From Cystobacter fuscus (GTDB lineage Bacteria > Myxococcota > Myxococcia > Myxococcales > Myxococcaceae): a stretch of 64,000 nucleotides of DNA. The first letter of the stretch is position 1; the number at the start of each line of letters is the position of its first letter. The stretch covers positions 1,984,001 to 2,048,000 of the forward strand of contig NZ_CP022098.1 of NCBI RefSeq assembly GCF_002305875.1, written 5' to 3'. The position numbers and the translations under genes are program-made. Shown in pieces: positions 1 through 64,000 of this stretch. The notes below the pieces were generated by a model. It did not search any database and was not told where the DNA came from. It saw only the letters and a program-made list of their open reading frames with translations.

Positions 1-951
<951 letters not shown>

Positions 952-967
952 AACGAAGGGGCGCGTT

Positions 968-1984
968 CTAGGTCCCCTGGGCGCGCGAGTCGAGGGCCAG
1001 GGCGACCAGCGTCTCGGTGAGCGAGCCGGGGAAGTGGTTGGCGAAGCCCGGTAGGCCGGTGAGTGCGGCTTCGGCATGGTCCATGTCCGTCAGCCGCACC
1101 ACGCGTGAACCGGGCACCTCCGCGTCCAGCGCCGTCACCAGCCCGTCACAGCCCCAGCCGTAGCGCTCCTGGACGTAGTTGCACAGGGGCCGCATCAGCG
1201 AGCGCCGCGACAGCCGCGAGGTGGCCAGCGCCACGGTGGGGACGTCCAGGGGGTAGGGGTGCTGGCGCACGAACTCCACCCGCCGCGCGTAGGACAGGTC
1301 CTCCACCGAGGCCGCGTCCCCCTGGAAGAGCGAGGGGAAGGTCACGTCCAGCATCTGCCTCAGCGCGGGCGTCGTCACCAGATCATTGGCGATGACCGAG
1401 CCCCCATAGGGCGGCTGCATCGCCACCACCGCGCGCACGTGCCGGCGCAGCTCCGGGTAGAGCGCGAGCGTGCTCATCGCCTCCACGCCGCCCTTGCTGT
1501 GGCCCACCAGCACCACCGTGCGGCCGAAGTGGACGGCGTCCAGCAGGGCCTCGCGCACCACCTCCACGTTGTCCACGAGCCGCCCCTCGGTGTCCACCGC
1601 CACCTCGCGCGTCTCCAACCCCCGCTGCTGAAGCCGGAGCTGGTTGTCCTCGAGATAGCCGGGCAGCTCGTCGCCGAGCATCCCCTTCACCAGCAGGTAC
1701 AGGTGGCGCCGGGCCTCGTCGGGCAGCACGGGCTCGTCCTGACGCACGCGGGCGTAGAGCTCGTGGAAGCGCGCGGTGACGTCCGTGGGCGGGGCCGTCT
1801 CGGACTTGAACCAGCCGGCGAGGCCCGTGCTGCCTCCCGCCGGGGCCTCGTGCCGGGCCTCCGGCAGGGCGCGCAGGGAACGCAAGAGCCGCGCCACCGC
1901 GCTCGGCGCGGGCACTTTCCTCGGCGCGGGTTCCTGGACGGGGGAAATGGGGGCGGGCGGGGGGAGGAGATCCTTCGGGGCCAT
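968..1984 (-). CDS. alpha/beta-hydrolase fold protein
   Basis: Predicted 338-residue protein. The start is ATG at 1984; a GTG two codons upstream is the alternative. A proline-rich N-terminus of about 50 residues precedes a hydrolase-like domain. The nucleophile elbow is VLVGHSKGG (Ser at about residue 163), followed by a loop with AMQPPYGGS, a candidate acid in the GCDGLVTALD segment, and a candidate His in TDMDHAEA near the C-terminus. This order (Ser, Asp, His) fits lipase/esterase-type enzymes of the PGAP1/triacylglycerol-lipase sort. The substrate cannot be read from sequence. The gene lies upstream of the kinase at 1-951 and diverges from speD, leaving only 67 bp (1985-2051) for both promoters. 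Confidence 0.75.
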   Translation of the reverse strand: MAPKDLLPPPAPISPVQEPAPRKVPAPSAVARLLRSLRALPEARHEAPAGGSTGLAGWFKSETAPPTDVTARFHELYARVRQDEPVLPDEARRHLYLLVKGMLGDELPGYLEDNQLRLQQRGLETREVAVDTEGRLVDNVEVVREALLDAVHFGRTVVLVGHSKGGVEAMSTLALYPELRRHVRAVVAMQPPYGGSVIANDLVTTPALRQMLDVTFPSLFQGDAASVEDLSYARRVEFVRQHPYPLDVPTVALATSRLSRRSLMRPLCNYVQERYGWGCDGLVTALDAEVPGSRVVRLTDMDHAEAALTGLPGFANHFPGSLTETLVALALDSRAQGT

Positions 1985-2051
1985 GCTCACGTGCAGTGTA
2001 CCAGGGACGGGCTCCGCGTTTCCTCCCACCCCCTCCCCAGGGGAGGACACC

Positions 2052-2438
2052 GTGGTAGAAGGTAGGGGCTGCAAGGGGAGGAACGCCCTGACGACCGGAC
2101 AGGAATGGCTGGTGGACGTGAGCGGGTGCGTGCCCGCGCGCCTGAAGGACGCGCGGGCACTCGCGGCCCTGTTCGAGGAGCTCATCGTGTTGCTGGAGCT
2201 GAAGGTGGTGGGAGAGCCGCAGTGGCACGTGTTTCCGGAGCCCGGGGGCGTCACCGGCCTCACGCTGCTCGCGGAGAGCCACCTGACCATCCACACCTTC
2301 CCCGAGCATGGCTTCGCCGCGCTCAACGTCTATTGCTGCCGGCCGCGGCTGTGCCCGGACTTCGAGGATCTGGCGATGCGTCACCTGGGGGCGGTCTCCT
2401 GCCGCGTGCGGGAGTTGCGACGGGAGGTGGAGACGTGA
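2052..2438 (+). CDS. speD: S-adenosylmethionine decarboxylase (prokaryotic type)
   Basis: Makes decarboxylated AdoMet, the aminopropyl donor for spermidine synthesis. The 128-residue length matches the short bacterial class. The motif LLAESHLTIHTFPEHG (residues 72-87) contains the ESH sequence where the proenzyme cleaves itself before Ser76, which becomes the pyruvoyl cofactor. NVYCC (92-96) supplies the expected downstream cysteine. I chose the GTG at 2052 because GGGGAGG ends 5 bp before it; an internal CTG is the only close alternative. The stop codon overlaps the GTG of the next gene (GTGA), and the aminopropyltransferase lies three genes downstream. This gene therefore opens a polyamine operon running to 7906. 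Confidence 0.9.
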   Translation: MVEGRGCKGRNALTTGQEWLVDVSGCVPARLKDARALAALFEELIVLLELKVVGEPQWHVFPEPGGVTGLTLLAESHLTIHTFPEHGFAALNVYCCRPRLCPDFEDLAMRHLGAVSCRVRELRREVET

Positions 2439-4333
2439 CGCAGGGGATGTGTCCCTCGTGTGGGGCGGCGGTGGAGTTCTCCGCGGGCTCGGCGCAGGTG
2501 GTGGTGTGTGGCCATTGCCAGACGGTGGTGGCGCGCCAGGGCGCGTCCCTCGAGGCCCACGGCAAGGTGGGCGCCATCGTCGAGACCGACTCGCCCTTGC
2601 GGCTGGGCGCGGAGGGCCGGCTGGGGCGCGATGCGTACCGGCTGGTGGGGCACCTGCAGAAGGACCATGGCGCGGGCCCCTGGGACGAGTGGTACGTGGA
2701 GTTCGACGACGGGCGCACCGGCTGGCTCTCCGAGTCCGAGGGCGCCTTCCACCTGCTCATCGCCTCCGGCACCGAGGAGGGCCTGTCGCTCGAGGACTTC
2801 CCGCCCGGCCACCGCTTCAGCCTGGCGGGGCACCGGCTCGTGGTGGAGGAGCGGGGGCATGGCCGCGTGGTGGCCGCCGAGGGCCAGTTGCCCGACGACG
2901 TGGACCCCAGCGCGGACAGCCACTACGTGGACGCCACGGGGCCCAGGGGCGTCTTCGTGACGCTGGACTTCGGGACGTCGACGACGGACCCCGAGGTCTA
3001 TGTCGGCAAGAAGCTGAAGCTCACGGAGCTGGGCATCGCGCCGGACCAGCTCCGGCCGCGGGTGAAGAAGGTCGCGCTGCAGCAGGCGCGCTGCACCCAG
3101 TGCAACGGTCCCCTGGAGCTGCGCGCGCCGGATCAGACGAAGCGTGTGGCGTGCCCCTACTGCGGCGCGCTCCTGGACGTGCGAAAGGGCAAGCTCGCCT
3201 TCCTCCAACTGCTGGAGAAGCCGGACCCGGGGCCCCGCATTCCCCTGGGCGCGCGGGGCAAGCTGGAGGGGACCGAGTGGGTGTGCATCGGCTTCCTGAT
3301 TCGCTCGTGCACGGTGGAGGGGGTGCGCTACCCGTGGGAGGAGTACCTCCTGTTCAACCGGGAGCGGGGCTTCACCTGGCTCATGGAGTCCAACGGGCAC
3401 TGGGTGTTCCTCACCCCCCTGGACGCGGGCGACGTGTCGGTGGCTCCGGGCATCGCCGCGCACCTCGAGGGCCAGCGCTACCGGGCCTTCCAGGGCGTGG
3501 AGGCCGTCACGGAGACGGTGCTCGGCGAGTTCTACTGGGAGGTGCGCGCCGGGGAGACGTCGCGCGCCGAGGAGTACGTGGCACCGCCGTACTCGGTGAA
3601 CGTGGACGAGACGGACAACGAGGTGACGTACACGCGCGGCGAGTACCTGGCGCCCGGCGTCATCCAGGAGGCCTTCGGGCTGAAGGAGCCCCTGCCCGAG
3701 CCCCAGGGCATCGCGCCCAGCCAGCCCAACCCCCACTCGAGCGGCCCCGCGTGGCGGTGGGCGGGGACCTGGAGCGCGGCCCTGTTCGTCGTCTTCCTGG
3801 TGCTCAACGCGCTCGCCGCCAACGAGGTGGTGCTGGAGCAGACCGTGCGGTTGGATCTGGATGCCCGCTCGGGGACGCCCTCGGCCATCCACTTCAGCAA
3901 GCCCTTCGACATCCACAAGCACGGCAACGTGCGCGCCGAGCTGACCTCGCCCGTGAACAACGCCTGGCTGGGCGTGCAGGCGGAGCTCGTCAACGAGCAG
4001 AGCGGCGACGTCATCGGCTTCTACGAGGAGGTGGGCTACTACTCCGGCAGCGACTCGGATGGCTCCTGGAGCGAGGGAGACCAGACGGAGAGCGAGCACC
4101 TGTCCTCGGTGCCTCCCGGACGTTATGTGCTGCGCACCCAGGCGCTCTTCGAGGGCACGCCCCAGGGACAGAGCTATACGATGAAGCTCGTGAGCGATAC
4201 CCCGCGCGCGCTCTGGTTCTTCTGGGCGCTGGTGGTGTTGTGGGTGCTGCCCCTGTTCGCGGTCTTCCGCGCCTCGAGCTTCGAGACATCACGTTGGGCG
4301 GAGAGCAACCTGGACTCCGGCTCGGGAGAGTGA
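2435..4333 (+). CDS. DUF4178-type zinc-ribbon membrane protein
   Basis: A 632-residue protein. The GTG start overlaps the speD stop and has a GGGAGGTGG ribosome site. Two zinc-ribbon-like cysteine sets are visible: C6/C9 with C25/C28, and C220/C223 with C240/C243. Each is followed by a beta-rich segment typical of DUF4178 (YRLVGHLQKDHG with WDEWYVEFDDG, and WVCIGFLIRSC with WEEYLLFNRERG), so the soluble half is a tandem repeat. Two hydrophobic helices at about 442-465 and 591-612 bracket an extracytoplasmic-looking acidic domain. The biochemical role is unknown. DUF4178 genes are known to sit with DUF350, AdoMet decarboxylase and spermidine-synthase genes, as here, which suggests a membrane-associated polyamine or envelope-stress function (inference). 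Confidence 0.75.
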   Translation: MTQGMCPSCGAAVEFSAGSAQVVVCGHCQTVVARQGASLEAHGKVGAIVETDSPLRLGAEGRLGRDAYRLVGHLQKDHGAGPWDEWYVEFDDGRTGWLSESEGAFHLLIASGTEEGLSLEDFPPGHRFSLAGHRLVVEERGHGRVVAAEGQLPDDVDPSADSHYVDATGPRGVFVTLDFGTSTTDPEVYVGKKLKLTELGIAPDQLRPRVKKVALQQARCTQCNGPLELRAPDQTKRVACPYCGALLDVRKGKLAFLQLLEKPDPGPRIPLGARGKLEGTEWVCIGFLIRSCTVEGVRYPWEEYLLFNRERGFTWLMESNGHWVFLTPLDAGDVSVAPGIAAHLEGQRYRAFQGVEAVTETVLGEFYWEVRAGETSRAEEYVAPPYSVNVDETDNEVTYTRGEYLAPGVIQEAFGLKEPLPEPQGIAPSQPNPHSSGPAWRWAGTWSAALFVVFLVLNALAANEVVLEQTVRLDLDARSGTPSAIHFSKPFDIHKHGNVRAELTSPVNNAWLGVQAELVNEQSGDVIGFYEEVGYYSGSDSDGSWSEGDQTESEHLSSVPPGRYVLRTQALFEGTPQGQSYTMKLVSDTPRALWFFWALVVLWVLPLFAVFRASSFETSRWAESNLDSGSGE

Positions 4334-4343
4334 GGGAGGCGTC

Positions 4344-4526
4344 ATGAAGTTCATCGGTGGAATCATCGTCGTGCTCTACGCGCTGATGGCGTACCGGGGC
4401 TGGGAGCCGTTCACCCGCGCGGAGCGGGGGACGGTGACGTCCGCGACGTCCTCGCGCGGCTCGGGCGGCGGCTTCTTCGTGGGTGGATCGCGCTACCGCA
4501 GTGGCGGTTTCATGGGAGGGAAGTGA
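4344..4526 (+). CDS. small membrane protein of the polyamine operon
   Basis: A 60-residue protein with one N-terminal hydrophobic helix (about residues 4-19) and a Ser/Gly/Arg-rich tail ending GGFMGGK. A GGGAGG ribosome site lies just before the ATG. It starts 10 bp after the DUF4178 gene, and its stop overlaps the ATG of the DUF350 gene, so it is translated within the operon. I do not recognise the family. Its size and position suggest a small subunit of the DUF4178/DUF350 membrane assembly, which is inference from context only. Confidence 0.65.
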   Translation: MKFIGGIIVVLYALMAYRGWEPFTRAERGTVTSATSSRGSGGGFFVGGSRYRSGGFMGGK

Positions 4527-4759
4527 TGCGGATGGGTGTGCTGGCCGTATTGGTGAACCTGGACAACCTGCTGGCGAGCCTCGTGTACTCGTTGGTGGGG
4601 CTGGCGGTGTTCGTGGCGGGCCTGTACGTGTTCCGCTTCATCATGCCGTTCGACGTGCACAAGGAGATCGAGGTCGACCAGAACACCGCGCTCGGCATCG
4701 TGATGGGCTCCTTCATCATCGGCCTGGCCATCATCGTGGCCGCGGCCATCTCGGGTTGA
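4526..4759 (+). CDS. DUF350 family membrane protein
   Basis: A 77-residue protein with two hydrophobic segments: roughly residues 10-36, and 53 to the C-terminus ending IIVAAAISG. Between them lies the polar stretch FDVHKEIEVDQNTALGIVMG. The pattern of Asp-x-x-x-Glu-Ile and Asn-x-A-x-G-I-x-x-G matches the DUF350 repeat; some members carry several copies and this one carries a single unit. The ATG at 4526 sits inside the previous stop codon (ATGA) with GGGAGGG 5 bp upstream, so I prefer it over the GTG at 4523. The function is unknown; family members occur with polyamine-synthesis and phage-shock-like genes. Confidence 0.75.
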   Translation: MRMGVLAVLVNLDNLLASLVYSLVGLAVFVAGLYVFRFIMPFDVHKEIEVDQNTALGIVMGSFIIGLAIIVAAAISG

Positions 4760-4784
4760 AGTCCCGCGGCGAGCCGTTTCCACC

Positions 4785-6281
4785 GTGAACAAGACGCTCC
4801 TCTTCGTCACCGTCCTCGTCATCGCCACCTGTGGGCTCATCTACGAGCTCATCATCGGCGCGCTGGCGAGCTACCTGCTCGGCGACTCCATCACCCAGTT
4901 CTCCACGGTGATTGGCTGCTACCTGTTCGCCATGGGCATCGGCAGCTGGCTGTCGGGCTTCATCGAGCGGGGCGTGGCCCAGCGCTTCGTGGAGGTGGAG
5001 CTGGGCGTGGCCCTGGTGGGTGGGCTGTGCGCGCCGCTGCTCTTCCTCACCTTCGCGCTCACGGACGTGTTCCGCGTGGTGCTCTACGGCAGCGTGCTGC
5101 TCATCGGCACCCTGGTGGGGCTGGAAATCCCCCTGCTGCTGCGCCTGCTCAAGGATCAGCTCGCCTTCAAGGACCTGGTCAGCCGGGTGTTGACGTTCGA
5201 CTACCTGGGCGCGCTCGCCGCGAGCATCAGCTTCCCCCTGTTGTTCGTGCCGAGGCTGGGCCTGGTGCGCACGTCGCTGCTCTTCGGGCTGCTCAACGCC
5301 CTGGTGGGTCTGTGGAGCACGTGGCTCCTGGCGCCGGTGCTCGCCCACCCGGGGCGGCTGCGCGTCAAGGCGGTGGGGCTCAGCCTGTTGCTCATGGTGG
5401 GGCTCGTCCTGGGCGACCGGTTGAGCAACTTCTCCGAGGAGCACCTCTTCACGGACGAGGTGGTGCACGCGACGAGCTCGCCCTACCAGCGCATCGTCCT
5501 CACGCGCGGCAAGCGGGGCTTCTCGCTCTACCTCAACGGCAACCTCCAGTTCGCCAGCGTGGACGAGTACCGCTACCACGAGGCGCTGGTGCACCCGGCC
5601 CTGGTGCGCGCGGGGAAGCTCGAGCGCGTGCTGGTGCTCGGAGGGGGTGACGGGCTCGCGGCTCGGGAGATCCTCAAGTACCCCGAGGTGAAGACGCTCA
5701 CCCTGGTGGACCTGGATCCGGCGATGACCGGGCTCGCCACGCGCTACGGCGAGCTGGCCGAGCTCAACGCGCACTCGCTCGCGGATCCGCGCATGCACGT
5801 CATCAACACCGACGCCATGGAGTACCTGCGCGAGCACGGCGAGCCCTGGGACGTCATCGTGGTGGACTTCCCGGACCCGAACAACTTCGCGCTGGGCAAG
5901 CTGTACACCACGGGCTTCTACCGGCTGCTCAAGAAGCGGCTGGCGCCGGACGGGGTGGCCGTCATCCAGAGCACCTCGCCACTCTACGCCCGGCGCTCCT
6001 TCTGGTGCGTGAACACCACGCTCGAGGCCGCGGGCTTCTGGACGCAGCCCTACCACGCCCTGGTGCCCTCGTTCGGCGAGTGGGGCTACGTGCTCGTCGC
6101 CCACGAGGGGGTGCTGCCGCGCCGGCCACTGGTGGAGGGCTTGCGCTTCCTCTCCGAGGAGACGCACGGCTCGCTCTTCCAGTTCCCCCCGGACATGGGC
6201 CCGTTGCCCACGGAGGTGAACCGGCTGAACAACCAGGTGCTCGTCCACTACTACGAGGAGGAGTGGCGGCGGTGGAACTGA
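4785..6281 (+). CDS. membrane-fused spermidine/spermine synthase-like aminopropyltransferase
   Basis: 498 residues, GTG start. Residues 1 to about 215 are very hydrophobic, with roughly six or seven predicted helices, and precede a Rossmann aminopropyltransferase domain. Its nucleotide motif is VLVLGGGDGLAAREILKY (GGGDG at 286-290). It also has the acidic TLVDLDP that binds the donor and the catalytic-loop DFPDPNN (D361-x-P-D364), then a C-terminal region ending in YEEEWRRWN. It should transfer aminopropyl groups from decarboxylated AdoMet, supplied by speD, to a putrescine-like acceptor at the membrane. Its last codons overlap the next gene's start. A truncated, deleted relative of its 3-prime end lies at 30940-31140. 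Confidence 0.85.
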   Translation: MNKTLLFVTVLVIATCGLIYELIIGALASYLLGDSITQFSTVIGCYLFAMGIGSWLSGFIERGVAQRFVEVELGVALVGGLCAPLLFLTFALTDVFRVVLYGSVLLIGTLVGLEIPLLLRLLKDQLAFKDLVSRVLTFDYLGALAASISFPLLFVPRLGLVRTSLLFGLLNALVGLWSTWLLAPVLAHPGRLRVKAVGLSLLLMVGLVLGDRLSNFSEEHLFTDEVVHATSSPYQRIVLTRGKRGFSLYLNGNLQFASVDEYRYHEALVHPALVRAGKLERVLVLGGGDGLAAREILKYPEVKTLTLVDLDPAMTGLATRYGELAELNAHSLADPRMHVINTDAMEYLREHGEPWDVIVVDFPDPNNFALGKLYTTGFYRLLKKRLAPDGVAVIQSTSPLYARRSFWCVNTTLEAAGFWTQPYHALVPSFGEWGYVLVAHEGVLPRRPLVEGLRFLSEETHGSLFQFPPDMGPLPTEVNRLNNQVLVHYYEEEWRRWN

Positions 6282-7906
6282 CGCGGCGGGAGCTGGTGGC
6301 CGCGTTCCTCGGCTCGGCCGTGGCGGCCAGCGCGTGCCGCAAGACGGCCCCGCGCGAGCCCATCCCCGGAGCGCTCGTGGATCGGGTGGTGGACACGGGC
6401 CACCGGTTGCGCGCGGGCCCGCTCCCGCTCGCGGCCGAGGCCCAACCGGTGGACGTGCTGGTGGTGGGGGGAGGGGTGGCGGGCCTGAGCGCGGCGTGGC
6501 GGCTGGCGGCCGCGGGCGTGAAGGACGTGCGGGTGCTGGAACTGGACGCGGAGGCGGGTGGCACGGCGCGCTCGGGGAAGAACGAGGTGTCCGCCTACCC
6601 GTGGGGGGCGCACTACCTGCCGGCGCCCCTGGTGGACGCGGGCCCGGTGATGCGGCTGCTGCGCGAGATGGGAGCGGTGACGGGCGTGGACGAGCAGGGC
6701 CAGCCCACCTTCGACGAGACCCTGCTGGTGAGCGAACCCGAGGAGCGGCTCTTCTACCGGGGCGAGTGGTACGAGGGCCTGTACCTGCGCGCGGGAGCCA
6801 GCTCCGAGGACCTGGAGCAGTTGCGGCGCTTCGAGGCGCGGATGAACGCCTTCGCGGCGGCGCGGGATGGGCGTGGGCGCAAGGCCTTCGCGGTGCCCAC
6901 GGCGCTCTCCAGCGATGACGCCGAGTGGACGGCGTTGGACAGGCTCTCCTTCGCGCACTGGTTGGAGGCGGAGGGCTTCCGCTCGCCCCGGCTGAAGTGG
7001 CTGGTGGACTACGCGTGCCGGGATGACTACGGCACCACGGCGGAGGGCGTGTCGGCGTGGGCCGGCATCTGGTACTTCGCCGCGCGGCAGAACGGGCAGG
7101 GGGAGCGCAGCGAGGGCTTCCTGAGCTGGCCCGAGGGCAATGGCCGGCTGGTGCACCAGCTCCTGTCGGCGCTGCCTCCGGGGCAGGTGGAGCCGGGGGT
7201 GTTGGTGCACACGGTGACGCCGGGGCCGGACGGCTGCCGGGTGGACGCGGTGGAGGCGGGCACGGGACGGCCCCGGGCGTGGCGGGCGCGGCAGGTGGTG
7301 CTGGCGTGTCCGCGCTTCGTGGCCGCGCACCTGGTGGCGCCGTGGAGGGAGCGGCGTCCCGAGTGGCTCGGTGCCTTCCAGTATGGGCCGTGGGTGGTGG
7401 CCAACCTGACGCTGTCGGAAGCGCCGCTGTCGCGCGGCTTTCCCCTGTCCTGGGACAACGTCCTCTACGAGAGCCGCAGCCTGGGGTACGTGGTGGCCAC
7501 GCACCAGCGGCTGCGCATGGACGAGCAGGGGCCCACGGTGCTCACCTGGTATCTGCCCATGGCGGGGCTGGACGTGAAGGCCGAGCGAGAGAAGGTGCTC
7601 TCGGCGAGCTATGGGGACTGGGAGGGGCTGGTGATGGCGGACCTGATGCCCGCGCACCCCGGCATCGCCGCGCAGGCCCGGAGGCTGGAAGTCATGCGCT
7701 GGGGACACGCGATGGTGCGCCCCGTGCCGGGATTCCTGTGGGGCCCGGAGCGCCTCGCCGCCCAGGAGAGCCTGGGCGAGCACCTGCATTTCGCGCACTC
7801 GGACCTGGGAGGACTGGCGCTCTTCGAGGAGGCCAACTGGTTCGGCGTGAAGGCGGCGGAGCGGGCCTTGAAGGGCCTCGGCCGAGAGTCGCCGAGCTGG
7901 CTCTGA
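6272..7906 (+). CDS. FAD-dependent amine-oxidase/protoporphyrinogen-oxidase-like protein, exported
   Basis: 544 residues from the GTG at 6272, which has AGGAGG about 10 bp upstream and overlaps the previous gene. The N-terminus carries a twin-arginine-like TRRELVAAFLGS followed by a lipobox ASAC, suggesting Tat export and lipid anchoring (both predictions). The dinucleotide-binding motif VLVVGGGVAGLSAAWRL (GGGVAG at 66-71) and a downstream LELDAEAGGTARSG acidic/Gly segment are typical of flavin amine oxidases and protoporphyrinogen-oxidase-like enzymes. Because the operon makes polyamines, an extracytoplasmic polyamine or amine oxidase is a reasonable guess, not proven. Its last 524 bp are duplicated at 13151-13674, and a deleted mosaic copy lies at 31139-31515. 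Confidence 0.8.
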   Translation: MELTRRELVAAFLGSAVAASACRKTAPREPIPGALVDRVVDTGHRLRAGPLPLAAEAQPVDVLVVGGGVAGLSAAWRLAAAGVKDVRVLELDAEAGGTARSGKNEVSAYPWGAHYLPAPLVDAGPVMRLLREMGAVTGVDEQGQPTFDETLLVSEPEERLFYRGEWYEGLYLRAGASSEDLEQLRRFEARMNAFAAARDGRGRKAFAVPTALSSDDAEWTALDRLSFAHWLEAEGFRSPRLKWLVDYACRDDYGTTAEGVSAWAGIWYFAARQNGQGERSEGFLSWPEGNGRLVHQLLSALPPGQVEPGVLVHTVTPGPDGCRVDAVEAGTGRPRAWRARQVVLACPRFVAAHLVAPWRERRPEWLGAFQYGPWVVANLTLSEAPLSRGFPLSWDNVLYESRSLGYVVATHQRLRMDEQGPTVLTWYLPMAGLDVKAEREKVLSASYGDWEGLVMADLMPAHPGIAAQARRLEVMRWGHAMVRPVPGFLWGPERLAAQESLGEHLHFAHSDLGGLALFEEANWFGVKAAERALKGLGRESPSWL

Positions 7907-7961
7907 GCTGCCCTTGACCTTGCTGAGCTTCTGAGTGTGGAGGCGGCGGGAATCGAACCCG
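7383..7961 (+). repeat. 579-bp direct repeat, copy 1
   Basis: Matches 13151-13729 at a constant offset of 5768 bp without gaps. The only differences I see are five mismatches at 7933-7937 and one in the last codons of the oxidase gene. It contains the C-terminal third of the FAD oxidase gene plus 55 bp downstream, and it ends at the T-arm-like 24-mer. It bounds a 5.2-kb accessory segment. Confidence 0.9.
7938..7961 (-). other. T-arm/acceptor-like 24-mer, probable island attachment core
   Basis: Read on the minus strand this is a T-stem/loop (GCGGGTTCGATTCCCGC) followed by an acceptor-like CGCCTCCA, the 3-prime end of a tRNA (Ser-like) or tmRNA. No matching 5-prime half with GGAGGCG follows upstream, so it is not a complete RNA gene. 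A shared 24-mer at 13706-13729 diverges at the same base, as expected of attachment sites left by integrases that target RNA-gene 3-prime ends. The flank at 8035-8080 is rich in CCCGCC/CGTCCC strings, resembling the flank of the second copy. Confidence 0.55.
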
Positions 7962-8214
7962 CGCCGGGCGGTGCGAAACCTCTAGCAGATTCGCGCCCTT
8001 ACCTCGTAACCGCCCGGAATGCCTGGGAGTCGTCATCCCGCCGCGTCCCACCCTGTCCCGCCCCGTTCCAGGTCATTCCGCAGGCTCGTGCGACATATGC
8101 GCGACATGACGGGGAGCTGTCTGCGCACTCGTTCGTCGCTGTCGGGGGCGTTGTCATACTCCGACCGGATCCACCAGGACCCGCCAGGTCCTAGATCCAA
8201 GGGAGGACCCGACC

Positions 8215-9207
8215 ATGCGTCTCCGAGCGTGCATCGCACTTCTGCTCTACGTCTCCGCCTGCGCGACGTCAGCGCCAAGCCCGGAAGAGCCCGTGGACTG
8301 GGACCCGAGGTATGCCAACCTCCAGCGAGCGGCGGCGCTGCCCTGGACGGATGGGGGGCGGTGCGCCGTCCGCGAAGCTTCCGAGCCCTGGCCCGTGCTG
8401 GCGGAGCGGTGCTATCAGGCCCTCGACCATGACCGGATCGAGTTCCACGACATCACCGGACGATGCGCGGTGGCCTCAGCGGGCGCTGCGGCAATGGGGC
8501 TCGGAGTCTGTGTGCTGGCCGCACCTGAGATCATCGTGGGGGCGGTAGTTGTGGCGGGCATTGTGGTGGTGGGCTTCGCGATCTCAGAGGCGCTGGAGGC
8601 TTACGAGAAGAAGGGCCGTCCCCAGGTTCGGCCGCCTACGCTGCCGCCGCCTACGCTGCCGGTGCCTGAGACGCGGCCTGTGCCGGAAGCGCGGCCGGTG
8701 CCTGAAGTGAAGCCCGTGCCTGTAACGAAGCCCGCCCCGCAGGAGACCTCGCCGGAAAAAGGGCCCAAGCCGGAGCCCAAGGGGCCGGATTTTTTCCCAC
8801 CGCTGGAGCCACCCGAAACCTCGGAGCGAGATCGCAACAGGTGCGAGCCCATACCGAAAAATTATCACCGTGGCGGTAATAAATTGCACAACAAGTGCGC
8901 CGACAGAATTCCGAATAACATTAACCCAGGTGGGGATGTGTTCGTGAATGGGAAGGACTTCGACGCGCTGCAACTGGCCACGCGCACGCTGTGGGAGGTC
9001 AAGACCGATAACTTCGACACGTACCCGCCCGACCTTCGAGAAATTGTGGTCGAGAGTCAGGTGGAAGAGTTGCGGGATGAGCGTGCCCTCGCTCTGGCCT
9101 GTGGATTTAACTTCCGGGTCGGCGTGCGAAGCCCCGCGCACAAAGCCGCACTGGAGCGCGCTGCCCGCGATCTCAGGGGACTTATCGTCGTCATGGAGTG
9201 GTGCTGA
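8215..9207 (+). CDS. DUF6310-type lipoprotein, candidate nuclease toxin
   Basis: 330 residues; AAGGGAGG lies before the ATG. The signal LLLYVSAC gives a lipobox with Cys16. A hydrophobic stretch (about 88-125) is followed by a long proline-rich linker with PVPE-type repeats (136-200). The C-terminal domain (about 205-330) has His/Cys-rich CEPIPKNYHRGGN, HNKCADRIP and then DFDALQLATRTLWEVKTD. The D-x(n)-E-x-K pattern (D248/D250, E261, K263) resembles a PD-(D/E)xK nuclease core. This looks like a surface lipoprotein delivering a C-terminal enzyme. The adjoining DUF5953 gene, 1 bp after the stop, would be its immunity or accessory protein. Toxin function is inferred from architecture. Confidence 0.7.
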   Translation: MRLRACIALLLYVSACATSAPSPEEPVDWDPRYANLQRAAALPWTDGGRCAVREASEPWPVLAERCYQALDHDRIEFHDITGRCAVASAGAAAMGLGVCVLAAPEIIVGAVVVAGIVVVGFAISEALEAYEKKGRPQVRPPTLPPPTLPVPETRPVPEARPVPEVKPVPVTKPAPQETSPEKGPKPEPKGPDFFPPLEPPETSERDRNRCEPIPKNYHRGGNKLHNKCADRIPNNINPGGDVFVNGKDFDALQLATRTLWEVKTDNFDTYPPDLREIVVESQVEELRDERALALACGFNFRVGVRSPAHKAALERAARDLRGLIVVMEWC

Positions 9208-9208
9208 G

Positions 9209-9973
9209 ATGCCAGCCACACAAGAAAATGAAATTGCCATTACCGTTTATGCGCCTGCTCTGGTGGGCAACGATGGTCGCCCTTTGAGCGTTGTTCATGG
9301 CATGGAGCGCGCGATCCCTGGTTTGCACCTGGAGTGGACGATTTCTAGCGAGGGAAAGCGCATCCCAGTGCCGCAGCGCGAGGCATTCCTCGCCCGAGGG
9401 AGGCCAAAAGGGCGTGGGTTTCCGCTCCTCCGCAACGGGGATGATGACTTCCGGGTCACGGTCACTGGATTGGAATTACCTGCGGGCAGTTCGCCGGGTG
9501 GCCAAGCCCAGCTTGAGATTCATGCGGTGTTGCCTCTCACCGTAGACGGTATCGCGGCGGCAGCGAATGTGCTGGAAGCCATAGCAGAGGGTGCTCGCGC
9601 GTTCTGGGGGCACGCAACGCCATTCAGCGCAGGAGTGGACATCGCGCGCCAGACGAAGAATTGGCCAGACGATCTGGAGCCTCCGCCGCGAGGGCTGCCG
9701 GTACTCAAGTCCGCTAGTGCCATGCGCGTGCCTGAGATTCCGTATGACCTCGGATGGTTGAACTACTGGTCGGCCGCTGCCGCACGCACCATCGGCTTTC
9801 CGGACCCCGCCCGCGACGCGGAGTTGCTGTCACGGGCGCGGCACACGGCGACGGGCGGGTGGGTCGTGCAGCTCACCGATGCCCCACTCGACCTGGACAA
9901 CCCCGCCCACCTGGACGCGCTCAAACGGGCCTACGAGCGCTTCCCGGAGATCGGCGGGCGCTCCACGCCTTGA
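9209..9973 (+). CDS. DUF5953-type protein, probable partner/immunity of the DUF6310 lipoprotein
   Basis: 254 residues with no signal peptide or membrane helix, so cytosolic. The ATG follows the preceding stop by 1 bp, a coupled arrangement usual for toxin-immunity pairs. Recognisable parts are a beta-rich start (ITVYAPALVGNDGRPLSVVHG), a central VDGIAAAANVLEAIAEGARAF helix and a C-terminal half with YDLGWLNYWSAAAA and GWVVQLTDAPLDLDNPAHL. I match it to the DUF5953 family of myxobacteria from memory. The neutralising role is inferred from position only. Downstream lies a convergent DUF2381 remnant. Confidence 0.65.
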   Translation: MPATQENEIAITVYAPALVGNDGRPLSVVHGMERAIPGLHLEWTISSEGKRIPVPQREAFLARGRPKGRGFPLLRNGDDDFRVTVTGLELPAGSSPGGQAQLEIHAVLPLTVDGIAAAANVLEAIAEGARAFWGHATPFSAGVDIARQTKNWPDDLEPPPRGLPVLKSASAMRVPEIPYDLGWLNYWSAAAARTIGFPDPARDAELLSRARHTATGGWVVQLTDAPLDLDNPAHLDALKRAYERFPEIGGRSTP

Positions 9974-10001
9974 GGCTCGGCACGGCTCGCAGTGGCCGTG
10001 C

Positions 10002-10368
10002 TCAGGGCCCCGCCTGCTGGCTCACCGGGAACTCGACGTTCCCGAGGGTGACGGTGCGCGCCCCTGTGCTTCCCATAGCTTGAGGGTACAGGGGCAGCCG
10101 AGTTGCGCGCGCTCCCCCTCGATGCCCACCACGACAGCACCGGCACCATTCGCGGGGATGGGCGCCAGTGGCCAACGGGCAAGCTCCACCTGTCTCCCTG
10201 TCGCGTCCACCAGCGCCGCCCCCGCCAGCGTCCAGGGCTCGGCGCCGGGGTTTAAGAGGAGCAGCCGCACAGTCATGCTTGCCGGGTGGGTCTCGCCCGT
10301 GGGCGTGTAGCTGTAACTCCAGACCCCCTTCACCCCGAGCGCGTTGGCTGGAGGCTTCGTCAGAAAGC
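10002..10368 (-). pseudogene. DUF2381 C-terminal remnant (a), frameshifted
   Basis: The minus-strand peptide includes KGVWSYSYTPTGE, LLLLNPGAEPWTLAGAALVD, AVVVGIEGERAQLGCPC and TLKLWEAQG, the conserved end of DUF2381 proteins. Compared with the copy at 15570, one base is missing after KLWEAQG. The proper tail (RTVTLGNVEFPVS) is therefore in another frame and ends at 10002. The 5-prime part is absent: the remnant abuts the ISAzo13-type element, and sequence beyond that element does not continue the family. Confidence 0.75.
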
Positions 10369-10370
10369 TA

Positions 10371-11718
10371 AGGGGGCTGGAGGAAATAACTTTTCCCTTT
10401 CAGGAAAGCACACAACCCGTCGCAAGGGGATGTCTTATGGCTACTTGGGAAGGAGCATGTAGTTCCATTCTCCATGGAAGTCATCGCGCTTGAGTTTCAA
10501 TGCTTCCACCTCGTCGTCACGTACCTTGATGCCCGTGGGGTAGTCCGCCATGTCGAGACTGGCCTGAATGTGGAGTCCCTTTGCCGTTGTCGTGCTGCCA
10601 ATCAGATTGACGATGACTTCTCGGCTCTCCAACGGGCGTCCGCGCCAGTTGTGAGTAATGTGGCAGAACATGCGATGTTCGATTTTGTTCCACTTGCTGG
10701 TGCCAGGTGGCAGATGGCTGACGGCCATCCGCAAGCCCGTTTCGTCCGCCAGACGCTGCAACTCCACCTTCCACAGTCGGGCACGGGCGCTGTTGCTACC
10801 GCCACTGTCGGCGATGATGAGCAACTCCTTTGCCTTCGGGTAGCGTACGACGCCCATCTCCAACCACCATGTCCGAATGGTTGCGAGCGCGAAGGCCGGG
10901 GTGTCATGCGTTACCCCAACGCTCACCCAGCCTTCGTTGGCTCCCACATCGTAGACGCCATAGGGCAGGGCTTTGCCCAGCTCCTTGTCTACGAAGTCGT
11001 AGGCGCGCACTTGAGGTGGCTGGCCCTTTGGAGTCCACTCTCGCCCAGCATTCTTGAAGTCCCCCACCAGTTCCTTCTTCTTGGCGTCCACGGAGATGAC
11101 CGGAGAGCCTCGCCCCTGGAACTCCTTCACCCGGGCGTTCACGTACTCGAACTGCGCATTGCGATCCGTGTGTTGGGCCCCCTCATGGGTCTTACGATTG
11201 CTCTGCATGCTATAACCCTGCCGGTGGAGAATCTCGCCCACCGTATGGGCGCTGATGCCATGGCCCTGGTTGTGCAACTCCTCTGCGAGTTTCAAAGTGC
11301 TCTTGCACGTCCAACGCAACGGAGAGGTGGGATCGCCGCGGGTCACTGGGTCAACCAATGCTTCGAGGTCCGCCAGCAACGTTTCATCCCTTGCGGTTGC
11401 CTTCTTTCGGCCTCCACCGGGTCGACGTGCGCGGTACACCTCTAGCGGAATGCCTTGCTTCAGTTCCCTCATTCCCCGTCGAATCGTTGGCAGCGACAGT
11501 CCTGTAGCTTGGGCGACCAGCCGAGCTCCTTTGGACCCCATCGCAATGGCCTCTGCTGCCGCCCACCGTCGACGGACCGCCTCATTCATGCCAGCGCGCA
11601 GTGCTTCGTACTTGCTCTGGATGACCTTTAGCAATGCGCCCTCGTCCATCCGCCTTCCTCACTGCCGAGTTCATTGGAGCAACAACTGAAAGGGAAAAGT
11701 TATTTCCTCCAGCCTCCT
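10371..11718. mobile_element. ISAzo13-type insertion sequence, complete
   Basis: 1348 bp bounded by 33-bp inverted repeats (10371-10403 and 11686-11718, one mismatch), whose outer part reads AGGGGGCTGGAGGAAATAAC on the left. A TA dinucleotide flanks each end (10369-10370 and 11719-11720), the target duplication expected of the IS630/Tc1/ISAzo13 group. It contains one intact transposase gene on the minus strand. The near-perfect ends and open gene imply recent insertion. It sits at the broken end of DUF2381 remnant (a). Confidence 0.9.
10441..11649 (-). CDS. ISAzo13 family transposase
   Basis: 402 residues. An N-terminal helix-turn-helix region (about 40-75, with ATGLSLPTIRRGMREL) is followed by the GGGRKK linker and a DDE catalytic domain. 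Landmarks are VISVDAKKKELVGDFKNAGR (first Asp), ELLIIADSGGSNSARARLWK (second Asp) and HLPPGTSKWNKIEHRMF (Glu). These blocks are diagnostic of the ISAzo13/Rhodopirellula-type transposases. The frame is uninterrupted and fills nearly the whole element. It catalyses cut-and-paste transposition into TA sites. Confidence 0.92.
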   Translation of the reverse strand: MDEGALLKVIQSKYEALRAGMNEAVRRRWAAAEAIAMGSKGARLVAQATGLSLPTIRRGMRELKQGIPLEVYRARRPGGGRKKATARDETLLADLEALVDPVTRGDPTSPLRWTCKSTLKLAEELHNQGHGISAHTVGEILHRQGYSMQSNRKTHEGAQHTDRNAQFEYVNARVKEFQGRGSPVISVDAKKKELVGDFKNAGREWTPKGQPPQVRAYDFVDKELGKALPYGVYDVGANEGWVSVGVTHDTPAFALATIRTWWLEMGVVRYPKAKELLIIADSGGSNSARARLWKVELQRLADETGLRMAVSHLPPGTSKWNKIEHRMFCHITHNWRGRPLESREVIVNLIGSTTTAKGLHIQASLDMADYPTGIKVRDDEVEALKLKRDDFHGEWNYMLLPK

Positions 11719-11720
11719 TA

Positions 11721-12071
11721 GCACAACCGCGCACGGCGGGGTCGAACAGCGGGACCAGGGTGGTGGGTGGGCCCCTCCCTGCATGACGGCCTCTCCAAGG
11801 TCGGCCGTCCCCACCACCTCCGCCAGCAAACATCCCACGACCACCACCCCAGTCCCCAACTTGAGACGGTCCTACTCATCACGAGTAGTCACGCCGTGGA
11901 GGACGCGCAGCAGCTCGCATCCTGCTCTGACCTTCGACTCTGGCCACTCACGCATGAGGTGCACGGCGCGTTGCACTTCTGGTGGCGGTGCTTCGGAAGT
12001 ATTTCGACGCGAACGGCCTCCAGGCCATGGACGTTGTTTACACTCAACCCCTGTAGTGAGGGCCACGACGC
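11721..12071. other. gene-free stretch between IS and Imm52 gene
   Basis: No convincing gene. A minus-strand frame at 11671-11859 begins with a hydrophobic GTGVVVVGCLLAEVVG, then runs into the IS end. It may be a fragment of an older gene cut by the insertion, but I cannot assign it. The region before 12072 holds no clear terminator or operator. Confidence 0.4.
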
Positions 12072-12821
12072 ATGAGCGAGACGTACGGAATAAAAGCCTA
12101 CTGGGGCCACAGGCCCGAGTCGGCTGAGCAATGCGCGCGCCGGGCGGAGGAATTCTTCCGGCTCCTCGCGGAGTGCCACCCCGCTTTTGCCCGGTGGTAC
12201 GAGAAGAGCAGTTCGGAACGCGAGGGGCTGCAGCTCGGCTTTGAGCCCACCCGCGAAACATTCCTTAAATTCTTCGGCCGGGAGAAGTACCAGAGCGGAA
12301 AGGATGGCTTCAGGTTCGGCGCATGGACGGGCCGTGAGGCGGACGATCAGGGCGCCATGGTCATGCTCAGGTGCGGCTCGAAGGGGGAGGTGGCACCCAA
12401 CAACCTATGGCTCTTCTTGCCCAGGGAGGCCCTGGGCGAGGAGCGTGTGCTCACGGCTCCCGTTGTCGCCGGCGCTATGCGCGCCATTGCGGTGGCGTGG
12501 GAGCCTGAGTGGGCGGTCGCGACCGCTGACGGGCTGTGGGACGAGCTCTCTGGAGGCAGTCGGCTCGGCTGCTTCGTGGGATGGATGACGTACTTCTCGC
12601 GGGAGCGGGGCGAGGTGCCACCGCTGGCGGCGCCGGTGCGAGGCGAGCCCCTGGGTGACAAGGGCACGCTGATCACGCTCACCCCCGAGCGCCTCACCCC
12701 AAGCAATCCGGAGCACGTGGCGCTCGCATGGCGGGCGCAGACGGAACTCGAGGAGCGTGGGCTGTTCAGGTTGATGGTTCCGCCAGGGTCCAGGCGGAAC
12801 ACCGGAACCGTGCCCGAGTGA
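12072..12821 (+). CDS. Imm52 family immunity protein
   Basis: 249 residues, cytosolic. The family start is clear: GIKAYWGHRPESAEQCARRA, then EFFRLLAECHPAFARWYEKS. Later come LLTAPVV-like VLTAPVVAGAMRAIAVAWEP, FVGWMTYFSRERGEVPPL and LTPERLTPSNPEHVALAWR, the typical Imm52 C-terminal blocks. Imm52 proteins protect against polymorphic toxins, often of type VI or Rhs origin. No cognate toxin remains beside it: upstream is the IS and downstream a truncated gene. It is therefore either an orphan immunity gene or the survivor of a lost cassette. The stop overlaps the next gene's GTG. Confidence 0.8.
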   Translation: MSETYGIKAYWGHRPESAEQCARRAEEFFRLLAECHPAFARWYEKSSSEREGLQLGFEPTRETFLKFFGREKYQSGKDGFRFGAWTGREADDQGAMVMLRCGSKGEVAPNNLWLFLPREALGEERVLTAPVVAGAMRAIAVAWEPEWAVATADGLWDELSGGSRLGCFVGWMTYFSRERGEVPPLAAPVRGEPLGDKGTLITLTPERLTPSNPEHVALAWRAQTELEERGLFRLMVPPGSRRNTGTVPE

Positions 12822-13177
12822 CTCCCAACATCCACTACGAAAAGCGAGAGATTGTCGGTGAGCGGCTGGAGCTGGCTATGGGCCTGATCTACTGGCTCGG
12901 CCCCGACCTCACGGTGCGCGACTCCACTGTCATCATCAGTGCGGCTGGGCGGTCGCTGGTGCCTATGTCGGGCCAGTTCATCAACTGCACCATCCAGGCG
13001 AAGGGCCAGCTTACGGGCCTGCCTTGGGCACCGATGAAGTTGACGGGGTGCCGGTTCAAGGGTCGCTTTACCGGCAATGACTTCGGCTTCCGCGAGGACG
13101 TGGACGAGAGGTGGAGGGCGGGTGGGATCGACGACTGCGACTTCTCCGAGATGGGCCGTGGGTGGTGGCCAACCTGA
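12818..13177 (+). pseudogene. unknown gene downstream of Imm52, truncated by the duplication junction
   Basis: Starts GTG at 12818, overlapping the Imm52 stop by 4 bp, and begins with TPNIHYEKREIVGERLELAM. The middle (FINCTIQAKGQL, LTGCRFKGRF, DDCDFSEM) looks like right-handed beta-helix or pentapeptide-like strands. At 13151 the sequence switches within codons to the oxidase copy, so the last residues (GRGWWPT) are read from foreign DNA and the real C-terminus is lost. The function is unknown. Confidence 0.6.
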
Positions 13178-13729
13178 CGCTGTCGGAAGCGCCGCTGTCG
13201 CGCGGCTTTCCCCTGTCCTGGGACAACGTCCTCTACGAGAGCCGCAGCCTGGGGTACGTGGTGGCCACGCACCAGCGGCTGCGCATGGACGAGCAGGGGC
13301 CCACGGTGCTCACCTGGTATCTGCCCATGGCGGGGCTGGACGTGAAGGCCGAGCGAGAGAAGGTGCTCTCGGCGAGCTATGGGGACTGGGAGGGGCTGGT
13401 GATGGCGGACCTGATGCCCGCGCACCCCGGCATCGCCGCGCAGGCCCGGAGGCTGGAAGTCATGCGCTGGGGACACGCGATGGTGCGCCCCGTGCCGGGA
13501 TTCCTGTGGGGCCCGGAGCGCCTCGCCGCCCAGGAGAGCCTGGGCGAGCACCTGCATTTCGCGCACTCGGACCTGGGAGGACTGGCGCTCTTCGAGGAGG
13601 CCAACTGGTTCGGCGTGAAGGCGGCGGAGCGGGCCTTGAAGGGCCTCGGCCGCGAGTCGCCGAGCTGGCTCTGAGCTGCCCTTGACCTTGCTGAGCTTCT
13701 CGGGATGGAGGCGGCGGGAATCGAACCCG
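13151..13729 (+). repeat. 579-bp direct repeat, copy 2 (oxidase C-terminal fragment)
   Basis: Second copy of 7383-7961. It keeps an open frame for the last 174 residues of the FAD oxidase, but the N-terminal FAD-binding half is missing, so it is a gene fragment. The left junction shares roughly ATGGGCCG with neither partner interrupted. The right end coincides with the T-arm-like 24-mer, after which the two copies diverge completely. Confidence 0.9.
13706..13729 (-). other. second T-arm-like 24-mer (att-like core)
   Basis: Identical to 7938-7961 and, like it, not followed by a full RNA gene on the minus strand. The flank just to its right again contains CATCCCGCCCC and CGTCTCGTCCCG strings. 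Two same-orientation copies with different right flanks fit tandem or successive integrations, with any intact RNA gene lying outside the window. Confidence 0.55.
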
Positions 13730-13878
13730 TGAATCAGGCGATGGAAAACCCCAAGCAGGACGAGCTGTTACCCGCTATCGCCTTGATTCTCCTCGGATTC
13801 GTCATCCCGCCCCAGTCCGTTTCGCCCCGTCTCGTCCCGTTCAATTCCCCGCTGGAGGGGCACACTGGGGGCACATGC

Positions 13879-14110
13879 TCAGCGATCTGGCTTCGGCGCA
13901 GCCGGGAAGTTGACGTTACCCAGGGTAACAACCCGGGTGCCCGGAGACTCCCAGAGCTTGAGCGTGCAGGGGCACGCTAGGGTCCAGGCTCTCTTTCCGT
14001 GCCCACCACCACGGTCCCATCACCTCCGGCCGGGACGGGTGCCGCCTGCCACGCGGATAGGTCGATCTACTCGCGTAGCTGTACGTTTGGCCGCCCACGA
14101 AGAATCAGCG
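13879..14110 (-). pseudogene. DUF2381 C-terminal remnant (b), deleted and frameshifted
   Basis: The minus strand shows GGQTYSYA, then jumps to a WQAAPVPAGGDGTVVVGTE block and, after a one-base shift with a stop, to KLWESPGTRVVTLGNVNFP, ending at 13879. Relative to the 15570 copy about 50 codons between YSY and the VDLSA-type block are missing. It lies directly after the second att-like core. Confidence 0.7.
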
Positions 14111-14140
14111 TGCTCCGAAGCGAGTTGAGACGGCTCCTCG

Positions 14141-14887
14141 TCACATATACAACGCGCGACTCAGACGAACACCATACTCCGCATCAGGATTTTTTTTACC
14201 GTCGCCAACACGTTCGATCAATGCCGCCACCACCAGGTCACGCCGCTTGGGCAATCGCGCCGCCTCGGCTGCCGCCAGCGCGGCCAGCATCTCCTCGCGG
14301 GTAAGGTCCGTGCAGTAAGCGGGCGCGCCAGGCTGCTGCCGCCAGGACTCCGCGAGCGTCCCCGAATAGAAGGCATCGAACCCGGTGTCTTCGACGAGCG
14401 CCATTCCCACCTTGCGATCCGTTTCGCGATCGGCCGCGACGGGGAGAGCGATGCGGTCCGGAGTCCCCGCGGGCTTCCCCCTCTTCGCTAAAGAGTCGGA
14501 ACCGATCGAGTTCCATGCCTTGACGATCGGTCGGCCCAATCGCTCGGCCACCCACAGGCTCTCGACTTGACCCGCTTCGATGGCGTCGATCTTACCGTCG
14601 CGAAGCGGATAGTAATTCGAGGTGTCGATAACAACAGTCTCGGATGGCAGGCGGGCGATCAGCGGTGCAACCCTCAGAATACTCTGCGGAGGAATCGAGA
14701 GGATCACAACGTCAACGTCCACTGCGGCTTCCGCCGCCGAAACCGCGCGTCCTCCTGAGGACAGCACGTCGGCTCCGATCGTCTCCGGGCCGCGGGAGTT
14801 GGCGACCTTCACGTCGTGTCCGGCCGCGCTCAGCCTTTTCACCAAGCTCTTCCCAATATGGCCAGCGCCAATAATGCCAATCTTCAT
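14141..14887 (-). CDS. NADP-dependent (F420-type) oxidoreductase
   Basis: 248 residues. It begins MKIGIIGAGHIGKSLVKRL, a Rossmann GxGxxG, then VKVANSRGPET (the SR pair favours NADP). It continues with VVILSIPPQSI, VVIDTSNYYPLRDG and VKAWNSIGSDSL, as in the NADPH-dependent F420 reductase/NADP-binding family (Pfam F420_oxidored). The substrate is unknown. It lies 30 bp after the MarR-type regulator and is surely in its operon. An eight-base T run at 14190-14197 near the 3-prime end could cause frameshifts and may have altered the C-terminus (DGKKNPDAEYG). Its base composition is slightly lower in GC than its neighbours, and the pair sits between DUF2381 remnants, consistent with transfer. Confidence 0.82.
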   Translation of the reverse strand: MKIGIIGAGHIGKSLVKRLSAAGHDVKVANSRGPETIGADVLSSGGRAVSAAEAAVDVDVVILSIPPQSILRVAPLIARLPSETVVIDTSNYYPLRDGKIDAIEAGQVESLWVAERLGRPIVKAWNSIGSDSLAKRGKPAGTPDRIALPVAADRETDRKVGMALVEDTGFDAFYSGTLAESWRQQPGAPAYCTDLTREEMLAALAAAEAARLPKRRDLVVAALIERVGDGKKNPDAEYGVRLSRALYM

Positions 14888-14917
14888 GATCGAATCTCCT
14901 TGTATTGCGTGAAGGCT

Positions 14918-15343
14918 TCACTTGGGTGCAGGGTACGCAAACGTTTCGAGCGTACGGCGGAGGTCGTTCAGTTCCTTCTGGGTCATCTGGCATGCCGACT
15001 TGATCTTGTCGGTGATGCCTCGGATCTCGGCTTCGAGGGCGCGACCATCAGGTGTCAGGTCGACCAGCACGCGGCGTTCGTCGGCGGGGTCGCGTGTTCG
15101 CGTGACCATCCCAGAGACCTCAAGCCGCTTGAGTAGCGGCGTGATAGTTCCCGTATCCATGTCCAGGCGGGCACCCAATTCGCCGACCGAAAGTGGCGCG
15201 CTATCCAGCAACTCCAGGGTTGCGAGATACTGGGGGAAGGTCAGGCCCAACGGCTCAAGGAACGGCTTGTGCAGCCGCACCATCCGGTTCGTTGCGCTGT
15301 AAAGCGCGAAGGAAATCTGTGTGCCGACGTTCCGTTGTTTCAA
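14918..15343 (-). CDS. MarR/OhrR-type regulator with Ser at the sensing-Cys position
   Basis: 141 residues. The body matches OhrR-like MarR proteins: FALYSATNRMVRLHKPFLEP, LGLTFPQYLATLELL, the winged-helix LSVGELGARLDMDTGTITPL, LLKRLEVSGMVTRTRDPADE and RRVLVDLTPDGRAL. In OhrR the peroxide-sensing Cys precedes FALYS; here the residue is Ser (TQISFALYS), so thiol-based peroxide sensing is not expected. It probably represses its own operon with the downstream reductase. The dyad at 15371-15382, 28 bp upstream of the ATG, is the likely operator. Confidence 0.85.
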   Translation of the reverse strand: MKQRNVGTQISFALYSATNRMVRLHKPFLEPLGLTFPQYLATLELLDSAPLSVGELGARLDMDTGTITPLLKRLEVSGMVTRTRDPADERRVLVDLTPDGRALEAEIRGITDKIKSACQMTQKELNDLRRTLETFAYPAPK

Positions 15344-15370
15344 AGTAGTTCTCGTCTGGTGCGCTAGTAC

Positions 15371-15382
15371 CTAGTTCACTAG
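15371..15382. promoter_or_regulatory. putative MarR operator
   Basis: Perfect dyad CTAGT-TC-ACTAG between the regulator's start and the upstream flank, in an AT-rich patch. A half-related CTAGTAC lies just before it at 15364-15370. Its position suits autorepression; binding is inferred. Confidence 0.5.
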
Positions 15383-15569
15383 ATAATTGGGCGTGGACGG
15401 CGTGTCAAGCCGCCTATGGGGTGGCGCGGATGCGGTGACTGCATGACTCGGGCGCCAACTCGCCGCCAAGCAGCCTGTTGACTGGCACCACGCTCAGCAT
15501 TCAGGAAAGCCGCGTCGGCCGACCAGTGCGACATATGCACGACATGGCAGGGGGGAGCTGTCCGCGCGC

Positions 15570-15935
15570 TCAACGCCCCGGTTTCGGCCCCTCGGGGAAG
15601 CGGACGTTACCAAAGGTGACGGTGCGCGACCCCTGCGCTTCCCAGAGCTTGAGCGTGCAGGGGCAAGCGAGCCGCCCCGGCTCCCTCTCCGTGCCCACCA
15701 CCACGTTTCCATCAGTGCCGGGGACGATAGGCGCGCGCTGGAAGGCGGACAGATCCACCTGTTCCCCCGCCGAGTCCACCAGGGCCGCGCCCGCCGTAGT
15801 CCAGGGCTCCGCGCTCGGGTTGGACAGCAGCAACCGCACGGCGAGGCTCACTGCCTGGGTGCCTTCCTCTCGGGTGTAGCTGTACGCCTTGCCCTCCACC
15901 AAGAGGAGAGCGTTTCCCGGGGTGTGCTTCAGACG
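15570..15935 (-). pseudogene. DUF2381 C-terminal remnant (c)
   Basis: The open minus-strand frame encodes LLLVEGKAYSYTREEGTQA, RLLLSNPSAEPWTTAGAALV, VPGTDGNVVVGTEREPGRLA, CPCTLKLWEAQGSRTVTFG and NVRFPEG, then stops at 15570. This is a clean C-terminal domain of about 110 residues with no N-terminal signal peptide or middle domain upstream. It is preceded on its right by unrelated sequence. A GTGCGACATATGC-containing stretch at 15527-15565 resembles 8090-8128, next to the first att core. Confidence 0.75.
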
Positions 15936-16077
15936 GCAGCCTCTACGGCCAGCTCGCCCAGGGAACCCTGGGCTGGCGCTCGACGCCGGGCACCGTGACG
16001 TTCCCGTGGTGGGCTCGGGGACACCGCAGTCCGGTTTGCCCGCGGTGTCCCATGTCACCAGCCGCGGAGTGAGTCGC

Positions 16078-16299
16078 AACGCATCGTGGTGGATCTACTC
16101 GCATGACGTCCCCCGGGATCTCACCGAGCGCCTGCTCCGGGCGGGCTTCGAACTCCAGGAGCGGGTGACGCTCGTCGCGCTCGACACGAGCGTGACCTTT
16201 TCCCCCGTCCGCCTTCCTCCCGGAGTACCTCCCGCTCGGCGGAGTGACGTGGCTCGTTGCCGAGAGAGAGTGAGCGCGCCTTCTCAGAAGGTCGAGTAG
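16078..16299 (+). pseudogene. possible acetyltransferase fragment
   Basis: A short plus-strand frame contains WWIYSHDVPRDLTERLLRAG and FELQERVTLVALD, reminiscent of the N-terminal segment of some actinobacterial/myxobacterial GNAT proteins. It then degenerates to proline/arginine-rich nonsense. No acetyl-CoA-binding motif is present, so it is at most a fragment. Confidence 0.3.
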
Positions 16300-17117
16300 G
16301 TCACCGCACCGAACCAGCCCTCGGCGGCGTTGAACGGGCCCACCCAATCGTCCGGCCTGCGGGTGTAGCTGAACGCGGCGATCTGCAACCGCGCCTCACG
16401 GTTCGGGAAGTAGGCCGGACCCAGATTGAATTGGTTGTCCGGGTTCGCCGGATGCCCCGCGACCCAGGTCCCGTTGAGGGAGTAGTCCCAGCGCCAGCCG
16501 GACGAGGAGTTCCAGTACTGCAGCTTCAGCGTGTAGGTGCTGCCCGCGGTGATGGGCAGGTAGTTATAGAAGGGCGCCGCGCCGTTGAAGTTGGCCTCCA
16601 GGGTGGGGCCCCAGATGTTGAAGAACATGCTGCTCCCGGTCCCGGGAAAGGTCCGGAAGCCGATGGACCGGTAGTTCTGCTCGCTCTCGTAGATGCCCAC
16701 GTTGAGGCCGCACTGCGTCGGGGGCGCGGCGGGATTCGGGCTCTGGTAGCATACGGGCGAGACCGGCACCTCGATGATGATGCCATTGGTGAAGCTGACC
16801 TTGTTGAGCGACGCGAGCAGGAATCCATCGCCGGTCGGCTCCCCGGCCTTCCCACCCATCTCCGCATGGACGTAAAGCCTGCCATTGCTCGGCGCGTAGC
16901 AGGTGTTGGGTCCGGCCAGCGCGGCGTTGCAGTCGGGTTTCCAGTTGTTGATGACCCAGCGCTTGCTGGCGTCGAGCACCCACACCTGCCCGTCGGACCC
17001 GATCGTGCCGCCGACGTTGAGCTGCGGCGAACTCCAATCCTCGAACGTGGTGGCTCCCGCGGAAGTGGTACCTGCAAGCGCCATGAGCGCGATGATGGAT
17101 TTGAATGCTCTGAACAT
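16284..17117 (-). CDS. secreted protein of unknown function
   Basis: 277 residues from the ATG at 17117. The signal peptide MFRAFKSIIALMALAGTTSAG has likely cleavage after TSAGA. The mature part is beta-rich and aromatic, with FEDWSSPQLNVGGTIGSDGQ, RWVINNWKPDCN, CYAPSNGRLYVHAEMGG, YESEQNYRSIGFRTFPG and LQYWNSSSGWRWDYSLNGTW. This is compatible with a concanavalin-like lectin/glucanase jelly roll, though no catalytic motif is evident. Four cysteines could form disulfides. I do not recognise the family. Upstream (17118-17172) is a short AT-richer segment with a TCTAAAGGAGA-type ribosome site on the minus strand. It lies among gene debris, so it may be imported. Confidence 0.7.
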   Translation of the reverse strand: MFRAFKSIIALMALAGTTSAGATTFEDWSSPQLNVGGTIGSDGQVWVLDASKRWVINNWKPDCNAALAGPNTCYAPSNGRLYVHAEMGGKAGEPTGDGFLLASLNKVSFTNGIIIEVPVSPVCYQSPNPAAPPTQCGLNVGIYESEQNYRSIGFRTFPGTGSSMFFNIWGPTLEANFNGAAPFYNYLPITAGSTYTLKLQYWNSSSGWRWDYSLNGTWVAGHPANPDNQFNLGPAYFPNREARLQIAAFSYTRRPDDWVGPFNAAEGWFGAVTYSTF

Positions 17118-17172
17118 GCGCACGTCTCCTTTAGATAGAGGCGGCGGACTATACCGTGGAGTGGTTCGGATA

Positions 17173-17736
17173 CTAACGCCCGTACAATGACACCTCGAAC
17201 TCTGGCTCGGAAAGGGCCAGCAAGGCCATGACGCTGGCCTTTCTCCAGGCCTGGCCGCTGGGAGTAGAGGGAGGAGGGGCGCCCTCGCGGGGTGAAGGGA
17301 ACAGGGACGTTGGCTGCCAACCCGCCCGCCGCCGCGGTGCCTGTCGCACCACCGTGAGCGTCTTCTCTTTCCCTGGGGCGTGTCCGGACATACGCGAGGA
17401 TGGCCCTCTTGAGCTCGTCGGTACTGGCGTTTGAGGCGGGCGGAGAGGGAAGGGGGGCGGTGTCGCTGGAGCGTTGCTCCAGGCCAGGCGTTGGCGCGGG
17501 CTGAGGCAGGTCGGCCTGGGGCGGCACGTCGGCGAACTGTGGGAAGCTGGGAGGGCTGATTCCGAGCGCGTCCCGGATGAAGAGATTCTCGGTAATCACC
17601 CAATGACACGCCGCCGTATAGGCCTCCACCGCATGGCTGACGGCCAGCACGGCCGTGCGCCGGTCGTGCGCGCGCAAGCGCAGGAGCACGGGAGTGAAGT
17701 CGGCGTCGCTGGACAGAATCATGAACTCGTCTAGAG
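17173..17736 (-). pseudogene. NYN-domain/OST-HTH protein, truncated and frameshifted
   Basis: The minus strand opens with LDEFMILSSDADFTPVLLRL, RAHDRRTAVLAVSHAVEAY and ENLFIRDALGI, the second half of a NYN (PIN-like RNase, LabA-type) domain. A proline-rich linker and TDELKRAILAYVRTRP, the start of an OST-HTH/LOTUS domain, follow; after that the frame decays. The N-terminal half with the first catalytic acids is missing, replaced at about 17736 by the tail of the next gene. It cannot encode an active enzyme. Confidence 0.7.
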
Positions 17737-18712
17737 GGGGACAACCTCCACGGCGAGCACGTCACGTATGACGTGGAATGCTCCGTTGAATGGAATGGAA
17801 GAGAGCCCTACTGGGCCAGGGGGGGCGTTGCGGTGCTCGACACCGGAGCGGCCATCCGCTTGAAGGAAGACAGCAGGGGATTCTCCTGGGGAGGGTGGGA
17901 ACAGCGGGGGGTTGTTGATGACGTCAGGGAACTCCGGCCTCGCGGAACAGGAGCTCCCGCTCCACCTTGAATTTCACTGGCTTGTCATCGAGGAGCGAGC
18001 CCTTGGGCGCGTCACCCACCTGCAGCTTCGCGCCCTTGACGTTGGGACGGTCCTCCACGTCCACCAGCAGGCCTTGCGAGAGCTCCTCCTGGGTGAAGCG
18101 CCGGTCCTTGAACTTCACCAGCACGACGTGGTGGAAGTCCGGGCTGCCAGACAACTCGTGCACGAGGAAGGTGGCGCCGGGCGAGCCAAAGACCCGGTAG
18201 AGCAGCCGCGGCACCGTGGCGCTGTTGGGCACGAGCTGGCTGTACCAGGGGATGGCCTTCACCTGGACTTCCACGTCCTTCCACTCCGGGCTGGCCGCAC
18301 CCGGCTTGGAGATGGAGACCTTGAAGCTCTTGAGCGTGCCCTCGCGCACGGCGGAGAGCTCGAACGGCTCTGCCGCCTCGAGGAGGTAGCTGTCCGAGGA
18401 GAAGGTGGGCTTGCGCTTCTTCCAGGCGGGATGGACCAGCTTCGCCGAGATGACCATCTGCTGGGTGTCCGGCGGGGTGAGGGTGGCCAGTGGCCACAGG
18501 AACGCCGCCTCCGGGGTTCCAATCACCAGCATGGGAGGGGGGCCCGACGGGGATGGCGAGCGCACCTCGGCGGCCGGCTGGGGCGGGACCTCGAACCGCT
18601 GCGAGGCGGGAGGAGTGGGGGCCTGGGCCAACTCGAGGTGATAGGCGGGGGGAAGGTCGGCGTACATGGTCAGGTCCAACAGGGCACGAGAGGACGGCGG
18701 GGGCTGGAGCAC
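17731..18712 (-). CDS. hypothetical protein, possibly frameshifted near its end
   Basis: The main frame (18712 to 17924, GTG start proposed, 262 residues) encodes TMYADLPPAYHLELAQ, MVISAKLVHPAWKKRKPTF, PWYSQLVPNSATVPRLLYRV and FKDRRFTQEELSQGLLVDVE, then stops soon after ELLFREAG. A one-base shift there continues as PEFPDVINNPPLFPPSPGES to a stop at 17731. The phrase PPLFPP also occurs just before the proposed start, so the region may hold a duplication or a frameshifted single gene. I do not recognise the family. It follows the NlpC-like gene within 34 bp. Confidence 0.5.
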
Positions 18713-18745
18713 GCGCTCCAGCCCAGGTGGGAACAGCGGGGCGGC

Positions 18746-19366
18746 TCAGAGGACCTTCTTGCGGACCGGCCAGTAGGTGCGGCCGTCGGCGGCCCAGCGC
18801 AGCGAACCATCGCTGTTGCGCACGAACGGGATGTTCACGTCCTGGGCATTGAGGCCGCAGCGCAGTTCCTGGAACACGCGGGCCGAGCCATCCGCGTTCC
18901 AGCCGTGGAAGATCATCGTGTGGCCGCTGCTGCCGTTGTGGGTGGTGATGGCGTCACCCATCTGCATGTCCCAGTGGCCCACGCGCTGGGTCTGCGACGT
19001 GTCGTTGAAGATGGTGTTGGTGTTCCAGCCCGGCGCGCCGACGCCCCACGCCCAGGACACCAGTCCCGAGCAGTCAGAGCGGTACGGATTCCACTGCGCG
19101 GTGTTCGCGGCCCCCGTGCGGTTGCAGGTGTAGCCACAGAAGCTGTCCCACTGCCCGTTGGGCACCTGGCAGTACAGCATGCCCACGGTGGTCCACTGCC
19201 AGGCGCGGTAGTCCACGTCCCCCCGGGTCAGCCCCTGGGGAATGGAGGTGATCGCCTCCTCGGTGGGCGGCGCGTAGTCACCATCCGGCAGGTCCATGTC
19301 CGCACCACCACAGCCAAACAAAGACAGCGACGTCAAGGCCAGCAGGCCCGCGTTCCTCATGAGCAT
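18746..19366 (-). CDS. NlpC/P60-like cysteine-peptidase lipoprotein
   Basis: 206 residues. The signal LLALTSLSLFGCGG gives a lipobox with Cys19. The catalytic core looks like NlpC/P60: WNPYRSDCSGLVSWAWG (Cys99 nucleophile) and, 50 residues later, SSGHTMIFHGW (His149), with aromatic strands around. Such enzymes cleave peptidoglycan stem peptides or act as amidases in the periplasm. Several extra cysteines (YCQVPNG, FCGYTCNR) suggest disulfides. The following hypothetical gene starts 34 bp downstream. Confidence 0.78.
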   Translation of the reverse strand: MLMRNAGLLALTSLSLFGCGGADMDLPDGDYAPPTEEAITSIPQGLTRGDVDYRAWQWTTVGMLYCQVPNGQWDSFCGYTCNRTGAANTAQWNPYRSDCSGLVSWAWGVGAPGWNTNTIFNDTSQTQRVGHWDMQMGDAITTHNGSSGHTMIFHGWNADGSARVFQELRCGLNAQDVNIPFVRNSDGSLRWAADGRTYWPVRKKVL

Positions 19367-19651
19367 GATTCTCTCGCCTGGTTTTGCTCTTCGGGTGAAG
19401 AGCGTCTTCGAGTCAGACAGCAGGAGTCGACGGCTCGGACAACGGGATGTTCGTGTTCCCCGGGGGGCCGCATCGGACCTCGGAGGGATGAACCCGGTTC
19501 ATCCCGGTGCCCACCAGAAGGACGGAGAAAGGGATTTTTCGTCCCATTTCTCCGTTTTCCCCAAGTCCTGGTGAAAAAAGCGCGGTCCGGGTGAGACGAA
19601 AGTCCAGGGAGTCCGTCGTCTCCGGCCCAGCGGGTGCCTCGGGTGGGCGCG

Positions 19652-20533
19652 TCAGTCCGCCATCAGTTGGTGCAGGCTGACGTCGAGCTGGCTCTGGACG
19701 AGACGCAGCAGGCTGTTGAGCTCGTCGGGAGTCAGCGCCAGCCGCGTGGTCAGCTCCTCGCGGATGAGCGCCATCAGCCGCTCCCGGGCCCGGACGATCC
19801 ACCGCGCCGCCGTGGAGCGGGACGTCTGGTACGTGGCCCCCACCGAGTCCACGGACAGCCCGTGCACGTGGTGCAGCCGCAGCAGGTTGCGCTCCTGGCT
19901 GTCCAGCCGCGCCAGCGCGGAGCGGAAGGCCACGCGGAAGTCCTCCTGGTGCCGCTGCCGGATGAAGGCCAGCTCGGGGTCCACGCCGATGCTCTCCGCC
20001 AGCGCCACCGGCGCCTGCTCCAGTGGTACTTCCCGGGGCGTGGCCCGCCGCTGGTCGATGAGCAGCCGCAGCGCCACCGCCCGCACCCACTGCGCCAGCG
20101 GACCGCGGCCGGAGTAGGAGGCCAGCTTCGGTGGCGCACCGCCCTCCGGGACGAGCAGCCGCTGGCGCAGCAACTGCCGCAGCTCATCCACCCGTGCGGG
20201 CGGCTCGCGCGGCAGCCACGTCCCCACCTGGGACAGCAGCCGTGCGTCGAGCGCCTCCGCGGCCCGCGCATCACCTCGCATGCAGGCGAAGGCGAGGAAG
20301 GTGTCCCCCGCGTGCAGGCCCGCGAGCACCTCGTGGGCCTCGCCGGAGGAGGGCAGCCTCCGCGCCACATGCGACAGGAAGCCGCTGACCTCCATGTGCA
20401 CCTCCGGCCAGGCCCCGCGCGCCTCCCGCACCAGGCCCTCGAGCGCCGCCTCCAGGCCGGAATGCGCCCGCAGCGCCGGGACGAGCGCCGGTGGCGCATG
20501 GGAGAGGAAGGACTCGATCTGCTCGGACGGCAT
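19652..20533 (-). CDS. sigma-70 family RNA polymerase sigma factor (Myxococcales family)
   Basis: 293 residues. I start at the ATG at 20533 because GGAGGAGGTG precedes it; another ATG 15 bp upstream is possible. An unusual N-terminal extension of about 120 residues precedes a region-2-like segment (YSGRGPLAQWVRAVALRLL, IDQRR) and a region-4 helix-turn-helix (RLDSQERNLLRLHHVHGLSV, TSRSTAARWIVRARERL). The overall shape matches the Myxococcales-specific sigma family TIGR03001. It follows the zinc-finger/kinase/TPR gene by 21 bp on the same strand, so the kinase protein is its probable regulator. Confidence 0.85.
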   Translation of the reverse strand: MPSEQIESFLSHAPPALVPALRAHSGLEAALEGLVREARGAWPEVHMEVSGFLSHVARRLPSSGEAHEVLAGLHAGDTFLAFACMRGDARAAEALDARLLSQVGTWLPREPPARVDELRQLLRQRLLVPEGGAPPKLASYSGRGPLAQWVRAVALRLLIDQRRATPREVPLEQAPVALAESIGVDPELAFIRQRHQEDFRVAFRSALARLDSQERNLLRLHHVHGLSVDSVGATYQTSRSTAARWIVRARERLMALIREELTTRLALTPDELNSLLRLVQSQLDVSLHQLMAD

Positions 20534-20554
20534 ACGCACCTCCTCCACGGCGGC

Positions 20555-23500
20555 CTACCTTCGAGACACCTCACGGACGGCCAGCCAGTTGTGTACCTCA
20601 CGCGATCCTGACGCATGGGTGGAGCCGTCACCCTGATAGGCGGCCTGGGCCTCACGAGCCAGGGCCAGGGCCCGCTCCCGCTCCCCACGCGAGGACCAGA
20701 GGACACGGGCGAGCGCGAAGCGCACCCGGGCCACGTCGGCCGGGGCCAGCTCCAGCCGGGTGGAGAGCGCCACGGCCCGCTCCAGCAGCTCGCGCGCCTC
20801 CTGGGCCTGGCCCGCCTCCACCAGCGCCAGGCCCAGCAGGCCGAGCGTCTGCACCACACGGGGGTGCTCCCCCCCCAGCGCCTTCTCGCGCACCGCCAGG
20901 GCCCTTCGCAGGTAGACGAGTGCCCGGTGCACCCGGTGCTGGCGCAGCTCCACGTGTCCCAGGTTGTGCAGCGCGCTGGCCACCTTGGGATGCTCCGGGC
21001 CGAGCGCCGCCTCCCACAGCTCGCGCGCCGCCTCGAAGTGGGCGCGGGCCTCGTCCAGGTGGCCCGCGTCGAGCGCCACCGAGCCCAGGTTGTTGCGTGA
21101 CAGGGCCACGTCCGGGTGCCGGGGGCCCAGCCGCGCCTCCTGGAGGACGAGCGCCTCGCGGTAGGCCGCCTCCGCCTGCCTCACCTGCCCCAGGTCCGCC
21201 CGCGCGTTGCCCAGGCTGAGCAGCACGGCCGCCGCGCGCAGGTGCTGGCCGTCCGCTCCACGCAGCATGCTCAGGGCCCGCTCGTAATGGGGCAGCGCCT
21301 CTTGTAGCCGGCCCTGCTTGGCCAACGCGTCGCCCAGGTTCACCCGCAGCATGCTGGTGTTGGGGTGGGCCTGCCCGAAGTGCCGCTCGCCCAGGGCCAG
21401 CGCCTCCTCATGGAGGGACACCGCCTCGGCCACCTTCCCCTGGAGCCGCAGCGCGGTGGCCACGTTGTTGAGCTGCACCGCGCGCAACGGGTGGTTGAGC
21501 CCATACACGGCTTCCACCAGTCCCAGGGCGCGCGAGTAGTGTCCGGCCGCCTCGGCGTAGCGCCCCAGCCCGTTGAGGGCCAGACCCATGCAGCTGAGGG
21601 GGTCGGTGAGGGACACGTCTTGCGGTCCGCGCACCCGTTCCAGCAGGGCCTGGGCCCGCTCGCAGTCGGTGAGTGCCCGCGCGAACTCGCCCTGCCGGTG
21701 GCTCAAGCTGGCGCGGAAGCGGTACATCTCCGCCGCCACCTCCGGAGCGCCCTCGGGCCCCAGCCGCGCCAGGGCGGCCTCCGCCATGCGCGCGGTGCGC
21801 TGGGCCTCCGCCACCAGGCCCAGTGCCTGTCCCTCGATACTGAGGAGGCGGTTCCAGGCGCGCGCGGCCGTCTCGTCGTCGTGCCCGGCCTCCGCCACGC
21901 GCACGGCCTCCTCCAGCACCTCGCGCCCCACGGTGTAGCGCCCGGCGCTGTCCTGCGCCTCGCCCAACCGGAGGAGCGCGCGCGCCAGCGTGGGCCGATG
22001 CCCCAGTGCGCGCAGCTCCGTCACCATCTCCTCCAGCCGGGGCAGCTCGCGCGTGTTGGAGCTGGCCACGAACCGCATGTGCAGCCCGTCCAACTCCTGG
22101 CGCAACGCCGCCACCCGTGCCCGGGCCGCGGGCTCCTGCGGCAGCGGATCCACGCGGGCGAGCACGGCCCGGTCCTCGCACGCGGAGAGCGAGAGCAACT
22201 GCCGCGCCGTCTCGGGTGCCCGCGAGAGTGCCTCCCGCTCCCCTTCCTCCAGCAGCACCACCAGGGAGTGGAGCGCCTCTCGCCTGCCATCCAGGCACGC
22301 GGCGCGCAGATCCATCAGCCGCTCGGACTGGGTCCGCCGCACGTGCGTGTCCTCGCAGGACTGCCGCTGCTGTGCCACCAGGGCCTCGGCATATGCGTCC
22401 AGGGCTCGCGCGGTGGAGTGGAAGGCCTCGCCGGGGGCGGGCAGTCCGCTCTGGAGGAAGCGCTGCTCCAGCCGGGTGCGGTGCGCCGCGTCCCAGGTGC
22501 CCGCCAGCCGGGCCTCCAAGCCGGTGCACACCCGCGCGGCCTGTCCTCGCGCCAGGATGAAGCCCGTGGCGGCGCTGGCCACCACGCCCACCGCCAGCGT
22601 CGCCGCCGCCCAGCGCCAGCGTCGCGCGTGCAGGGCGGAGTCGAGCCGTGTCAGCAGTGCGTTCAGGGAGGAGTGGCGCCCGGAGGGCTCCTCGGCCAGT
22701 CCGCGCAGCACGGCCCGCCGCACGGCTCCGGGGACGCCCGCGCCGCGCGCCGCTGGCCCCGCCTCCGCTCCGGCTCGCGTCCGTGCCGGGCCGGCCTTGG
22801 AGGGCCGTTGGCCGAAGAGTGCCTCGTGCAGCGCCACGCAGAAGCTGTACTGGTCGCTGCTCGCGTCCGCGTGCTCGCCCCGCCATTGCTCCGGGGACAT
22901 ATAGGCGGGTGTCCCCAGCCGGACTCCGACGCTGTCACCCCTGCTGGGGGGAGCCTCCGTGGGCAGGACGTCTCCAACGGGCGGGCCGGGGGGCGCCCCG
23001 GCGGCGGGGTCCGCCCGGGCGAGGCCGAAGTCGGTGACGCGTACCTGTCCGTCGTCTCCCAGCAGCACGTTGTCCGGCTTGAAGTCGCGGTGCACCAACC
23101 CCACCGCATGCGCGGCGGCCAGCCCCCGGCCCGCCTGGAGGAAGCATGCCAGCACCTCACGCCAGGGCCGGGGTGTCTCCTCCAGCCAGCCGCGCAGCGT
23201 CCGCCCCCGCACCAGCTCCATGGCGAGGAAGACGGTGTCCCCGTCCGTGCCCACGTCGTGCACCGTGACGACATTCGGGTGCGACAGTCGCGCCAGCGCC
23301 TGAGCCTCGCGCACCAGCCGCCCCCGTGCTTGCGCGTTCGCGAGCGCCCCGGGCTTGAGCAGCTTGAGCGCCACCTGCCGGTCCAGGTCCGGATCATACG
23401 CGGCGAAGACCACTCCCATGCCGCCCTCGCCCACGCGGCGCAGCAGCACGTAGCGGCCCACGTGCTCTCCCGGCTGGGGCGCCTCACCGGGCCCGGCCGG

Positions 23501-23674
23501 CGCCAGGCGCTCGCTGTCCTTCACGGGGGGAGGCCCGTCCACTTCCAGGCCCGCCACCACCGCGCAGCAGGCCGCGCACCCGTCCAGATGGGCCTCCAGC
23601 CTTGCCCTGGCCTCCGCGGACAGGAGCCCCCGTGCGCCCTCCACCAGCTCGTTCTCGTCGGGGCAGGCAGACAT
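20555..23674 (-). CDS. zf-HC2 / Ser-Thr kinase / TPR regulatory protein
   Basis: 1039 residues from the ATG at 23674. Domains in order: a putative anti-sigma zinc finger (CPDENELVEG, then HLDGCAAC, H29/C33/C36), a Hanks kinase (GEGGMGVVF at 82-90, VALKLLKP, VHRDFKPDNVLL, VTDFGLARAD, GTPAYMSPEQW), one membrane helix (AAATLAVGVVASAATGFILA), then a long array of TPR/Kinesin-light-chain-like helices. Kinase, membrane helix and TPRs are a common myxobacterial layout. The HC2 finger is notable because such fingers bind sigma factors and a sigma gene follows in the same operon. I infer a signalling pair in which the kinase protein senses or scaffolds and controls the sigma factor. Confidence 0.9.
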   Translation of the reverse strand: MSACPDENELVEGARGLLSAEARARLEAHLDGCAACCAVVAGLEVDGPPPVKDSERLAPAGPGEAPQPGEHVGRYVLLRRVGEGGMGVVFAAYDPDLDRQVALKLLKPGALANAQARGRLVREAQALARLSHPNVVTVHDVGTDGDTVFLAMELVRGRTLRGWLEETPRPWREVLACFLQAGRGLAAAHAVGLVHRDFKPDNVLLGDDGQVRVTDFGLARADPAAGAPPGPPVGDVLPTEAPPSRGDSVGVRLGTPAYMSPEQWRGEHADASSDQYSFCVALHEALFGQRPSKAGPARTRAGAEAGPAARGAGVPGAVRRAVLRGLAEEPSGRHSSLNALLTRLDSALHARRWRWAAATLAVGVVASAATGFILARGQAARVCTGLEARLAGTWDAAHRTRLEQRFLQSGLPAPGEAFHSTARALDAYAEALVAQQRQSCEDTHVRRTQSERLMDLRAACLDGRREALHSLVVLLEEGEREALSRAPETARQLLSLSACEDRAVLARVDPLPQEPAARARVAALRQELDGLHMRFVASSNTRELPRLEEMVTELRALGHRPTLARALLRLGEAQDSAGRYTVGREVLEEAVRVAEAGHDDETAARAWNRLLSIEGQALGLVAEAQRTARMAEAALARLGPEGAPEVAAEMYRFRASLSHRQGEFARALTDCERAQALLERVRGPQDVSLTDPLSCMGLALNGLGRYAEAAGHYSRALGLVEAVYGLNHPLRAVQLNNVATALRLQGKVAEAVSLHEEALALGERHFGQAHPNTSMLRVNLGDALAKQGRLQEALPHYERALSMLRGADGQHLRAAAVLLSLGNARADLGQVRQAEAAYREALVLQEARLGPRHPDVALSRNNLGSVALDAGHLDEARAHFEAARELWEAALGPEHPKVASALHNLGHVELRQHRVHRALVYLRRALAVREKALGGEHPRVVQTLGLLGLALVEAGQAQEARELLERAVALSTRLELAPADVARVRFALARVLWSSRGERERALALAREAQAAYQGDGSTHASGSREVHNWLAVREVSRR

Positions 23675-23851
23675 GGGGTACCGGTCATCCAGAGAAAGAC
23701 CGGGAACAATATTCCACGGAAATTCCGCGAGAAAAAGGGATGGGCCGGTGACGGCCGGTTGGACGCGCGCGGCGGCGCGTCCGCTCCAGGTGCTCGCGCA
23801 GGAGGTTGTCGCGGATGGGTCACGCGCCGGGGTGTTCGCTATAAATTTACA

Positions 23852-23911
23852 TGCATGCTCCCCCAAGCAGGTGAGGAGGAGAGGAGCGTGACGAGCCCCC
23901 AGGTAGGAGCA
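23852..23911. repeat. dispersed 60-bp repeat, copy 1
   Basis: Begins ATGCTCCCCCAAGCAGGTG and matches 27733-27792 with one difference (GTGAGG versus GTGGGG). The two copies flank the histidine kinase/response regulator pair in direct orientation. Nature unknown. Confidence 0.75.
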
Positions 23912-23922
23912 GAGCGGTGGAC

Positions 23923-24018
23923 GTGTTCACCTGCATCCGGGTGGAGAGCCATCCGGGCGAGGGGTCCACCTTCACGGTCGAGTTGCCTCGCTCCCGGCCA
24001 CCGGGCTCGCCTCCGTGA
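23923..24018 (+). pseudogene. histidine kinase C-terminal remnant
   Basis: A plus-strand frame, VFTCIRVESHPGEGSTFTVE then LPRSRPPGSPP and a stop, is the last beta strands of a HATPase domain (G-STF-V-LP). Nothing upstream continues it; the dispersed repeat abuts it. The rest of 23675-24137 is a plain intergenic stretch. Confidence 0.65.
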
Positions 24019-24137
24019 GCCGCCTGTCAAGCGCCTTCCGCCCAGGGCGGCGTGTGGTTCAATTTTCCGAACGAATATACGTTCCTTACGGATGAAGGGG
24101 GGCCCGACCGGGCCTTGAGGCTCACTTGAGGGGCAAC

Positions 24138-27100
24138 ATGATGAATCTCCATGAGCAGAACCTGGCTGGCTGCTCTCCACTGGATGTCGTGGAGGCCCTG
24201 GAGGAGGGATTCATCACAGCCGACCCCTCGTGCCGCATTCAGGTGGTGAATCAGGCAGCCGAGCGGCTCCTCCGGCTTCCGCGCTCTCGATTGCTCGGCT
24301 CCACGCTGGCATCGGTCTTCGGAGAGCAGGTCCAGTCCCAGGCATTCCTTGAACACTGCCGGCACGCGCTCGCCGAACACGCGCCAGCGCGGTTCGTCAT
24401 GCACCACGCCTCACTCGAGTCCTGGCTCGAGGTTCGCTTTCATCCCCAGCATGGGCAGCTGTGGCTCTTCCTGCGCGATGTCACCCGGCAACACCAGACC
24501 GAGGAGCGGCCGCAGCGAGCCGAGCAGGACCCGGATCACCTTCATCTGATACTCAAACACGCTCCCGTCATCCTGTTCGCATTCGACGCCCAGGGAGTCT
24601 TCACGCTCTCCGAGGGGAGCGGACTTCAACGCCTCGGACTGGAACCGGGTGGCGTCGTCGGTCGCTCGATCTTCGACGTCTACCGTGACTTCGAATGGAT
24701 CACCGGGAGCATCCGCCGCGTGCTGGAGGGGGAGCCGCTGAAGGTCGTGGGGGCGGTGGGAGCGGTCTGGTTCGATGTGCAGTTCACCCCGCTGCGCGAC
24801 GCGGCCGGGAAGGTGGTCGGGGGCATCGGAATCGCCAACGATGTCACCGAGCGTGAGCGGATCCTCGAAGCGCTCAGACAGCAGCAGTCCGTGCTCCAGT
24901 ACGTCATCGCCAATGTTCCCCACGCCATCTTCTGGAAGGACCGGGAGGGGCGATTTCTCGGCGGAAATCAGAACTTCATCGACGACACGGGCGTGGGAAG
25001 CCCGGAGAACCTCATCGGCAAGACGGACCACGACGTCTGGAGCAAGCATGAGGAGGCGGACGCCTTCGTGAGCAGCGACCGCGAAGTGATGCGGAGCGGC
25101 ATGCCCCTCCTCAAGGTCGAGGAGCCCGCCCTGCGCGGGGATGGTCAGCAGCGCATTCTCTTGACCAGCAAGGTCCCCCTCCGCGACGAGGCCGGTCATG
25201 TCACCGGCCTGCTGGGCATCTACGCGGACATCACCGAGCGCAAGCGCATGGAGTTGGATCTCCAGAAGGCGAAGGAAGAGGCCGAGGCGGCGGCCCGAGC
25301 CAGGAGTGAATTCCTCACCGTCATGAGTCATGAGCTGCGCACCCCGTTGACCTTGATCCTGGGGCCGCTGGATACATTGCTCTCCTCTCGCGTCAGCGAG
25401 CTCTCCGGCCACGCCCGTCTCGACCTCGAGCGCGTCCAGCGCAATGCCGAGCGGCTCTTCCGGCTGGTCGACGACATCCTGGACCATCAGAAGGTGGAAG
25501 CCCGCCAGATGAAGGTCGACTGGGAGCCCGTGGAGATCTCCGAGCTCGCGGCCCGCATCGTGGAGGACGCACGATCGGCGGGGAACTCCCGGCGGCTCGA
25601 CCTGCGCCTCGAGGCCGATGCCACCCTGGGCACGGTGCCCCTGGACCGGCGCAAGTTCGAGAAGATCGTCCTCAACCTGCTGGGCAATGCCTTGAAGTTC
25701 TCTCCTCCCGGGAGCCAGATCACCGTGGCGCTACGGGCGATGGACGGACAGGTCGAGCTGTCCGTGGCCGACTCGGGGCCGGGTATCCCCCAGGAGCAAC
25801 AGGGGCTGCTCTTCCGGCACTTCCAACAGATCGACGGCACCACCACGCGCAAGCACGAGGGGACTGGCATGGGCCTGGCCATCGTGAAGGAGTTCGCCGA
25901 GCTGATGGGGGGCCAGGTCACGGTGGAGAGCGAGCCGGGCAAGGGCGCGCGCTTCATCGTCCGCCTGCCGCGCAACCCCGAGCACATCGTGGCATCGCGT
26001 CCGGGCGGAGAGGGCACGACGGCCGTGGAAAGCACCGGCTACTTCAACCCTTTCCACGATGCCCCGCCAGAGCCCGGTCCGGCACCTCGCCGCTCGGACA
26101 AGCCTGTGTCGCGCCTGCTCATCGCCGAAGACAATCCCGACATGCGCGCGTACCTCGCTGGCCTCCTGGCCACGGAGTACGAGGTCGAGCTGGTGGAGAC
26201 CGGCCTTCGAGCGTGGGAGGCGGTCCAGCGGAAGCGGCCGGACGTCATCGTGTCGGACGTGATGATGCCCGAGATGGACGGCGTCGAGTTGGCCACCAGG
26301 CTCAAGGCGAGCGCCCAGTACAGGGACATTCCCATCATCCTGCTGACGGCCAAGGCCAGCCGCGAAGAGGTGGTGGGGGGCCTGAATGCCGGAGCCGACG
26401 ACTACCTTGGCAAGCCCTTCAGTCCAGCCGAGCTCAAGGCCCGGGTGCGCGCGGCCGAGCGCCTCCACGAAGCCTACCTGGAGCTCGACGCCAGCAAGCT
26501 CGAACTACAGGCCACGCTGCGACAGCTGCACGAGGCGCAGGATCAGATCGTGCAGAAGGCCAAGCTCGCCGCCGTGGGGACGCTGGTGGCCGGGCTCTCC
26601 CACGAGCTGAACAACCCGGTGGCCGCCATTCGCATGAATGCCCAATTGCTGCTCAGGCACGCGCTGGATCCGGCGAGCCTGCGCCGGTCGCTCCTCGTCA
26701 TCGATCGCCAGTCGCAACGATGCTCGAGTTTGTTGAGGGCGCTGCTCGAGTTCTCCCGCCAGACCCCCGTTGTGCGCGAGCCGCACCCCGTGGACGAGGT
26801 GACGAGCCGAGTGCTCGAGCTCGCCCGGCACGAAGCGCACCGGCGTGCCGTGCACCTCGAGCAGTCGTGCTCCGATACCGGGCGGCTCTGGGTCGACGTG
26901 AATGCCCTGGAGTTGGAGACAGCCATGCACCACATCGTGCGCAACGCGCTGGAGGCCAGCCCGGAAGGAGCCACGGTGCGGCTCGAGACACGGCCCCTGA
27001 CGTGGGAAGGAAAGCCGGGCGTGGAGGTCGCCGTGAGCGACAGTGGACCCGGCATCCCTCCCGAAGACCTGCCGCGGATCTTCGAGCCGTTCTTCACCAC

Positions 27101-27284
27101 GAAACCCGTGGGTCAGAGCATCGGACTTGGCCTGTCGCTGACCCAGCGGTTCATCGACTCCCACGGCGGAACCCTCCAGGTCGACAGCACCGTGGGTCGC
27201 GGAACGACGGTTCGCCTCTGGCTACCCGCCGCCGTACCCGGACGCGAAGTGCCAGCTCGGGTGAGCGCGGAGGTCAGCCGATGA
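24138..27284 (+). CDS. hybrid sensor histidine kinase with two kinase modules
   Basis: 1048 residues. Three PAS-like segments (about 15-110, 130-245 and 255-370) precede a first kinase: MSHELRTPLTLILGPL (His398), DRRKFEKIVLNLLGNALKFS, SVADSGPGIP, GTGMGLAIVKE. Next is a receiver domain (RLLIAEDNPDMRAYL, SDVMMPEMDG with Asp707, LTAK, LGKPF). A coiled-coil linker then leads to a second kinase of the NtrB-like type: AGLSHELNNPVAAIRMN (His822), IVRNALEASPEG, VSDSGPGIPPEDLPRIFEPF and GLGLSLTQRF. Both histidines and both ATP lids are intact. The layout implies an internal relay, with output passing to the response regulator whose ATG overlaps the stop. No membrane helix is seen, so it is cytosolic. 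Confidence 0.93.
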   Translation: MMNLHEQNLAGCSPLDVVEALEEGFITADPSCRIQVVNQAAERLLRLPRSRLLGSTLASVFGEQVQSQAFLEHCRHALAEHAPARFVMHHASLESWLEVRFHPQHGQLWLFLRDVTRQHQTEERPQRAEQDPDHLHLILKHAPVILFAFDAQGVFTLSEGSGLQRLGLEPGGVVGRSIFDVYRDFEWITGSIRRVLEGEPLKVVGAVGAVWFDVQFTPLRDAAGKVVGGIGIANDVTERERILEALRQQQSVLQYVIANVPHAIFWKDREGRFLGGNQNFIDDTGVGSPENLIGKTDHDVWSKHEEADAFVSSDREVMRSGMPLLKVEEPALRGDGQQRILLTSKVPLRDEAGHVTGLLGIYADITERKRMELDLQKAKEEAEAAARARSEFLTVMSHELRTPLTLILGPLDTLLSSRVSELSGHARLDLERVQRNAERLFRLVDDILDHQKVEARQMKVDWEPVEISELAARIVEDARSAGNSRRLDLRLEADATLGTVPLDRRKFEKIVLNLLGNALKFSPPGSQITVALRAMDGQVELSVADSGPGIPQEQQGLLFRHFQQIDGTTTRKHEGTGMGLAIVKEFAELMGGQVTVESEPGKGARFIVRLPRNPEHIVASRPGGEGTTAVESTGYFNPFHDAPPEPGPAPRRSDKPVSRLLIAEDNPDMRAYLAGLLATEYEVELVETGLRAWEAVQRKRPDVIVSDVMMPEMDGVELATRLKASAQYRDIPIILLTAKASREEVVGGLNAGADDYLGKPFSPAELKARVRAAERLHEAYLELDASKLELQATLRQLHEAQDQIVQKAKLAAVGTLVAGLSHELNNPVAAIRMNAQLLLRHALDPASLRRSLLVIDRQSQRCSSLLRALLEFSRQTPVVREPHPVDEVTSRVLELARHEAHRRAVHLEQSCSDTGRLWVDVNALELETAMHHIVRNALEASPEGATVRLETRPLTWEGKPGVEVAVSDSGPGIPPEDLPRIFEPFFTTKPVGQSIGLGLSLTQRFIDSHGGTLQVDSTVGRGTTVRLWLPAAVPGREVPARVSAEVSR

Positions 27285-27703
27285 GGAGCGGCCCCACCGA
27301 GACGAAGTGCCCGCCGGACAGCACCCAGCGCGAGCATGTCCTGGTCATCGATGACGAAGAGGACATTCGCGAGAGCCTGGCGGAGATCCTCTCGCTGGAG
27401 GGCTACGAGATCACGACTGCCGAGAGCGGCGCCACCGCCATCGAGCGGGCGAAGCTGGCGCGCTTCTCCCTGGTCATCACGGATCTCAAGATGCCTGGAA
27501 TGGACGGCATCGAGGTGCTGGTGCGCCTGAAGCAGCTCCATCCCGACCTGCCGGTGATCGTCGCCACCGGCTACGCCTCCGACGAGACGGCGAGCCGCTG
27601 CCGGCGCGAGGGAGCGTACGACTACATCAGGAAACCCTTCGATCTGGATGACCTGCTGCGCCTCATCACACAGGCGCTCCAGGCAGGCCGAGGCACGCGG
27701 TAA
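27281..27703 (+). CDS. response regulator, receiver domain only
   Basis: 140 residues. The ATG overlaps the histidine kinase stop (ATGA). The receiver features are complete: HVLVIDDEEDIRESLAEIL (acid pair), SLVITDLKMPGMDGIEVLV (Asp68 phosphoacceptor), VIVATGYAS (Thr) and DYIRKPFDLDDLL (Lys). No DNA-binding or enzymatic output domain follows, so it is a CheY-like relay protein. Its partner is almost certainly the second kinase module of the upstream protein. Confidence 0.93.
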   Translation: MRSGPTETKCPPDSTQREHVLVIDDEEDIRESLAEILSLEGYEITTAESGATAIERAKLARFSLVITDLKMPGMDGIEVLVRLKQLHPDLPVIVATGYASDETASRCRREGAYDYIRKPFDLDDLLRLITQALQAGRGTR

Positions 27704-27732
27704 CGGGCCTCGCGCCCGCGGGCTGAGACATG

Positions 27733-27792
27733 GATGCTCCCCCAAGCAGGTGGGGAGGAGAGGAGCGTGACGAGCCCCCAGGTAGGAGCAGA
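27733..27792. repeat. dispersed 60-bp repeat, copy 2
   Basis: Direct-orientation partner of 23852-23911, located just after the response regulator gene. Sequence to its right (27793-27940) is purine-rich and non-coding. Confidence 0.75.
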
Positions 27793-27944
27793 GGAGGCGA
27801 GCGTGGCGCCAGAGGCAGGGGCGAGGCAGGAGCGGAGGAAGGAGAGGACGCGGCCAGTAGAACCCCGGCGCGAGCGCCACCCCAGGGCGCAGGGTGTTGA
27901 GGCCTACGCCGCCACAGCCAGCCAAGAGACCTGATGCCCCTGCC

Positions 27945-28075
27945 GCGCTCCTCATGGGAAGGCGGCCTGGGCAGGACTGCCCGAGGAGGCTGCGTGGCCT
28001 CTCCACCGGCCCGGCTCACAGCTCGGCCGGCACCCGTCAGCGATCCTCCGCGGCCCCTCTGCACCAGCCCTCCCC
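27945..28075. repeat. dispersed GC-rich repeat, copy 1
   Basis: About 130 bp sharing blocks such as GTGGCCTCTCCA, CGTCAGCG and CCCCTCTGCACCAGCC with 42045-42165, and the CTCAACATGGC..TCT tail with 31945-32085. At 31.9 kb the same sequence follows an IS91-like transposase fragment, so it may be that element's terminal region. The rest of 27704-28497 carries no gene. Confidence 0.55.
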
Positions 28076-28497
28076 CTCAACATGGCCTCTCTCCTGCCTA
28101 TACGTCGTGGAGCGCCTGCGCCCCGTTCGCGCCAATGGCGAGGATGCCCGTGCCCCCCGAGCGCGAGCGCTCGAGCTCGGCGCGAAAGAGCGACGACTGC
28201 CCCGTGTGGGCACATCAGTAGGGATGTTGTCCCCCCTGCGGCGACCGGGGAGGCAACGCATTACCCCCGGGGTGGGGACTGCGCGTCGGTTCCCGAACGG
28301 ATGCGACCACGCGCGCGTTCACCAGTGACGTCCCCCACCCCTGCGCATGGGTGACACGTCGGCCTGACGTCCCTGACGTGTCAGCCGGGCTCCCTGACGC
28401 GGTGGACCCCCGGGAATCCGCCTCCGTCCGGCAGAAAACACCTGGAATGGAAGGTGCACAGGCTCGCCTCCGCATCGACGCCACCCGAAGGGACCCC

Positions 28498-30816
28498 ATG
28501 AATCCATTCACCCCTCTCCGCAGCAGGCGCCGCCCGCTGCTGGCCCTGCTCGTCCTGACCTCCTGCGCCCATGCCCAGGGCGTCACGCCCGAGACACCTC
28601 CTCCGGCTCCCACCCAGGCCGTGGTGCAGAACGGGCCGCTCTCCCCGAACAACGCCAATCCTCGCCTCACCAAGCACTCGCACTTCTTCGGGGCCGAGCC
28701 GGCCAAGCCCTGGAGCGAGCCGACGATCCTGCCCACCATCTACAAGCTGAAGGAGCAACACTGGCCGCTGGACAAATACCCGTCCCAGGTCACCTACGAG
28801 CCCTACAGCGCCGTGGGCTATGACCTGGCCAACACCATCGTCCTGGTCGGCAACAAACTGACCAAAGAGGGCTTCCCCGAGTGGATCATCGTCGACACAC
28901 TCGGCAGCACCAAGACGGTGGACGAGGTCATCCCCGCCCTGCGCAAACGCATCTATGGCCGCGAGAAGGCGGGGCCGGAGAAGCTGCCCATCCGCGCCAT
29001 CATCTACACGCACAACCACATCGACCACACCGGTGGCGTCAACGGCTACCTCGCCGCGGCCAAGCTGCCCCCCTGTGCTCCCGAGACCGCACAGAACGCG
29101 GGCAAGGACGGCTACTTCAACGCGGACACGGTCAACGCGGACACGGCCGATTGCGTGGCGGTGATTGGCCAGGAGAACATCAACAGCGCCATCGTCAACA
29201 CGTCCACCGTGGTGGGCAGCATCATCGACGCGCGCTCCTACTACATGTACGGCAACGCCGTGCCCGAGGCGCGCATCAACTCGGGGATCGGGCCCCGGGA
29301 GGTCTCGGGCGAGAACCCCAAGAAAGGCGCCTATTACCAGCTGCCCTCGAAGACGTTCAGCCAGTCGCTCAACCTCACGGCGGCGGGGATCAACTTGAAC
29401 CTGCGCTACGTGCCGAGCGAGACGGACGACGAGATCATCGCCTTCGTGCCGGACCGGTACAACCTGCCGGAATCGAAGGTGACGGGCAGCGAGGACTGGT
29501 CCAAGGAGTCGGGCCTGCTGCTGGCGGCCGAGGTCATCCAGGGCCCCTCCTTCCCCAACCTCTACAGCTTGCGCGGCACGGGCTTCCGCGACCCGAGCAC
29601 CTGGTACACCAGCGTCGACGTGCTGCGCTCGCTCGACTCGTGGTGCATGGTGCCCAGCCACGGGCCGCCGCTGTGCGAGCGCGACAACATCGAGCTGCTG
29701 CTGCGCAGCTTCCGCGACGCCATCCAGTTCACCAATGACCAGGCCATCCGCTACATCAACCGGGGCTACACCCTGGTGGAACTGCCCCAGCTCATCCAAC
29801 TGCCCCAGTACCTGGTGGAGGATCTGGATCAGCTCAAGCCCATCCAGAACGAGGGCCCCCTGCACACGGGCACTCCGGTCGGCATGGGGTGGGTGAATCC
29901 GCGCGACTACCTCACGGAGTTCTATGGCTCGGTGTCCCAGGGGGTGCGGGAGATCTACGTGGGCAAGGTTGGCTTCTTCCAGGCGGACCCCATCGAGCTG
30001 CGCCCCACGCCTCCGCAAGAGTCAGCCAGACGGCTCGTGCAGCTGATGCAGAGCCCGAACACCAATGTCTTGCAAGTGGCCAAGGCGGCCCAGGACGCAG
30101 CGCTCAAGCTGAACAAGACCGATCCCGAGTACATCAAGGGGCTGCAGTGGGCGGCGGAGCTGGCCACGCTCGTCATCCAGGCTGGCGTCACCGACCCCAC
30201 CTATCCGACCCACATCGGGGCTACCACGACGTGCAAGCAGAGCGCGACGCCCGAGGTCCAGCAGGCCAGGCAGATCAAGTCCACGTCGTTCGCCTACATG
30301 GCCGAGCCAGAGATCAACCCCAACTGGCGCAACTGGTACGCGGCCTCGTCGCGTGAGCTGGATTGCCTCCTGCCGCTGCACGAGGTGAATGGCGGGCTCG
30401 TCTCGTCCACCATCATCTCCGCGCTGCCGGGCAGCCACTGGGTGCAGTCACTGGGGCTGCGGCTGATACCGGGGGAGACCAACCAGTCCCTGGGGTTCAT
30501 CATCCGCAACGAGCTGGGCGTCCCCAGCCCTGGCACGGCGGGCTACACGCTCACCATCCGCAAGGCCGTGGCACAGTTCGCCCAGGGCAGCACGGAGGAT
30601 ACGCTGAAAGCAGCGACCACGGTGCTCGACATGGACCGCTCGGCGCTCGACGCGCTCATCGAGGCGGATGGAACGAATACGCTGATAACGACCCTGCAGG
30701 ACCAGGTGGCTCAGAAGAAGATCCGAGCGATCAAGGGCAATAGCGACTCTGCCGTGACGTTCCTCCAGAACTTCGATCCCAAGCCCATCGCGATTCCCGT
30801 GCTCAGCGGACGGTAG
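28498..30816 (+). CDS. alkyl-sulfatase-like metallo-beta-lactamase-fold hydrolase, lipoprotein
   Basis: 772 residues from the ATG at 28498 (CGAAGGGA ribosome site). The signal ALLVLTSCAH gives a lipobox with Cys23. The metal-binding motif is YTHNHIDHTGG (H172, H174, D176, H177); further ligands are likely in QENINSAIVN and SCMVPSHGP-like MVPSHGPPLC. Length and order match the BDS1/SdsA1 group: an N-terminal MBL domain, a central dimerisation part with PRDYLTEFYGSVSQGVREIY, and a C-terminal SCP2-like part. Those enzymes hydrolyse alkyl sulfates outside the cytoplasm. The substrate here is unproven and the sequence is diverged in loops. The gene stands alone. Confidence 0.8.
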   Translation: MNPFTPLRSRRRPLLALLVLTSCAHAQGVTPETPPPAPTQAVVQNGPLSPNNANPRLTKHSHFFGAEPAKPWSEPTILPTIYKLKEQHWPLDKYPSQVTYEPYSAVGYDLANTIVLVGNKLTKEGFPEWIIVDTLGSTKTVDEVIPALRKRIYGREKAGPEKLPIRAIIYTHNHIDHTGGVNGYLAAAKLPPCAPETAQNAGKDGYFNADTVNADTADCVAVIGQENINSAIVNTSTVVGSIIDARSYYMYGNAVPEARINSGIGPREVSGENPKKGAYYQLPSKTFSQSLNLTAAGINLNLRYVPSETDDEIIAFVPDRYNLPESKVTGSEDWSKESGLLLAAEVIQGPSFPNLYSLRGTGFRDPSTWYTSVDVLRSLDSWCMVPSHGPPLCERDNIELLLRSFRDAIQFTNDQAIRYINRGYTLVELPQLIQLPQYLVEDLDQLKPIQNEGPLHTGTPVGMGWVNPRDYLTEFYGSVSQGVREIYVGKVGFFQADPIELRPTPPQESARRLVQLMQSPNTNVLQVAKAAQDAALKLNKTDPEYIKGLQWAAELATLVIQAGVTDPTYPTHIGATTTCKQSATPEVQQARQIKSTSFAYMAEPEINPNWRNWYAASSRELDCLLPLHEVNGGLVSSTIISALPGSHWVQSLGLRLIPGETNQSLGFIIRNELGVPSPGTAGYTLTIRKAVAQFAQGSTEDTLKAATTVLDMDRSALDALIEADGTNTLITTLQDQVAQKKIRAIKGNSDSAVTFLQNFDPKPIAIPVLSGR

Positions 30817-30939
30817 TCACGCGTGGCGGGGTGGGGCTGTGGCGCAAGCTACAGCTCCACCTGCGCGCCCAGCTCCACCACGCAGTTGGGCGGGATGCGG
30901 AAGTAGGACGTGGCGCTGCGCGCGTTGCGGCTCATATGA

Positions 30940-31515
30940 GTGCCCTCGTTCGGCGAGTGGGGCTACGTGCTCGTCGCCCACGAGGGCGTGCTGCCGCGCC
31001 GGCCGCTGGTAGCGGGCTTGCGCTTCCTCTCCGAGGAGACCCATGCCTCGCTCTTCCAGTTCCCCCGGACATGGGCCCGTTGCCCACGGAGGTGAACCGG
31101 CTGAACAACCAGGTGCTCGTCCACTACTACGAGGAGGAGCCCCGGCTGCGGTGGCTGGTGGACTACGCGTGCCGGGACGACTACGGCACCACGGCGGAGG
31201 GAGTGTCGGCGTGGGCCGGCATCTGGTACTTCGCCGCCCGGCAGAACGGGCAGGGAGAGCGCACATGGACGAGCAGGGGCCCACGGTGCTCACCTGGTAT
31301 CTGCCCATGGCGGGGCTGGACGTGAAGGCCGAGCGCCAGAAGGTGCTCTCGGCGAGCTATGGCGACTGGGAGGGGCTGGTGATGGCCGACCCGATGCCCG
31401 CGCACCCCGGCATCGCCGAGTGGGCCCGGCGGCTGGAGGTCATGCGCTGGGGACACGCGATGGTGCGCCCCGTGCCGGGATTCCTGTGGGGACCGGAGCG
31501 CCTCGCCGCCCAGAA
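30940..31515 (+). pseudogene. deleted mosaic copy of the speE/FAD-oxidase junction
   Basis: Three blocks match the 6-7.8 kb operon in order: 30940-31140 to about 6063-6261 (end of the aminopropyltransferase, with a missing C that breaks its frame), 31139-31265 to about 6985-7109, and 31266-31515 to about 7516-7765 (both oxidase). The intervening 720 and 400 bp are deleted, and about one base in twenty differs. It is therefore an older or different-strain copy than the 13-kb one. Just left, the minus strand at 30849-30935 encodes a possible Rid-type protein tail (SYFRIPPNCVVELGAQVEL). Confidence 0.85.
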
Positions 31516-31880
31516 CGGTGCCTCCGCCTCGGGCGAACCTCACGAGGTTTCATGGCGTCTTCGCTCCGGGCGCCAAGCTCCGGTCATTTCTGCTCCCTCA
31601 CGCGGGGACGGAGGCGGGCCCACAGAAGGAGAGCCTCTCCTTGGCCGCGACGGTGGAGGAGCCGAGGAAGCAGAGGACGGCGCGGGTGGATCGGGCCGGG
31701 CTGCTGCACAGGACGGAAAGCCCTGGACGTGTTCGCCTGTCCGCGGTGTGGAGGCAGGCGAAAGGTGCTGGCGTAGGTGACGGCCCCTGCTGGGGTGCGC
31801 TCGATATTGGATAGCCTGGGACTTCCCACTCAGGCTCTGAAGCGGGCACCGGCCCGGGACCACCCCAGCAGGCGTGGTGC
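31516..31880 (+). pseudogene. IS91-like transposase C-terminal remnant
   Basis: Read across two frames the plus strand gives FHGVFAPGAKLRSFLLPHAG, then VDRAGLLHRT, DVFACPRCGGRRKVLA and TAPAGVRSILDSLGLPTQ. This is the end of Y2-type IS91-family transposases: an HGVFAP-AKLR block, a WAELL-like block, then a CPRCGG finger. Two frameshifts and an in-frame stop make it inactive. It directly abuts the oxidase mosaic. Confidence 0.65.
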
Positions 31881-31944
31881 TGAACTTGGCGCAGCCGCTT
31901 TCAATACGCCCCAATTCTCTGCCTCTCTCCTCACGCGAGGGCGG

Positions 31945-32085
31945 CGAGGGCTGGCGTGTGCCCCAAGGGGTTGTACCGTCCCGTGTACACCGGCGCGGCG
32001 CGCGGCCTTGCTGGCCCCGGCAGCGGCCCTTCTCGTCCCCTCCACTCCTGCCCTCTCCCTCAACATGGCTTCTATCCCGCCTATT
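31945..32085. repeat. dispersed GC-rich repeat, copy 2
   Basis: Related to 27945-28075 and 42045-42165; shared blocks are CAGCGGCCCTTCTCG and the CTCAACATGGCTTCTATCC tail. It lies about 60 bp beyond the IS91-like transposase remnant, which supports an origin as that element's terminus. Nothing else coding is visible up to 32435. Confidence 0.55.
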
Positions 32086-32435
32086 AGAGGAGATGAAGCG
32101 GTCAATCGGCCACGGGGGCATGGAGGCCCCACGAAATATCGCTCAACCATAGCAGGGCCTCGGTGCGTGCCGCCTCCGTTGGGCACACATGAGATGCACC
32201 GCATGGGCCTGGGCTTCTTGACCATGGCGGCGCAAGCCTCTCATCTGGAGTGTCCAGCGACCTCAGGGCGAACCCAACCTCGCGCGCCCGATTGCCACGG
32301 ACACCGTACCCATCTATCCTGGTGGCTCCACGGTGGGCTGCTCACGAGCCGTGCGATGGAATGAATATCACGCGCGGGCGCTTTCCTCAGCCCGACGCGC
32401 GGCGTTGTCTTTTTCTTCACCCAGAAGAGGCATTG

Positions 32436-33227
32436 ATGCCATTCGAGATTCGCAAGGTCGAAAATTGCCCCGCGGGGCTCTTCGCGCCCACGACACCCGT
32501 TCCCGCCCCGACCGATGCCGCCGGTAATGCCATCGCGTCGTGGAGCTACCACCACATCATCCCCAAGGAGAAGCTCAAGAGCTTCTTCGACAAGGTGATC
32601 GCGAACGGCGACGGTGCGACCAAGGAATTCAAGCAGATCTGCACCTTCGTCATCCAGAAGCACTATCGCTATCGCAATGGTGATACCTACCCGTCCGCTC
32701 TCGCCTTCCAGGACAACAACGCGCCGGCACAGGCGGCCAATGAAGCGGGCGTGACCATGGCCGTCATCGCGGTGCTCACCGGCATGCACGCCGACGCCGA
32801 CACCGCTGATGCGGCGACAACTGGGCGCTGGGGACTGTTCGAGAACTTCTGGTTCTGGTGGCCGGCCAACCTGCACCGCGGGCCCGGCTCGGCGCTGCGG
32901 CTCCAGCCCGCGGGGGGTGGTGCGAACTGGGACGAGAACCTCGATGACGGCGGTGCCCGCTTCGAGAAATCCGCCAAGCACGTGCTGCCCAAGAAGCAAT
33001 TCGACGCTCTCTCCGCGCTCAATGCCGCGATGGATGTCTACGAAGGCAAGCAGTCGACGGGCGCCTATGCGGTGGCGCGCCTCGACGCGCTCAAGGAGGT
33101 GCTCAAGCTCATGCGCGTCCTCGTGCCGTCGAATGGCACGTACACGCGGCCCGTCGAGTTCGACCGGAGCCGGTGGGTGCGCGTCATGATCGCCGGCGCG
33201 AATCGCTATCGCGTCGTGCCCCGCTGA
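32436..33227 (+). CDS. HHI-motif protein, possible HNH-like nuclease
   Basis: 263 residues, ATG at 32436, no signal peptide. SWSYHHIIPKEKLKSFFDKV (H39-H40) and WFWWPANLHRGPGSALRL form the H-H-I ... N-L-H pairing typical of HNH/AHH-like nuclease folds. The C-terminal half is helical (SALNAAMDVYEGKQSTGAY, LKEVLKLMRVLVPS). It stands alone between repeat debris and a RAYT fragment. It might be an orphan effector whose delivery domain is encoded elsewhere, or a household protein of unknown role. Its codon use is somewhat less GC-biased than that of neighbouring genes. The nuclease call rests only on the motif pair. Confidence 0.5.
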   Translation: MPFEIRKVENCPAGLFAPTTPVPAPTDAAGNAIASWSYHHIIPKEKLKSFFDKVIANGDGATKEFKQICTFVIQKHYRYRNGDTYPSALAFQDNNAPAQAANEAGVTMAVIAVLTGMHADADTADAATTGRWGLFENFWFWWPANLHRGPGSALRLQPAGGGANWDENLDDGGARFEKSAKHVLPKKQFDALSALNAAMDVYEGKQSTGAYAVARLDALKEVLKLMRVLVPSNGTYTRPVEFDRSRWVRVMIAGANRYRVVPR

Positions 33228-33388
33228 ACGGTGCGAGGAGACCCGGCAGCCGCGCACGCGATGAGGGGGCCGGGTCGAGCCCTGAAGGTTTCTCAAGGCA
33301 GGAAGAGGCGAGCGCCTCCATCAACGTGCCGCCTCGCGCACCAGCGCACGGAGAAAGCTGACCGCCGCATCCCCCGCTGAGGTGTCCC

Positions 33389-33665
33389 GCTGAGGTGTCA
33401 AAGGATTCGAAACCGGGACTCGAGTGGGGAATGAGACTCGGCTTGGACGGGGCAAACGACGGCCTTCCAAGTCATTCCGAGGTCTTGAGGGCTGGCCTGC
33501 GGAGTGCATTCAGTCTCGCGGAGCAAACGCGGGGGAGGGGATGGGTTGGCCGCTGAGGATGTTCCAGGAGGAAGGCTACTATTTCGTCACGTCCAGGTGT
33601 TTCCAGGGGCGAATGCTGCTGCGCCCCAGCCTGGAGGTGAACGAGGTGGTGGGAGGCGTGTTGGC
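33389..33665 (+). pseudogene. truncated RAYT transposase copy
   Basis: 277 bp apparently identical to 43952-44228, the upstream region and first about 41 codons of the RAYT gene. At 33666 it breaks off into GGGGAAGGTGTCAAAGGACT, a REP-like sequence. The HUH motif and tyrosine region are absent. GGTGTCAAAGGA(C/T)TCGA motifs lie at both ends (33394 and 33675). Confidence 0.85.
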
Positions 33666-33941
33666 GGGGAAGGTGTCAAAGGACTCGATCCGACACCTCG
33701 TCTCCTACGAATCGTCTGACACCCTTCCTGGGCCGGATGCACCGCGCGCGCCAACTCGCAAGTCCGCGGAAGCATTTGAAGAGGGTGGATTCCACCGTCC
33801 ACGCCCCGTCTCGTTCTGGCTTTGGTCCCGCGTTTCGAGTCCTTTGACACCATCCGGAAGACACCATCCGGAATCGTGGTGGAACCTGGTCAACTGAGAC
33901 TTCGTGAACCAGAACTTCGCCTGAGCGTAGCCGGCCAAAAG
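33666..33941. other. REP-like motifs, no gene
   Basis: Contains GGTGTCAAAGGACTCGA at 33675 and its inverse TCGAGTCCTTTGACACC near 33836, with ACACCATCC repeated around 33846-33867. No credible coding frame. The stretch separates the RAYT fragment from the imported heparinase terminator. Confidence 0.5.
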
Positions 33942-33969
33942 AAAAAAACCCGCCGTGGCGGGTTTTTTT
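33942..33969 (-). terminator. strong bidirectional intrinsic terminator
   Basis: A7, then CCCGC-CGTG-GCGGG, then T7: a compact GC hairpin flanked by A and T runs, so it can act in both directions. It lies 31 bp beyond the heparinase stop on the minus strand. Short A/T-flanked hairpins of this sort are unusual next to the other genes here and fit the idea that the heparinase gene arrived with its own terminator. Confidence 0.85.
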
Positions 33970-33999
33970 CATGGCCCCTCGCGCGCGGGGCACCTGTCG

Positions 34000-35182
34000 T
34001 CAGCTACGGTTGATCTTCAGAACGCCGTTCGGCGCCGTCAGCGTACCGGTGCTGCTGCGCGTGAGCTTCATGCGCGTCGTGCTGACCGGCGTCAGCGTAT
34101 AGGTCGCGCCCTTCTGCAGCCCTACCACCAACGTCGGCGCTTTCGAGCCCGCATCGACCGTCCAACTGATTTCGTCCGTGGTGGCGGATGGCGCGACACC
34201 GCCATGGAACACCACCACGCGGCCGTCGGCCATCGCCACCGCCACGGCATTGCCATCCGACGACAACAGGCGCGCCTTGGCGATCGCGGCGGCACCGCTG
34301 GTCGCACCATCGCTGTCGTCCACGTGCAGCACGTTCAGGAAGAACTGCGCTGTCCCGACGGCCGGCGCGGTGCGTGGCGTGATCTCGACGCGCCAGGCGC
34401 CGATATCGGTGTCGCGCGACGGCTCTGGCGGTTCATCCATGATCGCGAAGTTGCGCCACCCGATCGTGCCGTCCTGCAGCTTGGTGCGCACCATGAAGCG
34501 GCAATCCTGCGACGTGAACTCGGCACGGGGCGTCTCGAACGACGTCGTGCCCGGCACGGCCGCCTGCACGCACGAGCTGCCTTCATTCAGGCCGCCCACC
34601 AGCGCGATGTCGCTTTGCGCTGGCAGCAGCGGTTGCACCGTCACCATGCCGTCGCCGTTCCGGATCGTCAGCGGCTCGGCGGCGCCGATAAAGCCGAACT
34701 TGTAGCGACCGCTGTGCTCGTCCGTCGGTACGATCGTGCTGGTGGGCTTGTTCACGCTGTGCAGCAGCGACGTGATCTCCATATTGGGCTTGGTCGGGCG
34801 TACGCTGTCGAACACAAGGATCTTCGGCTGCTCGCCGCGCACCTGCGAACGCAGGTAGACGATGCTGCGCAGGAAGCCTGTGTTCGGATCGATCTTGCTG
34901 TTGACGTAAGCCTTGCTGGCGTTACCCGTCACGTAGGCGTAGTCGCCCCCCTCCTCGTAGCTGGCCACGCCATCGAGCACGTTCGACCCGCCCGGCTGGA
35001 TCTGTTCGATCGTCGGATAGGTCGCGCGTGTGCCGAACCACTGGCCGCCGTCGAGCGACCGGCCGCCGAATGTCTCCTCGTCGTACACCGTGATCGTATT
35101 GTGCGCGATCGTGCGCGTGTAGTAGTTCAGCCAATGCACGCTGCCGTAGTTGTCGTAGCGGCCGGAATCGAGCAGCAGCGGC
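34000..35182 (-). pseudogene. heparinase II/III family protein, C-terminal part (split by IS66)
   Basis: C-terminal about 390 codons of a gene whose N-terminal part lies at 37771-39688. It resumes with LLLDSGRYDNYGSVHWLNYY, TRTIAHNTITVYDEETFGG, then beta-sandwich sequence ending GTLTAPNGVLKINRS and a TGA. In heparinase II/III proteins this half completes the active site (the IAHNT strand) and the C-terminal beta domain. Removing the IS and one 8-bp duplication joins the halves in frame as KAPLLLDSG, so the gene was intact before insertion. Confidence 0.88.
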
Positions 35183-35264
35183 GTAAGCCCCCGAGCCAGC
35201 CCAGGGTGTCGACCAGCGAGGAGCGTGGCATGGTGGCCGCGTGATGGACGGCACGTCGACGAGC

Positions 35265-36959
35265 CTATCGCTGCTGAGCCTGCTGCTGGGCCCACGACTC
35301 GGGGAGGAGCTCCGCGAGGCGGGAGGCGGGGAAGCGGGTGTCGCCGAGCTTGGGCAGCACGTCGCGGAACCAGGCCCACGGGTCCATGCCCAGCCGGTAG
35401 CAGCTGAGCACGAGGGAGTAGACGTTGGCGGCCCGGTGGCCAGCGGCATCGCTGCCCAGGAAGAGCCAGTTCTTGCGTCCGAGGACAATGAGCTTGATGA
35501 GGCGCTCCACCTCCCCGTTGTCCAGCGGAATGCGTCCGTCCGTCAGGAAGCGGCCCAGGGGGACGTAGCGGTTGCGCGCGTAGGCAATGGCCTTGCCCAG
35601 CGGCGTCTTGGCGGGCACGTGCGGGGCCCACTGCTCCAGCAAGCCGAAGAGTTCCTCGTAGACAGGCAGACTGTGTGCAAGTCGCAGGGTCAGGCGCGCC
35701 TCGGGGGAGAGCCCCGCGTCCTGAGCCTGCCGCTCCACGGCGTACAGCTTCTGCACGAGCATGAGCACCGTGCCGCCGCGAGCGTCTCCGGCCACGTATG
35801 CGCGCTCGAAGCCACGCCGGGCGTGCATCCAACAGCCCACCTCAATGCGTGGAGAGGTGGGGCCGAAGAGGGCCTCGTAGCCCTTGTAGCCGTCCACCAC
35901 CAGATAGCCTCGGAAGTCGGCCAGCACCGCTTGGGGGCCCGTGCCACTCCAGTCGGGGGTGTACTCCACGAAGACGTTGCCACCCACGCCCACGTACGGC
36001 CAGAGGTGGCCGCGCTTGATGCCACGGGCGTCGTCCCTGTCCAGCACGCGCACCCCGGTGTCGTCGGTGTGCAGCAGGGCGTCCGCCAGCGTGCGCTGCT
36101 TGAGCAGCTGCACCACGGGCGGCAGCAAGTCACTGGCGCTCGCCACCCAGTCGCCCAGGGTGGAGGCGGGCAGCCTCACCCCGTGGCGCTTGTCGAAAAT
36201 GGCCTGTTGGCGGTGCAGGGGTAGCCCATCGCGGTACTTGCCCACCAGCAGCTGCGCCAGCAGCCCCGGGCCGGGCAGTGCCCCGGGTAGTGGCGTCTCA
36301 CCGGCGGGCGCGGCGGCCACCCCCTCCTTGCAGCGCTGGCATGCCAGCTTCGGGCGCTTCTCCACCCGCACGTAGAAGCGCGCCGGCTCCAATTCCAGTC
36401 GCTGGCTGACCTCCTCGCCCATGGGCTGCCTCTGCTCACCGCAACCCGGGCAGACGCACTCCTCGGCCGCGGGTTGCACCAGCACCTCGCGCCTCTCCAG
36501 GTGCGCGGGCAGGGCCTGGGCGCCGCGCACGGGCGGGCGCTTGGGCGCCTTCTTCGGCGCGTCGGCCGGCGGGGCCGCTGGGGCGGCTGCCTGTGCGCCG
36601 TCGGCGGTGGTGGGCTCGGCCGCTGGCTCGACGGACTGCTGCTGGGTGAGCAATGACAGCAGGAGTTGAAGCTGACTGGCGGGAGTCTTCTCGCTGCGCC
36701 GTCCGTACAGCTGCCGCAGCGCCTGCTTGAGTCGCACCAGCGTGGAGCTGTGCTCCTCGCGCAGCCGACCCAACAGGTCCAACAACATCTCAATGGCCTG
36801 CTCGCCGCGGCCCTCCGTCAGCAGCTGCAGCACGTAGGCGCGCACCGCCTCCAAGTCTTTCCCCTCGATGGCGGGCAGCTGGGCCTCTTCCTCCTGGCCC
36901 CTCTCTTCTTCGATGGTGACGGGAGAAGTCATGCGCGCCTTGCCTATGCCCGAAGTCAT
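35265..36959 (-). CDS. tnpC: IS66 transposase TnpC
   Basis: 564 residues, with an alternative ATG 27 bp downstream. The N-terminal helical region with LRQLYGRRSEK is followed by a Pro/Ala-rich linker, a zinc-finger segment (CVCPGCGEQ, ACQRCKEG) and the DDE domain: LLHTDDTGVRVLDRD (first Asp), GYLVVDGYKGYEAL (second Asp) and PLDNGEVERLIKLIVLGRKN (Glu). GCWMHARRGFERA is also typical. It catalyses transposition of the element. The start lies 22 bp after the tnpB stop. Confidence 0.95.
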   Translation of the reverse strand: MTSGIGKARMTSPVTIEEERGQEEEAQLPAIEGKDLEAVRAYVLQLLTEGRGEQAIEMLLDLLGRLREEHSSTLVRLKQALRQLYGRRSEKTPASQLQLLLSLLTQQQSVEPAAEPTTADGAQAAAPAAPPADAPKKAPKRPPVRGAQALPAHLERREVLVQPAAEECVCPGCGEQRQPMGEEVSQRLELEPARFYVRVEKRPKLACQRCKEGVAAAPAGETPLPGALPGPGLLAQLLVGKYRDGLPLHRQQAIFDKRHGVRLPASTLGDWVASASDLLPPVVQLLKQRTLADALLHTDDTGVRVLDRDDARGIKRGHLWPYVGVGGNVFVEYTPDWSGTGPQAVLADFRGYLVVDGYKGYEALFGPTSPRIEVGCWMHARRGFERAYVAGDARGGTVLMLVQKLYAVERQAQDAGLSPEARLTLRLAHSLPVYEELFGLLEQWAPHVPAKTPLGKAIAYARNRYVPLGRFLTDGRIPLDNGEVERLIKLIVLGRKNWLFLGSDAAGHRAANVYSLVLSCYRLGMDPWAWFRDVLPKLGDTRFPASRLAELLPESWAQQQAQQR

Positions 36960-36980
36960 GCCGGGCGCGCAAGCGCGGAC

Positions 36981-37325
36981 TCAGTGCACCTCGCGCCGCC
37001 GTACCGCGTGGCTTGCTTCCACCAGCGACAGCAACTCCGCGAGCTGCCGGACGTCCAGGTGCACCGCGGCCTGGCCCTCCACGGGCGCCGGTACCCGGAA
37101 GCGTCCCGCCTCCAGTCTCTTGCTCACGGTGCAGTACCCGTTGGCGTCCCAGAAGAGAATGCGGACGAAGTCCCTTCTCCTGGAGAAGAAGACGAACAGG
37201 TGGCCCGACTTCGGCTGCTGCCCAAGGCCGCCCTGCACCAGCGCACTCAGCCCGTCGGCCTGCTTGCGCATGTCGCACGGCTGTGTCGCCACCCAGATTC
37301 TCACTCCCTCCGGTAGCTTCAGCAC
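36981..37325 (-). CDS. tnpB: IS66 accessory protein TnpB
   Basis: 114 residues: RIWVATQPCDMRKQADGLSA, FVFFSRRRDFVRILFWDANG, YCTVSKRLEAGRF. These blocks are characteristic of the IS66 Orf2/TnpB family, required for transposition but of unclear biochemistry. The start overlaps the end of tnpA by 7 bp, so the two are translationally coupled. Length is normal and no mutation is visible. Confidence 0.95.
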   Translation of the reverse strand: MLKLPEGVRIWVATQPCDMRKQADGLSALVQGGLGQQPKSGHLFVFFSRRRDFVRILFWDANGYCTVSKRLEAGRFRVPAPVEGQAAVHLDVRQLAELLSLVEASHAVRRREVH

Positions 37326-37708
37326 CCCTGCACCTCCTTCACCGCCCGCAGCACCCGCTCCACCAGTGCCTGGCTTGCTCCCGCCTCCACTCGCACCCGC
37401 ACTCCGCCCACCTCCACTTGCACCGCCTCCCCTTGCTCCCGCCCCGCCTCGCTCCGCTCAGCGGGCGCCGCCTCCACGGGCACGAAGGACATGGCCGTGC
37501 GCGCCCCCTCCTTCCCTTCTCGCCTCCTCGTCCAGAAGCGCAGCCTCTCGCGCGGCAAACCGTGCTTGCGCATGAAGGCCGACTGCGTGCCTCCTTCCTC
37601 CTCCCACGCTCGCACCACCTGCGCTGCTACCTCCGGTGTCCACCTCGGCCGCCGCGCTGCCTCCAACCACGCCGGCTCCGTCTTCGTCGTCGCTGTGTTC
37701 GTCGTCAT
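37319..37708 (-). CDS. tnpA: IS66 accessory protein TnpA
   Basis: About 129 residues from the ATG at 37708 (a GTG at 37720 is possible). The N-terminal helix-turn-helix (WTPEVAAQVVRAWEEEGGTQ, FMRKHGLPRERLRFW) is that of IS66 TnpA/IS3-OrfA-like proteins. The C-terminus is acidic and ends in VERVLRAVKEVQGC. It is the first gene of the IS66 operon, close inside the right inverted repeat. Confidence 0.9.
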   Translation of the reverse strand: MTTNTATTKTEPAWLEAARRPRWTPEVAAQVVRAWEEEGGTQSAFMRKHGLPRERLRFWTRRREGKEGARTAMSFVPVEAAPAERSEAGREQGEAVQVEVGGVRVRVEAGASQALVERVLRAVKEVQGC

Positions 37709-37770
37709 CGCGCCGCGCACTCTGCGGCCCCTCGAGCACTTCCACTACCTGGGCTGGATCGGAGGCTTAC

Positions 37771-39688
37771 GCAGCGGCGCCTTGTAGCTGAGGGAGAAGG
37801 CGTTCTGGTCCAGGTGATGATGGTTCTCGCTGATGAACGACGACGATTTGAAGTCTAGCAGCGTCGCCTCCGCGTGGGTCCACGTGTCGCGCATCAGCAC
37901 ATTGCCGGCCGTCTTGAAGTGGCGCGACAGCGGCAGCGCGGTCGTCGGCGCGGCTGTCGTCGGCTTCGGATACAGCAGGCGCTCCTCGAACAGGCCCACG
38001 TGCGAGGCGCTACGGTAGCGCATGATGTCGTTCCAGTAGTAATTCGCCGCATGCACGTCGCCGGCCGCCGCGCCCACGAGCGCCATGCTGCCCACGCTGC
38101 GCTCGCCCAGGCTGAACGTGAAGTTGTCGCCGCCCGCCGGGAAGCTGCCGTCGGCGCGCACGCCGTAGATGTACGGGTAGATCATGTACGGTGCCGACAC
38201 CATCTGCAGGCCCGAGTTGCTCGTCAGCGCCCGGTTCCACAGCAGCAGGCGGTCGGCCGTCTCGCCAGCGGAGGACGCGTACGAATACAGCGTCTGGTTG
38301 CCGCCGTTCTCGGCAACGAAGTCGCGCGCGCGCAAGTAGCCGAACTTGAAGTGGTCGTAGATCGTGTCGATCAGGCCCTTCACCTCGGGGTACGCATCGG
38401 CGATCGCGAGGAGACCCAGCAGGGAACCCGTGTTGGCGCTGGCCGTGTGGCCGCTCAGGTAGTTGGTGCGGATATTCGGACCGGCACCGGTGGTGAAGAC
38501 GGGCTTGACGGCGCAGTCGAACGGGTTGGCCGTGATGGTCGGCGTCACCCACTGGCCGCTGGCATTTTGCGCCGGCGCACCGCACACGGAACCGAGCAGG
38601 TCGGTGTTCTTACCCACGACGTCGAACGCGATCGTCGCTTTGATCCGCTGCGCGAGCGCCTCGTGGTAGGTCAGTACGCCGTCCGGGCTGTCGCCTTTCA
38701 GGTCGTCGAACAGCCAGTCGTAATAGATCCCCATCGCGCCGACGCGGCCGCTCATGCTCCATTCCGGGCCGTCCACTTCGCCCGCACCAAGGTCGGCCTT
38801 CAGGAGCAGCTTGATGTGCTTTTTAGCGGCCGTCAGGAGCTCCGGCTTTCCGGTGAGCCGGTAAGCCAGCGCCAGCCACTTGGCCGGTTCGGTGATCTTG
38901 CCGCGGCCGCCTCTCGTCGTATTGCAGTAGTCGACCTGATCGGCCAGCGGTTTGCTCAGGTCGCACGTATTGTTCATCAAGTTGGCCAGCGTCGTGCTGC
39001 GACGCAGGTAACCTTGCCACGATTCGTGCAGCGCGATCTCGACCGGCAGCTCCGGCAGCGACGACCACACCTCGTTCGTCGCCAGGTTGCGCACGCTGAG
39101 GTTTTTCAGCTGGTCGCCCTTATGTCCACCCAGCACGAATTTCTGGCCGGACGCGGTCCAGCCGTCGCCGGCCGGCTGCCATTTCGCCGGGTGCTGCACG
39201 TTGTCGACCTTCAGCACCGCGGTCTTCGCGCCGGCATCCCAGGTGACGACGAATTCATGGGGCGTACCGGTCGTCACCTCGAAGGTGGCGGCAAACGCGT
39301 TGATGGGTTCCGTCGTCCCGACGCGCGCGGTGCGCTGTAAGACCACCTGCACCAGGGTCCTGCCGGCGCTCGTGCCGCTGTCCGCATGGCGCACGTACAG
39401 CGAGTTCGGCGCATTCTGGTCGCCGAAGATGGTCGTGGTCGCGGTGTCGCCCGTTCCTTTGGGCACCGGCGTCAGCGTGAACTTCAACTCGCCCTTTTGC
39501 GTGGGGAACGTCTTCGGCCCCACCGCGGCTTCGATCTCCAGCAGGGTGAAGTCGAAGGCGCTCGCATACAGGCGCGGGTGTGAGGTCTTGACGGAAACGC
39601 CGCTGGGCACCCCGGCCAGCGCGGTGCCGGCAAACAGGGCGGAGCCGGCGACGACGATCGACTTCAAGACGATGGTGGATCTCTTCAT
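37771..39688 (-). pseudogene. heparinase II/III family protein, N-terminal part (split by IS66)
   Basis: Starts ATG at 39688 with signal peptide MKRSTIVLKSIVVAGSALFA, cleavage near LAGVP. Residues about 40-210 look like a LamG/concanavalin-like sandwich (FTLLEIEAAVGPKTFP, GGHKGDQLKNLSVRNLATNE). A helical alginate-lyase-like toroid follows (WLALAYRLTGKPELL, MGIYYDWLFDDLKGD, NIRTNYLSGHTASANTG), then the catalytic-type ENHHHLDQNAFSLSYKAPL, where the IS66 copy interrupts it. The intact exoenzyme, about 1,030 residues, would degrade an acidic polysaccharide outside the cell. Lower GC3 and a private terminator suggest import from a betaproteobacterium-like source (inference). Confidence 0.88.
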
Positions 39689-39777
39689 GGTTTCTCCAGT
39701 TGGGCAAAACCGTTATATTTTGGCGTCGGGTTCATGGTCAGTGCCTCGGGGTTTGGGTTCACGAAGGCCCGTGGGCA

Positions 39778-40776
39778 TCACCCCTCGAGGGAGATCGGCC
39801 AGGCCTCCACCGCGAACCACTCCGGGTGGTGCAGCACGAGGTCCGTGCGATTCGTGGGCAGCCCGTCGAGGTCATGCCCAGGGATGAGGACAAGGTCCGG
39901 AGTCGCTGCCCGGAACGCACGGACCTGATTGCGGACCGCCGCCGCGCGCTCGGCATCGACGGCGATCCGCTGCACGTCGTCGGATTCGAGCCAGTCAAAA
40001 TGGACCACGGCGTCGCCCGCGAGGAGCACCGGGCCTCCCGGAAGCGCGAGCAGCACCAGGAGATCCTCTCTCGAGTGTCCGCCGCCCCCGAGCAGCACCA
40101 CGCTCCCGTCTCCGAGCAGGTCGGCCGCGGCGTCGAATGGAGGCGCGGTGTCACCCGCGAAGTGGACCTCATGCCACCGCCCCTCGAGGCCGTACGCGCT
40201 GGCCTGGGACGCGCTTGCCGGGCCAGCGATGATGGGCGCGTTCTCGAAGGCGGCGAGTCCTCCCACGTGATCGTCATGCAGATGCGAGATCACCACCTGG
40301 CGGACACGCGCCGGCTCGAGACCGGCCTCGCGCATCTGGGCGGGCAGCGTGCGCTCGGGCCGCCCGCGGCTCTCGAAGAGCCAGCGCACCGGCAGCGGCA
40401 ACGCGCGCTCACCGTCGCGTGCCACCGCTGGCGAGAGCCCTGTATCGAAGACGATGAGCCCGTGCCGCGGATGCTCGATGACGAACGCGGGGGCGGAGCG
40501 CCAGGGCCGCACATCGCCCACGAGCAGCGAGGACATCCGGTTCGCCCCGGTGTTGAAGACGTGGAGACGCAGGCCGGGCACCGCCACGGGTCGTCCATAC
40601 GGTGGCGGAGCCGGTGTCGCACCGGCCATGGCGATCGGACGGTACGGGACAAGGACCCACGCCGCTCCTCCGAGCGCGAGCGCCAATCCGGCGAGCGCGA
40701 GCCGCACGTGAGGACCGAGGCGCGCCGCAAGGCCCAGGCCCGGCGGCGCGGCGAGAGGCGAGAGGGAAGGGTTCAT
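39778..40776 (-). CDS. MBL-fold metallo-hydrolase with N-terminal membrane anchor
   Basis: 332 residues from the ATG at 40776 (AAAGG ribosome site). One hydrophobic helix at about 26-44 anchors it. The metal motif ISHLHDDHVGG (H165, H167, D169, H170) is followed by LLGGGGHSREDLLVLLAL and GDAVVHFDWLES, then LVLIPGHDLDGLP. This ligand order is shared by AHL-lactonase-like and related MBL hydrolases. The position outside the cytoplasm and lack of a closer match leave the substrate open. It lies 89 bp downstream of the AraC-type regulator on the same strand and is probably its target. Confidence 0.8.
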   Translation of the reverse strand: MNPSLSPLAAPPGLGLAARLGPHVRLALAGLALALGGAAWVLVPYRPIAMAGATPAPPPYGRPVAVPGLRLHVFNTGANRMSSLLVGDVRPWRSAPAFVIEHPRHGLIVFDTGLSPAVARDGERALPLPVRWLFESRGRPERTLPAQMREAGLEPARVRQVVISHLHDDHVGGLAAFENAPIIAGPASASQASAYGLEGRWHEVHFAGDTAPPFDAAADLLGDGSVVLLGGGGHSREDLLVLLALPGGPVLLAGDAVVHFDWLESDDVQRIAVDAERAAAVRNQVRAFRAATPDLVLIPGHDLDGLPTNRTDLVLHHPEWFAVEAWPISLEG

Positions 40777-40865
40777 GGGAAGCACCTTTCGCTTCCCACT
40801 CTGCAGCCAGGCTTCGTTTCAGGCAGTGACTCGGCTGACCCCCCGGCTGACCCGGGTGACCACCG

Positions 40866-41834
40866 CTATGGCGGCGAGGGCTCCTCGCTTCGGGGCGTGC
40901 GGCCCGTCCATCTGCGGAATGCGCGGTGAAAGGCGCTCGGCTCGGAGAACCCGAGGAAGAACGCAATCTCTCCGAGCGAGAGGGTGGCGTCCGCGGTCAT
41001 CTTCAGCGCGAGCCGTCGGCGGATATCGTCGACAACCCGGGCAAACGTCGTGTTCTCTTCCTCGAGACGCCGGCGCAGCATGCGCGGCGAGATCCCGAGG
41101 TCCTGCGCGACATCCTCGAGCCGGGGCGTCCCATCGGCGAGGCGGCGCTCGATGTGGGTGAGCGCACGGGACGTCCAGCGCGCGCCGCGAGCGATCTCCT
41201 CGAGGAGGGCTTCGGCGTGCCGGTCGAGCACCGAGGCGAGCGCCCCGTCGGCGCGAGGGAGTGGCGCGTCGAGCGCACCCTCGGCGAAGTGCAGCTCCGC
41301 TTCGCCCCTCCCGAACCGGATCTCCTCGCACCCGAAGACTTCGCGATGGAGCGTGTCGTCCGGAGGAGGGCCGTGGGGCAGAAAGACGCGCTCGATCAGC
41401 GAGGAGCGTTCCGCGAGATCGCGGGCCATTCTCGCCCAGGAGGCGAGGACGAACTCCACGTAGGGAGCGGGCATCGACGCCTCCATGCCCGGGCGCACAT
41501 AGCGCACGCAGCGTCCCTGGACGAGCACCTCGCTCCGGTCGTTCAGGAGGCGGTGGTAGCGCGCATTTCGCTCGAGCGCGGCGCGCAGCGTGGGGCTCGA
41601 GCGCGCCGCGAACTCCAGAGCGCCATAGTCGCCAGGGACCAGCATGCGCGCCGCGTGCAGGCCAATGCCCGGCTCGGCGAGCGCCGCCGCCGAAGCCCAG
41701 ATGGCCGCCGCGGTTTCAAAGGGGATGCGCGCCGCTGGCTGATCGGCGAGCCCGAACGGGGCGAGGACCGACGACGGCTCGCACCCGTGCGCATCAAGGG
41801 CCCGGCGGAGGGGACGTAGGAAGTACGTCGCCAC
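40866..41834 (-). CDS. AraC family transcriptional regulator
   Basis: About 322 residues from the GTG at 41834 (GAGAGG upstream); a TTG at 41882 would add 16 residues. The N-terminal AraC-binding-type domain (FLRPLRRALDAHG, AAAIWASAAALAEPGIGLHA, GDYGALEFAARSSPTLRAAL) is followed by a C-terminal double helix-turn-helix: LEDVAQDLGISPRMLRRRLE, FARVVDDIRRRLALKM, LGEIAFFLGFSEPSAFHRAF and RRWTGRTPRS. This is the OruR/ArgR-like AraC subgroup. It likely controls the MBL hydrolase gene just downstream. The ligand is unknown. Confidence 0.85.
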   Translation of the reverse strand: MATYFLRPLRRALDAHGCEPSSVLAPFGLADQPAARIPFETAAAIWASAAALAEPGIGLHAARMLVPGDYGALEFAARSSPTLRAALERNARYHRLLNDRSEVLVQGRCVRYVRPGMEASMPAPYVEFVLASWARMARDLAERSSLIERVFLPHGPPPDDTLHREVFGCEEIRFGRGEAELHFAEGALDAPLPRADGALASVLDRHAEALLEEIARGARWTSRALTHIERRLADGTPRLEDVAQDLGISPRMLRRRLEEENTTFARVVDDIRRRLALKMTADATLSLGEIAFFLGFSEPSAFHRAFRRWTGRTPRSEEPSPP

Positions 41835-42044
41835 CGAGACCCTCTCGTTCGTGAGTCGCTGCTTCGAGGAAATGGGGCTCAATCCGGTGAGCCTACCGCA
41901 TGTCCTGGCCAGGCCAGGAAGAGCCTCCAGGGAATGAAGCCAAATCCTGACGCCGTGCTCGTGTCCGCCTGGGAAGGATTCACTGGTGTTGAGCGCCAGG
42001 CGGCAGTGGCCCACAGGCCCAAGCCCACTGCCTCGCCCCTGAGG

Positions 42045-42165
42045 GGAGCGCGGCCTGAGCAGGCGTGTACCCAAAGGGGGCTGTGCGGCCTCTCCACGGG
42101 CCTGGCGCAGTGCTCGGGCGGCCTCCGTCAGCGGCCCTTCTCGGCCCCTCTGCACCAGCCGGTGG
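42045..42165. repeat. dispersed GC-rich repeat, copy 3
   Basis: Shares GTGCGGCCTCTCCA, GGGCGGCCTCCGTCAGCGGC and CCCCTCTGCACCAGCC with copy 1 (27945-28075) and the CAGCGGCCCTTCTCG block with copy 2. It lies in the 650-bp gene-free gap 41835-42483; the rest of that gap shows only an AT-rich patch near 42325-42370 that may hold the promoter of the next gene. Confidence 0.55.
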
Positions 42166-42483
42166 GAGATGGCCGTGTCGTCTTCGTCGCCTTCGAGCAG
42201 GAGCACGGCTCCGATCCCTGGGTGAGCGGTGGTTCCCCCCAGGGCGCGCGGCTGTTGCAGGACATCAAACCAGGTCCAGACAGCTCATTCCCATCCCGGT
42301 TCACGCGCTCGGATGGCTTCATATTTTTCGTCACTTTCACGCCTTTCGTGGTAGACGGGTTGTTGCTTCATGAAGCCTCGTTAAACCCGAGCGGGCGGAG
42401 CTTTGCCTGCTCACCGCCGGTGCGGCGAAGGCTCAACCCGGTGGCCTCTCCCCATCGACGCATTCGCACAGGAAGTTCAACCC

Positions 42484-43899
42484 ATGCCTCACCGCTTTCT
42501 CGCACTGCGCCTTGCCGCGGGCGCCTTTGTTGCCACCCTGGGCATGGCGGCCCACGCGGCCTGCGTGGCCAATCCGCCGACCCAGTCCGACTCCACCTTT
42601 CCGGCCAGCCTGACGGGCAAGCTCGCGTATCACAGCTACGTCGGCTACGGCGACGGCACCAGCCAGCTCTTCATCTATGACTTCGCGGCCCGCACGCTCA
42701 CGCAGGTGTCCAACAGCACCTGGGGCATCCAGGATCCGATGAACGCGGTGTTCAGTCCCGACGGCAAATGGTTGGCCTTCATGGGCATCGCGAATGGCGC
42801 GTGGAACGTCTTCTTCTGGCGGGTCGGCTCCAGCGAGCTACCCGTCAACCTGACCAACAGCACTGGCGAGACGCGCAACGAGGACCCCAAGTTCAGCGCC
42901 GATGGCAAGTCGCTGCTGTTCAAGCAGAACGGCGACATCATGCAAGCCACGCTGTCGTACACCAGTTCGGGCCCGGTGTTTACCTCGGTGGTGAACCTCA
43001 CCAACACGGCACCGGACGTGGAGAGTTCGATGCCGTTCGCCAGCCCTGACGGCAGCGCCGTCTATTTCGTCACCGGTGCGGGCTCCGGCATGGGGCTGTA
43101 CAAGCAGACCGTCGCCACCCGCACCAAGGTCGCGTTCGACACGCCGACCGGGCTGGCGGCCTACTACCCGATCGTGCGCGCTGACGGCACCGTGTTCTAT
43201 GCACGCTGGAAGGACGCTACCCAACTCGACCAGCTCTACACCAAGGTCAACCCGGGCGACACGCCCAACCAGCTCAGCATCAACGACTGTAACAGCAACA
43301 ACTCCGATCCCTGGCCCGTCAACGGCACCAACTACGTGTTCTTCTCGTCCACCACGACGGGCGGCTACCAGCTCTACCTGGGCGACACCAGCACGGGTCA
43401 GCGCTGGAGCCTGTCGCGGTTCGGGGTGAATGCCGACAGCACGCGCGCCAAGCTCGGTTCGAACTACCATCCGGGCACCGCCGTCGCGCCGCCGCAGACG
43501 GTGCTGTTGTCGCAGGGCAAGCCGGCCTCGGCCTCGTCGAGCTACAACGCCAGCCTGGGCCCGAACAATGCCTTCGACGGCAACACCACCAGCACGCGCT
43601 GGAATTCGATCGAGGGCAGCGCCGCCGGCAGTCAGTGGCTGATGGTGGATCTGGGCTCGGTGCGCACCATCAATGGCGTCGACCTGTACTGGGACGCCGG
43701 CGCCAGGGTCTACTACCTGCAGGCCTCGAACGACGGCGTGAACTGGACCACGTTCTACTCCACCACCAACGGCGTCTCGTACGGCCATGTGGTGCTGCCC
43801 AACCTGAACGGCAGCGGCCGCTATGTGCGCATGCTCGGCACGCAGCGCGCCACGCAGTGGGGCTACTCGCTCGTCGAGATGCAGGTGTGGGGATACTGA
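42484..43899 (+). CDS. secreted TolB-like propeller with discoidin (F5/8C) domain
   Basis: 471 residues; AGGAAG precedes the ATG. Signal peptide MPHRFLALRLAAGAFVATLG, cleavage after AHA. Residues about 45-330 contain repeated propeller blades of the WD40/TolB/PD40 kind (FSPDGKWLAFMG, FSADGKSLLFKQ, ASPDGSAVYFV). Residues about 335-471 form a discoidin/F5-8 type C domain (GKPASASSSYNASLGPNNAF, DGNTTSTRWNSIEG, WLMVDLGSVRTINGVDLYW, VEMQVWGY end). Discoidin domains bind carbohydrates, so the protein probably acts on extracellular polysaccharide, as the nearby split heparinase would have. Base use resembles the heparinase gene more than the kinase genes, suggesting the same foreign origin. Confidence 0.82.
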   Translation: MPHRFLALRLAAGAFVATLGMAAHAACVANPPTQSDSTFPASLTGKLAYHSYVGYGDGTSQLFIYDFAARTLTQVSNSTWGIQDPMNAVFSPDGKWLAFMGIANGAWNVFFWRVGSSELPVNLTNSTGETRNEDPKFSADGKSLLFKQNGDIMQATLSYTSSGPVFTSVVNLTNTAPDVESSMPFASPDGSAVYFVTGAGSGMGLYKQTVATRTKVAFDTPTGLAAYYPIVRADGTVFYARWKDATQLDQLYTKVNPGDTPNQLSINDCNSNNSDPWPVNGTNYVFFSSTTTGGYQLYLGDTSTGQRWSLSRFGVNADSTRAKLGSNYHPGTAVAPPQTVLLSQGKPASASSSYNASLGPNNAFDGNTTSTRWNSIEGSAAGSQWLMVDLGSVRTINGVDLYWDAGARVYYLQASNDGVNWTTFYSTTNGVSYGHVVLPNLNGSGRYVRMLGTQRATQWGYSLVEMQVWGY

Positions 43900-43916
43900 G
43901 CGGCCCGGCCCGGAGA

Positions 43917-45050
43917 CGGTGTCAAAGGACTCGAAGCCCCGCTGAGGTGTCGCTGAGGTGTCAAAGGATTCGAAACCGGGACTCGAGTGGGGAATGAGAC
44001 TCGGCTTGGACGGGGCAAACGACGGCCTTCCAAGTCATTCCGAGGTCTTGAGGGCTGGCCTGCGGAGTGCATTCAGTCTCGCGGAGCAAACGCGGGGGAG
44101 GGGATGGGTTGGCCGCTGAGGATGTTCCAGGAGGAAGGCTACTATTTCGTCACGTCCAGGTGTTTCCAGGGGCGAATGCTGCTGCGCCCCAGCCTGGAGG
44201 TGAACGAGGTGGTGGGAGGCGTGTTGGCCAAAGCGGTGCAACACAGTGCGGGCGGCGTGCGGCTACACGCATTCACCTTCGCCTCCAATCACTTCCACCT
44301 GCTGGTGTGGGCTCGTGGTGCGTCCCTCGCCTCCTTCATGCAGTACCTGCGCGCCAATCTCTCCAAGAAGGTGGGGCGGTTGGTGGACTGGAGTGGAGGC
44401 TTCTGGGAGAGGCGGTACTCGGCGGAGCCGGTGCTGGACGACACGGCGCTGGTGGGCCGGCTGCGCTACGTGCTCGCCCATGGAGTGAAGGAAGGATGGG
44501 TGGAGAAGTGCGCCCAGTGGCCGGGCCTCACGTGCCTGCCGCAGTTGCTGGGAGCGGCGCGGCGGCTCTTCCATTGGTTCAACTGGACGAAGCGCTGGAG
44601 CAAACGGGGAAGCGAGGAGCAGGCAGTGGGGGAGGGGCGCTTCGCCGAGGAATGGGCCGAGCCGGTGGAGTTGGAGCTGGCGCCCCTGCCGTGCTGGAAA
44701 GGACTGGGGGAGGAAGAGAGGCCGCGTGCGGTGCGGGCCCTGGTGGAGAAAGTGGAAGTCGAGGCGCGCGCAAGGAACAAGCCCGTCCTCGGGGCGAGAG
44801 CGGCGAGGGCCCAGCACCCGCATACCCGGCCTGAGCACCTCAAGCGCAGCCCGCGACCTCTGGGGCATTCCTCCACGCGCCAGGCCTTGCGGGAGTTGCG
44901 TGAGCAGTATCGTGGCTTCGTCGCAGCGTTCCGAGAGGCGGCAGCTCGCTGGGGGCGAGGGGATTGCTCAGCGCCCTTTCCTCCGTTCTTCTTCCCGCCG
45001 CGGGTGGTGCCAGGTTGCGTCGCTCAAGTTTCGACCTTACCCATTTTTTT
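43917..45050. mobile_element. RAYT (IS200-like) element with REP-type ends
   Basis: The left side carries GGTGTCAAAGGACTCGAA (43920) and GGTGTCAAAGGATTCGAA (43957). The right side carries TCGACCTTACCCATTTTTTT (45031-45050). The same right-end sequence is found inverted at 61272-61291, next to a TCTTTGACACCC left-type motif. A truncated copy of the left 277 bp lies at 33389. These recurring ends around a Y1 transposase gene define the mobile unit; the exact termini are uncertain. Confidence 0.65.
43952..44228 (+). repeat. 277-bp repeat shared with 33389-33665
   Basis: The left portion of the RAYT element. No difference from the 33.4-kb copy was seen, so the duplication is recent. Both copies begin with GCTGAGGTGTCAAAGGATTC. 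Confidence 0.88.
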
Positions 45051-45093
45051 GCCGGCCCGATGGCGCTGGCGAGAGCAGTACCTGACATCGTAA
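44104..45093 (+). CDS. REP-associated tyrosine transposase (RAYT, Y1 type)
   Basis: 329 residues from the ATG at 44104 (GGGGGAGGGG site). FVTSRCFQGRMLLRP begins the Y1_Tnp domain. The HUH metal site is FASNHFHLLVWA (H63, H65), followed by LRANLSKKVGRLV, GGFWERRYSAEPVL and LRYVLAHGVKEG, where the catalytic Tyr is expected. The C-terminal half is basic. Such proteins nick single-stranded REP hairpins. The conserved element end (45031-45050) lies inside the reading frame, so the last about 15 codons (ARWRWREQYLTS) come from flanking DNA and the natural C-terminus is altered. Confidence 0.85.
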   Translation: MGWPLRMFQEEGYYFVTSRCFQGRMLLRPSLEVNEVVGGVLAKAVQHSAGGVRLHAFTFASNHFHLLVWARGASLASFMQYLRANLSKKVGRLVDWSGGFWERRYSAEPVLDDTALVGRLRYVLAHGVKEGWVEKCAQWPGLTCLPQLLGAARRLFHWFNWTKRWSKRGSEEQAVGEGRFAEEWAEPVELELAPLPCWKGLGEEERPRAVRALVEKVEVEARARNKPVLGARAARAQHPHTRPEHLKRSPRPLGHSSTRQALRELREQYRGFVAAFREAAARWGRGDCSAPFPPFFFPPRVVPGCVAQVSTLPIFLPARWRWREQYLTS

Positions 45094-45232
45094 GTATGCG
45101 CAGGGAGGGAGATTGGGGCGGTTTCCCTCCCGCCCTGTGGCGTTTTCCACACGTGTGGAAAGTCGGTGGCTGATGGCTGGCCCGGTTCCGACACCGGCGG
45201 ATGCGAACACCAACGGTCTCGTCCGCTAGGGG

Positions 45233-46159
45233 CTACCCTCCGGTTGTCCTGAAGGCTTGCCACTCCACCGTCCGTCCGCCTCTCAGGAGTATCCCCTTGT
45301 CCCAGGCGTCCATGTCGTAGCCCCACGCCACGAGCATCCGCCGATGGGCAGGGGACACCTCAAACTCATTCGGGCCCACCCACCCGAAGAGCGACTGCGG
45401 CTGGTGGTGGAGTGCCTTGAAAGTGTAGCGCTCTCGGGTGAGAGACAGCACGTTGGGGCGCTCCCTCGAAAGCCACTCCACGGGCGGGTCTCCCCGGTCC
45501 GCCGCCTCCCAGAGGTTGCCGCGCGGGTCCGGATGACCTTCCAATACTCGCTGTAGCGCAGCTCGGTAGTGCAGAGCCTGGTCGCGCTGCTTCCGGTAGT
45601 GCCGAAGAAGAGTATCCCAGGTGACGCAGCACAGGCCCGGGATGGGCTTCTGCGCCCACCGCCGCCGCATGGAGGCGTTCAAGTCGAGTTGGGTGTCCCG
45701 CCCGATTACGAGCACGTATCGGAAGTCGAGCGAAATTTGCCCCACGCCCCGCATCAAAGGGGACAACCTACGGACCACCTCCGCGCTGGACCGCTGGAGG
45801 AATTCGGCCCAGGTCTTCACCTGGGCGACCGCCGCCGTCAGCTCGTGGTGCTCGGTCGGGTACGGTGCGCTCGCCTTGAAAAGCGTCTTGCCGGCGCGCT
45901 CGATTTCCACGAAGACCACGCGCACCTCCGAGCTGTTCTTCGTCAGGTACGCGAAGTCAGTGACCAGCGAAGTATCGAGCGGGAACTGACTGATCACCAC
46001 GTCCTCGAGCAGGCCGTGGTGGAGGAGGTGGGGGAGCACGAGGAACTCGGGGCGGCGCTCCAAGAATGCCTGGAGGTCGGGCTCGGGGGCGTCATTGTCC
46101 ACGAGATGGAGGAACTCGCGCTCGGCGTCGTCCAGCGGGGGCTGGTTCGATTCGCTCAC
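45233..46159 (-). CDS. Shedu-like (DUF4263) nuclease, candidate anti-phage gene
   Basis: 308 residues from the GTG at 46159. A short N-terminal region (LQAFLERRPEFLVLPHLLHH) is followed by the nuclease-like core SLVTDFAYLTKNSSEVRVVF, then VEIERAGKTLFKASAP, HHELTAAVAQVKTWAEFL. This is the DUF4263/Shedu pattern: a D, then V-E-I-E, then a Q-x-x-x-W helix, a PD-(D/E)xK variant. Shedu proteins are single-gene anti-phage systems, with a C-terminal nuclease and a variable partner domain. Here about 180 extra residues follow (RYVLVIGRDTQLDLNA, HPDPRGNLWEAADR). It stands alone after the RAYT element. Confidence 0.72.
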   Translation of the reverse strand: MSESNQPPLDDAEREFLHLVDNDAPEPDLQAFLERRPEFLVLPHLLHHGLLEDVVISQFPLDTSLVTDFAYLTKNSSEVRVVFVEIERAGKTLFKASAPYPTEHHELTAAVAQVKTWAEFLQRSSAEVVRRLSPLMRGVGQISLDFRYVLVIGRDTQLDLNASMRRRWAQKPIPGLCCVTWDTLLRHYRKQRDQALHYRAALQRVLEGHPDPRGNLWEAADRGDPPVEWLSRERPNVLSLTRERYTFKALHHQPQSLFGWVGPNEFEVSPAHRRMLVAWGYDMDAWDKGILLRGGRTVEWQAFRTTGG

Positions 46160-46441
46160 GGCCGAGACTCCCGGGGCCACGAACTCCCTCCCAGGGCCGA
46201 TACGTCGCCCGGCGCTGGGAGGTGGTCCGCCATGATGTCGTCCGCCCTCGCCATCGCCTCCAGCGGAGGAGGCCGGTTCATCAACCTCAAGTCGGTCATC
46301 GGGACGATGATACTCCACCCCGATGCGCACAGGTCCGACAGGCGGTGTGCACCTCACCCCTGAAAGAAAACGGCGCTCGCCCATGAGTGGCCCTGAAACG
46401 ACACCGACCAGGCGCCTTGGCGGGGCACCTGGTCGGGAGGG

Positions 46442-46473
46442 GACCGGCGACGCCACGGTGGACGTCGCCGGTC
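46442..46473 (-). terminator. hairpin downstream of 46480 gene
   Basis: GACCGGCGACG pairs perfectly with CGTCGCCGGTC over a 10-base loop, 7 bp past the stop of the minus-strand gene at 46480. A second imperfect hairpin (GACCAGG...CCTGGTC) follows at 46408-46436. There is no T run, so it is a stabilising or Rho-type end at best. Confidence 0.5.
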
Positions 46474-46479
46474 AGCAGC

Positions 46480-46878
46480 TCAGGGAGTCTGGGGCGGCTG
46501 GGGATTGGCGGGATGCGTCAGCCACCACCAGACCACCTGCGCCTGCAGGTGGAAGGGAATCATCCTGCGGAACACCGGGTTGCGCCGATGCGCGATGAAC
46601 GCGCAGACGAACTCCCGGGGCGCCCAGTTGCCCGTGTGATTGATGTCGATGGGCCCATGGACGACGGGGACCCCCGCCGCCTTGAAGGTGCGGGTCCAGC
46701 GGCGGTGGGGGATAGAGACGTAGCCGCAGTCCTTCATGTTGGCGATGAACACCCGTGCCTGGCACACCCTACTGCCGTAGTGCCAGACCCGCGGGCCCAC
46801 GAAGCCGCAGCGTAGGCAGGTGATGGTTTTCGCTCTTCCACCTCTGTTTCCATGCTTGTTGCGCGCACGAGTTACCAT
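46480..46878 (-). CDS. small zinc-finger-like hypothetical protein
   Basis: 132 residues from the ATG at 46878. A basic N-terminus (VTRARNKHGNRGGRAK) precedes TCLRCGFVGPRVWHYGSRVC (C-x2-C, then H and C) and KDCGYVSIPHRRWTRTFK, GPIDINHTGNWAPREF and a hydrophobic tail AQVVWWWLTHP. The Cys/His spacing suggests a zinc site; the remainder resembles no family I know. Gene size, basicity and location between a Shedu-like gene and repeats suit a phage- or island-borne DNA/RNA-binding protein. It could also be part of the Shedu locus, though 320 bp separate them. Confidence 0.5.
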   Translation of the reverse strand: MVTRARNKHGNRGGRAKTITCLRCGFVGPRVWHYGSRVCQARVFIANMKDCGYVSIPHRRWTRTFKAAGVPVVHGPIDINHTGNWAPREFVCAFIAHRRNPVFRRMIPFHLQAQVVWWWLTHPANPQPPQTP

Positions 46879-47496
46879 TCGTTGTCCATCTGCTCCCTCC
46901 CGCCGGTAATTAGATACACATCGGCCATCGCCCCGGCGGGCACCGGCTCCGTCGATGTGCGGGAGAAGAGGGGCGCCACTGCGCTCAACCAAGATGCTTG
47001 TCCAGAGCCCTTAGTTGAAGACGTCCCTCGCTACCGCAACCTGCTCGGTCACAATACCTGGGTAGACCCGGAGCGGCAAGCGTTTACAACGAGCGACGTT
47101 GTTTCTGGAGTCTAGACTCAATAGGTAAGGTCCCTTCCCCAGCCGGACCTCGTCTTTTCGGCTTTTTTGAGGCCCTGGCCGGGCCGTCGAACTCGATGGG
47201 TAGCGCCCTTTCGCGACGTCGTTCGCCCGGGCCCTCAACCACCCGCGCCTGCAGTAGCGAAGGGGTGCGTCAACCCCAACGGGCTTTGGAGCGTGCTCGA
47301 AGGCCTCATTCGTTAGCTTTTTAACGATGGTGGACTAGTCGCAGCGAGCACTCCACTGCGGACAAGCTCCAGCATGGCCGACTGCAAGGCGTGAGCGAAG
47401 TGCCGCGTCAGCTCCACGGGGCCCACGCCCCTGCAATCGATTGCAGCCGAGAAGGACTCCGTGCCTCGGGCGAAGGTACCGCGAGATCCCCACACC

Positions 47497-47601
47497 CCGA
47501 ATCAACCGGCCGGGCCACGTCGAGCCACACTCCGAATCAACCGGCCGGGCCACGTCGAGCCACACCCCGAATCAACCGGCCGGGCCACGTCGAGCCACAC
47601 C
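47497..47601. repeat. tandem repeat, three 35-bp units
   Basis: Units beginning CCGAATCAACCGGCCGGGCC at 47497, 47532 and 47567, differing by single bases at the join. They run straight into the 18-bp array, whose unit shares the GGCCGGGCCAC core, so one array probably derived from the other by slippage. Confidence 0.92.
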
Positions 47602-47610
47602 CCGAATCGG

Positions 47611-47700
47611 CGAATCGGCCGGGCCACCCGAATCGGCCGGGCCACCCGAATCGGCCGGGCCACCTGAATCGGCCGGGCCACCTGAATCGGCCGGGCCACC
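47611..47700. repeat. tandem repeat, five 18-bp units
   Basis: Five consecutive (C/T)GAATCGGCCGGGCCACC units with no spacers. The fixed 18-bp period keeps any reading frame open, but no start or codon bias supports a protein. Confidence 0.95.
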
Positions 47701-47800
47701 CGAATCGGGCCAAAATCGGCCCACGTTAAGCACAAATGTGTTATTACTTCCTTGTCCAGAGCCCTTAGTTGGAGGCGTCTCCGCCCCAAAGAAGGTTTCG

Positions 47801-47826
47801 GCCGGCGGGGAGAAATCCCCGCCGGC
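47801..47826. other. perfect hairpin with GAAA tetraloop
   Basis: GCCGGCGGGGA, loop GAAA, TCCCCGCCGGC: 11 base pairs closed by a GNRA-type tetraloop, 30 bp beyond the second 21-bp direct repeat. There is no T tract. It could be an RNA structural element, a REP-like hairpin or a transposon end. Confidence 0.6.
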
Positions 47827-48059
47827 TCCTTCATCCCCCTCCCTCCTTGTCTCACGGGCCATCAAGCTCCGACGAGCATCAACGCCGTTGAGCGCCTGAT
47901 TCGGAGGAGAAGTTCTCCGTCGTGACGGCTCAGGGCTCTTTCCCCCGAAACGTGCTTTTTTCCGTCATAGCGGAATGAGTCGACCGCCATATGCCCCGGC
48001 CGCGTAACGATCGCCCTGGGAGCGGCATCTGCTAAGGTGGACTGGAGAGGTTCTCCGCT

Positions 48060-48956
48060 CTGGCACTACCATCGTCCGCTCATCTCCTCGTTCTACTTGC
48101 CCTGGCCGTCCACGAGGTCGCGGCCGCACAGCAGCCTCAGCCCCCAGTCCGCGAGTACCAGGAGCGGCAAGTCGTCGTCCCCGGGCCCGGTGAGCCCGTG
48201 CCAGAGGTGCGGGTGGCGGCCAACACCCTCACCCTCTTCCGCTTCGGTACCCCCATCGACAGGGCCTCGGTGGAGGTGGAGGGGAGGACGACGCGCTTCA
48301 AGCTGGTGGACCCGGGGGAGTACATCCTCGCGCTCGAGCCCTCTGTCGAGCCGGCCGCGGGAGAGCGGCTCATCCTGCGGGTTCGCTATAAGGACGGCGG
48401 CACCCCGGCGCACGCCACCCTCGCGCTCGTCTCGCACCCCACGCTGGTGGACAAGGAGGTGGAGGTGGTGCGCCGTCCGCGCACCGTCGAGGGGCTGGAA
48501 GCACGGCTGTCTCACGTGGAAGCCGAACTCGCCGCCCTGAAAGGCCAGTGTGCGCAGAGCGGGCTCCCCAGCCTCGCGTTCTCGGGGCTGCTGGACTCGA
48601 AGGACGTCCGGGCCAAGCCCTTCTGGGGGAGCGCGGCCCCCGGCTACAAGGGGGGCCTGGAGCCAGGCCGCGGCACCGGCTACCGGGCCACCCTCTGGGC
48701 CATGGTGACTGTCCGCGTGCGCAACCTTCCCGGGCAGCCGGTATGGGCGCCGGGTGCAGCCCGGCTCACCAGCACGAAAGGCAGCTCGGTGAAGGTGCTC
48801 TCGGTGCACATGGAGAAGCCGCAGCTCCAGCCGGGGGAGTCCGCCCTGGTGGCGGTGCTGGTGGAGCCCCCCGCCTCCACCGAGGGGCTGTTCCAGCTGG
48901 AACTCGTGGATGCTGGGGGCGGACGCCTCCTTCCCATTACCGCGGTCAAGCTCTAG
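48060..48956 (+). CDS. DUF2381 family protein (full length)
   Basis: About 298 residues. The frame opens after a TAA at 48034 and lacks ATG/GTG/TTG before the mature part, so I propose CTG at 48060 (GAGAGG 9 bp upstream). The hydrophobic signal HLLVLLALAVHEVAAAQQ is followed by VRVAANTLTLFRFGTPID, the FKLVDPGEYILALEPS strand region, a coiled segment LEARLSHVEAELAALKGQ and the conserved end (TVRVRNLPGQPVWAPGAARL, SALVAVLVEPPA, GGGRLLPITAVKL). DUF2381 proteins (TIGR02268) are exported, myxobacterial and often sit directly before a Ser/Thr kinase, as here (12-bp gap). The function is unknown. Three C-terminal fragments of the family occur at 10-16 kb. Confidence 0.82.
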   Translation: MALPSSAHLLVLLALAVHEVAAAQQPQPPVREYQERQVVVPGPGEPVPEVRVAANTLTLFRFGTPIDRASVEVEGRTTRFKLVDPGEYILALEPSVEPAAGERLILRVRYKDGGTPAHATLALVSHPTLVDKEVEVVRRPRTVEGLEARLSHVEAELAALKGQCAQSGLPSLAFSGLLDSKDVRAKPFWGSAAPGYKGGLEPGRGTGYRATLWAMVTVRVRNLPGQPVWAPGAARLTSTKGSSVKVLSVHMEKPQLQPGESALVAVLVEPPASTEGLFQLELVDAGGGRLLPITAVKL

Positions 48957-48968
48957 GAGGGCCGTGCC

Positions 48969-50780
48969 ATGACGAGGGATGTCCTGCACCCGGACCACTT
49001 GCAGCCCAACGACATGGTGGGCCCCTGGCGGATCGTGGAGCGGCTGGGGCTTGGTGGCTCCGCTCGCGTCTTCAAGGTGGAGCGCGGCGGGCGCCTGTAC
49101 GCCATGAAGATGGCGCTGCGCCCTGTCTCCGACGAGGAGGAGCGCAGCGAGCCGGCGGGGGAAGAAGCCGCCATGCGGATAGAGCGTGAGGCAGCAGCTC
49201 TGCTGACCTATGCTCCTCACCCCCACCTGGTGCGTGTGCATGCGGTGGACTGCTGGCCCCACCCCGACCGCGGGTACCCCTTCATCGTCACCGACCTGGT
49301 GGAGGGCGACGACTGGCACGTGTGGCGGTGGAAGACGAACCCCAATTCCGTGAGGCTGGTGGACGCCTTTTCCGAGGCGGTGCGTACCGTGGGCGCGTTG
49401 CACGAGCGCGGCGCGTACCACCGCGACCTGAAGGCAGAAAATCTCCTCATCCGCCGGGCTGACGGGCACGTCTTCGTCGTGGACTTCGGCAACGTGCGTC
49501 TGCCGGGCACCTTCGCAGAGACGCTGGGGGTGCCCGTGGGGGTGTTCCACCTCCTGCCGCCCGAACTCCTCGAGTACACGCGCAGCGAGGTGTGGAGGAA
49601 GGGTATCCCCTTCGAGGGGGGTGCGGCGGCGGACCTCTACGCCCTGGGCATCATCCTCTACCAGGGCTTGTGCGATCATCACCCCTTCGACCCTTACCTG
49701 TCGGACAGGGCGCTGACGGCGGCCATCTCCACCGTGCCCCCAACCCCGCCCCACATCATCAATCCCAGGGCCCCGCGCGTGCTGAGCGACATCGCCATGA
49801 AGCTGCTGGAGAAGCAGCCCGAGGCGCGCTACCCCAGCACCGAGTCGCTGCTGCAGGCCCTTTGGGGGGCAGGCAAGGAGCGCGCGTCCCGGGCCTGGAA
49901 GGTGCCCCTTCTCCCCTCCACCGAGGAACTCCCGTTGGAGGCGACGCCCGAAGAGAAAGAGGAGTGGCTGTCCCGCCAGCAAGGAGTGCCCCCTGAGCCC
50001 GAGGCAGCCAGGGCTCGCCCTCCTGCTGAGCGCTCACAGCCGCAGGAGGAAGCGCAGGAGGAGGTGCCCCCCAGGGAGCGCCGGGCGTGGCGCATGCGGC
50101 ACCTCGCCGTGGTGAGCATGGCGCTCCTGGCCGTCCTGTTCCTTGCGTCATGGCTGGTGCGGTCCACACTCCCGTCGCCCCACGTGTCGGAGCCCACCGC
50201 GTCCGTTGGCTTCGAGAAAGGATCCGTGTCCGTGCCCACTCTCGCCACGCCCCAGGATTCAGCCCCTGCCAACGGCAACCCGCACCTCCGGATCCTCGCC
50301 GTGTGGCTGTGCACCGCCACCGGCCTGGGCTGTCCCGCCGCCCAGGTGAGGCCGGAGCCGGATGCCTGCCCGGAGGAGGCTCGGCGCAACAACTTCGAGG
50401 TGCTGAAGCTCAACGAGGGCATGGAGCTCCAGGCCCTCGTCGACATCAACCAGCCCGGGGAGCCGACCCAGGAGGGCAGCTACCGGGACGGCCCCATCGT
50501 CGGCCGCGTGGTGCAGCGCGACTGGTCTCCCCCGGAGCTGCCCGGCAGCACCCTCCTGTACGGGAAGCTCTGGACGGGCCCTGGTATCCAGAACCGGGAT
50601 GGGGAAGACGCGGTACTGGGGCGCTACACGGAAGCGCTTCTGCCGGACGGCCGCAAGCTGCCGGTGTGCATCGTCCTGGGCGGGCCGGAAGGGCGCTGGC
50701 CCAAGCTGCCCGGCTCGAAGCCTGGGGCCGTTCGACTGCCACGGGAGTTGCCGGTGGCGGCCGTTTGGCGCTGGCCCTGA
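48969..50780 (+). CDS. membrane Ser/Thr protein kinase paired with DUF2381
   Basis: 603 residues. Kinase domain about 18-300: IVERLGLGGSARVFKVE (Gly loop), YAMKMAL, YHRDLKAENLLIRRADG (Asp153), VFVVDFGNVRLPG (Asp172, DFGN), and LYALGIILYQGL. A Pro/Glu-rich juxtamembrane stretch (about 325-370) leads to one membrane helix at about 377-398 (AVVSMALLAVLFLASWLV). An extracytoplasmic domain with four cysteines follows (ILAVWLCTATGLGCPAAQ, ALLPDGRKLPVCIVLGG). The last segment (LPDGRKLP..GPEGRWPKLPGS) recurs as a remnant at 55939. It likely senses a signal outside, perhaps through the DUF2381 partner encoded 12 bp upstream. Confidence 0.9.
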   Translation: MTRDVLHPDHLQPNDMVGPWRIVERLGLGGSARVFKVERGGRLYAMKMALRPVSDEEERSEPAGEEAAMRIEREAAALLTYAPHPHLVRVHAVDCWPHPDRGYPFIVTDLVEGDDWHVWRWKTNPNSVRLVDAFSEAVRTVGALHERGAYHRDLKAENLLIRRADGHVFVVDFGNVRLPGTFAETLGVPVGVFHLLPPELLEYTRSEVWRKGIPFEGGAAADLYALGIILYQGLCDHHPFDPYLSDRALTAAISTVPPTPPHIINPRAPRVLSDIAMKLLEKQPEARYPSTESLLQALWGAGKERASRAWKVPLLPSTEELPLEATPEEKEEWLSRQQGVPPEPEAARARPPAERSQPQEEAQEEVPPRERRAWRMRHLAVVSMALLAVLFLASWLVRSTLPSPHVSEPTASVGFEKGSVSVPTLATPQDSAPANGNPHLRILAVWLCTATGLGCPAAQVRPEPDACPEEARRNNFEVLKLNEGMELQALVDINQPGEPTQEGSYRDGPIVGRVVQRDWSPPELPGSTLLYGKLWTGPGIQNRDGEDAVLGRYTEALLPDGRKLPVCIVLGGPEGRWPKLPGSKPGAVRLPRELPVAAVWRWP

Positions 50781-50830
50781 AAGGGCTCACTCCTCATGCT
50801 GGAGTTGAATAAGGCTACGCCCCAGCATCT

Positions 50831-52069
50831 TCAGCCGTCGTAGCTGGTTTTGTACCTGCAATTGATGGGGGTGAAATAGTTAGGACACCCCCAGAAGTGG
50901 CTGTCATCGCGGCGGTTCGTGTAGACCTTGAGCACGCGGCTACAGTTGGGGCAACGACGCGTATTCATGACATTCTGGTCCACGCTGATGCATACGGTGC
51001 GCACATTGGCCGCGTTGCTGTTGATGAGCACGCGGGCGCACTCGTCCGTGGTTGAGCCGGAGGTGAAGACGTCGTCCAAGAGGAGGACGTCCTTCTTCCC
51101 CCAGGCGTACTTCGATTCGAAGGCCCCCTGGACGAGGGCGGCCCGCTCGTCCCGCCGGGTATGCTTGTAGTCCTCCACCTCCCGGGTGGCGCGCATGCCA
51201 TCCGGATAGATGGCCACGCCGGGCACATACGTCTTCATGTGCTCGAGCGTCTTCGCGAAGCGGATGCGGTCCTGAGAGGGCTTTGGCGGCACACAGGTCG
51301 CAAAGTCCGGCTGAGGGGACAGGCCGAACGCCACGTAGTTAGCCACGGCGGCCCCGAACATGGGGGAGTGCTCATCGTTACCCTTCAGCTTCAGGATGAG
51401 GCCGGAGAGGACGTGCGAGCCGTGCCGTGCATCCGCCGTGGGGAAGTACCGTCCCAGGCCGATTGCCGAGGAACTCTTCGAGCGCAGAAAACTCCCACGG
51501 TGCATGAGCGGTTGGAGCCCCGCGGCGAGAACCTCTGCCACGTAGCCACACCGCGGCAAGGAGTCGGGGTTCAACAGGGGGTTGGTGTCGTACAGGAGGA
51601 TGTCCGCAGCGGTCTGCCAAAGCCCATCCACCTCCGGATTCCAGCCAGCGCCAATGGAGCGAATGCCGGCGTTGTAGCTCGCGGCGAAGTCGTCCACCGC
51701 GTCACCCACGTAGTAGGCGTTGGACGCATTAGTCCCTAAGCGCCTGAGCGCTTCATTGAGCGGGTCCGGATCTGGCTTGTGCGCGCTCGTGTCCTCGTAG
51801 GCCACGAGCGCGTCGCAGTGCACTTGGAACTTCGCCAGGAGCGGCCTCGCGTACCGGCCCGGTGAAGAGGTGACGATAGCCACCGGGTGCCCCATCCCAT
51901 GCAGGACGCCAGGCATCTGATGGGGCAACGGTGAGCCCGGGGTAAAGAAGGGCTTCACCGACGCCAGATTCGAGAGCGCGTAGTCCCAGTCACCCCGGGC
52001 TCGTGCATCCGCCAGGGCGGAGGTGTCCAACAGCGTCTGGTCCAAATCGAAGAGGACGGCTGTCTTCAC
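50831..52069 (-). CDS. HAD hydrolase - phosphoribosyltransferase - zinc-finger fusion
   Basis: 412 residues. Domain 1 (1 to about 200) is a HAD phosphatase: FDLDQTLLDT (D8 nucleophile, D10), IVTSSPGRYA, AYEDTSAHKPDPDPL and YYVGDAVDDFAAS. Domain 2 (about 205-365) is a type I phosphoribosyltransferase with the PRPP loop VLLLDDVFTSGSTTDECARV (D332-D333). Domain 3 is a topoisomerase-like zinc finger (C373/C376/C395/C404). Fusion of a phosphatase to a PRTase resembles nucleotide salvage or ComFC-type enzymes, but here DprA is encoded 35 bp upstream on the same strand, followed by DUF3037-like and HipA-like genes. I infer a role in nucleic-acid sensing or defence, not metabolism. Confidence 0.82.
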   Translation of the reverse strand: MKTAVLFDLDQTLLDTSALADARARGDWDYALSNLASVKPFFTPGSPLPHQMPGVLHGMGHPVAIVTSSPGRYARPLLAKFQVHCDALVAYEDTSAHKPDPDPLNEALRRLGTNASNAYYVGDAVDDFAASYNAGIRSIGAGWNPEVDGLWQTAADILLYDTNPLLNPDSLPRCGYVAEVLAAGLQPLMHRGSFLRSKSSSAIGLGRYFPTADARHGSHVLSGLILKLKGNDEHSPMFGAAVANYVAFGLSPQPDFATCVPPKPSQDRIRFAKTLEHMKTYVPGVAIYPDGMRATREVEDYKHTRRDERAALVQGAFESKYAWGKKDVLLLDDVFTSGSTTDECARVLINSNAANVRTVCISVDQNVMNTRRCPNCSRVLKVYTNRRDDSHFWGCPNYFTPINCRYKTSYDG

Positions 52070-52103
52070 GTGAAGCCCCCTTATGGGGCTCGATCTGACA
52101 AAC

Positions 52104-53141
52104 TTACTCCCCGGTTTGCAACATTGTGGACTTCATGTGATCGGCCGCCCGTTCCAGCTCCGACAGAAAAATGTCGTAATCCTGCTTCCCCATGATGGGA
52201 GCAGCCACCGGCCGAGTGGCGAAGCGCCCCTCCAGCAGCTCGGCATACTCAGGCTCCGCGCCGACGAGCTGCGACAACTCACGACCTGTCCTCTGGGTAA
52301 GCGCGAGGATGCCCTGGCTCTTCGGCTCTTGACGGTGGACTCCCTCCGGGGGCAGCGGGGCCCAGACGTGCCGACCCTGAGTGAGGGCGAAACGGACGGT
52401 GTGCATCGAGCCGCCTACAACATCCGTCTGCATGACGATGATGCCGATGGACATACCGCTCTGTAGGCGATCGCGCTGGACGAGGTTGCGCGAGACTGCA
52501 GGCGCACCAAAGGGCTGCTCACTCACCCACGCGCCGCCTCGAGACAGGATGTCCTCGGCGAGGTGGGCGTTCTTCTTCGGGTACACCGCGTCCAGGCCGC
52601 TTGCCATCACGGCGACCGTGTGCCCCGCAGCATCCAGCGCCGCTTGGTGTGCGAGTGCGTCCACGCCTAGCGCGAGACCGCTGACGATGCTCCAGCCACG
52701 AGCGGCGAGAAGCGCGGTGATGCGCTTCGCCACCTCCACGCCAAAGGTGGAGGGCTCCCGCGTCCCGATACAGGCAATGGAACGATGGTCGGGAGCCAGG
52801 GTGCCCTTCACGTAAAGGACAGAAGGCCGGTCCGGGATCGCTTTGAGGTAGAGGGGGTACTCTGGCTCTGCAAACGAGAGGATGCTCACCCCCTGAGCTG
52901 ACGCCTTCTCCAGGGTAGCGATAGCCCGGGAGTAAGCCGACTCCCATGCGGCCTTATCACGCAGGATTGCACGCGCTTGAGTGGGCACATGGCGCGCGAT
53001 GACGTTCGGTAGAGCTTCGAGCACGTGCCGAAGCGTGGGGCCCACCTGGGCGAGCCGCTGGGCAGAGACTGAGCCGATGCCGCGAAGCCCCAGCAATGTG
53101 AGCTGTCCGGCAGAACTCGTGGTGGGGGTGTCGAAGTTCAT
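52104..53141 (-). CDS. DprA-like (SLOG/Rossmann) DNA-processing protein
   Basis: 345 residues from the ATG at 53141. An N-terminal helix-hairpin-helix (LLGLRGIGSVSAQRL, 16-30) precedes the DprA Rossmann core: ACIGTREPSTFGVEVAKRI (G126), GWSIVSGLALGVDALAHQAA (SGxAxGVDxxAH), VMASGLDAVYPKKNAHLA and GGAWVSEQPFG. The usual FPxRNRII block is altered to VSRNLVQRDRLQSGMSIGII, as in a divergent subgroup. The C-terminal region (RTGRELSQLVGAEPEYAELL) lacks a clear winged helix. Canonical DprA loads RecA onto incoming ssDNA in transformation. Its place in a cassette with a PRTase suggests an ssDNA- or nucleotide-sensing role. I therefore withhold the gene symbol. Confidence 0.85.
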   Translation of the reverse strand: MNFDTPTTSSAGQLTLLGLRGIGSVSAQRLAQVGPTLRHVLEALPNVIARHVPTQARAILRDKAAWESAYSRAIATLEKASAQGVSILSFAEPEYPLYLKAIPDRPSVLYVKGTLAPDHRSIACIGTREPSTFGVEVAKRITALLAARGWSIVSGLALGVDALAHQAALDAAGHTVAVMASGLDAVYPKKNAHLAEDILSRGGAWVSEQPFGAPAVSRNLVQRDRLQSGMSIGIIVMQTDVVGGSMHTVRFALTQGRHVWAPLPPEGVHRQEPKSQGILALTQRTGRELSQLVGAEPEYAELLEGRFATRPVAAPIMGKQDYDIFLSELERAADHMKSTMLQTGE

Positions 53142-53264
53142 CAGCAACGCCGCAGAGCCATCTTGTCGAGTTATCCTATTGGCACTACTTTTTAAGTCAA
53201 CCTTGTGGCCTCAAGGCTGGGGCTGCTTGGTGGGGCAGCGACGTTCCTGCACCGATGGCGAACG

Positions 53265-54077
53265 TCATGACTCAATCGGCAACTCGTTCTGTGCCGGGTT
53301 CGAGATGCCTACGTAGCGAATTCGTTCGATCAGTTTGTCCCGTTCTGAAGGGACGTCCACATCGAGTACTTCTGCTTCTGCTTCCTTCAGCACCCCGCGA
53401 ACGGTGGAGGACTCGCCCCGCCGACCATCAAGGACATAGGCAAGGAAGCTGTAGCGACGCGCTACCTGCCGCTTCTCGAAGAGCTGGCGCCAAGCAAGGA
53501 ACGCGTTACTCACGTGGCGCAGTTCCTCATGGAAGTCCGCACGCGATGCGATGATGGGCTCCATCAAGAGCAGCCCGGTGTCCCCAGCTACGAAGTGCGA
53601 GATGTGGCTCGCAGTGTCCTCGTGAATCGACAACAGGGATCCATTGAAGTTACTCTGGACGTAGTGAGCCACCTTGCACGTTTGGAGGAAGCGCATTCCC
53701 TGGACATGCCTCTTGAGTGCCGGCGGCGGACGTTCTGCTTGGTCCTCGGGTAGAATGGGGCGGCGGGGTAGTACGTGACGCTCCACCCATTGGACGGGGT
53801 CGGTCACCGTCGCAGGCACGAACCGGGCTTCATCCATGTGGACGAATGCGCCGAGCGAACGGGGTAGCTGCTCGAAGCTATCGGTGAAGTCCAAGTCCTC
53901 AAGAGCCATGCGGAGGGAGAACCAAGCGGCCTTCCCACCAACACAGTGTGGACCGGGAATGTGCTCCGCGCGCGCGACTTGCACGCGCCCCTCACTCTCG
54001 ACAAGGGCCGCAATCGGCACACGACTGCCCGCTACCAGGTCGGGCACGAAGTGGACGATGCGAAAGCGCGTTCTCAT
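53265..54077 (-). CDS. DUF3037-like protein
   Basis: 270 residues. The ATG at 54077 overlaps the stop of the HipA-like gene (ATGA), so the two are coupled. FRIVHFVPDLVAGSRVPIAA and LVESEGRVQVARAE follow the DUF3037 opening (a Y/F-x-x-V-R/H-F-V-P-D strand). The middle (QGMRFLQTCKVAHYVQ, LLSIHEDTASHISHFVAGD) and C-terminus (EAEAEVLDVDVPSERDKLIE) are unassigned. DUF3037 genes are repeatedly found beside HipA-like kinases, which supports the match, but no activity is known. It is cytosolic. Confidence 0.6.
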   Translation of the reverse strand: MRTRFRIVHFVPDLVAGSRVPIAALVESEGRVQVARAEHIPGPHCVGGKAAWFSLRMALEDLDFTDSFEQLPRSLGAFVHMDEARFVPATVTDPVQWVERHVLPRRPILPEDQAERPPPALKRHVQGMRFLQTCKVAHYVQSNFNGSLLSIHEDTASHISHFVAGDTGLLLMEPIIASRADFHEELRHVSNAFLAWRQLFEKRQVARRYSFLAYVLDGRRGESSTVRGVLKEAEAEVLDVDVPSERDKLIERIRYVGISNPAQNELPIES

Positions 54078-54913
54078 TGGGCCGTCTCTAGTTTCCGAAG
54101 GTATTCTGCAACAAGCCGCTGTGCATGTCGCGTCCGATGCCACAGTGCACCTAGTAGTTCTTCTGAACGACGCTCCCCTACGATGTGGCATGCTTCGTCC
54201 ACGAAGCTCTTCAGGAGGCTCTTCGTGATGAGTTCCGCAGCTCCCGCTGCGGCGGTTGCTCCGTCCCTGATCAAGGGGAGAGGTAGCTGCTCCGGAACGA
54301 CTTCGAGTTCGGGTAGCGTCAGTCCGGCAGCCGCCAGCCTCCTGGGTTGTCCCAGCAGGCTCTCCCCGAGATCGATGCTCCAGACCCTCAGTTCCAGATC
54401 CGAGGAACTCGTCGTCACCAGGATGTTTCTCTCGTGCCGATCCGGGTTGAAGATGATCGCATCCAGGGCGAGCATGCGACCGAGGTCATCTAGGTTCTGG
54501 ACGTACTTGTAGCGAGCGGGCATCCAGTGCTGGGCGTAAGGGAGTACCTCGCTCAGCCAGGATAGATCCTCACCCTCTCCGGTCACCGCCCCATCGGGTA
54601 CTGGGACGTCAAGTTCCACCGACAGCAACCACCCGAGAATCTCCGCGAGCAGGGCTGGACGCTGGGTGTGGAGCACACGTTTGCGCACCCACTGGCGATC
54701 ATCATCGCTCCAGCTGACGCAGGCTGTACTCGAGTTCAGTGCCTTGATGAGGGCACCGTCCTCAACGGACTCGGTCTTGAGGCGCTTGACGTTCTCGCCA
54801 AACAAGCCGAGTTGCCGTTTACCAGCCACCGATACCCCCTTCCGGAGTGCAGCATCACGGTAAGGGAACTGAGGCACAAGCAGTTTCCAGCCCCAGTGCG
54901 TGCCCCAGTGCAC
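54074..54913 (-). CDS. HipA-like (PI3K-fold) protein kinase
   Basis: 279 residues as drawn; the true start may lie 25-30 codons later. The catalytic pattern of HipA-type kinases is visible: WVRKRVLHTQRPALLAEIL (a candidate ATP lysine), LLSVELDVPVPDG, then ALDAIIFNPDRHERNILV (D151, N156, D158, H160, N163) and VWSIDLGESLLG (D181-x-G183). HipA kinases phosphorylate Ser/Thr in targets such as GltX and cause growth arrest. No HipB-like helix-turn-helix gene is adjacent; the DUF3037-like gene takes that place. It is the first gene of the four-gene minus-strand cassette, so it may be the effector. Confidence 0.72.
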   Translation of the reverse strand: MHWGTHWGWKLLVPQFPYRDAALRKGVSVAGKRQLGLFGENVKRLKTESVEDGALIKALNSSTACVSWSDDDRQWVRKRVLHTQRPALLAEILGWLLSVELDVPVPDGAVTGEGEDLSWLSEVLPYAQHWMPARYKYVQNLDDLGRMLALDAIIFNPDRHERNILVTTSSSDLELRVWSIDLGESLLGQPRRLAAAGLTLPELEVVPEQLPLPLIRDGATAAAGAAELITKSLLKSFVDEACHIVGERRSEELLGALWHRTRHAQRLVAEYLRKLETAQ

Positions 54914-55031
54914 TATTGGCCGGCCCTGGAGGGCGTCACGGCTTCAGGTGCTGAGGGCCGGCTTGAACCCTGCCTCTGGACCTCGCAAGGGTCAGTCGGA
55001 TTGAGCACCGAGGCGAAACCCTCGGCGGCAG

Positions 55032-55562
55032 CTACAACTGGACGATCTCGCAGTCCTTCACGAGGACGTTCATCATCAGCCCCTCGACGCGGCCGCGGAT
55101 GGTGACGCGGTTCCCTTTGGTGAGGGAGGCCACTGTCTGGGCGTTCTCCTCGTCGAGGAAGCATTGCACCTGACGCGCCTCGTACCGCTTGCCAGTGCCG
55201 ACGATGACGTAGACGGTGTTGAGCACGTCCCGCTTCACGTCGTCGACGACGCCGCTCGTCTGGATGAGCTTGCCCTTGAAGCTCGCGTCCGCACGCACCT
55301 CGTTGTCGGTGTACTCCGCCAGGAGCGTGCGGAGCTCCACCTGCTTCGCGTCCACCGTGCGCCTGGTGGGTGCAGCACCGTCGCCGCTGCGGACCTGGGC
55401 CAGCGCCCAGGCGAGAAAGCACGGGGCGACGAGGAGCGCGACGGCGATGCCGAACAGCTTGCCGAAGTTGAGGCGACGGGGTGGCGGCGCTCCGCACTTC
55501 GAACAGGCCTTCGCGTTGGTCGCCACCTCATTGCCGCACTGCCTGCACTTCACCAGCGCCAT
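55032..55562 (-). CDS. zinc-ribbon membrane protein with OB-fold (tRNA_anti-like) domain
   Basis: 176 residues. A zinc ribbon at the N-terminus (CRQCGNEVATNAKACSKCGA) is followed by one membrane helix (GIAVALLVAPCFLAWALA, about 35-52). The C-terminal domain LLAEYTDNEVRADASFKGKL, IQTSGVVDDVKRDVLNTVYV, ASLTKGNRVTIRGRVEGLMM and NVLVKDCEIV matches the OB-fold tRNA_anti-like family, where the pattern asks whether added layers change a ligand. Such proteins are widespread and their function is unknown. It ends 118 bp upstream of the HipA-like gene on the same strand, so cotranscription is possible. Confidence 0.78.
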   Translation of the reverse strand: MALVKCRQCGNEVATNAKACSKCGAPPPRRLNFGKLFGIAVALLVAPCFLAWALAQVRSGDGAAPTRRTVDAKQVELRTLLAEYTDNEVRADASFKGKLIQTSGVVDDVKRDVLNTVYVIVGTGKRYEARQVQCFLDEENAQTVASLTKGNRVTIRGRVEGLMMNVLVKDCEIVQL

Positions 55563-55664
55563 GTGAGCTCTCCCGTGGCGTTGCCGCCATTCACACGATG
55601 CTAGCTACACGAAACTAGCTGCGTGGTCGGCTCCTTGTAGGCGCTCCTAGGGTCGCGCCGCAAG

Positions 55665-55937
55665 ATGGCGCAGCCCCGCAGACGCCGGCCCGAGCGGGCC
55701 GAGCAGTATGAGAGTCCCACCTACCGCGACCTACAGTCGCGGCTGGCGGCGACCGTGCGGCGCCTGCGGGCAGAGAAGGGGTGGACGCAGGAGGAAGCTG
55801 CGCACCGCTGCGGCATGACGACGCGTCACCTCCAAGGAGTGGAGGGTGAGGACGTCAACGCCACCTTCACGACCCTGGCCCGCCTCTGCGAGGGCTTCGA
55901 GGTGGATGTGACGCAGCTCTTCGCGCCGCGCACCTGA
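55665..55937 (+). CDS. XRE-type helix-turn-helix regulator
   Basis: 90 residues. A basic N-terminus ([17 protein letters not shown]) precedes the [62 protein letters not shown]. This is a standard HTH_3 fold with an atypical basic arm. Divergent from the zinc-ribbon gene, it may control that gene or the HipA cassette. A second, broken copy of its last 50 codons lies at 58346-58499. Confidence 0.85.
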
Positions 55938-55938
55938 C

Positions 55939-56060
55939 TGCCGGGCGGCCGCAAGCTGCCGGCACACATCGCCCGGTGCGGGCCGGAAGGTCGCTGGCGC
56001 AAGTTGCCCGGCTTCAGCCGGGGGCCGACCGCAATGTGGCGCTGCCCGTGCGGCTGGTTA
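55939..56060 (+). pseudogene. kinase C-terminal remnant
   Basis: The plus-strand peptide LPGGRKLPAHIARCGPEGRW, RKLPGFSRGPTAMWRCP parallels the end of the kinase at 48969-50780 (LPDGRKLPVCIVLGGPEGRW, PKLPGSKPGAVRLP). Only about 40 codons survive, right after the XRE gene stop. It indicates that another DUF2381/kinase locus once lay here. Confidence 0.7.
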
Positions 56061-56115
56061 TCCTCCCTCCGTGCGGGCTCTTGAGGGAGAGCCCGAGGAG
56101 CGACCAGGCGAGCTG

Positions 56116-56562
56116 ATGACCACCAATACCACCTCTACCACCAACAACGTGCCGTCGACTCCGCCTCCGGAGAAGTGGTTCAAGTACTCCGTGCTGGGGG
56201 TGGTTAGCGTTCTGACCTTGGTCGCAGAGTGTGCGTACCTGAAAAAACCCTCGGAGTACTCCGAGTGTAAGACAATGTGCGGCGACAACAGGGTGGCCTT
56301 CTTCAGAGGGGGCGTGGCGAATGAGTACGAGGCACCGGTCCCTGCCCAGTGCCAGTGCTACATCAGCCAGGCCGCTCAGGATGGCGGAATCCCTCTCGAG
56401 GAGGGAGACCCCTCAGTGGCCCAGAGCGAGGCCCAGGGTGATGCGGGCGTGGAGGGGGTGATGCAGCAGGTGCGGCAGACAGCAGCCCGGGCGTGGGCCA
56501 AGGTGAAGCCCCAGGCGGATGCTGGGACACCAGCCTCCGCAGTGGGAGTGGAGACCCCGTAG
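56116..56562 (+). CDS. hypothetical single-span membrane protein
   Basis: 148 residues from the ATG at 56116; an upstream GTG would add 15. A Thr/Pro-rich start is followed by a membrane helix (YSVLGVVSVLTLVAECAYL, about 24-42) and a Cys-containing segment (CKTMCGDNRVAFFRGG, QCQCYISQAAQDGG). The tail is acidic and Ala-rich, with VMQQVRQTAARAWAKVKPQ. Four to five cysteines outside the membrane suggest disulfides. Family not recognised. It is convergent with the ImmA/IrrE operon. Confidence 0.6.
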   Translation: MTTNTTSTTNNVPSTPPPEKWFKYSVLGVVSVLTLVAECAYLKKPSEYSECKTMCGDNRVAFFRGGVANEYEAPVPAQCQCYISQAAQDGGIPLEEGDPSVAQSEAQGDAGVEGVMQQVRQTAARAWAKVKPQADAGTPASAVGVETP

Positions 56563-56615
56563 TGTCGCCACTCCCAGGTTCACCGAATCGCCAAGCCGAC
56601 TGAGCGCTTTCGCGA

Positions 56616-57353
56616 CTACTTCTTCCCCGGGATGATCTTGTCGCTCAGCTTGTCGACGACCTCCGCCAACTTCGAGGTGATCTTCACCAGGTTGGTGGCG
56701 GGGTCCTTAAGACCCAACATCGTCTTTCGGAGCGATGCATCCCACCAGTTGGGCAGCACCATGCGCTCGGCTACGCGCATCACGGAGTAGATGAACAGCA
56801 TGAACGCCGCAGAGATGCAGGCATGCACGAACAGCTTCGCGAGAGCGAAAATCTCTTGCTCTGGACGAAGAGGCGCCTGCAGCGCGTCGAGGGCCTTGAG
56901 CGACCAGACGAAGAAGCCCGTCGCAGCGGCAATGCTCCCAGCTCCAAGCAGGTAACCGATGAGCCGGCGTCGAGTGACGACGGCCAACTGGGCCTGCGTC
57001 TCATTCTCCTTATTGGGTGAAGACTTTTCGTAGCCCAGAAGTCCTTCTGCTTGGGCACGCCTTTGATCTGCCGGCAGCAGCGGCTCAGGTAGCGTAGGCG
57101 CGCCGGTGGACGTTGGGACCGCAGCGCCCGCCGCTGCTTGCAATCCCGTGGCGGTGGAGGTGGAAGCCGCTGGGAGCGAAGGGGGCGGAGGGGGCGGAGG
57201 GGACTGCAACGCAGCTTGCGTTGGTGCCGGCGCAGCGGGCGGCCCGTTGACCACCGGCGACATACCTCCGGTCTGAGGTAGCGGGGGCTGCCCGGCCGAT
57301 GCTCCGCTGCCAAGCTGAGCCCCTTGATGCCGACGCTTGGACTTCTTCACCAT
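56616..57353 (-). CDS. two-span membrane protein with proline-rich N-terminus
   Basis: 245 residues. The ATG at 57353 overlaps the ImmA/IrrE stop (TGATG), so the genes are coupled. Residues about 10-110 are Pro/Ala/Gln-rich, including a run of seven prolines and TGLQAAAGAAVPTSTGAP. Two membrane helices follow (YLLGAGSIAAATGFFVWSL, FVHACISAAFMLFIYSVMRV), then an amphipathic tail LVKITSKLAEVVDKLSDKII. No family match. Because ImmA/IrrE peptidases usually act on a partner protein, this product could be its substrate or membrane anchor (inference). Confidence 0.6.
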   Translation of the reverse strand: MVKKSKRRHQGAQLGSGASAGQPPLPQTGGMSPVVNGPPAAPAPTQAALQSPPPPPPPSLPAASTSTATGLQAAAGAAVPTSTGAPTLPEPLLPADQRRAQAEGLLGYEKSSPNKENETQAQLAVVTRRRLIGYLLGAGSIAAATGFFVWSLKALDALQAPLRPEQEIFALAKLFVHACISAAFMLFIYSVMRVAERMVLPNWWDASLRKTMLGLKDPATNLVKITSKLAEVVDKLSDKIIPGKK

Positions 57354-57868
57354 CAATAGCCCGCCATGTTCTCAAGCCGGATTCTCATCGCGGCTTCAGA
57401 CACCTCGAAGGCGCTGGCCAGTACGCTGACTCTTGGGCCGTACTCATCGACGTAGGCCTCAAGCATCCGAAACGGCATCAGCAAGCTGGCGGCGTAGTTG
57501 TTCGCCTCAACTTCCTTTCTGCTGCCTGCGAAGCTGACATCGCGGTAGGTCTCCTCCTCGGCGTTGTGGAGCATGAGGTGACCTATCTCGTGGGCAAGGG
57601 TGAACCGCCGCCGAACATAGGACTCGTCATTGGCGACCCAAATGTCCGCGCGGTTGGGGGGCGTTATCTTGACCGCTCCCGACCAACCGGCGTTCTGAAC
57701 GTAGTTCAGATGCACCCCGAGCCACTCCACAATGTCCTCGATGGGAACCGGCGGTTGATGGATACCAAAGGCCTGAAGAAGCTGGCTTGCGGAGGCCCGT
57801 TTCTCCCGCATCACCCTCCACTGCGGCTTCCTCAAGGAAATCGTCTTGGCGGTGAGGTCAGATCGCAT
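57353..57868 (-). CDS. ImmA/IrrE family metallopeptidase
   Basis: 171 residues. The zinc site is FTLAHEIGHLMLHNAEEE (HEIGH, 93-97), with the third ligand in RKEVEANNYAASLLMP. The N-terminal part (ASQLLQAFGIHQPPVPIEDI, VEWLGVHLNYVQNAGWSGA) is typical. These peptidases cleave XRE-type repressors to trigger induction of mobile elements or stress genes. The XRE gene at 55665 and the membrane protein just downstream are candidate targets. A dyad TCCCA-AATTA-TGGGA lies at 58035-58049, about 170 bp upstream. Confidence 0.87.
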   Translation of the reverse strand: MRSDLTAKTISLRKPQWRVMREKRASASQLLQAFGIHQPPVPIEDIVEWLGVHLNYVQNAGWSGAVKITPPNRADIWVANDESYVRRRFTLAHEIGHLMLHNAEEETYRDVSFAGSRKEVEANNYAASLLMPFRMLEAYVDEYGPRVSVLASAFEVSEAAMRIRLENMAGY

Positions 57869-58345
57869 GGCTCTAGTGTACTGATCGCACTGACCAAATT
57901 TTCAGTGGCCGCAGTCTCCCGTCAGCGGCGATTTTTGAGCGGAAACTTGACACGCCCGCAGGCGACGCTCAAGCCCCTATGGGGTAGGCAAATGGGCGAC
58001 AAGTGGACTTGTTGATAACAGGCTCCACCCATGATCCCAAATTATGGGACGCGTCCTACTCCTCACATTGTGTTCATCTGGCCCGTTCTCTTGAGTCGTC
58101 CCTATAGGTAACCGCGAGCTTTGCTCGATGCTTGGCCGGCCATAAAGGTGGAGTCCGAACGCGGGGTTGAGTGCGCTCAGTAGGCGGAATCTCGGCATTA
58201 TCGCCAGTTGGACGACTTGGTCTCCGCATCCTCTTCTGACGCTTTTTCGGGGCGATGGTGAATGGACCACGCCGTCGTCCGGTTCACGGAACGCCCATTA
58301 CCGCGGGGCCGCAGAGCCGCAGAGCCGAGAGCCTGGTGTCCTCAA
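57869..58345. other. gene-free stretch with one dyad
   Basis: 477 bp without a credible gene. The TCCCA-AATTA-TGGGA dyad at 58035-58049 is the only clear structure. Surrounding sequence is less GC-rich than average (for example GGCCATAAAGGTGGAGTCCG around 58140), suggesting relic mobile DNA. Confidence 0.4.
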
Positions 58346-58499
58346 GTTGGACGCAGGAGGAGGCCGCGCACCGCTGATGACGGCGCGTCACCACCACGGA
58401 GTGGAGGGTGAGGACGCCAACGCCACCTTCACGACCCTGGCCCGCCTCTGCGAGGGCTTCGACGTGGATGTGACCCAGCTCTTCCAGCCCCCGAGGTGA
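58346..58499 (+). pseudogene. broken XRE regulator copy
   Basis: Read in two frames: [10 protein letters not shown], a stop, then [20 protein letters not shown] and RLCEGFDVDVTQLFQPP. This corresponds to the last 50 codons of the XRE gene at 55665 with a few substitutions and a nonsense change in the recognition helix. The stop codon is 1 bp from the IS4-type transposase stop. Confidence 0.8.
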
Positions 58500-58500
58500 T

Positions 58501-59769
58501 TCACGGGCCGCCATCCATGGTGGCCCGGAGAAGGCGCCCAATGCCCTCGAGCAGCCGGTAGAACATGTACTCCGGTACCGGCCCGAACGCCTTGAAGCTG
58601 GAGGCCACTCGCTCCACCTGCTTGCGTGGCCCGTGCACCAGCAGCGCGAGGAAGCCGTAGGCGAGGTGGGTGAGCTGCACCATCCGCTTCAGCCCCGTCC
58701 ACGTGAGGGCGCGCACGTCCTCCAAGTCGAAGCCCTGCTTCGTGAAGCGGTTGGCCTCCTCAATTCCCCACCGCTCCAGATAGATGTCCACCACCCGGCC
58801 GGCGTCCGCCTTCGTCTGCACGTCCTCGGTGGTGAGAATGACGAGCGGCTTCATCCCCAGGCCGCGGGCGACGACGAGGGAGTAGCGCGTCTCGCCCTGC
58901 TTCTTCTCCGCGGGGCGACCTCCTGGCGTGTACTCGGGCAGGTGCACGTCGCGGACGAAGCCGAGCTGGAGTTCCTTCTGCCTCCAGCCCATGCCCTCGC
59001 GGCGACGGAACTTGATGCGGTGGGCGTGGGGCTGGGGCAGTAGCTCCACCAGCTCGCTCACCTTCATCTTCCCCTCGGGGGAGTGGAGGAAGCGGTCATT
59101 GCTGAGCTTGAGTCGTACCGCGTAGCGGATGCCGAGCTCGTCGAGGCGCTTGAAGAAGATGTGCCCGTCGAAGCCCGAGTCGAAGACCCAGAAGGCGTCT
59201 TTCGGTACATGCGGGCGCACGGTGGTGACTGCGTCGATGGTGGTGGCGTTCTGACTCTTGAAGCCCGGTGCGGCCTGCGAGAAGAGCCGGGACAGAAGCG
59301 GCAACCGCCTCCCGCGCACGCCCACGGCCTCCACGGAGACAACCTGGTACCCGTTGACGATCTCGTCTCTGGAGCCGTCATGGACCTTGTAGAGGTGCGG
59401 CATTTTTCGGGCGCGCGGCTTGGCGATGTCGGTGAGATCCACCGCGATGACGGGGCGCGGGTAGCGCTCGTCCCGGAGGATGGGCGCGACGAGCTGCAGG
59501 TAGTCCTGCTCCACCGCCACGTCGTCGTAGCGCTCGTTGGCCAAGTTGCGCGAGAGGCGCTTCTCCGTGTGGATGAGGCGGCTCGGCTCATTGAGGGCCC
59601 GGCCGATTTGAGAGAGGAGGACGCTCCGCTTCTCCACCAGTCCGAAGAGGGCCTCGCGCAGAAAGCGGCGGCACGGCCTGTACAGCCGTCCACCCACTTT
59701 CTCCACGTAGGCGTCGAAACGCTCGGGAATGGACTTCTCTCGAGGCACACCTCTCCCGGCGCTGGACAC
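58501..59769 (-). CDS. IS4 family transposase
   Basis: 422 residues. The DDE residues sit in VIAVDLTDIAKPRARKM (first Asp), FWVFDSGFDGHIFFKRL (second Asp) and the IS4 signature YLERWGIEEANRFTK, which fits Y-(2)-R-(3)-E-(6)-K exactly. The N-terminal helical part contains ALNEPSRLIHTEKRLSRNLA, typical of this group. The gene is open and of normal length, so the product could be active. I could not find convincing terminal inverted repeats, so the element's borders are not called. Confidence 0.88.
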   Translation of the reverse strand: MSSAGRGVPREKSIPERFDAYVEKVGGRLYRPCRRFLREALFGLVEKRSVLLSQIGRALNEPSRLIHTEKRLSRNLANERYDDVAVEQDYLQLVAPILRDERYPRPVIAVDLTDIAKPRARKMPHLYKVHDGSRDEIVNGYQVVSVEAVGVRGRRLPLLSRLFSQAAPGFKSQNATTIDAVTTVRPHVPKDAFWVFDSGFDGHIFFKRLDELGIRYAVRLKLSNDRFLHSPEGKMKVSELVELLPQPHAHRIKFRRREGMGWRQKELQLGFVRDVHLPEYTPGGRPAEKKQGETRYSLVVARGLGMKPLVILTTEDVQTKADAGRVVDIYLERWGIEEANRFTKQGFDLEDVRALTWTGLKRMVQLTHLAYGFLALLVHGPRKQVERVASSFKAFGPVPEYMFYRLLEGIGRLLRATMDGGP

Positions 59770-59885
59770 GGGCGCCGGTGGTGCCTACGTTGCTCTCGTC
59801 CCGGACGGACAGGAGCGTGGCCCACCAGCCTCGTTCCAGCAGTGAAAGGGGGAGGGCTGTTGGCGCAGCTCTCCTCCCAAGATGA

Positions 59886-59919
59886 GGGCCGGACCTTGGC
59901 GGGTCCGGCCCCTTTTTTT
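59886..59919 (+). terminator. intrinsic terminator
   Basis: GGGCCGGACC, loop TTGGC, GGTCCGGCCC within GGGTCCGGCCCC, then seven T. A strong rightward terminator with no rightward gene immediately upstream. It may be the relic end of a deleted gene, or may block transcription entering from the transposase side. Confidence 0.75.
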
Positions 59920-60102
59920 CGCGTCTCCTCTTTCTTTGCCCTCCTCGCCACCAACCTACGCAGTTGGGCGGCGCAAGCAGTCCGCGAAGATGGTGGGCGG
60001 CCGTGCGAGTCGTCAACAGTGAGCCCTCCCAGATTCAGGGAGCAGATGTCGCATTCGCGATAGCGCACGGCCAAATGTTGCTAAAGTATACATGCCAGTC
60101 TT

Positions 60103-60281
60103 TAGCTCCACCGTTATTGTCATTGAGGTGTGGTTTGATTGTACACATGCAATAACTCCACCGTTGTTGATATGCAATTGGCTGGCCTCCAGGCGATTAG
60201 CTCTACTGGCCGTCCAGGTGGGGCCACCCATTGTCTATGTGGCACCGGCTCGCACCAATACAATAACTCCACCGTTATGAG
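60103..60281. promoter_or_regulatory. three dyad repeats, TAAC-N6-GTTA type
   Basis: Cores at 60106 (TTTAGCTCCACCGTTATTG), 60156 (AATAACTCCACCGTTGTTG) and 60267 (AATAACTCCACCGTTATG). The third is a perfect ATAAC-TCCACC-GTTAT dyad; the others have one decayed arm. The conserved central TCCACC shows it is a specific site, not chance symmetry. Spacings are 50 and 111 bp. Confidence 0.55.
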
Positions 60282-60431
60282 AGTGATTGGCCTGCACGAT
60301 GCGAAAAAGCCTCCACCAGGAGAGGCCGGGCCAGCTCCTGGGGGAGGCTCCATCGGTTCCGCTCTACTTCCCCTACCTCATGACCACGGAGTCCGTCCCG
60401 CGGCCTGTGCTGCCTGCACGCTGACGAGCCA

Positions 60432-61010
60432 CTACGCCTTCAGCCACAACTCCTCGGCACTTTGCGTCCCAGAGGGAGCGGCCTCTTGTGCAGCGAGAGC
60501 CTGTTGAAGGTCTCGCAGCTTCCTGACGTCCTGGATGTACGCAGAAAGTTCTGCGGTTGGGAACTTTGGCCAGCGCAGGAGCGTACGAGTGAAGGCGTAG
60601 CCGTATAAATCGAAGATTTTCTTCAGGCGCTGCACGGCCGGCGTTCCGAGCTCATCCACGAAACGTTTCGGGGGCTGTGGGTCCATTTCGGATGACCCGG
60701 GGACGCTGCTCGCAAAGACAGCAATGTCGTTATTGTTTCGGTGAGGCCAGAAATCTGGCCACGCCAAGATTCCTTTGGCATCGCGCTCCATGTCAGCCGT
60801 AATAATGGCGACATCCTTCTTGAGCCCCACAAGCCGCCCATGTTCATGAAGCACACGTGTACGCGCTGGATCCCCGTTTACAACGACGTCATGAGCCGTG
60901 TGCTCGCATGCCCTTCGGAACGCCCTGGTGACGTCAATCGCCAGTATTTCCGAGGCGGAATTGAGCCGCATGCGTATCCGCGTGATCTCAGCCTCCAGAT
61001 TCGAATTCAT
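60432..61010 (-). CDS. hypothetical protein
   Basis: 192 residues from the ATG at 61010. The sequence is helical with charged N-terminus (NLEAEITRIRMRLNSASEI), then VTRAFRRACEHTAHDVVVNG, DVAIITADMERDAKGILAWP and FVDELGTPAVQRLKKIFDLY; the C-terminus is a helix rich in Gln/Ala. No signal peptide or membrane helix. I do not recognise the family. Lower GC than its neighbours and rarer codons point to recent acquisition. Nearest neighbours are mobile-element parts and the three-dyad region past its 3-prime end. Confidence 0.6.
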   Translation of the reverse strand: MNSNLEAEITRIRMRLNSASEILAIDVTRAFRRACEHTAHDVVVNGDPARTRVLHEHGRLVGLKKDVAIITADMERDAKGILAWPDFWPHRNNNDIAVFASSVPGSSEMDPQPPKRFVDELGTPAVQRLKKIFDLYGYAFTRTLLRWPKFPTAELSAYIQDVRKLRDLQQALAAQEAAPSGTQSAEELWLKA

Positions 61011-61221
61011 GAAGGTCGGCGTAGCACGGCCTGCTGACCAACAGCGGTTTCGGGGACACCCTTTCGGGACCCTCGATGCACCCATGCTGCCGTCTATGCC
61101 TTGTGGAACTCCGTCAGGGCGCGCTGCCAGCTACCAGCAGAGCACAGGCAAGGGCCCCGAGACTGGCACGTCAGGTACGTGATAAAACTTGAGGTGGCAG
61201 GTCGCGTTACCCGCCACCTTC

Positions 61222-61313
61222 GGTCCATTTTTGGACCCTCAAACCGTTCCTCCCTGCACAGAGGGTCGGCGAAAAAAATGGGTAAGGTCGATGCTCAAGT
61301 TCTTTGACACCCT
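61222..61313. repeat. REP/RAYT-end-like compound repeat
   Basis: A small hairpin GGTCC-ATTTTT-GGACC (61222-61237) is followed by AAAAAAATGGGTAAGGTCGA (61272-61291), the inverse of the RAYT element's right end at 45031-45050. Then comes TCTTTGACACCC (61301-61312), the inverse of its left-type GGTGTCAAAGGA. The two end types lie only 10 bp apart, with no transposase between, like a REP singlet or a minimal nonautonomous unit. Confidence 0.6.
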
Positions 61314-61378
61314 CTCGGGGGCGTCAAGTCCTGTCCGATCCTGTAGGCTGGAACCCTCCTCGATCTGGAGGGTGCCCC

Positions 61379-62563
61379 ATGGCAACTCGCCTGACCTCTG
61401 CGGTCCTGCTCTTGGCCCTGCTCAGTGCGTGCGCCACCCAGCGTGTGGTCCGCCTCGACACGGGGCAGGGGGAACCCCTGGAGTACAAGCCGCCCACCTT
61501 GCCTCAGTCCGTGAAGGTGGACGCGGAAGCGTTCGAGGAAGCGTTGACGCATATGGTGCTGAATGCGCCCCTCACTCTCCGCCCACCCCAGCACGGTGGT
61601 CTGGTGCTCGCCTCCTACCCAGGCAACGACGAGGCCCCTCGCTGGCAGCGCCTCATGAGTAAGCGCTACGGCGGCCTCTGCGAGCCGGGCCAGCGGACGG
61701 AAACCTGCCTCGCCCCGCTCGACGACGTGATGGGCCTGAGTGAGTGGGACAAACTGGGCGTGGCCCTGGGCCTGCCGATTGATCCCCTTAAGGAGAGCAT
61801 TGCCAGGGCGGTGGAGAAGACGCTGGCCCCTCAGCTCTTCTACACCGTCATTGCGACGGGGCTGGTCACCTGGGCCGTCCTGGCGGTCAACCCCGAGCCC
61901 GTGTTCACCAAGGCGGCGGCAATCGTTTCGGCGCTGCTGTTGATCTACCTGGGAGTGGAGACGTTCCTGGAGGTGGTGGACGCGAGCCGGGAATTGAAAT
62001 GGGCCAGCGACCGGGCCATGACCTGGGAGGAGTTGGAGCACGCCAGCAAGCGCTTCGCCGACCGGGTGGGGCCGGAGGTGGCCCGCGTCTTTGTCCTCGC
62101 GGTGACGGTGGTGATGAGCCACGGCATGACCGGGGGCTCGGCATGGCTGGCCTCAAGACTGCCGATGCTGCCCAACGTCGCGGAGGCGGCGGCACTAGGG
62201 GCCGAACCACTGCGCCTCACACTTTCGGAGATAGGACAGGTGCGCACGGTGGCGGTTTCCGCCGAGGGCACTATCACCATTCTCCTGGCTCCCACGGCGG
62301 TGGCCATGACGGGCAAGGGGCCCGGTGGTGGCTCGAAGCAAGAGCAATACAAGACGCCCAAGTCTGGCGTCAGCGGGAAAGAGGGCGCCAAGGATGTGCC
62401 AAGCTGGGCGAAAGGTGAACGGCCCAAGGTTGATGAGAGTGGCAAGGACTTCGCCAAGAGGTTGTTGGACAAGAAGTATGGGGAAGGGAGCTACGACAAG
62501 GGTCCTGGGAGTGAATTCAACAAGATACAAAAATGGGGAGACCGCGCATTCGAGAACCCATGA
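61379..62563 (+). CDS. SitA-like polymorphic toxin lipoprotein
   Basis: 394 residues; GGAGGG precedes the ATG. The lipobox is LLALLSAC (Cys18). The constant N-terminal part (RVVRLDTGQGEPLEYKPPT, FEEALTHMVLNAPLTLRPP, LDDVMGLSEWDKLGVALGLP) and a long hydrophobic region (about 155-205, VIATGLVTWAVLAVN ... ALLLIYLGVETFLEVV), then VFVLAVTVVMSHGMTGG, recall the SitA lipoproteins that myxobacteria pass between cells by TraA/TraB outer-membrane exchange. The variable C-terminus after GGGSKQEQYKTPKSG is a toxin-like domain (KDVPSWAKGERPKVDESGKD, FAKRLLDKKYGEGSYDKGPG, SEFNKIQKWGDRAFENP) also seen at the ends of Rhs-type toxins. The DUF7336-like gene 9 bp downstream is the expected antidote. Target unknown. 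Confidence 0.75.
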   Translation: MATRLTSAVLLLALLSACATQRVVRLDTGQGEPLEYKPPTLPQSVKVDAEAFEEALTHMVLNAPLTLRPPQHGGLVLASYPGNDEAPRWQRLMSKRYGGLCEPGQRTETCLAPLDDVMGLSEWDKLGVALGLPIDPLKESIARAVEKTLAPQLFYTVIATGLVTWAVLAVNPEPVFTKAAAIVSALLLIYLGVETFLEVVDASRELKWASDRAMTWEELEHASKRFADRVGPEVARVFVLAVTVVMSHGMTGGSAWLASRLPMLPNVAEAAALGAEPLRLTLSEIGQVRTVAVSAEGTITILLAPTAVAMTGKGPGGGSKQEQYKTPKSGVSGKEGAKDVPSWAKGERPKVDESGKDFAKRLLDKKYGEGSYDKGPGSEFNKIQKWGDRAFENP

Positions 62564-62572
62564 GGGCGTCCC

Positions 62573-62809
62573 ATGACACACGTGTATGTCCTTCAGCATG
62601 TGCATGCAGCTCCAAACGGAGAGGAGGATATCAAGCTCATTGGCGTGTACGTGACCGAGGCAGATGCCCAGGCGGCTGTTTCCCGTCTGCGCCAACAGCC
62701 AGGCTTCCGGGAGCACCCGGAGGGGTTTCACATTTCTCGGTACGAACTCAACAAGGACCACTGGACCGAGGGGTTCATTGGATGGGATGACGCCCTTGAT
62801 GAATCATGA
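62573..62809 (+). CDS. DUF7336-like probable immunity protein
   Basis: 78 residues: HVYVLQHVHAAPNGEEDIKL, IGVYVTEADAQAAVSRLRQQ, PGFREHPEGFHISRYELNKD, HWTEGF. The compact alpha/beta pattern, with V-Y-V-L-x-H at the start and W-T-E-G-F near the end, matches small DUF7336-type proteins found after polymorphic toxins. No signal peptide, so it acts in the cytosol, where the transferred toxin domain would work. It starts 9 bp after the SitA-like gene and is surely cotranscribed. Confidence 0.78.
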   Translation: MTHVYVLQHVHAAPNGEEDIKLIGVYVTEADAQAAVSRLRQQPGFREHPEGFHISRYELNKDHWTEGFIGWDDALDES

Positions 62810-63210
62810 ATCCATGGGAGTCGAAGCTCTCGTCCGAGCGATAGCATTCAGGTCTTCCGGATGGTTGGAGGTAGGCGATGGGTTGGGGCCGTCACGCTGC
62901 CCCACAAGCCCAATTGAGTCCAAATCTGGTCCGACAAGAACCGATTGGGTCCCCTGATGCGGTGACCGGTTATACTCGGGTTGTCGTGGCGTCCGGCATG
63001 CGCGCATGTGCCGGACGCAGCACGGACGTGGCCACGCCGCTCAGGCCCACCAGGTTGGGGAACACCGGGGAAGGTGTCAAACTCGACTTCCGCCATTTCG
63101 AGGAGGGCGAGCGAGGGAGCGCGGGAGGCGTAGGGAAGGGACGGCCACCGGACTGGGTTGGCGTAGGGGCAGGCCGCGGGGGAGCGGTCCCCGCGGCCCG
63201 CCCGTCCTGC
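62810..63210. other. gene-free stretch
   Basis: 401 bp separating the toxin pair from the convergent gene at the right edge. A GGTGTCAAACTCGAC motif at 63073 resembles the REP-like GGTGTCAAAGGACTCGA. Nothing else is recognisable. Confidence 0.4.
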
Positions 63211-64000
63211 TCAGGACGCCGAGCGCGGCTGCACGGTGAGGCTGTCGATGTTGACGTGGCCGCTGTCCTCGGGCCCGTACGCGTACGACACCGTGGTCAC
63301 TCCCGCGGGCAGCGCCACCCGCACCGTCTGCAGGCCCCAGGTGTCCCAGCCGCCGGTGGACGGCAGCGTGACCTGCTGTGCCGGCGCCGCGCCCACGGTG
63401 AGGGTCAGTGCCTTGTCCGACCCCGTCCCGTTGGCGTAGCGCAGAGAGAGCTCGTACGTGCCCGCCTGGGCGGCCTCGACCTGGAACCCGACGGCGGCGC
63501 CCTTCCGGTCGAAGCACGCGGCGAAGGAGCTGCCGGTGTAGCCCCCGTGGTCGGTGGCCGTGCACGCCCCGCCGCCGAGCACGGCGTCCTCGGCCTCCAG
63601 GGTCCGGTCCAGCAGCGGCTCGACCAGCGCGAGCAGGACCGAGCGGGCGTGCGTGCTGACATTGCTCGGCTTCGCCGCCGCCAGCACGCCGCGCACGGAC
63701 CAGAGCGCCGCGCGGACCTGCGCGGAGTCCCCTGCCTGCTGGGCTGCCGTGGCCGAGGCCAGCTGCGCCTGCAGGTCGCGGGCCGTGGCCGAGGCCACCT
63801 CCCCGCCGCGGGTCAGGGCGGCGAGCTCGTGCACGACCGCGTCCAGCCCGGCCGGCGAGTGCAGCCACTGGAAGAGCAGGTCCTCCAACTGCGCCTGGGC
63901 GGTCCCGTCGAGCTCGCTCTCCGGCGCGGTGTCGACCGCGGTCCGCACGGCCCGCAGGCGCTGCAGCGTCGTCGCGGCATCGCCTGCTGCGTCGGCGGTC
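63211..64000 (-). CDS. carbohydrate-binding-module protein, C-terminus (N-terminus beyond window)
   Basis: At least 262 residues, open to the right edge. The visible N-terminal part is helical and Ala-rich (AQLEDLLFQWLHSPAGLDAV, RDLQAQLASATAAQQAGDSA, SVLLALVEPLLDRTLEAED), perhaps a spacer. The C-terminal about 130 residues form a CBM6/CBM35-like sandwich: GYTGSSFAACFDRKGAAVGF, VEAAQAGTYELSLRYANGTG, GWDTWGLQTVRVALPAGV and GHVNIDSLTVQ. Such modules bind galactan, glucan or glucuronan chains, so a secreted glycoside hydrolase or lyase is probable. GC is very high, and the style resembles actinobacterial secreted enzymes. The catalytic domain is not in view. Confidence 0.75.
   Translation of the reverse strand, partial: TADAAGDAATTLQRLRAVRTAVDTAPESELDGTAQAQLEDLLFQWLHSPAGLDAVVHELAALTRGGEVASATARDLQAQLASATAAQQAGDSAQVRAALWSVRGVLAAAKPSNVSTHARSVLLALVEPLLDRTLEAEDAVLGGGACTATDHGGYTGSSFAACFDRKGAAVGFQVEAAQAGTYELSLRYANGTGSDKALTLTVGAAPAQQVTLPSTGGWDTWGLQTVRVALPAGVTTVSYAYGPEDSGHVNIDSLTVQPRSAS

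What the first reader, a model, noticed from the sequence alone, without database searches (positions are those of the whole stretch)
61379..62809. Sit-like outer-membrane-exchange toxin with DUF7336-like immunity
Seen: lipoprotein with a conserved N-terminal and transmembrane part and a swapped C-terminal domain found in unrelated toxin families; small immunity-like ORF 9 bp downstream. Sit toxins are described in Myxococcus; the toxin type here (KDVPSWAKGERP ... NKIQKWGDRAFENP) is not one I can assign a target to.
Basis: partly seen in the sequence, partly recalled or inferred. Interest (0 to 1): 0.6.

Follow-up and report, generated by a model that had tools for sequence, protein, structure and literature searches.

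The report
SitA5 kin-killing toxin and immunity gene
A myxobacterial gene pair encodes a lipoprotein toxin of a known family that is passed between cells by outer-membrane exchange, together with the small protein that protects its owner; the toxic tip (about 65-75 residues) and its antidote (DUF7336) are a widespread pair that the public family libraries do not yet name as toxin and immunity.

Summary
Window 61379-62563 (+) encodes a 394-aa lipoprotein that passes the NCBIfam SitA5 escort-domain model (238 bits, cut-off 160). A 78-aa DUF7336 protein follows 9 bp downstream (42 bits, cut-off 25). About 45 other loci in this genome carry the same escort domain, and the match ends near residue 320 because their C-terminal toxins differ.

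The C-terminal domain (about 65-75 aa) has no Pfam, NCBIfam, PHROGs, PADLOC or PDB match. Relatives end Rhs and pretoxin-HINT proteins in other phyla. All 14 loci with an intact domain have a DUF7336 ORF directly downstream; only broken copies lack it. In ten pairs the toxin is basic (pI 9.0-9.8), the partner acidic (4.7-5.3). No His or Cys is conserved. Best reading: an outer-membrane-exchange toxin with a probably nucleic-acid-directed payload, neutralised by DUF7336. Toxicity, target and immunity are untested. New member of a known kind.

The parts
61321..63066 (+). Mobile cassette: the block shared with a second genome of the same genus (97.3% identical), with unrelated flanks; with two other genera the shared block is 61336-62863 (87-88%)
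   Evidence: blastn of L105 against L106, L107 and L108
61379..62563 (+). sitA5-type toxin gene, 394-aa lipoprotein
   Evidence: NCBIfam NF050093 238.4 bits, cut-off 160; sequence
61379..61432 (+). Lipoprotein signal peptide and lipobox LSAC, acylated Cys18 predicted
   Evidence: sequence, hydropathy
61406..62128 (+). SitA5 escort domain (residues 10-250); similarity to paralogues runs on to about residue 320 (62338)
61832..61981 (+). Two hydrophobic stretches (residues about 152-171 and 173-201), predicted membrane-active part
   Evidence: Kyte-Doolittle over 19 residues above 1.6
62339..62560 (+). C-terminal toxin unit, 74 aa; conserved core 62378-62560
   Evidence: relatives at the C-ends of Rhs and HINT proteins in other phyla; AlphaFold2 model mean pLDDT 81, pTM 0.69
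62573..62809 (+). sitI candidate, DUF7336, 78 aa, pI 5.0
   Evidence: PF24024 42 bits, cut-off 25; downstream of every intact relative of the toxin domain

Best explanation
This is a sitAI cassette of the SitA5 family. The lipoprotein sits in the outer membrane and is passed to a TraA-compatible neighbour by outer-membrane exchange. Its escort domain then brings the C-terminal unit across the inner membrane (inferred from experiments on other SitA5 alleles). Inside, the small basic C-terminal domain poisons the cell, most likely by attacking a nucleic acid through a metal- and histidine-independent, Lys/Arg/Asp/Glu-based mechanism, RNA more likely than DNA. The DUF7336 protein stays in the cytoplasm of the producer and its clonemates and blocks the toxin by binding. 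Shown here: gene anatomy, family membership, traAB in the genome, modular swap, mobility, obligate pairing of the toxin domain with DUF7336, charge complementarity. Inferred: delivery, toxicity, nucleic-acid target, mode of immunity.
For: SitA5 escort model over cut-off. All 30 best loci in this genome also match it. TraA 1062 bits (cut-off 750) and TraB 960 bits (cut-off 700), with the 4-bp overlap known from M. xanthus (PMC3325183). Published SitA5 alleles carry swappable nuclease domains, act with TraAB and are modular (PMC8546572). The same toxin domain ends Rhs and pretoxin-HINT proteins. In the Bacillus protein the HINT end leaves only about 70 residues, so the domain is complete on its own. 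All 14 intact loci have DUF7336 next door; the two copies without it are disrupted: an internal TGA in L127, loss of the N-terminal part in L130. Toxin pI 9.0-9.8 against immunity pI 4.7-5.3 in ten of ten pairs. Changes between genomes are mostly silent (toxin core pN 0.013 against pS 0.087; SitI 0.038 against 0.175). Nine of 30 sibling toxins are AHH nucleases.
Against: No known nuclease family or fold matches the domain. The nuclease reading rests on charge, sibling payloads and precedent. A 65-75 aa domain is very small for an enzyme. DUF7336 also occurs without this toxin (Hymenobacter, Psychrobacter, Streptomyces plasmids), so its role may be wider than immunity. No SitB gene lies upstream, which the literature says is optional.
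Confidence: 0.62

Rival explanations
1. A SitA5 outer-membrane-exchange toxin whose small C-terminal domain is not a nuclease: it binds and blocks a cytoplasmic protein, or acts on a metabolite or nucleotide, and DUF7336 is still its immunity protein.
For: Very small helical domain, no fold match in PDB or BFVD, no conserved His or Cys, no known nuclease motif.
Against: Strong basic charge in every relative; SitA payloads described so far are reported as nucleases (PMC8546572); the invariant polar residues K14, K65 and D68 would suit catalysis.
Confidence: 0.27
2. A decayed cassette: the gene pair is kept by drift or only as an immunity gene, and the C-terminal domain no longer kills.
For: The closest paralogue appears frameshifted (L104), and remnants with an intact immunity gene exist in a related genome (L109).
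Against: The window copy is open, keeps all residues invariant in its relatives, and is present in four genomes with mostly silent changes.
Confidence: 0.07
3. Not a toxin: an ordinary outer-membrane lipoprotein followed by an unrelated small gene.
For: No direct assay; the target is unknown.
Against: SitA5 model over cut-off, polymorphic C-termini in about 45 paralogous loci, the same domain at the end of Rhs and HINT toxins, and the conserved DUF7336 neighbour.
Confidence: 0.03

Closest known systems
SitA5 family of outer-membrane-exchange toxins (Myxococcus; NCBIfam NF050093)
   Same: Lipoprotein signal, SitA5 escort domain over cut-off, modular C-terminal toxin, downstream immunity gene, host with traAB, many loci per genome, cassette in unrelated contexts
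   Different: Experimentally tested SitA5 alleles carry HNH or AHH nuclease domains (PMC8546572); this payload matches no described family in the libraries searched
Rhs and pretoxin-HINT polymorphic toxins with the same C-terminal domain (Variovorax, Kiloniella, Alcanivoracaceae, Bacillus, Pseudomonas phage records, Methylorubrum, Enterococcus raffinosus)
   Same: 67-72% identical toxin domain in the closest and down to about 47% in the furthest, plus a downstream DUF7336 gene
   Different: Delivered by another vehicle: Rhs/YD repeats or HINT instead of a SitA5 escort lipoprotein
DUF7336 (Pfam PF24024)
   Same: 42 bits, cut-off 25
   Different: Pfam gives no function; here it is proposed as an immunity protein for this toxin domain, and it also occurs without the toxin
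AHH nuclease payloads of sibling SitA5 toxins (PF14412)
   Same: Same escort domain and same genome
   Different: No sequence similarity in the toxin domain; no AHH motif, no conserved His here

Membership tests
SitA5 outer-membrane-exchange toxin | SitA5 escort domain | tested here: met
   NF050093 238.4 bits, cut-off 160
SitA5 outer-membrane-exchange toxin | Lipoprotein signal peptide with lipobox | tested here: met
   MATRLTSAVLLLALLSAC by inspection and hydropathy; no signal-peptide predictor was available
SitA5 outer-membrane-exchange toxin | Modular, polymorphic C-terminal toxin domain | tested here: met
   About 45 paralogous loci match up to about residue 320 and carry other C-termini
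SitA5 outer-membrane-exchange toxin | sitI immunity gene directly downstream | tested here: met
   DUF7336 ORF 9 bp downstream; conserved next to intact relatives of the toxin domain; protection itself not tested
SitA5 outer-membrane-exchange toxin | traA and traB in the same genome | tested here: met
   NF033759 1062 bits and NF033763 960 bits, 4-bp overlap
SitA5 outer-membrane-exchange toxin | TraAB-dependent transfer and killing of non-immune cells | not testable with these tools
   needs competition assays
SitA5 outer-membrane-exchange toxin | Accessory sitB upstream (optional, not defining) | tested here: not met
   no plausible + strand gene directly upstream; the literature calls it occasional
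DUF7336 (PF24024) | Score over the Pfam gathering cut-off | tested here: met
   42 bits against 25
AHH / HNH nuclease toxin | AHH or HNH motif, Pfam match | tested here: not met
   no Pfam match to the domain; no invariant His
Curated polymorphic toxin families held in Pfam and NCBIfam | Match of the toxin domain to a curated model | tested here: not met
   no match at E up to 10 in Pfam for the domain alone; in NCBIfam no toxin-domain match in the whole protein at E up to 1. Families not held in these libraries could not be tested

The most novel reading that the evidence does not exclude
The C-terminal domain is a minimal (about 65-75 aa) enzyme or inhibitor of a fold without solved relatives, acting without His or Cys, and DUF7336 is a dedicated immunity family for it, shared across three delivery vehicles (SitA5 lipoprotein, Rhs, HINT).
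Probability: 0.35. Interest if true: 0.55.

Novelty: new member of a known kind. Interest (0 to 1): 0.36.

Why it matters
It gives a function to try for DUF7336 and names a new small toxin domain that travels between SitA, Rhs and HINT carriers. Because an Rhs/HINT version and a myxobacterial version share the payload, one assay would cover several systems, and the target of this payload is open. It also documents about 45 SitA5-type loci together with traAB in one 12.35-Mb genome, in line with the barcode model of kin discrimination.

Tried and rejected
PA14 hits were first taken as TraA candidates; they are other proteins, and TraA was found through MYXO-CTERM plus OmpA instead. Scan of IMG/VR for the toxin domain found nothing. 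Foldseek on PDB and BFVD, VIA-align and HMMER on PDB gave no usable match for the toxin; for DUF7336 only weak matches (topoisomerase I parts, E 0.3 or more), not trusted. PHROGs gave only an unnamed family for DUF7336, PADLOC nothing for the pair. The 2019 paper listing about 40 SitA toxin types is not held, so this payload may already be listed there under some name. Ntox families of the 2012 survey were read for a motif that fits; none was clear, and it was a reading of passages only. No held paper names DUF7336.

Full report
What is there. The ORF at 61379-62563 (+) starts at an ATG with GGAGG upstream and encodes 394 aa beginning MATRLTSAVLLLALLSAC, a signal peptide with a lipobox. Its stop TGA is followed after 9 bp by the ATG of a 78-aa ORF, 62573-62809. 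The larger protein matches NCBIfam NF050093, SitA5 escort domain, with 238.4 bits against a cut-off of 160 (residues 10-250) and no Pfam model. The small one matches DUF7336, PF24024, with 42 bits against 25.

The family in this genome. The window is part of a 12.35-Mb single-contig genome. A search with the protein gave 52 matches, which after merging split ones are about 45 loci besides this one, the weakest of them uncertain. Nearly all full-length matches end near query residue 316-325. The 30 best all match the SitA5 model. Their C-termini differ: nine are AHH nucleases, one has the TreTu C-terminal domain, four end in a GKEWHHIVEQ-type sequence, others match nothing. The window's C-terminal domain occurs only once in the genome, and so does DUF7336.

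Delivery machinery. traA and traB were found at G000:C1 about 11,789,500-11,793,300 (locus L103). TraA, 706 aa, scores 1062 bits with NF033759 (cut-off 750) and has Cys-rich repeats and a MYXO-CTERM. TraB, 538 aa, scores 960 bits with NF033763 (cut-off 700) and has an OmpA domain. The two ORFs overlap by 4 bp, as described for M. xanthus (PMC3325183). traC was not searched. No sitB lies upstream; it is described as occasional.

Mobility. In a second genome of the genus (G074) and in two genomes of other genera (G079, G045) the same toxin-immunity pair lies in a block of 1.5-1.75 kb (87-97% identical) with no similarity in the flanks. The toxin core is 100% identical in G074 and 97% in the other two. 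A fourth genome (G044) holds only a toxin remnant with an intact immunity ORF. Five of the 147 genomes searched in the class have a match, the own genome included. Changes are mostly silent (toxin core pN 0.013, pS 0.087; immunity pN 0.03-0.04, pS 0.12-0.18; escort pN 0.10, pS 0.24-0.26). Silent divergence of toxin core plus immunity is lower than that of the escort domain (Fisher p 0.025 and 0.008), which hints that the 3' module moves on its own; the numbers are small.

The payload elsewhere. Relatives of the toxin domain (67-72% identity) were found in an Alcanivoracaceae MAG, a Planctomycetaceae MAG, Variovorax, Kiloniella and Bacillus. Others lie in two Pseudomonas phage records and in Moraxella, Methylorubrum and Enterococcus raffinosus plasmids. 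Where the carrier is complete it is an Rhs/YD-repeat protein, in the Alcanivoracaceae case with a pretoxin HINT domain, and in Bacillus a HINT end. After the HINT end the Bacillus copy has about 70 residues, so the toxin is complete at that size. The domain is rare: 1 of 369, 2 of 399 and 4 of 392 genomes in three samples, the query genomes included.

The pairing. All 14 loci with an intact domain (four SitA5 loci, L041-L045, L110, L111, L112, L113, L129; near-identical copies L124 and L125 not counted) have a DUF7336 ORF directly downstream. They are not all independent: the four SitA5 loci are one lineage, so 11 is the safer number. L129 was found with the toxin profile alone after the pairing had been noticed. 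Four disrupted copies exist. Two keep DUF7336 (L050/L109 and L131). Two lack it: L127 has an internal TGA and L130 has lost the N-terminal part. DUF7336 without the toxin occurs in Hymenobacter, Psychrobacter and Streptomyces plasmids. Toxin with antidote always, antidote without toxin sometimes, is what an immunity gene predicts.

What the payload may do. In ten pairs the toxin has pI 9.0-9.8 and the partner 4.7-5.3. Across ten diverse sequences K14, P21, P29, G35, A39, K65 and D68 (numbering of the 74-aa unit) are invariant, and D19, W23, Y47, E59, N61, G67, R69 and F71 nearly so. There is no conserved His or Cys, which speaks against HNH, AHH, EndoU, RNase A-like and Cys-dependent enzymes. 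The model is confident enough to use (mean pLDDT 81, pTM 0.69), mostly helical, and has no Foldseek match in PDB and none better than E 2.6 in BFVD. A small domain gives little power, so this is not proof of a new fold. DUF7336 is predicted as beta-beta-alpha-beta. Published SitA payloads are described as cytoplasmic nucleases. From this I infer a nucleic-acid target, with a metal-independent RNase first, at about two chances in three; the alternative is a non-nuclease payload.

Verdict. New are the payload family and the proposed role of DUF7336. Whether the 2019 survey of SitA toxins already lists this payload could not be checked.

Noticed in passing
window 62918-62961: A stretch of about 37-44 bp with an imperfect inverted repeat (CCCAATTG ... 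CGATTGGG) downstream of sitI recurs at four other places in the genome (86-97% identical); possibly a small repeat element or terminator.
   Followed up: partly
window 58501-59769 (-): DDE transposase of IS4/IS701 type (Pfam DDE_Tnp_1 over cut-off; NCBIfam IS701 below cut-off), about 1.6 kb upstream of the sitAI cassette.
   Followed up: no
window 57353-57868 (-): ImmA/IrrE-family peptidase (Peptidase_M78) next to a 246-aa ORF with a hydrophobic stretch (56616-57356) without a family.
   Followed up: no
window 60432-61085 (-): 217-aa ORF directly upstream of the cassette on the other strand, no Pfam or NCBIfam match.
   Followed up: no
window 63211-63948 (-): C-terminal part of a protein with CBM6/CBM35 and FIMAH domains; the frame is open beyond the window end.
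   Followed up: no
L104 1637-2807 (G000:C1 about 8583636): Closest SitA5 paralogue (60% identical escort) appears frameshifted near the toxin junction; a different toxin-like C-terminus continues in another frame.
   Followed up: partly
L044 901-1401; L113 3191-3629: Two DUF7336-like ORFs in tandem behind the toxin domain in Kiloniella and in Enterococcus raffinosus, perhaps stacked immunity genes.
   Followed up: partly
L119, L120, L121, L122, L123: DUF7336 genes on Hymenobacter, Streptomyces, Kitasatospora and Psychrobacter plasmids without a recognisable toxin domain nearby.
   Followed up: partly
L111, L125: Moraxella osloensis small plasmids carry the toxin domain in an ORF of about 109 aa with a signal-like N-terminus instead of an Rhs carrier.
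   Followed up: no
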